This document shows positions 1-40,204 of a stretch of DNA of 40,204 nt, in pieces. Every line of letters starts with the position of its first letter. The stretch's first letter is position 1. The DNA lies in NCBI GenBank assembly GCA_016735235.1, contig JAERRW010000003.1, positions 1 through 40,204 of the forward strand. The letters are read 5' to 3'. Under the pieces are notes generated by a model, which worked only from the letters and a program-made list of their open reading frames with translations, was not told where the DNA came from and ran no database searches. The stretch comes from Sulfurospirillum sp. (GTDB lineage Bacteria; Campylobacterota; Campylobacteria; Campylobacterales; Sulfurospirillaceae). A program made the translations under genes and the position numbers.

Positions 1-2
1 GA

Positions 3-125
3 TACTCCATAGATAACTATATAGTAAAATACAACTCAAGACGATTACACTCTGCTATTGGCAATAAAACTCCTAATGAGATTTATGACAAAGCTATGTT
101 AGAGCGGAACAATCAAGAGTTATAG
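3..125 (+). mobile_element. 3' end of an IS3-family transposase (integrase-core C-terminus), truncated by the window edge
   Basis: Frame 3 translates to YSIDNYIVKYNSRRLHSAIGNKTPNEIYDKAMLERNNQEL*; the YN-x-RxHSAIGxxTPxEIY pattern is typical of IS3-family OrfB C-termini. Confidence 0.85.
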
Positions 126-151
126 TTAGTAGCATAATGAGTAAAATAAGA

Positions 152-189
152 GTGTTGGTTTAAGTGGTCTTGACATATGGGGACAGGAT
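152..189. repeat. Probable right terminal inverted repeat of the IS3-family element
   Basis: agtgttggtttaagtggtcttgacatatggggacagga lies just after the transposase stop; a TCCTGTCCCC-type terminus is common in IS3-family elements. The left IR is outside the window. Confidence 0.5.
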
Positions 190-207
190 AATATACTACC
201 TAAAAAC

Positions 208-876
208 TTATAAAAAATATTTTAACTTATCAATTTTAATGTCTTTTTTTATTTTATTGTCCTTGCAAAATTCTACTATTTTTCCATGAAATCTTGCATA
301 AATTGTTTGAAAAGGCATCTTTTTATTGTAAAGTTTATCTATTTTTGCATGGTTGCTTTGTATGCCATCTACCAACCACTCTTGAAGTTCATTGTAATTC
401 TCAAACTCATATCCAAATTTTTTAACAAGCCTATTAGTGTAGTTGTCTACTACCATGACTTCCCTAAAACAAGCATAACATAAAATACTATCGCAACTCT
501 CTTGACCAATACCTTTTTGATCCATTAACCAATCTTTGTTTACATGCAAAGAAAAATTTTCAAAATTTTCAAAATTTTCTACTATATTTTGACAAAGTTT
601 TTTTAAGTTTTTTGATTTTTGATTATAAAATCCACTTGGCTTTATTAGTAATGCTAACTCATTTACATCTAGCTTTGCAATTGATTTCTCATTTAATAAA
701 TTATTTCTTTTCAAATTTATTAAACTCTTCTCGACATTTCCCCATTTTGTCTGTTGAGTTAAAATAGCTCCAATTATAACTTCAAAAGTGCCACTTTTTG
801 GCCACCAAAACTCCTCTTTTTTATTTTTTATATAACCACTCTTTTTTAATGCTTTAAACAAATCGAAACTATTCAC
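208..876 (-). CDS. magIII: Endonuclease III-like DNA glycosylase, MagIII (3-methyladenine glycosylase) type
   Basis: 222 aa with WWPxxxxFEVIIGAILTQQTKW, PSGFYNQKSK, DQKGIGQESCDSILCYA, VVDNYTNRL and YARFHGKIVEFCK; resembles Helicobacter MagIII and lacks an obvious C-terminal 4Fe-4S cysteine cluster. Confidence 0.75.
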   Translation of the reverse strand: MNSFDLFKALKKSGYIKNKKEEFWWPKSGTFEVIIGAILTQQTKWGNVEKSLINLKRNNLLNEKSIAKLDVNELALLIKPSGFYNQKSKNLKKLCQNIVENFENFENFSLHVNKDWLMDQKGIGQESCDSILCYACFREVMVVDNYTNRLVKKFGYEFENYNELQEWLVDGIQSNHAKIDKLYNKKMPFQTIYARFHGKIVEFCKDNKIKKDIKIDKLKYFL

Positions 877-915
877 TTAATTGCTTCTTGCCATTTTTAT
901 TATACAAGTTTATAT

Positions 916-3882
916 TTATTGAGATTTTATTTCTCTTAAATGTATTAATATTGTGGAAATTATATCATCATCATCTTTGCTTTTTGATTTTAAGTAAATT
1001 TTTTGATTATTTTTATCTTTAAGAGTTATATTTTGACCAAAGTTTGATACAGAAACTATATCTACTGTTGTTGCTAAAATTTTAATGGTAATAATATCTA
1101 AAAACTGTATTGTGTTGATGTCGAGTTTACCAAATCTATCAATCATCTCCTCTTCAATATCGAGTACATTTCTCACACTTTCGCACTTACTAAGACGACG
1201 ATACAACTCTAGTCTAATTCTATCTTCACTTACGCACTCACTACTTATAAAAGCATTGACACCAAGTCTTATTTCAACCTCTTTTTTTTGAACAGAAGTA
1301 CTGTTAAGCAATAAGCTTATAACATTCTCAAGCATTTTTAAATAGAGTGAATAACCTATATTCTTAATATGACCACTTTGTGCTTTACCAATTATATTGC
1401 CTCCGCCTCTAATCTCTAAGTCATGATAAGCCAACACCGAACCACTTCCTAAAAATGAGTTAGTTTCAAGTGCAACTAGTCTCTTTTTAGACTGCTCTGT
1501 AAGTTGTGATTTGTCTTTTACCAAAAAATAACAATAACCTTGCCTTTTAGCTCTTCCAACTCTTCCTCTTATTTGGTGCAAATCTGCAATTCCAAAATTA
1601 TCTGCACCATCTACTATAATAGTATTGACATTTGGCATATGAATTCCAGACTCAATAATAGAGGTCGATAACAGTAAATTATACTCTTTTTTTTCAAAAA
1701 CTATCATCTCTCTCTCAATGACTGCTGGATTTATTTTTGAGTGAAGTACTAAGATTTTTAACCCAGGAAGTGCCTTTTGTAGCTCCTTTTTTTTACTCTC
1801 TATTGTTGCTATTCTATTGTGAACAAAAAAAACTTGACCACCTCGCCTAAGCTCACGGTTAATAACCTCTTTTATAGATTTTTCTTCATACTCTTTTACA
1901 AAAGTTCTTATATCTTCTCTCTCATCAGGGGGTGTTAATATTTGCGAATACTGTTTAATAGAACTAAGTGCCATATTTAAACTTCTTGGAATTGGTGTTG
2001 CACTCATGCTCAATATATGGACATTTTCTCTTATTTTTTTTAATTTTTCTTTTTGCTTAACTCCAAATTTATGCTCTTCATCTAGTATAATTAGAGCTGG
2101 ATTTTTAAGTTCAACTCCAAGTAGCGAATGTGTTCCAACACAAATTTTTAACTCTCCACTTTTTAAATCTTTTAAAATTTTATTTCTATTTTTACTACTT
2201 GTGAATCGGTCGAGTTTTTCCACTCGTATATTGTACTTTTTAAATCTAACATCAAGTGATTTGAAATGTTGAGCACTAAGAAGTGTAGTTGGAGCTAACA
2301 TTATGCTTTGATAACCATTTACTGCACTTAAAAACATGGCATTCATAGCAACTTCTGTCTTGCCAAACCCAACATCGCCACTCAATAGTCTATCCATCAT
2401 TTTTGATGATTTTAAATCACTAAATATCTCATCAATCGATTTTTTTTGATCATCGGTATACTTAAAACCTGCATCTTTTTGAAAATCTATAATTTTATCT
2501 TGACTATGTAAAACTACTGCTTCAGTCATCTCTCTTTTTGCAGCTATAGCAATAATTTCACTAGCAATTTCAAAAAGTTTTGCCTTTGTCTTCTCTTTTA
2601 ATTTTTGAAAACTTCCTTTTCCAAGCTTATCTATCACAGCCAAATTACCGCTATCACTAATATATCTATCAATTACATCAATATTTTCAACAGGAAGTAA
2701 AAGCCTATCGTCTCCTTGGTATTTAACTATAACAAAATCTCTTGTTGCACCTAAAACTGTTGTTTTTTGAAGTCCTTTAAAGAGTCCTACACCATAGTTT
2801 TCATGAACGACCACATCACCTATTTTTAGCTCGTCAAGTATAATAGAAGCTTTTCTTCTCCTCCTCTTCTTTGATTGTCTATTTAAAGATAAAATGACTT
2901 CATCTAAACTAATTATATTAACAACTAGATCGCTTTGTTTAAAATTATAATCGGAATCTATATTCTCTTGCTTTAAAAGTACCTCATTTTTTGCAAGTAT
3001 AGTAACTTTTTTATCTTTATGAAAATTTAAAAAAGTCTTAATTGAAGTTACCTCAAGAGGTTTAAATTTTTTTGCATGTGGTATTGCATGTAATGAATTT
3101 AATTTCTCACTTTTCTTAATATCAAATAACTCAATCTCTTTTATCTCGTCTTCCAAAGAGTGCATTATTTTTATATTAAATTCATCAAAATAATTTTTAC
3201 AAATATCTTTAAGGGCCCAAAGACCAAGAGAGTGTATATCTTTTACAAAACTATCGCTATCTATATTTTGTATCTTTAAAATTAACTCATCATACTCATC
3301 ACTATTTAATGAAAAAAGTGCAGGAGTTATATTGTAAAAGTCCAACTCATCTTCTTGACTTTTTTGTGTTTCACACTCAAAATACCTTATACTCTCTACC
3401 TCTTCATCAAAAAGAGATACTCTAAGAGCTAGTTTTGAGTTAATAGGAAATATATCTATAATATCTCCACGAAAAGAGACTTCTCCATGACTCTCTACAA
3501 TATCTACTATATTGTAGCCCCAATTCAACATGTTATTTTTAAATTTATTTAAATTTATTGTATCACCAAATCGTATTATTTTAGTCTTAAAAAGATTTTT
3601 TGGAGGCAGTGGGGTAAAAAGTGTTCGCAAAGGAACAATAAGAACTTTTTTAGTTGAATTATCTTCATAATAACTCTTTAGAGTATTTAAAACTTGTTGA
3701 AGTTCTAAGCTAAAAGGTAGTAAATCATCACCATAACTAACTCTTAAATCTGGAAGTTGGTATGCTTTTTTTTCTAAATACTCTATTACTTGAGATACTA
3801 AAAAAGCATCTTTTTCATTAGCAACACCAATTACATCAGTGTTGCCACGATTTTTAAAAAATTCATAAACTGAAGATTGCAA
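916..3882 (-). CDS. mfd: Transcription-repair coupling factor Mfd
   Basis: 988 aa with CarD-like region (KIGDVVVHENYGVGLFKG), SF2 helicase motifs (LLSGDVGFGKTEVA, DEEHKFGVKQKEKL, SATPIPRSL, QIRGRVGRAKRQGYCYF). Confidence 0.95.
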   Translation of the reverse strand: MQSSVYEFFKNRGNTDVIGVANEKDAFLVSQVIEYLEKKAYQLPDLRVSYGDDLLPFSLELQQVLNTLKSYYEDNSTKKVLIVPLRTLFTPLPPKNLFKTKIIRFGDTINLNKFKNNMLNWGYNIVDIVESHGEVSFRGDIIDIFPINSKLALRVSLFDEEVESIRYFECETQKSQEDELDFYNITPALFSLNSDEYDELILKIQNIDSDSFVKDIHSLGLWALKDICKNYFDEFNIKIMHSLEDEIKEIELFDIKKSEKLNSLHAIPHAKKFKPLEVTSIKTFLNFHKDKKVTILAKNEVLLKQENIDSDYNFKQSDLVVNIISLDEVILSLNRQSKKRRRRKASIILDELKIGDVVVHENYGVGLFKGLQKTTVLGATRDFVIVKYQGDDRLLLPVENIDVIDRYISDSGNLAVIDKLGKGSFQKLKEKTKAKLFEIASEIIAIAAKREMTEAVVLHSQDKIIDFQKDAGFKYTDDQKKSIDEIFSDLKSSKMMDRLLSGDVGFGKTEVAMNAMFLSAVNGYQSIMLAPTTLLSAQHFKSLDVRFKKYNIRVEKLDRFTSSKNRNKILKDLKSGELKICVGTHSLLGVELKNPALIILDEEHKFGVKQKEKLKKIRENVHILSMSATPIPRSLNMALSSIKQYSQILTPPDEREDIRTFVKEYEEKSIKEVINRELRRGGQVFFVHNRIATIESKKKELQKALPGLKILVLHSKINPAVIEREMIVFEKKEYNLLLSTSIIESGIHMPNVNTIIVDGADNFGIADLHQIRGRVGRAKRQGYCYFLVKDKSQLTEQSKKRLVALETNSFLGSGSVLAYHDLEIRGGGNIIGKAQSGHIKNIGYSLYLKMLENVISLLLNSTSVQKKEVEIRLGVNAFISSECVSEDRIRLELYRRLSKCESVRNVLDIEEEMIDRFGKLDINTIQFLDIITIKILATTVDIVSVSNFGQNITLKDKNNQKIYLKSKSKDDDDIISTILIHLREIKSQ

Positions 3883-3889
3883 CTTTTAT

Positions 3890-4288
3890 CTAAGGCTTAG
3901 GAAATATTTCTGTTATCATTTTGGGCGCATTATGATCTTCTTTCATTTTGCTTTCACCCTCAAATCTAGCTTTCTCTTCTATTATAAGCTCTTTAGTTAT
4001 AACTTTTCCTATAAACTTACCGCCAGTCAATATTTCAATAATATCACAATCAGCATTACCCTCAAAAACTCCATTTACTACAAGCCTGTTTGCGATTATT
4101 TTACCATTAATTTTTCCACTTTTGCCTATAATTACTACACTTTTAGAGTAAATATCTCCTACTATTTCACCATCTACATGTAGTCGTGAATCGCAGTTAA
4201 AAACTCCGTCTATTTTAGCACCACTTGCTATTGTTGTTGTCTCGTTAGATGCTGATGGTTTTACATTAATTTTATCAAAGATTGCCAT
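3890..4288 (-). CDS. Bactofilin (CcmA-like polymer-forming cytoskeletal protein)
   Basis: 132 aa with repeated G/V beta-helix pattern (IASGAKIDGVFNCDSRLHVDGEIVGDIYSKSVVIIGKSGKINGKIIA). Confidence 0.85.
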   Translation of the reverse strand: MAIFDKINVKPSASNETTTIASGAKIDGVFNCDSRLHVDGEIVGDIYSKSVVIIGKSGKINGKIIANRLVVNGVFEGNADCDIIEILTGGKFIGKVITKELIIEEKARFEGESKMKEDHNAPKMITEIFPKP

Positions 4289-5127
4289 GAAACTCTTTTC
4301 TCCTTTTTAAATATTTTTTCAAAATTTGAACTATTCCACTCTATGAAATTAATAGGGTTTAAAGGTCTTCCTATAAACCTCACTTCATAATGTAGATGCG
4401 GACCAGTTGAGCGCCCACTGTTACCTGTGTAGCCAATAATATCACCTTTTTTAACAAAATCACCTGATTTTACAGGAAATTTTTTACTAAGATGGGCATA
4501 ACTTGTTTTAAATCCATAATTATGTATTATTATTACCAAATTTCCAAAACCACTATTTTTATGATAGCCTACATACTCGACTACTCCGTCAGCGGGAGCA
4601 CTAACTGGAGTCATTAATTTTGCTCTAAGATCTACACCTTTATGAAACTCTTTACGCTTTAAAATTGGATGTATTCTCCAACCAAACTTTCCACTGTAAC
4701 CTGCAAATGGAATAACCTCTCCACTTGGAATACTAGAAAAAAATCTTTTTTGTTGAATAGATGTAAATTCTATATTTTCTAATCTTACATCAACTTCTGT
4801 CTCCAAAGATGATGTGAGTCCAATAATCTCCTCTATGTCTGTTATTTTATCTTTAATAGAATTAAGTTCGCTACTTTTATAATCTATTTTATTGATAAGT
4901 TTATCATTTTTTTGTTTTAAAACTTTTTCATATTCAATCATGCTAGTTTTTTTAACTTCTAAATCTGTCACTTCATTCATTAAAACTGATATTAAATATG
5001 AGCCAATAAAAACAATAAAAACAATAAATAGTATAAAATAAAATACAAATCTCTTAATAATCTGATGAAGAAGATAGTGTTTTGAACCATGTATGTCTGA
5101 TATTGTAATTGTAAATTTATTTTTCAT
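4261..5127 (-). CDS. LytM/M23-family peptidoglycan peptidase with N-terminal TM and coiled coil
   Basis: FHKGVDLRA and GPHLHYEVRFIGRPLNP M23 motifs; overlaps the bactofilin gene by 28 nt. Confidence 0.88.
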   Translation of the reverse strand: MKNKFTITISDIHGSKHYLLHQIIKRFVFYFILFIVFIVFIGSYLISVLMNEVTDLEVKKTSMIEYEKVLKQKNDKLINKIDYKSSELNSIKDKITDIEEIIGLTSSLETEVDVRLENIEFTSIQQKRFFSSIPSGEVIPFAGYSGKFGWRIHPILKRKEFHKGVDLRAKLMTPVSAPADGVVEYVGYHKNSGFGNLVIIIHNYGFKTSYAHLSKKFPVKSGDFVKKGDIIGYTGNSGRSTGPHLHYEVRFIGRPLNPINFIEWNSSNFEKIFKKEKRVSWQSLIKLM

Positions 5128-6262
5128 TAATGTAATTCTCCACTACAGAAAAAGAGCCAAAAACTAGATACTCTTCATCTTTTGTTATTTTTTTAAATGT
5201 AGAGTATGGTATATTTAAAGAGCTTAGAGTATTTTCTAAAACTTTTTTTAAAACTTTTCGTTTATTTTCTATATCAAATATTTGAACCTCTTTAATAATA
5301 GGCTTCAAAATCTCTAAAATAATTTTGTACTTTTTATCATTTAAACTATTATAGACTAAAATAACTTTTTTTTTTCTAAAATGCTTCAATAATGCTACTG
5401 CAGCCATAGGATTATGACCAACATCTATAGTAACATTAGAAGATATTTTTTGACATCTACCATATAATTTTAAATTATCTAAAAGATTTACATCTACCTC
5501 ATACCCTAAAAGCTGGTATGCACATAGTGCTGTTGTAAAATTATCTTTGAAAAAAAATGGATAATTTTTATCTTCAAACCAAGTATTTAACTCATTATAA
5601 ACATTATTATCTAAAAAACTTTGTGCAAAATAGAGATTTTTATCTATTGTTTTAATTCGCTCATAAGCCAACTTGTAGACCTCTTTTTCATACTGTTTTG
5701 CTAAAAGTAATTTTTCATTTACACTTCTAAGTTTTGTTGTTGCTATTTTCTCTATTGTTGAGCCTAAAAAAGCTTCATGATCAAAGCCAATAGGAGTAAC
5801 TATACAAAGCTGTTTTTCAAAAACATTAGTTGCATCAAACTCTCCACCAAGACCAGCTTCAAGAACAACATAATCACATTTTTGACAAAAAATAAGCATT
5901 GCCAATAGTGTAGTATATTCAAAATATGATAGTATATTTTTATCTTCTAGTGAGAGTAAAATTTGAAGTTTTTTATGAGTAATTTCTAGCAATTTATCAT
6001 CTATATCTTTGCCATTAATCCAAATTCGTTCATTGAATTTTGTTATATGAGGTGAGCTATAATGTCCTACATTTAAACCATTTACATGCAACATGTGAGC
6101 TAAAGCTCGTCCTGTTGTACCTTTTGCATTTGTTCCTACAACATGTACTATTTTAGGAAGTTTAAAATTGTTTTTTATTTTTTTGTATATATTAGGAAAT
6201 CTATCGTAATCAATTTTTTCATAATAGAGTGGCTTACTCTGTAAAAATTTCTCTACTCTCAT
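5117..6262 (-). CDS. folC: Bifunctional folylpolyglutamate/dihydrofolate synthase
   Basis: 381 aa; VHVVGTNAKGTTGRALAHML, YSSPHITKFNERI, EAGLGGEFDATNVF, TPIGFDHEAFLG, DVGHNPMA. Confidence 0.92.
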   Translation of the reverse strand: MRVEKFLQSKPLYYEKIDYDRFPNIYKKIKNNFKLPKIVHVVGTNAKGTTGRALAHMLHVNGLNVGHYSSPHITKFNERIWINGKDIDDKLLEITHKKLQILLSLEDKNILSYFEYTTLLAMLIFCQKCDYVVLEAGLGGEFDATNVFEKQLCIVTPIGFDHEAFLGSTIEKIATTKLRSVNEKLLLAKQYEKEVYKLAYERIKTIDKNLYFAQSFLDNNVYNELNTWFEDKNYPFFFKDNFTTALCAYQLLGYEVDVNLLDNLKLYGRCQKISSNVTIDVGHNPMAAVALLKHFRKKKVILVYNSLNDKKYKIILEILKPIIKEVQIFDIENKRKVLKKVLENTLSSLNIPYSTFKKITKDEEYLVFGSFSVVENYINEK

Positions 6263-7275
6263 TTAGGGTTGCCTATTTTTTTGACTTGTAATGAAGTTGT
6301 AGATTTCTTCTTTTTATATTTTAGAGAGTTCTCTATGTAAAGAAGTTTTTTTTGAATAGATGCAAAATTATGATCTTGAAAATTTAAATTTTTAAAATTT
6401 TCTTTAATAATCTCTATCAACTCTTTACATGTATTATTACTCTCTATAGATTTAAGTATTTCTTGATTAATATTGTTTAAAGTACTATTTAAAATTGAAA
6501 TTTCATGCTCTACTTTTTCTTTATCAAGTGCAACTCTTTTCTTAATACAGTATTTAATATCTTCTTGCAAAGTTAGCACACAGAGTGATTCAGGAGAGTT
6601 TTTGAGTTCATGACTAATTGTTGCTAACCTGTCATGCATGCTTGACGCTATTGAAGGAGTAAGTGCGGCTATCATTAATGGAACTACTGAGTTATATATT
6701 TCACTATTGTTATGGCTAAAAACTTTAATTATATCAAAAACCATTTTTTCAATATCATTTTTATTAATATCTCCATATTGATTAAGTTTTTTTAAAAATG
6801 TATCATCATAATCAGAAATAAAATTAAACCATTTATCTTTTATATCTTTTATTGATTTTATATCTTGCTTTGTATCTAGTATAGCTAAAGAGTTATCAGC
6901 AAGTGTTGTGGCCTTTTCATTATGTAAAAGAGATAGTGCCTGAAGTATTCGCTTTGAAAGCAAAGTAAGTGAAATTATAAGTTCTTCACTTTGTTCTACT
7001 GTGTTTCTATTTAATTTTGCTATAAGAAAAGAAAAAAGTTGATCTAAAGTAGAAATATTTGCTCTTTTTGCTTCATTTGCTAAGCTATTATCTAACTTTT
7101 TTATATATTTTGTTACTTTTTGACAATCTTCAACTATAACACCTCTTTTTTTTGCTACTTTGCAAAAAGTTTTATGATAATTATCAGGTGTAAATATTAA
7201 ATTTTCTGATACTAATATTTCAAAACTCTCTTTGATTATCTCATTTATAGTGCTCGATGTATTTGAAGAATCTAT
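6259..7275 (-). CDS. Hypothetical protein; the called ORF (6259..6963) appears to extend upstream to an ATA codon at 7275-7273
   Basis: I reverse-complemented 6961-7275: 104 extra in-frame codons with no stop ([43 protein letters not shown]...), no ATG/GTG/TTG; GAGAGG SD six nt before ATA, which overlaps the lptE stop. Confidence 0.6.
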   Translation of the reverse strand: MDSSNTSSTINEIIKESFEILVSENLIFTPDNYHKTFCKVAKKRGVIVEDCQKVTKYIKKLDNSLANEAKRANISTLDQLFSFLIAKLNRNTVEQSEELIISLTLLSKRILQALSLLHNEKATTLADNSLAILDTKQDIKSIKDIKDKWFNFISDYDDTFLKKLNQYGDINKNDIEKMVFDIIKVFSHNNSEIYNSVVPLMIAALTPSIASSMHDRLATISHELKNSPESLCVLTLQEDIKYCIKKRVALDKEKVEHEISILNSTLNNINQEILKSIESNNTCKELIEIIKENFKNLNFQDHNFASIQKKLLYIENSLKYKKKKSTTSLQVKKIGNPK

Positions 7276-7787
7276 TTTATGCCTCTCATAGCTATTTGTG
7301 ATACAAATTCATTTAAAGCATCCATTGATGCTCTTTTAATAGCATCGAATCTATTGCCATCAGAAATTATACTATTTGTAGTTCCATCTTCATTTTCATC
7401 TATTTGAAAATCGTACTCACCGCTTGTTGAAAAACTATCGCTATTTCCACTTTTGGTTTTATATTTAATATCAAGCGATACTTTTGTTTTGTATGCAGTA
7501 ATATAACCACTTTTATTGTAGAGTATTGGAGAGAAAGTTATTGAACCAATTTCAATAAGAAGCCCGCTATCTGCCGTCTCTTTTGACACCAATTTTCCGC
7601 CAAGTCTTGTTATGACTGACTGATTAACAGCATCTTTTATTAGCACACTATTTTCTAAATCTTCTCTACTTATAGCAACATCTACATAAATGCGTTCGCC
7701 CAAAACATCTCTTGTGTAGTGTGTTGCTGGTCTATAGCCACAAGCAGTTATGAAAATTATTACAAGTAAAGAACATATGTATCTCAT
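7272..7787 (-). CDS. lptE: LPS-assembly lipoprotein LptE-like
   Basis: Lipoprotein signal ([24 protein letters not shown]), LptE-like length; directly downstream of leuS. Confidence 0.7.
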
Positions 7788-10234
7788 TTTACTACCAAAT
7801 TAACTAATTTACTTGGAACATAAATCTCTTTTATTATACTCTTTTCTTCTAGCCATTTACTTGTAGCTTCTTTAGCTAGTGCTATAATCTCATTTTTTGA
7901 AGTATCTTTAGCTACCTCTATTTCGGATCTTCTTTTTCCATTTATAGTGATAGGTAAAATTATAGAAGTGTTTTCCAAGACATCTTCAAGAAGTTCAAGT
8001 TGTTTTAAATTTTTCAATTTATAAAGACTAGAACTAAGCTCCCAACAGACATGTGGAATTATAGGCTCTAGTATGTTTAATAAAATAAAGTATCCTTCTG
8101 TCCATACATCTCTATTTTGTTGTTTGTTTAATGCATTTAAAGCTTCCATGCAAGCCGCTATTAATGTATTAAAAGCGTATCCGTGACTAAATACATCATT
8201 TGATTTCTTAAGAGCAGTATAGATTTTTTTTCTAGCAAAACTAGACTCTTTTGATAATATTTTATGATCTATTATGGGTATAAAATCTACACTATTTGAA
8301 TTAGAACTTAAGTTACTAAGCTTTTTGATAAACTTATAAGCTCCCTCAACTCCGCTTGAATTCCACTCTAACTCTTTTTGTGGAGGGGCAGCAAATAGTA
8401 TAAATAGCCTTGCCGTATCTGCTCCATATTTTTGAATAATAGAATCAGGATCTACTGTATTGCCTTTTGACTTACTCATTTTAGTGCCATCTTTTAAAAC
8501 CATGCCTTGTGTAAGTAAGTTTTTAAAAGGCTCATCAACAGAACTGTATCCCATATCTTTTAAAACTTTTGTAAAAAATCTTGCATAAAGAAGATGTAAA
8601 ATTGCATGCTCAATTCCACCTATATATTGGTCTACATTCATCCAGTAATCACTACTTGTTTTATCAAAAATTTTATCTTCCCACATAGACTTATCGGTTG
8701 TGTACCTCATAAAATACCAACTAGATTGAAAAAAAGTATCCATTGTGTCAGTTTCACGAACGGCACTACCTCCACATGTGGGGCATTTTGTATGCTTCCA
8801 AGTTGGATGGGCATCTAAAGGATTACCTTTTGCGGTTATCTCTATATCTTCTGGAAGTGTTATTGGTAAATTTTCTATATCATCATGCACTAATCCGCAC
8901 TTAGAACAATGAATCATAGGAATTGGAGTACCCCAGTATCTTTGGCGACTAATTCCCCAATCTCTTAATTTATAGTTTACAATTTTTTTACCAAGCCCAT
9001 TTTGTTCAAAATGATCAATTATTAATTTTTGTGCTTTTTTGGAACTCATGCCTGTATATTTGCCAGAATTTACAAGCTTGCCATGCTCTATTAATGCTCT
9101 ACTTCCATCAAAACTACTCTTAGCTTGCTCAATAGATTGGACTATAGGTAAATTGTATTTTCTAGCAAATTCAAAATCTCTCTCATCATGAGCTGGAACA
9201 GACATAACCGCACCACCTCCATACTCTATTAAAACAAAATTAGCTACCCAAACAGAAATTTTTTTACCAGTTAAAGGGTGTATTACATGTATCTCTAGAT
9301 CAACCCCTTCTTTGTCATTTTTAGCACGCTCTATAGAACCTAATATCTGCATGTCTTTTATTTTTTTTATTTTTTCATCGCTTAAAAGTTTGTTGTCGCA
9401 AAGGTATTTTACTATAACATGTTCAGGTGCAAGTGCTGTGTAGGTAACTCCGTATATAGTATCAGGACGAGTTGTAAAAACACTATATTTAGCAAACTTA
9501 TTATTTAATTTTATTTTTGTTTCGTCGCTTAAATTAAATTCAAACTCTAACCCTTCACTTCTTCCTATCCAATTTTCTTGCATAGTAAGAACTTGTTTAG
9601 GCCAATTGGTTTCTAATTTTTTAATATCGTCTAAAAGATTTTGTGCATAGTCGGTTATTTTAAGATAATACCCTAGCATTTTTCTAGTACTTACAAGATT
9701 ATTGCATCTCCAGCAACATCCATCTTCAACTTGTTCGTTTGCTAAAACTGTATGACAAGTTTCACACCAATTTAGAGTTGAAGTTTTTTGATACACTAAG
9801 CCTTTTTTATACATGTCTATAAAAATATGCTGTTCATGTTTAGAGTAAAGTTTATCACTTGTAGCAAACTCTCTTGTTTTAGAAAATGATAGCCCAAGAG
9901 AATTTAACTCTTTTTTCATATAGTCTATATTGTCATAAGTCCAATTTTTTGGATGCACACCATGTTTAATAGCTGCATTTTCTGCGGGCATTCCAAAAGA
10001 ATCCCACCCTATAGGATGAAGAACATTGAATCCAGATTTTCTAAAATTACGAGCTATCGCATCACTAATAGTATAATTTCTCACATGTCCCATATGTATG
10101 CGGCCACTAGGATATGGAAACATGCTTAATATATATTTTTTCTTTTTTGAAAAATCATTTGATGGCTCAAAGGAACTATTTTTATTCCAATAACTTTGCC
10201 ATTTTTTTTCTACTTTAGTTGAGTTATACTCCAT
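7784..10234 (-). CDS. leuS: Leucyl-tRNA synthetase
   Basis: 816 aa; [34 protein letters not shown], zinc-binding CxxC motifs. Confidence 0.97.
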
Positions 10235-10252
10235 TGTTGCTTATCCTATAAA

Positions 10253-10591
10253 TTAAAATTCTTCTTGTGTTTTCGATGCCTCTATTAAGACTAATGTTAA
10301 AGAGAATATATTTGCTACAATAGCCCCAATTGCCAATGAAATTGCCATGGTAATATTACTCGAAAGAAGCATAAATAAAAATGCAGGAATTAGATGAAGG
10401 TCTGCAACTAAGGAACTTGCAAAAAGTTCTGCTGAAAATATATTTTTAACACCAATTTTGAGTAGTGTAGAAATCAAATTAATACTAGCAGCAATAAAAA
10501 GTGCAACTTCATTTTGTTCATATAAAAATCCAACTGTTGTAGTTAAACTCATTAAAGCAAAAAATACATATATTACTTTTCCCCAATCCAT
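10253..10591 (-). CDS. Small integral membrane protein (DUF6394-like)
   Basis: 112 aa, four hydrophobic segments, MDWGKVIYVFFALMSLTTTVGFLYEQNEVALF; located between secF and leuS. Confidence 0.55.
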   Translation of the reverse strand: MDWGKVIYVFFALMSLTTTVGFLYEQNEVALFIAASINLISTLLKIGVKNIFSAELFASSLVADLHLIPAFLFMLLSSNITMAISLAIGAIVANIFSLTLVLIEASKTQEEF

Positions 10592-10624
10592 TATTGCTAT
10601 CCTTTGGTTTTAAATTTATCTATT

Positions 10625-10648
10625 TTTACATGTAAGACTACATGTAAA
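10625..10648. repeat. Perfect 10-bp inverted repeat TTTACATGTA-AGAC-TACATGTAAA between secF and the downstream gene
   Basis: Read directly; arms are exact reverse complements with a 4-nt spacer. Confidence 0.9.
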
Positions 10649-10663
10649 GTTAAAATGTTAATA

Positions 10664-11665
10664 CTAGACAATCCCTTTATCGTATTGTGCTCTCATTTTC
10701 TCTTTTTCTATTTTCATTTTCTCTTTTTTAGCCTCTTTTGATTTATAGTTTTCAACGCTAAAATTTAACCATTTAAGCATAGGAGATGCTACAAAAATAG
10801 AGCTATATGTTCCTACTAAAATACCCACTAAAAGAGTAAAACCAAATCCATGAATAATTTCCCCACCATATAACCATAGCGTTAAAACAACAAAAAATGT
10901 TGTCAAGGAAGTTAAAAGTGTACGGGAAAGTGTCTTTGAGATAGAGAAATTTATAATACTTAAAAGATCAAAATTCTTTGATTTTTTAATATCTTCTCTA
11001 ATTCTATCAAACACTATAATTGTATCGTTTAAAGAGTATCCAAGCAGAGTTAAAAGTGCTGCTAAAATATCTAAATTTATATCTATACTAAAAACAACTA
11101 ATGCACCAATTGCTATAGATATATCATGAATTAAAGCAAAAATTGAAGCTACAGCAAATCTCCACTCAAATCTAATAGTTATATACATAAGAATAGCCAT
11201 AACAGAGACAAGCATAGCCATAATGCCTTTTTCTCTAAGCTCACTGCCTACTTTTGGGCCCACCATGTCTACTCTTCTAATTTCAAATTCACCAGTTCCA
11301 TCTAACAAATTAGTAACAATATCACTCAAATCTTCTTGTACAGAAACAGTGCTACTCATAAATCTAATAATAACTTCATTTGGACTACCAAATTTTGTTA
11401 TTGTTGCACTTGAAAACATCTCATTTGCTATGATTTTTTCTCTCATTTTTTTAATTGGAGCAACTTGGTCATACTTGACTTGAACAATAGTTCCGCCAGA
11501 AAAATCTATGCCATAGTTTAAGCCTTTTGAGCCCAACATTACATAAGATGCCATTACCATAATTAGTGAAAGTATAATAAAAGGCAAACTTTTACCCATA
11601 AAATTATAGGTTTTATCTTTAGAAAATATCTGCATTATTGTCCACTCCCTTTTATGCCAAACCAT
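10664..11665 (-). CDS. secF: Protein translocase subunit SecF
   Basis: GLNYGIDFSGGTIVQVKYD, LGYSLNDTIIVFDRIRE. Confidence 0.95.
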   Translation of the reverse strand: MVWHKREWTIMQIFSKDKTYNFMGKSLPFIILSLIMVMASYVMLGSKGLNYGIDFSGGTIVQVKYDQVAPIKKMREKIIANEMFSSATITKFGSPNEVIIRFMSSTVSVQEDLSDIVTNLLDGTGEFEIRRVDMVGPKVGSELREKGIMAMLVSVMAILMYITIRFEWRFAVASIFALIHDISIAIGALVVFSIDINLDILAALLTLLGYSLNDTIIVFDRIREDIKKSKNFDLLSIINFSISKTLSRTLLTSLTTFFVVLTLWLYGGEIIHGFGFTLLVGILVGTYSSIFVASPMLKWLNFSVENYKSKEAKKEKMKIEKEKMRAQYDKGIV

Positions 11666-13233
11666 AAACTAAGATTTTTACTTTTTTCAATCTTAGGTAA
11701 AAAATATTGATAAATACCATGTGTTCCTAAAATAGCAGTCAGCATTGATGCTAATATTCCTATACTAATAGTTATTGCAAATCCTTTTATAGGGCCTGTT
11801 CCGTAAGCATATAGCACTATAGCGGCAAAAAGTGTAGTTATATTTGCATCAAGAATAGCACTCATTGCATTATTGTAGCCTTTTTCAATTGCATTAGAAA
11901 TAGAACTTCCTTGACGAAATAACTCTCTCATTCTTTCATTAATAATAACATTAGCATCAACGGCCATACCTACAGTAAGCACAATTCCAGCCATTCCAGG
12001 AAGTGTAAGAGTTGCACCAAAAAGTGCCATTACAGACAAAACTATAAACAGATTTGCTATCAAAGCAGTATTTGCAATAACTCCAGCAAGACCATAATAA
12101 ATTACCATAAAAATGACTACTATCAAAAATCCTAAAGACAAAGCAAGTGTACTAGCTTTTATGCTATCGGCTCCCAAGCTTGGTCCTACACTTCTTTTTT
12201 CCAATAGTTCCACAGGAGCTAAGAGTGCCCCACTTCTAAGAGCTATAGCAATATCGCTAGCTTCTTCTACACTAAATCCACCACTTATTTGTCCACTTCC
12301 TCCACCAATTCTTTCACGAATTACTGGAGCAGAATATACTCTATTGTCAAGAACAATTGCTAAGTGAGTACCTATATTTTTGCCAGTAAAATCACCAAAA
12401 ATTTTAGCACCCTCAGAGTTAAGAGAAAAATTTATAACAGCTTGATTCATTTGATCAAAACCAACTTTAGCATCTGTTAGCATATTTCCATCAAGCAAGG
12501 GAACTTCTTTAAGAAGATGTTTGCGTCCCGTAACTTTTGCATCTTCTAAAATAACATCTCCATATTCGGCGGCTTCTTCGTTACTCATTTCATACACACG
12601 ATCATTTCTTAGTTCATCTACAGTCATCATTTGAAGATGTGCTGGTTTTGCTATGAGTTCACGAGCTCTTTGCTCATCTTCGCTAGTTTTAATGCCAGGG
12701 AGTTCTACAAGTATTTTATCTTTACCCTGTCTAGCTACATTTGGCTCTGCTAATCCGAACTGATCAAGTCTGTTTCTAATAGTTTCAACTGCTTGATTTA
12801 TTGCATACTGTTTTGTAGCCTCTTTTTCAAGCTCATCGAGAGAGAGATTGTAGTTAAGTTTATCTTTTTTTAAAACAATTCCAGGGATTTTATTTATCAT
12901 TTCATCAAGATTTTTCTCTTCATCTTGATCCAGTAAAATTAGAGTTATACTGTTATTTTTTATTTTTAAACTATCTATTATAATATCATTATCGTTAGTG
13001 AAAAATTTAACACTTGATGCTATTGATTTGATTTTTGATTTTATTGCTTCATCTGTTTTAACTCCTAAAAGCATATAAAGTCCCCCTTGAAGATCAAGTC
13101 CAAGGGAAATTTTAGCACCTTTTTCTGTTTGTAGGAGTGTCGGTATCGACAAACCTACACCAAAAATAATTGCAATGAAAAAAATCACCAATCGGTAATT
13201 TAATCCACTTTTACTCATTAGCACTCTTTTCAA
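11635..13233 (-). CDS. secD: Protein translocase subunit SecD
   Basis: LGLDLQGGLYMLLGV, TVGMAVDANVIINERMRE; adjacent to secF and yajC. Confidence 0.96.
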   Translation of the reverse strand: MKRVLMSKSGLNYRLVIFFIAIIFGVGLSIPTLLQTEKGAKISLGLDLQGGLYMLLGVKTDEAIKSKIKSIASSVKFFTNDNDIIIDSLKIKNNSITLILLDQDEEKNLDEMINKIPGIVLKKDKLNYNLSLDELEKEATKQYAINQAVETIRNRLDQFGLAEPNVARQGKDKILVELPGIKTSEDEQRARELIAKPAHLQMMTVDELRNDRVYEMSNEEAAEYGDVILEDAKVTGRKHLLKEVPLLDGNMLTDAKVGFDQMNQAVINFSLNSEGAKIFGDFTGKNIGTHLAIVLDNRVYSAPVIRERIGGGSGQISGGFSVEEASDIAIALRSGALLAPVELLEKRSVGPSLGADSIKASTLALSLGFLIVVIFMVIYYGLAGVIANTALIANLFIVLSVMALFGATLTLPGMAGIVLTVGMAVDANVIINERMRELFRQGSSISNAIEKGYNNAMSAILDANITTLFAAIVLYAYGTGPIKGFAITISIGILASMLTAILGTHGIYQYFLPKIEKSKNLSLWFGIKGSGQ

Positions 13234-13495
13234 TTTTTCTAGCTACATACTCTTTTGAGAGTTTAACAACCGTCTCATCATTAAGTTTAACTTTGATAAA
13301 ATCGTCTTCAGGTTTCACAACCTCACAGATTAAACCACCGTTTGTAACAATTTTGTCGCCTTTTTTTAAAGCGCCTGTCATCTCCTTGTGTCTTTTAGCC
13401 TGCTTTTGTTGCGGTCTAATAACCAAGAAATAAAAAATCGCAAAAAGAACGATTAATGGAAGTAAAGAAGCAAATATATTTGAGCTACCTTGCAT
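13211..13495 (-). CDS. yajC: Preprotein translocase subunit YajC
   Basis: FAIFYFLVIRPQQKQAKRHKEM...GDKIVTNGGLI. Confidence 0.95.
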   Translation of the reverse strand: MQGSSNIFASLLPLIVLFAIFYFLVIRPQQKQAKRHKEMTGALKKGDKIVTNGGLICEVVKPEDDFIKVKLNDETVVKLSKEYVARKIEKSANE

Positions 13496-14742
13496 ACGAA
13501 TCCTTTAAAAAAAAATTTTCAAGAGATTATTTTAGCACTTTTTTTATAATAAAAGGCTTTTTTATAGCTTTTTGTCTTAGTTTTTTTATATATCTCGCAT
13601 ATTTTGATCTACATGTAAAAGCTTTAGATACTATTTTAGCTATTGTTGGTTTTTATTTACTACTTACATGTAAAAAAGAGTCTCTTCCTTGGGTGGGTTT
13701 TTTCATAGGCATATTGTGGTTTTATTGGATTAGTTTTAGTTTTAGGTATTATGATTTAGCTTACCTCATTCCTCTTGTTATAATTGGTGTTGGATCTATC
13801 TATTCTCTATCTTTTTGGATTATAGGAATCGTTGGAAAACTACCAGAAATTAGAGCTGTTTTAATGTTTGCATTTGTTTTTTTTAAACCTTTTGGATTTA
13901 ACTGGTTTAAGCCCGAACTCATTTTTATTAACTCCTATTTTTCTACAAATATCTATTTTTATGGACTATTTTTAAGTGTTTTAATTTTGATTATTAGACT
14001 TAAAAAATGGTGGAAATTAGCTGGAGTTATGCTTTTAATAAGTTTAATGTTTTTCAACAAACCCACATACATGCATCTGCCAAAACTAGATATTGCAATT
14101 CCTATTACAAATTTAGACCAAAATAAAAAATGGAAACAAGAGTATCAAAATGAGATAGTTGAAAATAATTTTTCTCTTATAAAAGAAGCAATTAAAACAA
14201 AAAAAGATTTGATTATACTACATGAAAGTGCTTTTCCACTCTATCTTAATCTTAATATAGAGATTTTAAATAGATTAAAAAAACTCTCCTATGATATAAC
14301 AATAGTTACAGGAGCTTTACGAAAAACTAATCATCAAATTTTTAACTCCTCCTATATTTTTCAAAATGGAGAATTTAAAATAGCAGACAAAGTAGTACTA
14401 GTTCCATTTGGAGAGACAATTCCACTCCCAAAATGGGCATCTGAACTAGTAAATAATATTTTTTTCAATGGTGCTAGTGACTACAAACATGCTGATAATG
14501 TTTTTGATTTTAATATAGAAAATTACAGCTTTAGAAGTGCAATATGCTATGAATCAACAACAGATAAACTCTATGAAAATAATCCAAAATTTATGATAGC
14601 AATTAGCAACAACTCTTGGTTTACACCTTCAATTGAACCAATTTTGCAAAATCTACTTTTAAGACTTTATGCAAAAAAACATAAAACCATTATTTATCAC
14701 AGCGCAAATGATGGAATAAGCGGAGTGATAACACCTTACTAA
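13480..14742 (+). CDS. lnt: Apolipoprotein N-acyltransferase; start uncertain (ATG 13456 or TTG 13480)
   Basis: GFFIGILWFYWISFSFRYYDL, HESAFPLYL, VLVPFGETIPLP, SAICYESTTDKLY, SNNSWFTPSIEP; N-terminal region overlaps yajC on the opposite strand. Confidence 0.85.
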   Translation: MSYLAYESFKKKFSRDYFSTFFIIKGFFIAFCLSFFIYLAYFDLHVKALDTILAIVGFYLLLTCKKESLPWVGFFIGILWFYWISFSFRYYDLAYLIPLVIIGVGSIYSLSFWIIGIVGKLPEIRAVLMFAFVFFKPFGFNWFKPELIFINSYFSTNIYFYGLFLSVLILIIRLKKWWKLAGVMLLISLMFFNKPTYMHLPKLDIAIPITNLDQNKKWKQEYQNEIVENNFSLIKEAIKTKKDLIILHESAFPLYLNLNIEILNRLKKLSYDITIVTGALRKTNHQIFNSSYIFQNGEFKIADKVVLVPFGETIPLPKWASELVNNIFFNGASDYKHADNVFDFNIENYSFRSAICYESTTDKLYENNPKFMIAISNNSWFTPSIEPILQNLLLRLYAKKHKTIIYHSANDGISGVITPY

Positions 14743-14773
14743 ATATTTAAGAACATTTTGTTATAATATATTT

Positions 14774-16627
14774 ATGTTTTATACAAATTACTTAACACTA
14801 TTAAAAAGATTTTTATTTATACTGTCTTTTTTTGTTTTTTTTAGAGCGGTTTTTTATTTTTATAATTTTGATTATTTTCGTACTTTCCATTTTTCAGAGG
14901 CACTTTTTGCTTATGTTTATGGAATTCGTTTTGATATTGCTGCTGTTTTAATTATAAATTCAATTTTTATTTTGGGTTCTCTTGTCCCAATAACTAACAG
15001 TCGTTATCAACTTTTTTTAAAAATTATATTTGTATTTTTAAATTCAATTTTTTTAGGTGTGTTACTTATAGATTTAGAATTGTTTATTTTTCTTGGTAAA
15101 AAAATGACTTTTGATATTTTTGGAATTAAAAACGATATAATTACTCAATCGCTCCAATTAGTAACAAATTACTGGTATTTATGTATAGTTGCTCTATTGA
15201 ATACCGTTTTACTATGGAAGTACTACCCACAATGTAAAATAACTTTACTTCCTAAACATAAAATTAAATGGTACACAGCTACTGTTTTTGGGGTTATAAT
15301 TATTGCTTTAACTATTATTGGAATTAGAGGGTCCATTCAAACAAGACCTATGAGTACTAAAAGTGCATTTATACATGATTCACATGAACTTGGTAATTTA
15401 TCGCTTAATGCCGCATATTCGATACTCAGATTTGCTGGAAAAAATCAAGCAGTCATCAAAAAGAGCTATTTTCAAACCGATGATGAGGCAAAACATGTTA
15501 TTTTAAAAAGTAGAACTTTTAACTTGTCCAATGAAGTAAATTATGGTAAACAAAATGTTATTGTTATAATTTTAGAGAGTTTTTCTCAAGAGTATGTTGA
15601 TAATGGATATACTCCATTTCTATCATCACTAAGTAAAAAATCTCTATATTTTAATGATAATTTTGCAAATGGAAGAAGATCTATTGAAGTTCTTCCTTCA
15701 ATAATGGCAGGATTTCCATCTATACTGGAAGAACCCATTCAAGGATCTCGATACCAGACAAATAAATTTTATGCACTTCCAAAAATATTAAAAGAGAACG
15801 GTTATCAAACTTCTTTTTTCCACGGAGGAGAACTAGGAACCATGGAATTCGATACCTTTAGTTATTCAGTAGGATTTGAAAAATATTTTTCAATGAATGA
15901 TTATCCACATAAAGAGCATTTTGATAAAGTTTGGGGAATTTATGACCATAACTATTTGTCTTTTTTTGCAGATAATTTAGACAATCAAAAAGAACCTTTT
16001 TTCTCTAGTGTTTTTACCTTAAGTTCTCATCATCCATACTCAATTCCACTTGAGTTTATAGATAAATTTCCTGTAGGAAATTTAGAAATTATTGAAAGTG
16101 TTGGTTATGCAGACTACTCTTTAAGAGAGTTTTTTAAAAAAATAGAGACAAAAGATTGGTTTAATAATACTCTATTTGTTATAACAGGAGATCATACACA
16201 AAAACTAGAGACAAAAAAGTATAATAATACTGTTGGACGATACAAAGTCCCTCTTATTTTTTATCATCCATCAATTGATCTTACTATTTTTAATAGTGAT
16301 AGAATAACACAACATGCAGATATTTTAGCAAGTGTATTAGATTTTTTGGGACTAAATCATGATAAAAAATTACTATATGGCAGTTCTGTGTTTTCTAATA
16401 AAGAGTCTCAAGCAATTATTTTTCTAAATGGTCGCTATTTTTATTATAAAAAACCTTATATACTAACTTATGACAAAATTGATGCTAAATTATTTCACTA
16501 CTCTAATAATTTATCAGAAATTGAAAACAATGTGGATGAAAATATTAAAACAGAGATGCTAAAAGAGCTTAAGGCATATATACAATATACACATAATGGA
16601 TTAATAAATAATCGAATCTATGATTAA
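14774..16627 (+). CDS. LTA-synthase-like sulfatase/phosphoglycerol transferase, membrane-bound
   Basis: 617 aa; five N-terminal TM segments then VIVIILESFSQEYVDNGYTPFLSSL, SFFHGGELGTMEFD, TLSSHHPYSIP, FVITGDHTQKL. Confidence 0.88.
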   Translation: MFYTNYLTLLKRFLFILSFFVFFRAVFYFYNFDYFRTFHFSEALFAYVYGIRFDIAAVLIINSIFILGSLVPITNSRYQLFLKIIFVFLNSIFLGVLLIDLELFIFLGKKMTFDIFGIKNDIITQSLQLVTNYWYLCIVALLNTVLLWKYYPQCKITLLPKHKIKWYTATVFGVIIIALTIIGIRGSIQTRPMSTKSAFIHDSHELGNLSLNAAYSILRFAGKNQAVIKKSYFQTDDEAKHVILKSRTFNLSNEVNYGKQNVIVIILESFSQEYVDNGYTPFLSSLSKKSLYFNDNFANGRRSIEVLPSIMAGFPSILEEPIQGSRYQTNKFYALPKILKENGYQTSFFHGGELGTMEFDTFSYSVGFEKYFSMNDYPHKEHFDKVWGIYDHNYLSFFADNLDNQKEPFFSSVFTLSSHHPYSIPLEFIDKFPVGNLEIIESVGYADYSLREFFKKIETKDWFNNTLFVITGDHTQKLETKKYNNTVGRYKVPLIFYHPSIDLTIFNSDRITQHADILASVLDFLGLNHDKKLLYGSSVFSNKESQAIIFLNGRYFYYKKPYILTYDKIDAKLFHYSNNLSEIENNVDENIKTEMLKELKAYIQYTHNGLINNRIYD

Positions 16628-16738
16628 CCATTTTGATAAGTTTTGGATCTAATTTTATAGTCAATTTCATTAAGTGAAGATTACACAAAATTTAGTTAAA
16701 ATAGTAACTTTTAAAAATATTAAGATTAGGAATAAACC

Positions 16739-18487
16739 TTGAGAAGTCATTATTGTACAGATTTAAGTGAAAAAAACATAGGTGAAAAAGTAGAGCTTTG
16801 TGGTTGGAGTAACAATGATAGAGATCATGGTGGAATTATATTTATAGACCTTCGTGACAAGAGTGGATTAGTTCAACTTGTATGTGATCCAGCCGACAGC
16901 AAGCATGCACACAAAATAGCAAATTGTGTTAGAGATGAATTTGTTTTAAGAGCTAAAGGAACTGTAAGAGCAAGAGGAGAAAAACTAGAAAACCCTAAAC
17001 TAAAAACAGGAAAAATAGAAATTATAGTAGATGAGCTAATAGTAGAAAATATTAGTGAACCAGTTCCTTTTGTTGTTGGTGACAATAAAGTAGGAGAAGA
17101 TATTAAGCTAAAATATAGATTTTTAGATTTAAGAAATACAAAATCTTATGAAATTTTTAAGCTAAGAAGTAAAGTAACAATGGCTACAAGAAATTTTTTT
17201 GATAAGCAAGGTTTTTTAGAAGTAGAGACTCCAATTTTAACAAAATCTACTCCTGAAGGGGCAAGAGATTATCTTGTTCCAAGTCGCATTCATAACGGAG
17301 ATTTTTTTGCTCTTCCTCAATCTCCACAACTTTTTAAACAACTTCTTATGTGTTCTGGATTTGATAGATATTTTCAAATTGCAAAGTGTTTTAGAGATGA
17401 AGATTTAAGAGCAGATAGGCAACCAGAATTTACACAAATTGATGTAGAGATGAGTTTTTGCGATCAAGAACAAATTCTTAAAACTACCGAAGACTTACTT
17501 ATAGATATTTTTAAAGTTGCAGGTCATAAAATTCATGCCCCATTCAACCGTATTCGCTACAAAGATGCTATGGAGAAGTATGGGTCAGATAAACCAGATC
17601 TTCGATACGATCTTAGCATGGTTGATGTAATTGATGTATTTAGTAATTGTGAAAATGAGATTTTTAGCAGTATTGCAAAAGACAAAAAGAGAAACAGAAT
17701 AAAAGCCCTCAAAGTTCCAAATGGAGATAATATTTTTTCAAAAAGACAAATGAAAAGTTTTGAAGATTATGTAAAAAAATTTGGAGCAAGTGGACTTGGA
17801 TATTTTCAAATGAAAGAAGATGGGCTAAAAGGACCTCTTACGAAATTTTTTAGTGAAACTGATTTAAAAAATATTGTAAAAATTAGTAAACTTGAAACTG
17901 GAGATGTTGTATTTTTTGGTGCAGGAGAAAAAAATCTTGTATTAGATTATATGGGAAGATTTAGAATTTATCTTGCAGAACTAATGGATATTATTCCTAA
18001 AGATGTTTTTGAATTTGTATGGGTTGTAGATTTTGACATGTTTGAGATATCAAATGATAATGTAAAAGCTCTTCATCATCCATTTACTCAACCCAAAGAT
18101 ATCAATACTCCAATAGAAGACATGGAGAGTATAGCTTATGATATTGTTCTTAATGGAACCGAACTCGGTGGTGGTAGTATAAGAATTCATAAAAAAGAGA
18201 TACAAGAAAAAGTATTTAAACTTCTAAAAATTAGCAAAGAAGAAGCGGATATAAAATTTGGATTCTTGCTTGATGCTCTAAAATTTGGTGCGCCTCCTCA
18301 TGGCGGAATTGCTATTGGATTAGACAGACTTATAATGTTATTGACAAACTCTGAATCTATTCGTGATGTTATAACATTCCCTAAAACACAAAGAGCACAA
18401 TGCCTTTTAACACAAGCTCCCAATAGCGTCGATGATGAACAATTGAAAGATTTAGGAATAAGACTTAAAGAGAAAATAAAAATATAA
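16739..18487 (+). CDS. aspS: Aspartyl-tRNA synthetase (TTG start)
   Basis: 582 aa; [63 protein letters not shown]. Confidence 0.97.
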
Positions 18488-19059
18488 TGAAATCACTATT
18501 TCTTATTATTGGAGCACCGGGGAGTGGAAAAACTACAAATGCACAAACAATTGCTAAAGAGAATAAAAACATAGGTCATTACTCAACAGGTGAACTACTT
18601 CGCACAGAAGTTGCAAGTGGAAGCAAACTTGGTAAGGTAATAGACAAATGTATAAGTGTGGGTGAACTTGTTCCTATTCAAGTTGCACTTGATACTATCA
18701 TTAAAGCTATAAACAACTCTACATGTAACACTATTTTAATAGATGGCTATCCAAGAAGTAATGAGCAGATGATGGGTCTTGATACTGTTTTAAAAAATGA
18801 AAAAACAATAACTCTAAAATCTGTAATGGAAGTAGTGGTTAGTGAGCAAACTGCCATGAATAGAGTTCTTGGACGAAATCGTGGCAAAGATGATAATGTA
18901 GAAATTTTTAAAAACCGCATGAAAGTTTATACTCAACCACTAAAAGATATACAAGATTTTTATAACTCTAAAAATCTACTATTTAAAATAAGTGGTGAAG
19001 GCTCTATAGAAACTATTGTAGATGAGATGACAAAATATATCGCACTTCATAAAAATTAA
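18487..19059 (+). CDS. adk: Adenylate kinase
   Basis: GAPGSGKTTNAQTIA P-loop, YSTGELLR, LIDGYPRS. Confidence 0.93.
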   Translation: MKSLFLIIGAPGSGKTTNAQTIAKENKNIGHYSTGELLRTEVASGSKLGKVIDKCISVGELVPIQVALDTIIKAINNSTCNTILIDGYPRSNEQMMGLDTVLKNEKTITLKSVMEVVVSEQTAMNRVLGRNRGKDDNVEIFKNRMKVYTQPLKDIQDFYNSKNLLFKISGEGSIETIVDEMTKYIALHKN

Positions 19060-19074
19060 AATAACTCTTCAAAT

Positions 19075-19104
19075 TAGCCCCTATTTTGCAAGCATAAGGA
19101 GCTA
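19075..19104. terminator. Imperfect hairpin in the adk-pyrH gap, possible terminator
   Basis: TAGCCCCTAT ... ATAAGGAGCTA arms pair with one mismatch and one bulge; no clear T-run follows. Confidence 0.3.
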
Positions 19105-19120
19105 TAAATGAAGTTTATTG

Positions 19121-19126
19121 TATAAT
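19121..19126 (+). promoter_or_regulatory. Candidate sigma70 -10 box (TATAAT) upstream of pyrH
   Basis: TATAAT 36 nt before the pyrH ATG; no convincing -35. Confidence 0.4.
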
Positions 19127-19152
19127 TTATCGATTTTAACTTTTAGATATAA

Positions 19153-19893
<741 letters not shown>

Positions 19894-19901
19894 GAATAAA
19901 A

Positions 19902-20120
19902 ATGAGAACAGAAAAAATAACAGCAAAAGCTTTGAAATTTTTAGATGACGATAGGTATAAATTAGCACTATTGGTAGCAAAACGTGCAGAACAACTAGCT
20001 AATGGGGCAGATATATTGATTAAAAAAGAGGATGCAAATAGTAAATTTACAGATATTGCACTATTAGAGATTGCCGAAGGGAAAGTATCTATTGAGTCTT
20101 TTTTAGATAAAAAAGAGTAA
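19902..20120 (+). CDS. rpoZ: RNA polymerase omega subunit
   Basis: 72 aa RpoZ-like (DDDRYKLALLVAKRAEQLANGA, ALLEIAEGKV), followed by spoT/relA. Confidence 0.88.
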   Translation: MRTEKITAKALKFLDDDRYKLALLVAKRAEQLANGADILIKKEDANSKFTDIALLEIAEGKVSIESFLDKKE

Positions 20121-20131
20121 GTTAAGTAGTT

Positions 20132-22258
20132 ATGAATCGGCTAATAGAGAGAGTTAAGACATGCAAAGATACAGACGAGGCAATAGAGTTTCTTTATGAG
20201 TTTATTCAACGTAGTGAACTTATAGAAAAAGCGCTTTTTTTTACACAAAAAAAACACAAAGGACAGTTTAGAAAAAGTGGGGAAGATTATGTCATTCACC
20301 CTATATTGGTTTCTGTTTTTGTAGCTTATTTTGGTGGCAATGAAAATATGATTATTGCTAGTCTTTTACATGATGTTGTAGAAGATACTTGTTGCTCTGT
20401 TAATGAGATATCTGATCAATTTAATCCAGAAGTTGCTCATTTGGTTGAGGGGCTAACCAAGATTAAAGAGATTCGTGATAGTGAACTTGTCTCTTCTGCT
20501 TTGAATTTTAGAAAAATGCTTTTAGCATCAATAAATGATATTAGAGTTTTAGTAATAAAACTTTGTGATAGACTTCATAACATGTTGACACTCGATTCTC
20601 TTAGCATGTCAAAGCGTAAACGCATAAGTGAAGAGACTATTGTTGTTTATGAGCCAATCGCACATAGACTTGGCATCTCTTCAATTAAAAACAAATTAGA
20701 AGATTTAAGTTTTAAATATGTCTTACCAAATGAGTATAAAAAAATAGATACTTACATACATGAAAACTTGCAACAATTACAACTAAGGCTTAACCATTTT
20801 ACATCAGAAACAAAAGTATTGATGTTAAAAAATGGTTTCCTTGAGAGTGATTTTACTATAGAAAGACGAGTAAAACATTACTACTCTATTTATTTGAAAA
20901 TGCAGAGAAAAGGGTTATCTATAGAAGAAGTTCTTGATATGCTAGCAATTCGTGTTATAGTTAATGAACCTATTGATTGTTATCGTGTTTTAGGCATAAT
21001 TCATCAAAATTTTAATCCTATTATTTCAAGATTTAAAGATTATATAGCAATTCCTAAAGAGAATGGGTATCAAACAATTCATACAACTGTTTTTAATAAT
21101 AAATCAATTATAGAGTCGCAAATAAGAACAAAAGATATGCATAAAACTGCTGAGTTTGGAGTAGCAGCTCATTGGAAATATAAAAGTGGTGGACTAAATC
21201 CAAAACTAGAGTGGCTCAATGATTTTAAAGACCAAGATGATAGTAGCGAAGATATAGAAGAGTTTTATGAGATAGCAAAAGATAATTTATATAGTGAAGA
21301 TATATCTGTTTTTTCTCCCAAAGGAGATATTTTTACACTTCCTCGTGGTGCAACTGTTTTAGATTTTGCTTATGAAGTTCATACAGAAGTTGGAATTTAT
21401 GCAAAAGAGGCATATGTAAATAGGCAAAGAACTCCATTTTTAACTGAATTAAGCAATGGAGATATTGTAAACATTGTTATTTCAAAAAAACAGAATTTTA
21501 GATGTAGTTGGCTAAATAGTATAAAAACAGGAAAGGCAAAAAATGCTATAGCAGTTCATTGTCGTCAAAAAATGAGAGATATAAATGATAAAATAGCAAT
21601 AGATATACTTACGTCTGTTTTTAATGTAAGAGAAAAAAGAGTAAAAAATTGGCTAGAAAAAGAGAATATAGCAAACAAAGTCTATAAAATAGCTACAGAT
21701 TCTATCTATTTTAAAAACATAGTCAATACACTTAAAAAGTATCCAAAAGGTGATAAGATTTTGTTTCCATTTTTTAATAAAAACAAATATGATATTAAAA
21801 AACAAAAATTTGACAATATAGTAATTTACTCAAACCAAAATGTTTCAAATATATTGTTTGACTATTGTTGCCATCCTAAGCGTGGAGACGATATTATAGG
21901 TTTTAGAAAAGCCAATAATGTTATTGTTCACCATAAATTTTGTGAAAGAGGTTCTGTACTTATGGATCAAAAAGAGCAGATGATATTTGTAAAATGGACA
22001 AGAGAAGCACCTCAAAGATATAACTTAATAGTTAGCTTAGAAAACGAAAGAGGTTCTTTAGCAGTTTTTTTGCATTATTTGGCTAAAATGCAAATTGATC
22101 TTATAGCGATAGAGTTAGGAAAATCAGAGGAAGGTCATTCTGATTACTTTAAAATAACATTAGAATTACCCGATAAGAATATAGAATTAGTAAGAAAAAA
22201 ATTAAAAGAAAAATATAAAGTAATAGATTTTGTATCAACAAATGATGTATATAAATAG
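20132..22258 (+). CDS. spoT: Bifunctional (p)ppGpp synthetase/hydrolase, Rel/Spo family
   Basis: HD motif LLHDVVEDT, synthetase KDYIAIPKENGYQTIHT, TGS region DISVFSPKGDIFTLPRGATVLDFAYEVHT, C-terminal ACT-like region. Confidence 0.95.
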   Translation: MNRLIERVKTCKDTDEAIEFLYEFIQRSELIEKALFFTQKKHKGQFRKSGEDYVIHPILVSVFVAYFGGNENMIIASLLHDVVEDTCCSVNEISDQFNPEVAHLVEGLTKIKEIRDSELVSSALNFRKMLLASINDIRVLVIKLCDRLHNMLTLDSLSMSKRKRISEETIVVYEPIAHRLGISSIKNKLEDLSFKYVLPNEYKKIDTYIHENLQQLQLRLNHFTSETKVLMLKNGFLESDFTIERRVKHYYSIYLKMQRKGLSIEEVLDMLAIRVIVNEPIDCYRVLGIIHQNFNPIISRFKDYIAIPKENGYQTIHTTVFNNKSIIESQIRTKDMHKTAEFGVAAHWKYKSGGLNPKLEWLNDFKDQDDSSEDIEEFYEIAKDNLYSEDISVFSPKGDIFTLPRGATVLDFAYEVHTEVGIYAKEAYVNRQRTPFLTELSNGDIVNIVISKKQNFRCSWLNSIKTGKAKNAIAVHCRQKMRDINDKIAIDILTSVFNVREKRVKNWLEKENIANKVYKIATDSIYFKNIVNTLKKYPKGDKILFPFFNKNKYDIKKQKFDNIVIYSNQNVSNILFDYCCHPKRGDDIIGFRKANNVIVHHKFCERGSVLMDQKEQMIFVKWTREAPQRYNLIVSLENERGSLAVFLHYLAKMQIDLIAIELGKSEEGHSDYFKITLELPDKNIELVRKKLKEKYKVIDFVSTNDVYK

Positions 22259-22269
22259 AAAGAAAAAAA

Positions 22270-23469
22270 ATGATAACTAAGGCAATAGAAGATATAAAAC
22301 GTGGTATTGCTGAAGCCATAGATATGGAGAGAATAGAAGTACTTGTAAAAGAGTATTTTAAAAATGGTAAACACTACTATGTCAAAGCTGGATTTGATCC
22401 AACTTCACCAGATTTGCATTTAGGACATACTGTTTTACTGCAAAAAATGGCAGTTTTGCAAAAATATGGCGCTATTGTCCAGTTTATAATAGGAGATTTT
22501 ACTGGTATGGTTGGTGATCCAACTGGAAAAAATGAAACCAGAAAAAAACTTAGTAGAGAAATGGTTTTAAAAAATGCACAAAGCTATAAGGAGCAAGTTT
22601 TTAAAGTATTAGATTCAAAAAAAACAGAGGTAGTATTTAATTCAACTTGGCTAAATAAGCTAGGTGCAAATGGACTCATAGAGCTTACCGAAACTTTTAA
22701 TGTAGCTCGCATGTTAGAGCGTGAAGATTTTGCTAAAAGGTTTAAATCACAAACATCTATCTCTATAAGTGAATTTATATATCCACTTCTTCAAGGTTAC
22801 GATAGTGTTGCTATGAAGAGTGATATAGAGATGGGTGGAACTGACCAAAAATTTAATCTTCTCATGGGAAGGCAACTACAGCGTACATACAATTTGGGCA
22901 AAGAGCAAGCTATTATCATGATGCCTCTTTTAGAGGGTATTGATGGAGTTAATAAAATGAGTAAGTCTTTAAACAACTATATTGGTGTTACCGATAAAGC
23001 AAGCGACATGTTTGGTAAAGTATTAAGTATTAACGATGATTTAATGTGGCGATATTATGAGCTTTTAAGTTCTCTTAGCATGAACGATATTACTACATGT
23101 AAAGAAAATGTAGCTAACGGCAAGTTGCATCCAAAAGTAGCAAAAGAGAATTTAGCTATAGAGTTAGTAGCAAGATACCATAATGAAAAAGAAGCGAATA
23201 AAGCAAAAGATGAGTTTAATAATGTTCATAAAAAAAATGAGCTACCATCTAATATAGAGGAGTTTAGTATAGTTGGTTCTATTTGGATTGCAAAAGCAAT
23301 GGTTGAGTGCAAGATGTCTCCATCAACTTCACAGTCACGACGTGATATAAAACAAGGTGGAGTAAAAATAAATAAAGAAAAAGTAAGTGATGAACAATTA
23401 CAACTACAAATAGGTGAGTATATACTTCAGGTTGGAAAAAGAAAATTTACTAAGTTAAGGGTAATATAA
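22270..23469 (+). CDS. tyrS: Tyrosyl-tRNA synthetase (TyrZ-like)
   Basis: GFDPTSPDLHLGHTVLLQKM, FTGMVGDPTGKNETRK, KMSKSLNNYIGV, C-terminal S4-like domain. Confidence 0.96.
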   Translation: MITKAIEDIKRGIAEAIDMERIEVLVKEYFKNGKHYYVKAGFDPTSPDLHLGHTVLLQKMAVLQKYGAIVQFIIGDFTGMVGDPTGKNETRKKLSREMVLKNAQSYKEQVFKVLDSKKTEVVFNSTWLNKLGANGLIELTETFNVARMLEREDFAKRFKSQTSISISEFIYPLLQGYDSVAMKSDIEMGGTDQKFNLLMGRQLQRTYNLGKEQAIIMMPLLEGIDGVNKMSKSLNNYIGVTDKASDMFGKVLSINDDLMWRYYELLSSLSMNDITTCKENVANGKLHPKVAKENLAIELVARYHNEKEANKAKDEFNNVHKKNELPSNIEEFSIVGSIWIAKAMVECKMSPSTSQSRRDIKQGGVKINKEKVSDEQLQLQIGEYILQVGKRKFTKLRVI

Positions 23470-24566
23470 TGTCATTTAAATCATTAAAAATAGGCAAATA
23501 TACAATAAAGTATCCAATATTTCAAGGCGGTATGGGACTTGGAATTAGTTGGGACAGATTAGCGGGACATGTAAGCAAAGAGGGTGGACTTGGAGTTATA
23601 AGTTCTGTTGGAACTGGATACTATAAAAATTGTAAATATAGTGAAAAAAATATAAATTCAAGACCTCTACACTCTGAAAATTTCTATTGCTCAAAAGCTC
23701 TTAAAGCTATTATAGAAAATACAAGAAAAATTGCTAATGGCAACCCAGTGGCAGTAAATATACTACATGCCAGTAACGATTATGAGAGAATTGTAAAAGA
23801 TGCATGTGCTGCTGGAATTGATATTATTATAACTGGTGCTGGACTTCCAACAAATATGCCAGAGTTTACTAAAAATTATCCAGATGTAGCGCTTGTGCCT
23901 ATTGTGTCATCCGCAAAAGCTCTTAAAATAATCTGTAAAAGATGGACAAAAAGATACAATAGACTTCCAGATGCTATTGTAGTTGAAGGACCACTAAGTG
24001 GAGGACACCAAGGGTTTACTTACGAACAGTGCGAACAAGATGAGTATAAGCTAGAAAATTTGATAAAACCTATCAAAGAAGAGATAAAAAATTGGGGAGA
24101 TTTTCCTCTAATTGCGGCTGGTGGCATTTGGGATAAAAAAGATATAGAATCTATGATGGAACTTGGTGCAGATGGTGTTCAGATGGGAACACGTTTTATT
24201 GGAACGCATGAGTGCGATGCAGATAAAAATTTTAAAGAAATTATTCTCTCTTCAACAAAAGAGACAATACAGCTTTTTAAATCTCCTGTTGGTTATCCAG
24301 CTCGTGGAGTAAAAACTAATTTAATAGAATTAGTCAATAAAAAAGTAGGACCATCAATAAAATGTATAAGCAACTGTGTTGCTCCATGCAAGCGTGGTAT
24401 TGAAGCAAAAGAGGTTGGTTATTGTATAGCCGATAGTCTTTCAGATGCATATTTAGGAAAAAAAGAGACCGGATTATTTTTTACTGGAGCAAATGGCTAT
24501 AAATTAAATGAGATAATAAGCGTTAAGAAATTAATTAACAAGTTGATCAATGGCGAAAATAACTAA
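23469..24566 (+). CDS. Nitronate monooxygenase/2-nitropropane dioxygenase-like flavoprotein
   Basis: YPIFQGGMGLGISWDRLAGHVSKEGGLGVISS, VEGPLSGGHQGF, LIAAGGIWDKKDIESMMELGADGVQMGTRF. Confidence 0.9.
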   Translation: MSFKSLKIGKYTIKYPIFQGGMGLGISWDRLAGHVSKEGGLGVISSVGTGYYKNCKYSEKNINSRPLHSENFYCSKALKAIIENTRKIANGNPVAVNILHASNDYERIVKDACAAGIDIIITGAGLPTNMPEFTKNYPDVALVPIVSSAKALKIICKRWTKRYNRLPDAIVVEGPLSGGHQGFTYEQCEQDEYKLENLIKPIKEEIKNWGDFPLIAAGGIWDKKDIESMMELGADGVQMGTRFIGTHECDADKNFKEIILSSTKETIQLFKSPVGYPARGVKTNLIELVNKKVGPSIKCISNCVAPCKRGIEAKEVGYCIADSLSDAYLGKKETGLFFTGANGYKLNEIISVKKLINKLINGENN

Positions 24567-25977
24567 ATTAATATTTTTTATTTTTCTTATCTGTAGTCCA
24601 CTTATGGGAGCTACAGACTATACAAAAGAGTTGTTGTTGTATGACAAAAAAATATTAACTTCAAACAGTGATGAACTCTTGCGTGTTCATCATGCTTTAA
24701 AAAGTATCTATATTCGCTCTATCGTTAATAATGATATGATTTTAAAAAAAGAGACACTAAAAAGACTTGTAAAAACTTCTAATATACTTAGACTTGACTC
24801 ATCGGGATACACTAAAGAGTTAGCTACTATGCAAAAAAAAAATAAACAAAAAACTCCTACAATAAAAAAAGAAAAAGAGGTTCAACCTAAGAAAAAAGTT
24901 ATAGCAACTGTAAAAAAAATTAATAAAGTTAATAAAGATTTGCCAATTTTAAAAACTATTCTAGATAAAGGCGATAGATTGGTTCTTAGTTTTGATAAAA
25001 ATATTACAAGTAAAGATGTAAAATCTTTTAAATTAAAAAATAAAAATAATTTTAGAGAAGTGTTTGATATAAAAGCTATAATACTAGTTGATCCTCAAAT
25101 AAAAACCCCCAAAGCACTCGATAGCCTAAGAGTAGCTCAATATAATGATAAAACATTAAGAGTAGTTTTGCAATCTAGTTCAATTATAAAATCAAAAATA
25201 GCTACTAGAGGAACTAATGTAGATATATTTTATAATTCAAATAAAAATATTAAAAATAACATAAAAACTGAAGTAATTCAAGAAAAGATTGCAAAATCGC
25301 CCTCTTTAAATAAAATAATAGTTATTGATGCTGGACATGGCGGTAAAGATCCCGGAGCAATTGGCAATAAGAAAAAATTTGAAAAACATGCTGTTCTTCA
25401 AATTAGTCTTCGTACAGGTAAAATATTGCAAAAAAGAGGTTATAAAGTTTATTACACAAGAACAGCAGATAAATTTATTAGATTAAGAGATAGAACTGGA
25501 TATGCAAACAAAAAGAAAGCTGACCTATTTTTATCTATACATGCGAATGCTTCAAAGAAAAAATCATTTCATGGTGTTGAAACATTTTTTCTTTCACCAG
25601 CAAGAAGTCAAAGAAGTAAAGATGCAGCAGCAAAAGAGAATCAAGCAGATATACAAGATATGAATTACTTTTCAAAGCAGACTTTTTTAAATGTTTTCAA
25701 TAGAGCAAAAATAATCTCTGCAAACAAACTTGCTCTTGATGTTCAACAAGGTATGCTAAATAGTATCAAAAGTAAGTATGGTGGAGTTAGAGATGGTGGA
25801 GTTAGAGAAGCTCCTTTTTGGGTTCTTGTTGGTGCGCAAATGCCAGCTATTCTTATAGAAGCGGGCTATATATCAAATAAAACTGAAAGAAAAAGGATTT
25901 TTAACTCTCATTATCAAAATTTATTAGCAAATGGAATCGCTGATGGTATAGATAGTTATTTTATTAAAAATGAGTAG
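24550..25977 (+). CDS. amiC: N-acetylmuramoyl-L-alanine amidase (Amidase_3)
   Basis: IVIDAGHGGKDPGAIG, RTADKFIRLRDRTGYANKKKADLFLSIHANAS, AILIEAGYISN; N-terminal AMIN-like region. Confidence 0.92.
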   Translation: MAKITKLIFFIFLICSPLMGATDYTKELLLYDKKILTSNSDELLRVHHALKSIYIRSIVNNDMILKKETLKRLVKTSNILRLDSSGYTKELATMQKKNKQKTPTIKKEKEVQPKKKVIATVKKINKVNKDLPILKTILDKGDRLVLSFDKNITSKDVKSFKLKNKNNFREVFDIKAIILVDPQIKTPKALDSLRVAQYNDKTLRVVLQSSSIIKSKIATRGTNVDIFYNSNKNIKNNIKTEVIQEKIAKSPSLNKIIVIDAGHGGKDPGAIGNKKKFEKHAVLQISLRTGKILQKRGYKVYYTRTADKFIRLRDRTGYANKKKADLFLSIHANASKKKSFHGVETFFLSPARSQRSKDAAAKENQADIQDMNYFSKQTFLNVFNRAKIISANKLALDVQQGMLNSIKSKYGGVRDGGVREAPFWVLVGAQMPAILIEAGYISNKTERKRIFNSHYQNLLANGIADGIDSYFIKNE

Positions 25978-26058
25978 TGATGGCACTATAATAAATTCTA
26001 TGATTAATGTTAAATAATATATTGAACCTAAAAGTTTAATAAAAAAAAGAGGGCTATT

Positions 26059-26412
26059 ATGGTAAGTATTCCTAGTTTAAATTACAATTCGGCAATGAGT
26101 AGTGTTATAAATATTAAGACAAAATATCCTGCAAAATTTCAAGCATTGGCAAATCAGTATGAAAAAGAAGGAAATGTAGAACAACAAAAAAGATACGAAA
26201 ATGCTATTATACAAATGCAAGAAGAAATTCTTCCCAAAATGGAGCAACGTGCCAAATATTGGGCAAAGGTAGCTGGCATTCCTGCAGGAAAATTTGGACA
26301 AATTTTATCTCCCGAAGAGGTAAAATTTTATGAAAAAGACCGCTCAGGTGGAGTAGCTGGTTTTCCTGATAAATTATTTCCTAAAGAACTTGGCTTAAAC
26401 CAATATATCTAA
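26059..26412 (+). CDS. Hypothetical protein, 117 aa
   Basis: Complete ORF with AGAGGG SD upstream; no family recognised. Confidence 0.7.
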   Translation: MVSIPSLNYNSAMSSVINIKTKYPAKFQALANQYEKEGNVEQQKRYENAIIQMQEEILPKMEQRAKYWAKVAGIPAGKFGQILSPEEVKFYEKDRSGGVAGFPDKLFPKELGLNQYI

Positions 26413-26414
26413 AA

Positions 26415-27236
26415 CTAGCTATTTTTTTTAATTGAATTTGCAAGTGGTTTAGGATTGTTTATTTTGCTTTTTTTGGAATTTTCTTTTGTAAATTTAATTA
26501 GATTTTCAGTAGTAATAACAAATTCTGGTAATTTTTTTAAACATTTTTGAAAAACAATATTAGTAGCATATGCATCGGAATATGCACGATGGTGTTGTTT
26601 TACTTCAATTCCAAACTCTTTTATGAGATGGGCTAATCCATATTTCTCTAATTTTATTGTTTTTTTTGCTAAATCAATACTGCAAATTTTTCTATTCAAC
26701 AGAGGGGCAAAACCAGCTTTTTTCATAGAATAAGAGATAAAATTATAATCAAAACTAACATTATGAGCAACGAATATAGCATCTTTTAGAAAAAGGCGAA
26801 ATTGTTTTAAAGAAATTTTTAAAGATGTAGCATTTTTTAGATCTTCCAAAGTTATTTTAGTAAGATATATAATATTTTCTGGTATTTCATCAGCTTTTAC
26901 AAGAGTCTCAAATGTATCTATAACTTTACCATTTTGAACCATTAATGCACCAATTTCTATTATTTGTGAATTTTCTGGCTTACTTCCATTGGTCTCAATA
27001 TCTACTATGCAAAACTTTTGATTTTCCAATAAAGTAAATGTAGTCTCTAAAGCTAATTTTTTGTTTGATAACTCTACCAATGGTAAACCTAAAGCTTTCA
27101 TATTTTCAACACTTTTATTTAAAAAATTAAAATCATAATTTCCAAGTTCTCTTGTATTTTTAAAAATTTCTCTACATTCGCAAAAAGATTGTGGCTCTTT
27201 TTTCATCCTAAGTATTAACCTATCTAAGTTTTTCAA
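26415..27236 (-). CDS. 3'-5' exonuclease, DnaQ/DEDDh-like
   Basis: FCIVDIETNGSKPENSQIIEIGAL, FVAHNVSFDYNFI, HHRAYSDAYAT (DEDDh residues). Confidence 0.9.
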   Translation of the reverse strand: MKNLDRLILRMKKEPQSFCECREIFKNTRELGNYDFNFLNKSVENMKALGLPLVELSNKKLALETTFTLLENQKFCIVDIETNGSKPENSQIIEIGALMVQNGKVIDTFETLVKADEIPENIIYLTKITLEDLKNATSLKISLKQFRLFLKDAIFVAHNVSFDYNFISYSMKKAGFAPLLNRKICSIDLAKKTIKLEKYGLAHLIKEFGIEVKQHHRAYSDAYATNIVFQKCLKKLPEFVITTENLIKFTKENSKKSKINNPKPLANSIKKNS

Positions 27237-27823
27237 CTTTTAACTCTTTTTATAAAATCAAACATTTTTTTTCTATCTTTTTTGCCTTTGTACTCTTCCA
27301 CTCCACTACTAACATCGAGCCCATAAAATCCTAAAGTTTTTACTTCTTCAACACTCTTGCATGTAAGCCCGCCTGCAAGTATAATTTTAGAACAATCTAC
27401 ACCTTCAAACCAAGACATGTCTACTCTCTTGCCTTCTCCTCCATAACTTTCAACAAATGCATCAACTATTATGTATCTGTTTTTATGCCTAGTTATATCT
27501 TCTTTACATGTGGCTCTAATCACTTGAAGATGTGGTAGTTTTAAGCCCAGCAATAAAGACTTATCGGCTTCAAAATGAATTTGAGCGAGACTCATACTAG
27601 CTTCTTTACATGTAGTATTTATATCTTCACATGTAGAGTTTACAAACAGACCCACTCTCTCTACAAAAGGAGGGAGTTTTTTAACTATAGATAAGGCACT
27701 GCTTGGAGTTATGTAACGAGGTGATTTTTCATAAAAAACAAATCCCAAAGCATCCACTCCAGCCTTGACGGCTACTAATGCATCTTCAATATTTGTTATG
27801 CCACATATCTTAACTCTAGTCAT
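27233..27823 (-). CDS. trpF: Phosphoribosylanthranilate isomerase
   Basis: RVKICGITNIEDALVAVKAGVDALGFVFYEKSPRYI, ILAGGLT, GLDVSSGVE. Confidence 0.96.
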   Translation of the reverse strand: MTRVKICGITNIEDALVAVKAGVDALGFVFYEKSPRYITPSSALSIVKKLPPFVERVGLFVNSTCEDINTTCKEASMSLAQIHFEADKSLLLGLKLPHLQVIRATCKEDITRHKNRYIIVDAFVESYGGEGKRVDMSWFEGVDCSKIILAGGLTCKSVEEVKTLGFYGLDVSSGVEEYKGKKDRKKMFDFIKRVKS

Positions 27824-27824
27824 G

Positions 27825-28463
27825 CTATTTTAGATTACTTAATGCATATCTATATGATGGATTAGAAAATACATAGTTACCCGAAACCACAATATCAACT
27901 CCTGCATGTTTTAACTCTTTTACATTATTATTATTTACTCCACCATCAACTTCTATGAGAGTTTTTAAACCTTTTTTATTTATCATAGTCTTTAGTTTTC
28001 TTGCTTTTTCTATTACCGAAGGTATAAATTTTTGTCCACTAAAACCGGGGTTTACACTCATAAGAAGAACCATATCTAAATCTTCTAAAAGATAGTCTAG
28101 AATTTCAAGTGGAGTATGAATATTTAAAGCAATAGCTGGTTTTATATTATAGTCTTTTATTTTTTGTATAAGTCTATGAGGATGCTTCTCCTCTTCAATA
28201 TGAAACGAAATATACTCAGGTTCAAACATAGCAAATAGATCTACAAAAAAAGTATTATTTTGCACCATAAGATGAATATCTAACGGTTTTGTAGCAACTT
28301 TTGCAACCGATTTAACAACTACGGGTCCTATTGTGTGATTAGGAACAAAATGCCCATCCATTACATCAACATGTATAAAATCACAACCTGCATTGCAAAT
28401 TGCTCTTATCTCTTCATTTAGTCTACCGAAATCTGCTGATAATATACTTGGTGAAATTTTCAT
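27825..28463 (-). CDS. rpe: Ribulose-phosphate 3-epimerase
   Basis: ISPSILSADFGRLNEEI, DFIHVDVMDGHFVPNHTIGP, MSVNPGFSGQKFIP, EVDGGVNNNN. Confidence 0.97.
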   Translation of the reverse strand: MKISPSILSADFGRLNEEIRAICNAGCDFIHVDVMDGHFVPNHTIGPVVVKSVAKVATKPLDIHLMVQNNTFFVDLFAMFEPEYISFHIEEEKHPHRLIQKIKDYNIKPAIALNIHTPLEILDYLLEDLDMVLLMSVNPGFSGQKFIPSVIEKARKLKTMINKKGLKTLIEVDGGVNNNNVKELKHAGVDIVVSGNYVFSNPSYRYALSNLK

Positions 28464-28477
28464 TTTTATCCTTAAAA

Positions 28478-29881
28478 TTATTTAGTCAAAAATAGTGTCA
28501 AATCAAGACCATTTATATCAAAATCAACTTGTGCTCCACTACAATTTCTTTGTGATTTCATAATACTTTCAACACTATTGAAAGTTCTAGGCATTGTTAT
28601 ATTCGATCTTATGCCTTGTTTGTATAGTTGTTGAGAAATATTCTCACTTATAATATAAACAAGTTCACCTAATGCATCTAAAGTATCTTCATAGCTACAA
28701 TTATTATCAAGGAGCATTTTACAAGCATCTTTTGCAATATTATAGTCAAATGATAAAATTAAAATACAATCTAAGCTACCATAAAAACCTATTAATACAC
28801 TTATAATTTTATTATTTTTATTTAACTTTAACTCTTGAATTTGAATAAGTTTTTTTTCAACACTATGTCCAGAAAAAACTTCAATTGTTTTTATCACTTC
28901 TTTAGTAATAGTTGGCAATATTGAGATAAGCTTTTTTGTTACTGTAGAACCGTCTCTTATAATACTAGAGTTTGCATGTACCTCTTTTATTATTTCACTA
29001 TCATCAAAAAAATCTTTTATAGTAAGGTAGACCAATACTCCTGCATCCTCTAAATCATGAATTTGTTTTTTTGTTGTATCTATATTCTTTAGTCCACTTG
29101 CAATAACAGAAGCACCATGTTCTGCACTTTTTATAGAAAATTTTGAGATAAGATCTATGCCATAAATATTTATAGATGACACTTCACTTAAATCGAATAA
29201 AAATATTTTAAACCCGACTTTTAGTAAATTATTATGATAAACAGTATCAAAATTTTTTGCTTTTTTAGAATCTACCGAACCTTTTAGTGTGTATATTACA
29301 ACATTATTTTTTATAGACACAGTTGTAGTTTTAATAATTTTTCCGAGATAAAAATTTTCTATAATAAATTCAGCATTATCTTTTTTTTCTAAAAAATCTT
29401 TTTTATTTTTTGCTAAAATTGGTAGAAATCCTCTTTCATATAACTTCATAGCCAATTGGTTTTTTTGCTCATTTTGATTAGCATTAATTAAAATCTTTTT
29501 TTTGTCTGCATTTTTTAGATTATCTCCAACAAAAAATGCAACTATTTCTGCAGTATCATAAAGAGAGAAATTAAGATTATTAGAAAACATTCTCAAAATA
29601 AGAGTATATTTTTTTATATCATAATCACAAAAACCAATATCAATTTCACATGTATTTCTAATCTTAATCAAAGATTCAATAAGTATGGAAATACCTCTTT
29701 TATTGAAAAAAACAACTTTTTTAAGAGATACAAATACACCTTCTAATAAAGAATTTTTTAGAAAATTAATATCAGAAAAAGATATAGTATTTAAGACATT
29801 CTCGGTATCTAAAAAACCTACTGGAGAAAATATAGCTAATTTATGTTTTACAACTGGTCTCATACTACTCTTTTTGAACAA
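28478..29881 (-). CDS. STAS-like plus CheX-like C-terminal domain protein
   Basis: STAS-like segment (VIYTLKGSVDSKKAKNF...KIFLFDLSEVSSINIYGIDLI) and a CheX-like tail (GFYGSLDCILILSFDYNIAKDACKMLL...EDTLDALGELVYIISENISQQL). Confidence 0.6.
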   Translation of the reverse strand: MFKKSSMRPVVKHKLAIFSPVGFLDTENVLNTISFSDINFLKNSLLEGVFVSLKKVVFFNKRGISILIESLIKIRNTCEIDIGFCDYDIKKYTLILRMFSNNLNFSLYDTAEIVAFFVGDNLKNADKKKILINANQNEQKNQLAMKLYERGFLPILAKNKKDFLEKKDNAEFIIENFYLGKIIKTTTVSIKNNVVIYTLKGSVDSKKAKNFDTVYHNNLLKVGFKIFLFDLSEVSSINIYGIDLISKFSIKSAEHGASVIASGLKNIDTTKKQIHDLEDAGVLVYLTIKDFFDDSEIIKEVHANSSIIRDGSTVTKKLISILPTITKEVIKTIEVFSGHSVEKKLIQIQELKLNKNNKIISVLIGFYGSLDCILILSFDYNIAKDACKMLLDNNCSYEDTLDALGELVYIISENISQQLYKQGIRSNITMPRTFNSVESIMKSQRNCSGAQVDFDINGLDLTLFLTK

Positions 29882-29966
29882 TTCTATAATCTTAATAATT
29901 ATAAAAGTCCCTATTAAAATAGGCTATTATAGCTTTAATTTCATAAAATATTTATAAAATTTATGT

Positions 29967-29972
29967 TATACT
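29967..29972 (+). promoter_or_regulatory. Candidate -10 box (TATACT) for rpmB
   Basis: tTATGTTATACT about 70 nt upstream of the rpmB ATG in the divergent intergenic region. Confidence 0.35.
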
Positions 29973-30038
29973 AAAACTAACACAATGATTAAGTATATAT
30001 TTTGTGTAACATTTAATAAAAAATTAAGGAAATTAATT

Positions 30039-30227
30039 ATGGCAAGAAAATGTGCTATCACAGGCAAAGGTCCCATGAGTGGAAATAATGTAAGCCACGC
30101 TAAAAATAGAACGAAAAGAAAATTTTTTCCAAATTTAAAAACTGTAAAAGTTACTTTAGAAGATGGAACAACAAAAAGAATAAAAGTTGCAGTTTCAACA
30201 CTTAGAACAATGAAAAAAAACGCTTAA
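30039..30227 (+). CDS. rpmB: 50S ribosomal protein L28 (true start inside the supplied ORF 29985..30227)
   Basis: [40 protein letters not shown] just upstream of ATG 30039. Confidence 0.95.
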
Positions 30228-30259
30228 TTCATACTTTGTATATGACAAAGGGGCTTTAA

Positions 30260-31390
30260 GTGAGATCAATCAATAAGTTAAAAAAACTTTTGAATTGGTC
30301 GAAAAGATCACGACCTCATATAGATTTAAACACTGAGATATATCAGCAATTAAGACCATTTCGTTTACCTATTATACTTGTAGTTTTTATGATTATGATA
30401 GGAACTCTTGGTTATGTTATTATAGATGACTTTACTCTACTAGATGCAATATATCAAGCTGGGATTACCTTTACGACCGTAGGTTTTGGAGAAATTTCTC
30501 CTATTTCACCAGCGGGAAGAATATTTACTGTAACTCTCATAATATTAGGATTTGGTGTATTTTCCATGTCCATAGGTATACTAGTTGAGGTTCTAAATAG
30601 AGGTCATCTTATCAATACAATTAAGGAGAGGCGAATGTTGTACAAAATAGCTAGACTAAAAAATCATTTTGTTATTTGTCATCACAATGAAATTACAATA
30701 GAACTTTCTAAGCAATTTCGTGAGAATCATATACCTTTTGTTGTAATTGACCCAAGTGCCAATTTCTCTCAAATAGCAACACAGTATAAATACCCATGCT
30801 ATATACAAGAAGATCCTCATACTGAATTAGCTCTTCAAAAATCGTATCTTTCAAGTGCAAAAGGTCTTATAACACTTAGTGAAAATACTGCGGACAATAT
30901 TGCACAAATTGCATCAACAAGGCTTTATGAAAAAGAGATTGGTTTAAAAAGACCGTACTATATTATAACAAGTGCAAGTAGCGATAATGACATGATAAAA
31001 CTTAAAAAACTTGGAGCCGATAGAGTAATTAGTGCAACAAAACTAATGGCCGAGAGACTTAGGGCCATGAGCCTTAGACCAGATATGGTAAATATGCTCG
31101 AAAGTCTTCTTTATAGAAAAGATGCTCCAATAAGCATGGAGGAAATTAAGATTCCAAATCACTCTTGGATGAGGTTTAAGAAACTAAAAGAAGCACGATT
31201 GAGAGATATAACAAATGTAAGTATAGTTGGAATTAAAGACTCTAAAGACAAGTTTATACCTATGCCTAAAGGAGATGTTTTAGTAGGAACGGATTCAAAG
31301 TTACTTGTTATAGGAACAGCAGAAAGCATAATAGCAACAAAAAGAATTATAAGAAAAAAACAAAAACCAGAAGAGTTGCGTTATGTTTAA
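30260..31390 (+). CDS. Potassium channel with TrkA-N/RCK domain (GTG start)
   Basis: Two TM segments flanking the pore AGITFTTVGFGEISPISPAGR, then an RCK region (NHFVICHHNEITIELSKQF...). Confidence 0.92.
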   Translation: MRSINKLKKLLNWSKRSRPHIDLNTEIYQQLRPFRLPIILVVFMIMIGTLGYVIIDDFTLLDAIYQAGITFTTVGFGEISPISPAGRIFTVTLIILGFGVFSMSIGILVEVLNRGHLINTIKERRMLYKIARLKNHFVICHHNEITIELSKQFRENHIPFVVIDPSANFSQIATQYKYPCYIQEDPHTELALQKSYLSSAKGLITLSENTADNIAQIASTRLYEKEIGLKRPYYIITSASSDNDMIKLKKLGADRVISATKLMAERLRAMSLRPDMVNMLESLLYRKDAPISMEEIKIPNHSWMRFKKLKEARLRDITNVSIVGIKDSKDKFIPMPKGDVLVGTDSKLLVIGTAESIIATKRIIRKKQKPEELRYV

Positions 31391-32573
31391 TATATTTCCT
31401 CTTAAAAATGGTCTTCAAAATGTAAAAGGATTCTTTTGTGGAGGAGTTAATGCGGGCATGAAACCTAATCTTAAAAATGATTTGGGTTTTATAAGAAGCA
31501 ATGAATTGTGCGAGGTAAGTGCGGTTTTTACTAAAAATAGATTTAAAGCTGCACCAATTTATCATTTTTTAAACTATAAAAAAAACTTTAAAACTAATTT
31601 TATCTTACTCAATTCAAAAAATGCAAATGCTATGACAGGCAAAAAAGGTGTAAAAGATATAGATAGAATTTTTTCTACCCTAAAGAAAAAATTACCTTCA
31701 CTTCATAACCCTATTATGAGTTCAACCGGAGTTATAGGATATAGACTACATGTAGATAAAATTTGTAAAGCATTCGATAAGTTTGATTTTAATTTAACTA
31801 ATTCTAATGAAACTGCTTATTCAATAATGACAACTGATAGTTTTAAAAAAGAGTTATGTCTTAAAGTAGAACTAGAAAATGGAGATTTTTTTCATATAGC
31901 TGCCATTGCAAAAGGTGCGGGCATGATAAATCCCGCTATGGCAACTATGTTGTGTTTTATACTAACAGATGCAAATATAGAAAAAACTGACATGGACAAA
32001 CTTTTAAAAAGCAGTACTAAGCAATCTTTTAATACTATTAGTGTTGATGGGGACACCTCTACGAATGATACAGTTATGTTAATTTCATCAGGCAAAAGTG
32101 GAGCTTATGATAAAATTGCTTTTAGTGAAGCCCTAAATTGTATAACAAAACATATAAGTCAAGAAATTTTAAGAGATGGCGAGGGATCAAGCAAAGTAGT
32201 CGCTTTTGAAGTTAAAAATGCACTCAATATTAAAGAAGCAAAAAAAGCAAGCAAAGCTTTAAGTAACTCTCTTTTAGTAAAAACTGCTCTTTTTGGAGAA
32301 GACCCAAATTGGGGAAGAATAGCTTCTACCATAGGAGCAAGTAAGGTTACATGTAAAGAGAAAAACTTAGTCATATCTTATGACAATATAGTAGTCTACT
32401 CAAAGCAAAAAGAAATTTTCAATAAAGAGAGAGAAGAAAAAGCATTCAAAGTAATGAAACAAGACTCGTTTAGAGTAACATGTAATTTAAATGCTGGAGA
32501 AAGTTCCTATACCTCCTATGGATGTGATTTAGGTTATGAGTATGTTAAAATAAATGCAGATTATAGAACATAA
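31383..32573 (+). CDS. argJ: Bifunctional glutamate N-acetyltransferase/amino-acid acetyltransferase
   Basis: AKGAGMINPAMATMLCF autocleavage motif, SVDGDTSTNDTVM, GEDPNWGRI. Confidence 0.96.
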   Translation: MFNIFPLKNGLQNVKGFFCGGVNAGMKPNLKNDLGFIRSNELCEVSAVFTKNRFKAAPIYHFLNYKKNFKTNFILLNSKNANAMTGKKGVKDIDRIFSTLKKKLPSLHNPIMSSTGVIGYRLHVDKICKAFDKFDFNLTNSNETAYSIMTTDSFKKELCLKVELENGDFFHIAAIAKGAGMINPAMATMLCFILTDANIEKTDMDKLLKSSTKQSFNTISVDGDTSTNDTVMLISSGKSGAYDKIAFSEALNCITKHISQEILRDGEGSSKVVAFEVKNALNIKEAKKASKALSNSLLVKTALFGEDPNWGRIASTIGASKVTCKEKNLVISYDNIVVYSKQKEIFNKEREEKAFKVMKQDSFRVTCNLNAGESSYTSYGCDLGYEYVKINADYRT

Positions 32574-32639
32574 TATTTAATTCACTTATACTTAATCAAT
32601 TTTTTGTTATAATGAATTTTATTTATAAAAGGAAAAATA

Positions 32640-32870
32640 ATGCTACACGAATATAGAGATATAATTTCTGTTATCAAAGTAAAAAATGCTCATTTTGCGA
32701 AGATTTTTGAAAAACATAATGATTTGGATCAACAAATAAAAAATATTGAAGAGGGTCGTGAACACATGGAGCAATTAGCTCTTGAGAAACTTAAAAAAGA
32801 GAAATTAAAATTAAAAGATGAAGCACATGCTATGATTATGGTATATAAAAAAGAAGAAGAATCAAAGTAA
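32640..32870 (+). CDS. YdcH/DUF465-family small protein
   Basis: MLHEYRDIISVIKVKNAHFAKIFEKHNDLDQQIKNIEEG...EKLKKEKLKLKDEAHAMI. Confidence 0.75.
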   Translation: MLHEYRDIISVIKVKNAHFAKIFEKHNDLDQQIKNIEEGREHMEQLALEKLKKEKLKLKDEAHAMIMVYKKEEESK

Positions 32871-33090
32871 AATTTTTGGGACTTTAAACCAAGCCGTGTA
32901 AACCCACCAGTTTCTTTTTAACTAATTCTCATATTTTGACATAATTGATTAAAAAATATACTAATATTTTCTAAAAAAGTTATGTTTTATCGCTTTTTGA
33001 AACTTTTAAAACCAGCTTTGATTTATCTTTAACTCTACTTGAGGTTAAATGTTAAAATTTTATTTAGAGTTTAAATTTAGAAGAATAAAT

Positions 33091-33126
33091 AAGTGCTAAA
33101 CAAATTTAAATATTTATTTAGCACTT
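33091..33126. repeat. Long inverted repeat/hairpin upstream of purL
   Basis: AAGTGCTAAACAAAT-TTAAAT-ATTTATTTAGCACTT: 15-bp arms with one mismatch, 6-nt loop. Confidence 0.85.
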
Positions 33127-33169
33127 TCTTAGTAGAATAAAATAATTTATCAAAACTAGGCTAACATTT

Positions 33170-35371
33170 ATGAAAAATTTGAAAAAAGTTTTAAAGAAAT
33201 ATAAAATTACAATGGATGAGTATAATAATATATTGAAAATTATGGGCAGAGAGCCTAATATGCTTGAAATTGGTATATTTTCGGCTATGTGGAGTGAGCA
33301 CTGTTCATACAAATCGAGTAAAAAATACTTAAATGATTTTCCCACAAAGGCTTCATGGGTTATTCAAGGACCAGGTGAGAATGCTGGTGTTATTGATATT
33401 GGCGATGGCATGGCTGCTGTATTTAAGATGGAGAGTCACAATCATCCAAGCTTTATAGAGCCTTATCAAGGTGCTGCAACTGGTGTTGGTGGAATTTTAA
33501 GAGATATATTTACAATGGGTGCCCGTCCTGTAGCAAATATGAATGCTCTTCGTTTTGGTAATATAATAGGAGATAATGACATATCTAAATATCAAAGGTA
33601 TTTGGTTCGTGGAGTTGTTGCTGGTATTGGTGATTATGGTAATTGCATGGGAGTTCCTACTATAGGCGGTGAAACATCATTTAATGAAAGTTATAATGGA
33701 AATATTCTTGTAAATGCTTTTACTCTTGGTTTGGCTAAAACAGATGAGATTTTTTATGGACTTGCTAAAGGTATTGGAAATCCTGTTGTTTATGTAGGAA
33801 GTAAAACAGGGCGTGATGGTCTTGGTGGGGCTGTTATGGCAAGCGATAGTTTTACAAAAGAGAACCAATCTTTAAGACCTACAGTTCAAGTGGGCGACCC
33901 ATTTGCTGAAAAACTTCTTCTTGAAGCTTGTTTGGAACTTTTTAAATATGATTATATAGTTGGTATTCAAGACATGGGTGCAGCTGGTCTTACTTCAAGC
34001 TCGTTTGAGATGGCAGGGCGTAGCGGTAGCGGTATGATTATGAATTTAGATCGCATTCCTGCTAGAGAGGAAAACATGCAACCTTTTGAGTTTATGTTAA
34101 GTGAATCTCAAGAACGCATGTTAATTTGTGCTAAAAAAGGCTATGAAGATAAAGTAGTAGATATTTTTAGAAAGTGGGATTTAGATGCTGAAGTTATTGG
34201 TGAAGTAACAAATACTGGAAACATGGAGCTTTTTTGGCATAAGAAAAGAGTAGCAAATATTCCTATTTTACCTATCGCAAATGAAGCTCCTATTTATGAT
34301 AGACCAGTATCTCGCCCAAAGTATTTAAATACAATAAGTTCTACTTCTATAGATGATTTAGGGAAAGTCAATAATCAAAAAGCTTTTGAAAAACTTTTTG
34401 ATTCTATTGAAATTACCGATAAATCTTGGATTTTTGAGCAATACGATTCAATGGTTCAAACAAATACAATAAAAGCACCGGGAAGTCTTGATGCTAGTGT
34501 AATTAGGGTAAAAGAGAACGGAAAAGCTTTAGCAATGAGTAGTGATTGTAATCCTCGTTATAACTATATAGATCCTAAAAATGGTGCAGCTGCAGCAGTT
34601 ATGAAAAGTGGTCGTGATGTTGCCATGAGTGGTGCAAGACCGCTAGCTATTACAGATTGTTTAAATTATGGAAATCCTGAAAATCCTGAAATTATGTGGC
34701 AGTTTGCCCAAGGATGTTATGGCATAAAAGAAGCTTGTACTAAGTTAAATACACCTGTAGTTAGTGGTAATGTATCGCTCTATAATGAAACAAACAAGGT
34801 TGGAATTTATCCAACTCCTACAATCGTAATGGTTGGATTAAATGATGATGCCAATAGAGTTCTTCCTAGTTCATTTCAAAAAGTTGGAGCTACTTTATAT
34901 CTTGTAGGAGAAACTAAGAGTGAATTTGGCGGGAGTCTCTACATGAAAGAGTTGTTTGGAAAAGTAGAAGGCAAATTACCAAGTATAGATTATGAGCAAG
35001 AGTTGGCTTTGTGGGAGTTAATAATAGAAGCAAATAAAGCTGGTATTATCAATGCTACTAAAGATGTAAATGTTGGTGGTATTGTTATAGCTTTAGCTAA
35101 AATGTGTGTAGTTAGCGGTAAAGGTGTTACATGTAGTATTGAATTGACTAGTAGTAAAGATATATTTTCGGAGAGTTTTTCTCGTGCTATTGTTGAAGTT
35201 AATAATGAGGTTGTTTTTGAAAACATGGCAAAACAATTTGGCTTGAGCATAGCTAAAATAGGTCAAGTTGAAGAGAGTGGTTTTGCATGTAACGATATAT
35301 TGGCCGATGTAGGAGCTATGAAAAATAGTTATTTCAATAAATTTCAAAAAGTTATGGAGCAAAATGGCTAA
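33170..35371 (+). CDS. purL: Phosphoribosylformylglycinamidine synthase II (PurL)
   Basis: [68 protein letters not shown]. Confidence 0.97.
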
Positions 35372-36188
35372 TGCTTTGAAAAATAGCACTTTTATGGTGA
35401 AAATCAAAAAAATTAGAGATTCTAAGTGGTTCTCTAATCTTACAACTTCTATCATTATTTTTTATGCGTCTGTTTTAGGTTTTGAAACTATAGATTCTGT
35501 AGCAGAACCATTTGGAAGTCTGTTTTATAGTCTTGATTATGCAATAACTGTATATTTTGTAATAGAGTTATCTATAAAAATGGCTGCAGAAGATAAACTT
35601 GTAAATTTCTTTAAAAATGGTTGGAATCTTTTTGATTTTTTTATAGTATTAATCACTTTAATACCAATTGAAAATAGCTCATTTGCAGCCATAGCAAGAC
35701 TTCTTAGAATTTTTAGAGTTCTTCGTCTTTTTACTGCCAGACCTGAATTAAAATCGATACTAGACATGTTAATAAAGGCTATTCCGTCTATTGTTGATAT
35801 AGTTATATTGCTTTTTATTATATTTTATATTTACGCAATTATAGGAAGTTTTATATTTGCAGATATGCCTTCTGGTTTATGGGATAACTTTTTAGTAGCA
35901 ATGCTGACACTTTTTAGAGTTTTTACTTTTGAAGATTGGACCGATGTAATGTATGAAACAATGGAGGTTTACTCTTGGTCTTGGATATATTTTGTAAGCT
36001 TTATCATCATAGCCGCTTTTGTCTTTTTTAATCTTTTTGTTGCAGTTATAATTGGTGAAATGCAAAAATTGCAAGATGAGAAGATGAAAGAAGAGATATA
36101 TAAAGATAGCAAGAAATTAGATACTCTTTTAAAAGAGGTACAAGAGTTAAAAAAAATGGTTAAAAAAAACAAGAAACCCAATATATGA
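35364..36188 (+). CDS. Single-domain voltage-gated cation channel (NaChBac/NavAb superfamily)
   Basis: S4-like [19 protein letters not shown], pore [31 protein letters not shown]6 [16 protein letters not shown]-terminal coiled coil. Confidence 0.9.
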
Positions 36189-36272
36189 GATTTGTAGAAA
36201 ACTCGGTATAATATTTAATCTAAATTAAGAAAAAATTGAATTAATAATTCATAGTATAAAAGAGATAAATAA

Positions 36273-36557
36273 ATGAGGCTTTTAAAAAAAGAGGTTTTGG
36301 TACTTAAAAAAAAATTACATTCTCTTTCTAGTGAAGCTAAAATTTATCTATTTGGTTCTAGAGTAGACGACAATAAAAAGGGTGGCGATATTGATCTTTT
36401 AATTGTGTCTAAACAATTAACCAAGAAAGAGTTAAGATATTTAAGAATTGATTTTTTTAATCATTTTGGAGAACAAAAAATGGATATTTTACTTGATGAT
36501 GGCTCTTTTGATGATATTTTTAATAAACTAATTTTTCAAAAAGCTATATTGTTATGA
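36273..36557 (+). CDS. MNT-domain minimal nucleotidyltransferase (MntA-like antitoxin)
   Basis: IYLFGSRVDDNKKGGDIDLLIVS (GSx9DxD) and a later MDILLDD; stop overlaps the next ATG as ATGA. Confidence 0.85.
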   Translation: MRLLKKEVLVLKKKLHSLSSEAKIYLFGSRVDDNKKGGDIDLLIVSKQLTKKELRYLRIDFFNHFGEQKMDILLDDGSFDDIFNKLIFQKAILL

Positions 36558-36997
36558 TATACGAAAAACTAAAACAAGATAATATCTTGCTAAAAAAACA
36601 ACTATCGTGGTTAAAAATTTCAACATGTCAATGTAAAAAAATAACTATAAAAAAAGAGTACACAGTTGAAGAGTTTGGTAATTTTGAGACTTTATGTAGC
36701 AGATATAGCAGAAGTATGGATTTTTTAATTAGAAAAATATTTAGAACATTAGATGAATTTGAATTTGAAAATCAAGGAACACTTGTAGATGTTATTAATA
36801 ATGCACACAAGAGGGAGTTGTTTGAAGATATTGAAATGTTAAGAGTTATGAAGGATTTACGAAATACAATTGTTCATGAATATATTGAAGATGAATTAAT
36901 AGATGTATTTGAAGAGGTTTTAAAATATAGTGAGATTTTAATTGAAATAATCAATAACACACTTTACTATATTAAAAATATAATTTCAAAATTTTAG
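36554..36997 (+). CDS. HEPN-domain HepT-like toxin
   Basis: MKDLRNTIVHEYIED contains Rx4HxY typical of HepT; paired with the MNT gene by a 4-nt overlap. Confidence 0.8.
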   Translation: MIYEKLKQDNILLKKQLSWLKISTCQCKKITIKKEYTVEEFGNFETLCSRYSRSMDFLIRKIFRTLDEFEFENQGTLVDVINNAHKRELFEDIEMLRVMKDLRNTIVHEYIEDELIDVFEEVLKYSEILIEIINNTLYYIKNIISKF

Positions 36998-37026
36998 AAA
37001 ATTAACTATATAAAAAGGATGTCAAA

Positions 37027-37785
37027 TTGAGTTGGATAGTTGTATTTATTGTAATTTTTTTATTTTACATGTTAACAAAAGGCTATAAAACTGCTGATTA
37101 TCAACATATACATGTGAATAGAAAACAGAAACTAAAAGGTGATTTAGCAGATCATGAAGCAGGGCTTTTAGTGGCTCTTATGGCAAAAGTTGCAAAAGCT
37201 GATGGAAAAGTGTGTGAGCTTGAAGCAGAACTTCTTAGTCTTACTTTTACAGATATATCAAAAGTTTTTGAAGATAATAAAACTATAAGAGAAAAGTTAA
37301 AAGATATATATAAAAAAGAGATAAAAAGTTTTGACAATACTATTATGGTGTCAAAAAAATATTTTAAACTCACTAGTAGAGACTACAATAAGCGTTTAGG
37401 AGTAATGGAATACCTTCTAAATTTGGCTTTTATTGATGGTGATTTTTCAAAAACAGAGTTTATGATATGTGAAGATATTGCAAATACTTTAGAGATAACA
37501 GGAGCAGATTTTGAGAGTTTAATAGATAGTTTTGAGCAGTTTTATGCACAAAAGAGAGAAGAATCTATTATGACTTTAAAAAAAGCTTATGAAATTTTAG
37601 GATTAAATGAAAATGTAGAGTTTTCAATAGTTAAAAAAGAGTATAGAAAACTTGTAAGAAAATATCACCCTGATATATTGATGGGGCAGGGCAAAGAGCA
37701 GTCCATAATTGACAGAGCAACAAAAAAACTTCAAGAGATAAACGAAGCCTATGAGATTATAAAAAAAACATATGCAAAAATATAG
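37027..37785 (+). CDS. djlA: DjlA-like membrane-anchored TerB/DnaJ co-chaperone (TTG start)
   Basis: N-terminal TM, TerB-like helical region, C-terminal J domain with KYHPDI (HPD motif). Confidence 0.85.
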   Translation: MSWIVVFIVIFLFYMLTKGYKTADYQHIHVNRKQKLKGDLADHEAGLLVALMAKVAKADGKVCELEAELLSLTFTDISKVFEDNKTIREKLKDIYKKEIKSFDNTIMVSKKYFKLTSRDYNKRLGVMEYLLNLAFIDGDFSKTEFMICEDIANTLEITGADFESLIDSFEQFYAQKREESIMTLKKAYEILGLNENVEFSIVKKEYRKLVRKYHPDILMGQGKEQSIIDRATKKLQEINEAYEIIKKTYAKI

Positions 37786-38794
37786 TGTTATTGAGTTATT
37801 TACAGGTGCGGGTGGTTTGGCCTTAGGATTAGAGCAAGCAGGATTTAATACTAAAATTGTAGTTGATATTAACAAATGGGCAACTAAAACCCTATTAAAA
37901 AATAGACCCAATTGGAATGTCGTGCATGAAGATATAACAAAAATTTCAAAAAATGGAATAAAAAATATTTAAAAGACAATTAAGAAATAGATTTATTATC
38001 AGGTGGTTATCTTTGTCAATCATTTAGTTATGCTGGCAAAAAACTAGGGCTTGAAGATACGAGAGGAACACTCTTTTCGGATTTTGCAAAAATATTAAAA
38101 GAAGTTAAACCAAAAATATTTTTAGCTGAAAATGTAAAAGGCTTGACAACTCACGACAAAGGAAAAACATTACAAGTAATGTTGGATGTATTTGAAGAAG
38201 TTGGTTACCATATAAATTATAAAGTTTTAAATTCATTGGATTATGGTGTTGCTCAAAAAAGACAAAGAATATTAATTATAGGAACACGAAAAGATATAAA
38301 AGAAAAAATTGGTGTAGATTATGCATTTCCTAAACCATATAAAAAACAATTAGTTTTAAAAGATATATTAAAGAATGTTCCATATTCTCCATGTGCTATA
38401 TAATGATAAGAAAAAAGAAGTTTTAAAACATGTAAAACCAGGTGGTTGCTGGAGAGATTTACCTGATGATATAGCTAGAGAATATATGAAAACTACTTAT
38501 TTTATGGGTGGAGGAAGAACTGGAATAGCAAGAAGATTATCTTGGAGTGAACCAGGTTTAACAGTATTATGCACACCAGCACAAAAACAAACAGAAAGAT
38601 GTCATCCAGATGAATTAAGATCATTTAGTGTTAGAGAAAATGCTAGAATTCAATCATTTCCAGATGATTGGATTTTTGAGGGTTCAATAGCAGAACAGTA
38701 TAAACAAATTGGTAATGCTGTTCCTGTAAATATGGCAAAAGAAGTGGGATTATCAATAATAAAATATTTAAATAAATTAAAAGAGGTAAAAAAA
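37772..38794 (+). pseudogene. Degraded C5-cytosine DNA methyltransferase of Eco47II/Sau96I-type R-M
   Basis: VIELFTGAGGLALGLEQAGF (motif I), DLLSGGYLCQSFSYAGKKLGLEDTRGTLF (motif IV altered), IFLAENVKGL (motif VI), QRILIIGTR (VIII), QYKQIGNAVPVNMA (X), spread over frames 2, 1 and 2 with an in-frame TAA at 37981. Confidence 0.88.
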
Positions 38795-39556
38795 ATGAGA
38801 GAATATAATTTAAGTTTTATAAGTGATGTTAATCTATTTAATCATGTTAAAGAAACAATAGAAAAATATAGATTTAAAATTAATCTGAAAGAGTTTAACA
38901 AAAATTTAATTGACCCAATTAAATTAACATTTGATTCTAAAGTTTATGGAAAAACTATTGAGGAAATTATTGACTTAGAAACAGTAAGACAAATGGATAA
39001 ATCAAATAGTAATAATATTGAATATTTTCAACAAAATATCTTTAAATATATTAAAAAGAAAAATACACAAAAAACAAATTGGAGTGTACCGAAACAAGGA
39101 TTTGATATTATCAATGATGTTGATAAAATTTATGTTGAAATTAAAAATAAACATAATACTATGAATTCATCTTCATCACAGAAAACATTCATGAGAATGC
39201 AAAGCAAACTATTACAAGATAGAAAAAACAGATGTTATTTAGTTGAAGTTATAGCTAAAAATAGTCAAGATATTATTTGGCAAGTTTCATTAGATGGTGA
39301 ACCAACATCAAATGAAAATATTAGAAGAGTTTCTGTTGATAAATTTTATGAATTAGTAACAGGAGAAAAAGAAGCTTTTAAACAATTAGTAGAAGCTTTA
39401 CCGCAAGTTATGGATGATGTACTAGAAGAAATACAACAAAATGGTATTGAAAATACTGTATTTGAAGAACTGGAGGGAATTGATGAAAATATATTAAAAA
39501 GTTTATATTTATTGTCATTTCAAAGATATGAAGGTTTTGAAAAACTAGATATATAA
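38795..39556 (+). CDS. Eco47II/Sau96I-family restriction endonuclease
   Basis: MREYNLSFISDVNLFNHVKETIEKY...KQGFDIINDVDKIYVEIKNKHNTMNSSSSQKTFMRMQSKLLQ; PD-(D/E)xK-like D...ExK, no internal stop; AAGAGG SD before ATG 38795. Confidence 0.85.
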   Translation: MREYNLSFISDVNLFNHVKETIEKYRFKINLKEFNKNLIDPIKLTFDSKVYGKTIEEIIDLETVRQMDKSNSNNIEYFQQNIFKYIKKKNTQKTNWSVPKQGFDIINDVDKIYVEIKNKHNTMNSSSSQKTFMRMQSKLLQDRKNRCYLVEVIAKNSQDIIWQVSLDGEPTSNENIRRVSVDKFYELVTGEKEAFKQLVEALPQVMDDVLEEIQQNGIENTVFEELEGIDENILKSLYLLSFQRYEGFEKLDI

Positions 39557-39576
39557 TAAATAAACATAGTTGTCTA

Positions 39577-39927
39577 TTTTTAGATAATTTTATATCACAT
39601 TTTCCATTTAAGATTCGTAAGATTCTAACCGATAATGGAGCTCAATTTAGCTATCGTTTAACTCAATTTAGACACCCTTGGACAAATGGTTTAGTAGAAA
39701 GAATAAATAGGACTATAAAAGAAGCTACAGTAAAGATCTATTTTTATGAGACTCTAAAGGAGCTAAAAGAGCATCTTATGATATGGCTTTTGATGTATAA
39801 CTTTGAAAAAAAGTTAAAAAGCTTGGAGTATGAAAGTCCATATGATATAATCATAAAAGAATTTGATATTAAACCATCTAACTTTTATATTAATCCAACC
39901 CATAAGAAGGTGGGACTTAACACTTAA
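39577..39927 (+). mobile_element. IS481-family transposase C-terminal remnant
   Basis: FPFKIRKILTDNGAQFSYRLTQFRHPWTNGLVERINRTIKEATVKIYFYETLKELKEHLMIWLLMYNFEKKLKSLEYESPYDII...PTHKKVGLNT*; no N-terminal half, and an apparent internal deletion between QFSY and RLTQF. Confidence 0.85.
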
Positions 39928-40102
39928 CAATATTCTAACCTCAATTAGATATAATCTAAAAAAGTTTGTGTGCTATCTAAAACAGTATAAAAGTGTATAA
40001 AATATACGAAATGGGTAGCTATATGGTAGCACGATATAGAATATTTTAGAAAATAAATTTACAAAACCCCTTATAATAGGGCTTTATAGAGGAATAAGAA
40101 AT

Positions 40103-40204
40103 ATGATTTTAATGATAGACAATTATGATAGTTTTACATACAACATAGTTCAATATTGCTTAGAATTAGGTGCAAATATAAAAATAATTAAAAATGATGA
40201 GTTA
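40103..40204 (+). CDS. trpG: Anthranilate/aminodeoxychorismate synthase glutamine amidotransferase, 5' part, cut by window end
   Basis: [40 protein letters not shown] upstream. Confidence 0.9.

Follow-up and report, generated by a model that had tools for sequence, protein, structure and literature searches.

Restriction-modification genes are regarded as addictive, since a cell that loses the methylase but retains the endonuclease dies. An earlier note on the stretch of DNA analyzed here (the window, 40,204 nucleotides of a Sulfurospirillum sp. genome, contig JAERRW010000003.1 of assembly GCA_016735235.1) had drawn attention to an Eco47II-like restriction endonuclease (R) that appeared intact beside a methyltransferase (M) carrying several inactivating lesions. 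The question that this locus raises is how such an arrangement can be found in a living cell. The explanation we favor, with a probability of roughly 0.7, is that an M-R gene of the Eco47II/Sau96I kind (GGNCC), with both halves in one frame, was acquired horizontally and has decayed to a relic in which M has been destroyed and R is most likely inactive or silent.

Lesions in the methyltransferase half

Three-frame translation divides the C5 methyltransferase (37772-38794; the features of the locus and its TerB-DnaJ and transposase neighbors are all on the forward strand) into three frame-shifted pieces. The first (37772-37969) covers the motif I region, matches PF00145 with 50.6 bits, and carries A11T at a conserved column; the frame changes in an A-rich stretch near 37958-37966, in agreement with the earlier note, which had placed a poly-A frame change near 37958-37964. 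The note had also claimed an in-frame TAA nonsense codon (37981-37983) and, near 38395, another change of frame; the same translation recovered both, the latter in an AT repeat at 38395-38402. The second piece (37984-38394; PF00145, 165 bits) keeps the ENV motif, and its catalytic PCQ has become LCQ (LSGGYLCQSFS, codon 38011-38013), a proline that is present in 78 of 78 relatives. The third piece (38402-38794) contains the C-terminal motifs, and the conserved columns substituted across M are A11T, P85L, and P289S, the last of these in piece 3. This piece shares the frame of R with no stop between them, and a single ORF at 38375-39556 covers both. The intact cognate methyltransferase of a functional type II restriction-modification system is missing from the window.

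These lesions could be errors of sequencing or assembly, or the product of a strain mixture, with a working pair present in the cells. The assembly behind the window (contig C29 in our numbering) is a draft of 1.51 Mb in 106 contigs, and two of the lesions fall in simple-sequence stretches, one A-rich and the other an AT repeat. However, ORFs of at least 120 amino acids cover 94% of bases 1-37771 and no split gene was seen in these 37.7 kb, whereas a single kilobase of M contains three disabling lesions, so the lesions do not come from general sequence quality. The TAA codon, LCQ, P289S, and A11T are not homopolymer-type errors, and a completeness of 99.95% with contamination of 0.08 argues against errors and mixture alike, making this explanation quite improbable. 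The clustering of the lesions together with the conserved-column substitutions is a pseudogene signature, neither chance nor generally poor sequence. Phase variation of M by slippage was considered because both frame changes fall within simple A/T tracts, but slippage in one tract would leave the other frame change, the TAA, and LCQ in place and so could not restore M. It was rejected on the strength of the several lesions and fixed substitutions, and its probability is close to nil.

An endonuclease in an open frame

The endonuclease half (38795-39556, 253 amino acids) is uninterrupted, as had been claimed, and the assignment to Eco47II and GGNCC also stands. The region 38795-39553 matches positions 1-201 of the 202 in PF09553 with 267 bits (E = 1.1e-79, cut-off 25.9). 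NCBIfam holds no model for R, and a search of solved structures by R sequence returned nothing useful, but a fold search with the predicted structure (mean pLDDT 90.5) gave EcoO109I as the best solved match (E = 1.4e-3, probability 1.00). The family name and this fold match together suggest that R would recognize GGNCC.

The catalytic D...ExK residues of R are kept (D104, E115, and K117). The other invariant residues are kept with the sole exception of G76E, at a position that is glycine in 80 of 80 relatives. Since a change private to one sequence, at a column invariant in all others, occurs in 9 of the 81 sequences, G76E is only suggestive as an inactivating change. In AvaII, a related enzyme, the metal-binding E123 lies on a helix of the catalytic core, 24 residues ahead of D147 (PMC7337904). 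Judged by residue spacing, E123 and D147 would correspond to Q80 and D104 of R, and residue 76 would then be one helical turn from Q80, on a helix predicted at residues 55-84.

The open frame could mean that R has lost cutting and been kept for another role, for example DNA binding, and the dN/dS of 0.15 for R on the window branch could be read the same way. That value, however, mostly reflects time before the decay, M being at 0.08 on the same branch; R is no more constrained than M by this measure, and the decay is too recent for a distinction between them. Between its lesions M retains the look of a constrained gene; its decay is therefore recent, and an open R frame does not show that R is in use. 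When three lesions are placed at random over M (1023 nt) and R (759 nt), the chance that all of the disabling lesions fall in M is about 0.19, so an open R needs no selection. Apart from the remains of M and a piece of a transposase gene, R also has no new context at this locus. Repurposing, which the earlier note had offered as one way out, found no positive support and is highly improbable.

A GGNCC endonuclease without protection of its sites would be expected to kill the cell. The window contains 16 GGNCC sites with two overlapping pairs counted ("at least 13" had been noted), and a 225-kb sample of ten stretches contains 85, which extrapolates to about 570 genome-wide. In this sample GGNCC has no depletion like that of GGCC, GCGC, and CCWGG, and avoidance of GGNCC as a sign of past restriction is weak and not clear. 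The genome has seven C5 loci in all, including five other intact C5 methylases whose neighbors are EcoRII-C-like, SacI-like, truncated NgoPII, and HinP1I enzymes and one unassigned enzyme. None of the five is paired with a recognizable GGNCC or GGWCC enzyme, and no other GGNCC methylase was recognized in the genome. With the sites not clearly avoided and no such methylase recognized, an active and unprotected R is implausible, and the earlier reasoning holds, by which R is either inactive or silent or has its sites protected. Protection would mean that R is made and active while another methylase covers its sites. Candidates are the five intact C5 and several N4/N6-type methylases, among them an unassigned methylase on contig C7 and a HaeIII-like methylase on contig C83 that would overlap only the GGSCC sites. 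Against this, the assigned methylases sit with the four named kinds of enzyme, GGSCC makes up only 19 of the 85 sampled GGNCC sites, and R carries G76E. Protection by another methylase, also raised in the earlier note, gained no positive support either, and we consider it unlikely.

The C83 locus (L003) combines its intact HaeIII-like methylase with an NgoPII endonuclease that is missing roughly the first 120 model positions, and shows the usual direction of decay, with R damaged and M kept. In the genome sample GGCC is much rarer than expected, with an observed/expected ratio of 0.30-0.35. Further N4/N6-type methylases occur on contigs C24, C61, C40, C27, C91, and C5, and the restriction-modification load is unusually rich for 1.5 Mb.

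Insertion site and relatives in a single frame

The M-R locus follows a TerB-DnaJ host gene (37027-37785), whose 3' end is the left edge of a foreign insertion and whose similarity to congeners stops at about 37768. In five congeners TerB-DnaJ is followed by a purH-like gene, named from its sequence without a model search, whereas in the window it is followed by the M-R relic, then by an abutting transposase fragment with an rve_3 integrase core (39610-39927; PF13683, 41 bits), and then by a different gene at the contig end. R is present in only 1 of 44 genomes of the family, which together with purH at this site in congeners identifies the locus as a horizontally acquired foreign insertion with rearrangement. 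Upstream of the host gene, at 36273-36997, a small nucleotidyltransferase (PF01909) overlaps a 147-amino acid partner ORF in an arrangement that resembles an MNT-HEPN type pair.

A scan with one genome per species yielded 80 related loci, with R identities to that of the window of up to 85%. An uninterrupted M of the same family lies beside R in 78 of these 80; in the other two M is cut by a contig end (L025) or replaced by a different C5 methyltransferase (L046). A C5 methyltransferase adjoins R in all 91 loci sorted by gene order, a set that includes a few loci fetched twice. Since 78 of 80 relatives keep M, the window is exceptional among them in having lost it. In four loci an M-R-M order occurs, with a second, HaeIII-like methylase directly 3' of the Eco47II-type endonuclease (L023:4747-5808, L032:4745-5815, L047:4745-5812, and L016:4784-5359, the last of these truncated).

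Several relatives contain M and R as one ORF of about 600 amino acids: L010 (the same as L116), L011, L014 (the same as L118), L032, L034, and L117. Both Pfam domains were confirmed on the fused ORFs of L011, L032, and L117, and since that of L117 is on a single-contig genome of 2.8 Mb, the fusion is no binning artifact. This joined form is slightly unusual. The fused state is scattered on the tree, with at least 4 changes forced by well-supported branches, a pattern that fits easy gain and loss where stop and start codons abut, as in taaATG in L013 versus tatATG in L014. In the window the junction is in frame and the M half is broken, so it does not contain a single-ORF, type IIC-like M-R enzyme. 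The nearest R relatives include the unfused L012, and loss of the M-R stop could in principle have come after the onset of decay. We nevertheless infer that the ancestral gene gave rise to a fusion protein, and the R ORF is best regarded as the 3' half of a fused gene that has since been broken. The description of R as an intact endonuclease is thus right as to its open frame but not as to a separate gene, since close relatives have one M-R ORF. In one further fused gene (L128) it is the R half that deletions have broken, with M intact, as is usual for the decay of such systems.

A GAGGT Shine-Dalgarno-like sequence lies just upstream of the internal ATG at 38795 (38783-38797 in all), and similar GAGG-type signals are found in the fused relatives. 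From this sequence signal, separate synthesis of R starting at ATG 38795 appears possible.

A second relic of this kind, of HpaII type, is present in the same genome (C45, locus L007, about 32530-34130). Its endonuclease is full length, and its methylase is without most of the C-terminal two thirds. In the intact relative L137, HpaII methylase and endonuclease form one ORF of 673 amino acids, and the relic agrees with L137 in its junction sequence. Two relics of fused genes, both with M broken and R open, agree with the proposal that a cell can survive the loss of M when the genes are fused; with just two cases this agreement is only suggestive.

Proposed decay of a one-frame gene and comparison with known systems

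In the scenario of a decaying one-frame gene, the C5 methyltransferase and endonuclease would presumably first have come to share one uninterrupted reading frame, after which the two frame changes, the TAA codon, and the substitution of the catalytic proline destroyed the M half. Lesions in the M half of a fused gene would stop translation into R as well, so that the cell would not face a lone endonuclease, and initiation at ATG 38795 would be the only remaining route to R. An R started there would probably have reduced or no activity owing to G76E on the predicted catalytic-core helix, and we infer that R is inactive; its frame would still be open simply for want of a disabling lesion so far. 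The decay itself is ordinary. What changes is the view of survival after loss of M, since the M lesions would also halt read-through into R, and a one-frame M-R gene could be lost safely in a single step. On a broader level, it is conceivable, though we hold it well short of even odds, that Campylobacterota repeatedly form natural single-chain C5 M-R enzymes of ordinary palindromic type II systems (Eco47II and HpaII kinds) when the stop codon of M is lost, and that M-first decay is thereby survivable and leaves open R halves, as in the window and C45, because a lesion in the M half also removes the endonuclease.

The closest known systems are Eco47II and Sau96I (GGNCC, m5C), which likewise have a PF09553 endonuclease and an adjacent C5 methyltransferase arranged head to tail. 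The window differs from them in its broken M and in the shared frame of M and R without a stop. EcoO109I (RGGNCCY), besides being the best fold match, has a related core target, and EcoO109I and AvaII (GGWCC) have PD-(D/E)XK residues at spacings comparable to those of R (PMC7337904), although sequence identity to R is 7% and TM-scores are only about 0.5.

Our literature search found little on solitary endonucleases or natural C5 M-R fusions; REBASE was outside its scope, and we do not claim that such fusions are unreported. The 12 natural single-chain enzymes proven as of 2011 all had m6A methylases, and Sau96I appeared in a list of head-to-tail pairs proposed as fusion candidates (PMC3039593). 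In the same study, RM.Eco29kI was engineered as a single-chain C5 methylase-endonuclease (PMC3039593). Like the fused relatives described here, it combines a C5 methylase and a palindrome-cutting endonuclease in one ORF, but in RM.Eco29kI R precedes M and the fusion was produced by mutation, whereas here M precedes R and the fusion is natural, and broken in the window. Judged by sequence, the fused relatives appear to be natural counterparts to RM.Eco29kI, and the relic in the window shows how a fused M-R gene can fall apart. A decaying mobile system is also known from HpyAXII of Helicobacter pylori (PabI-type), which has likewise been inactivated by frameshifts, nonsense changes, and deletions (PMC10273834). 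There the R gene decays and M is kept, while in the window the direction is reversed, with M broken and R open.
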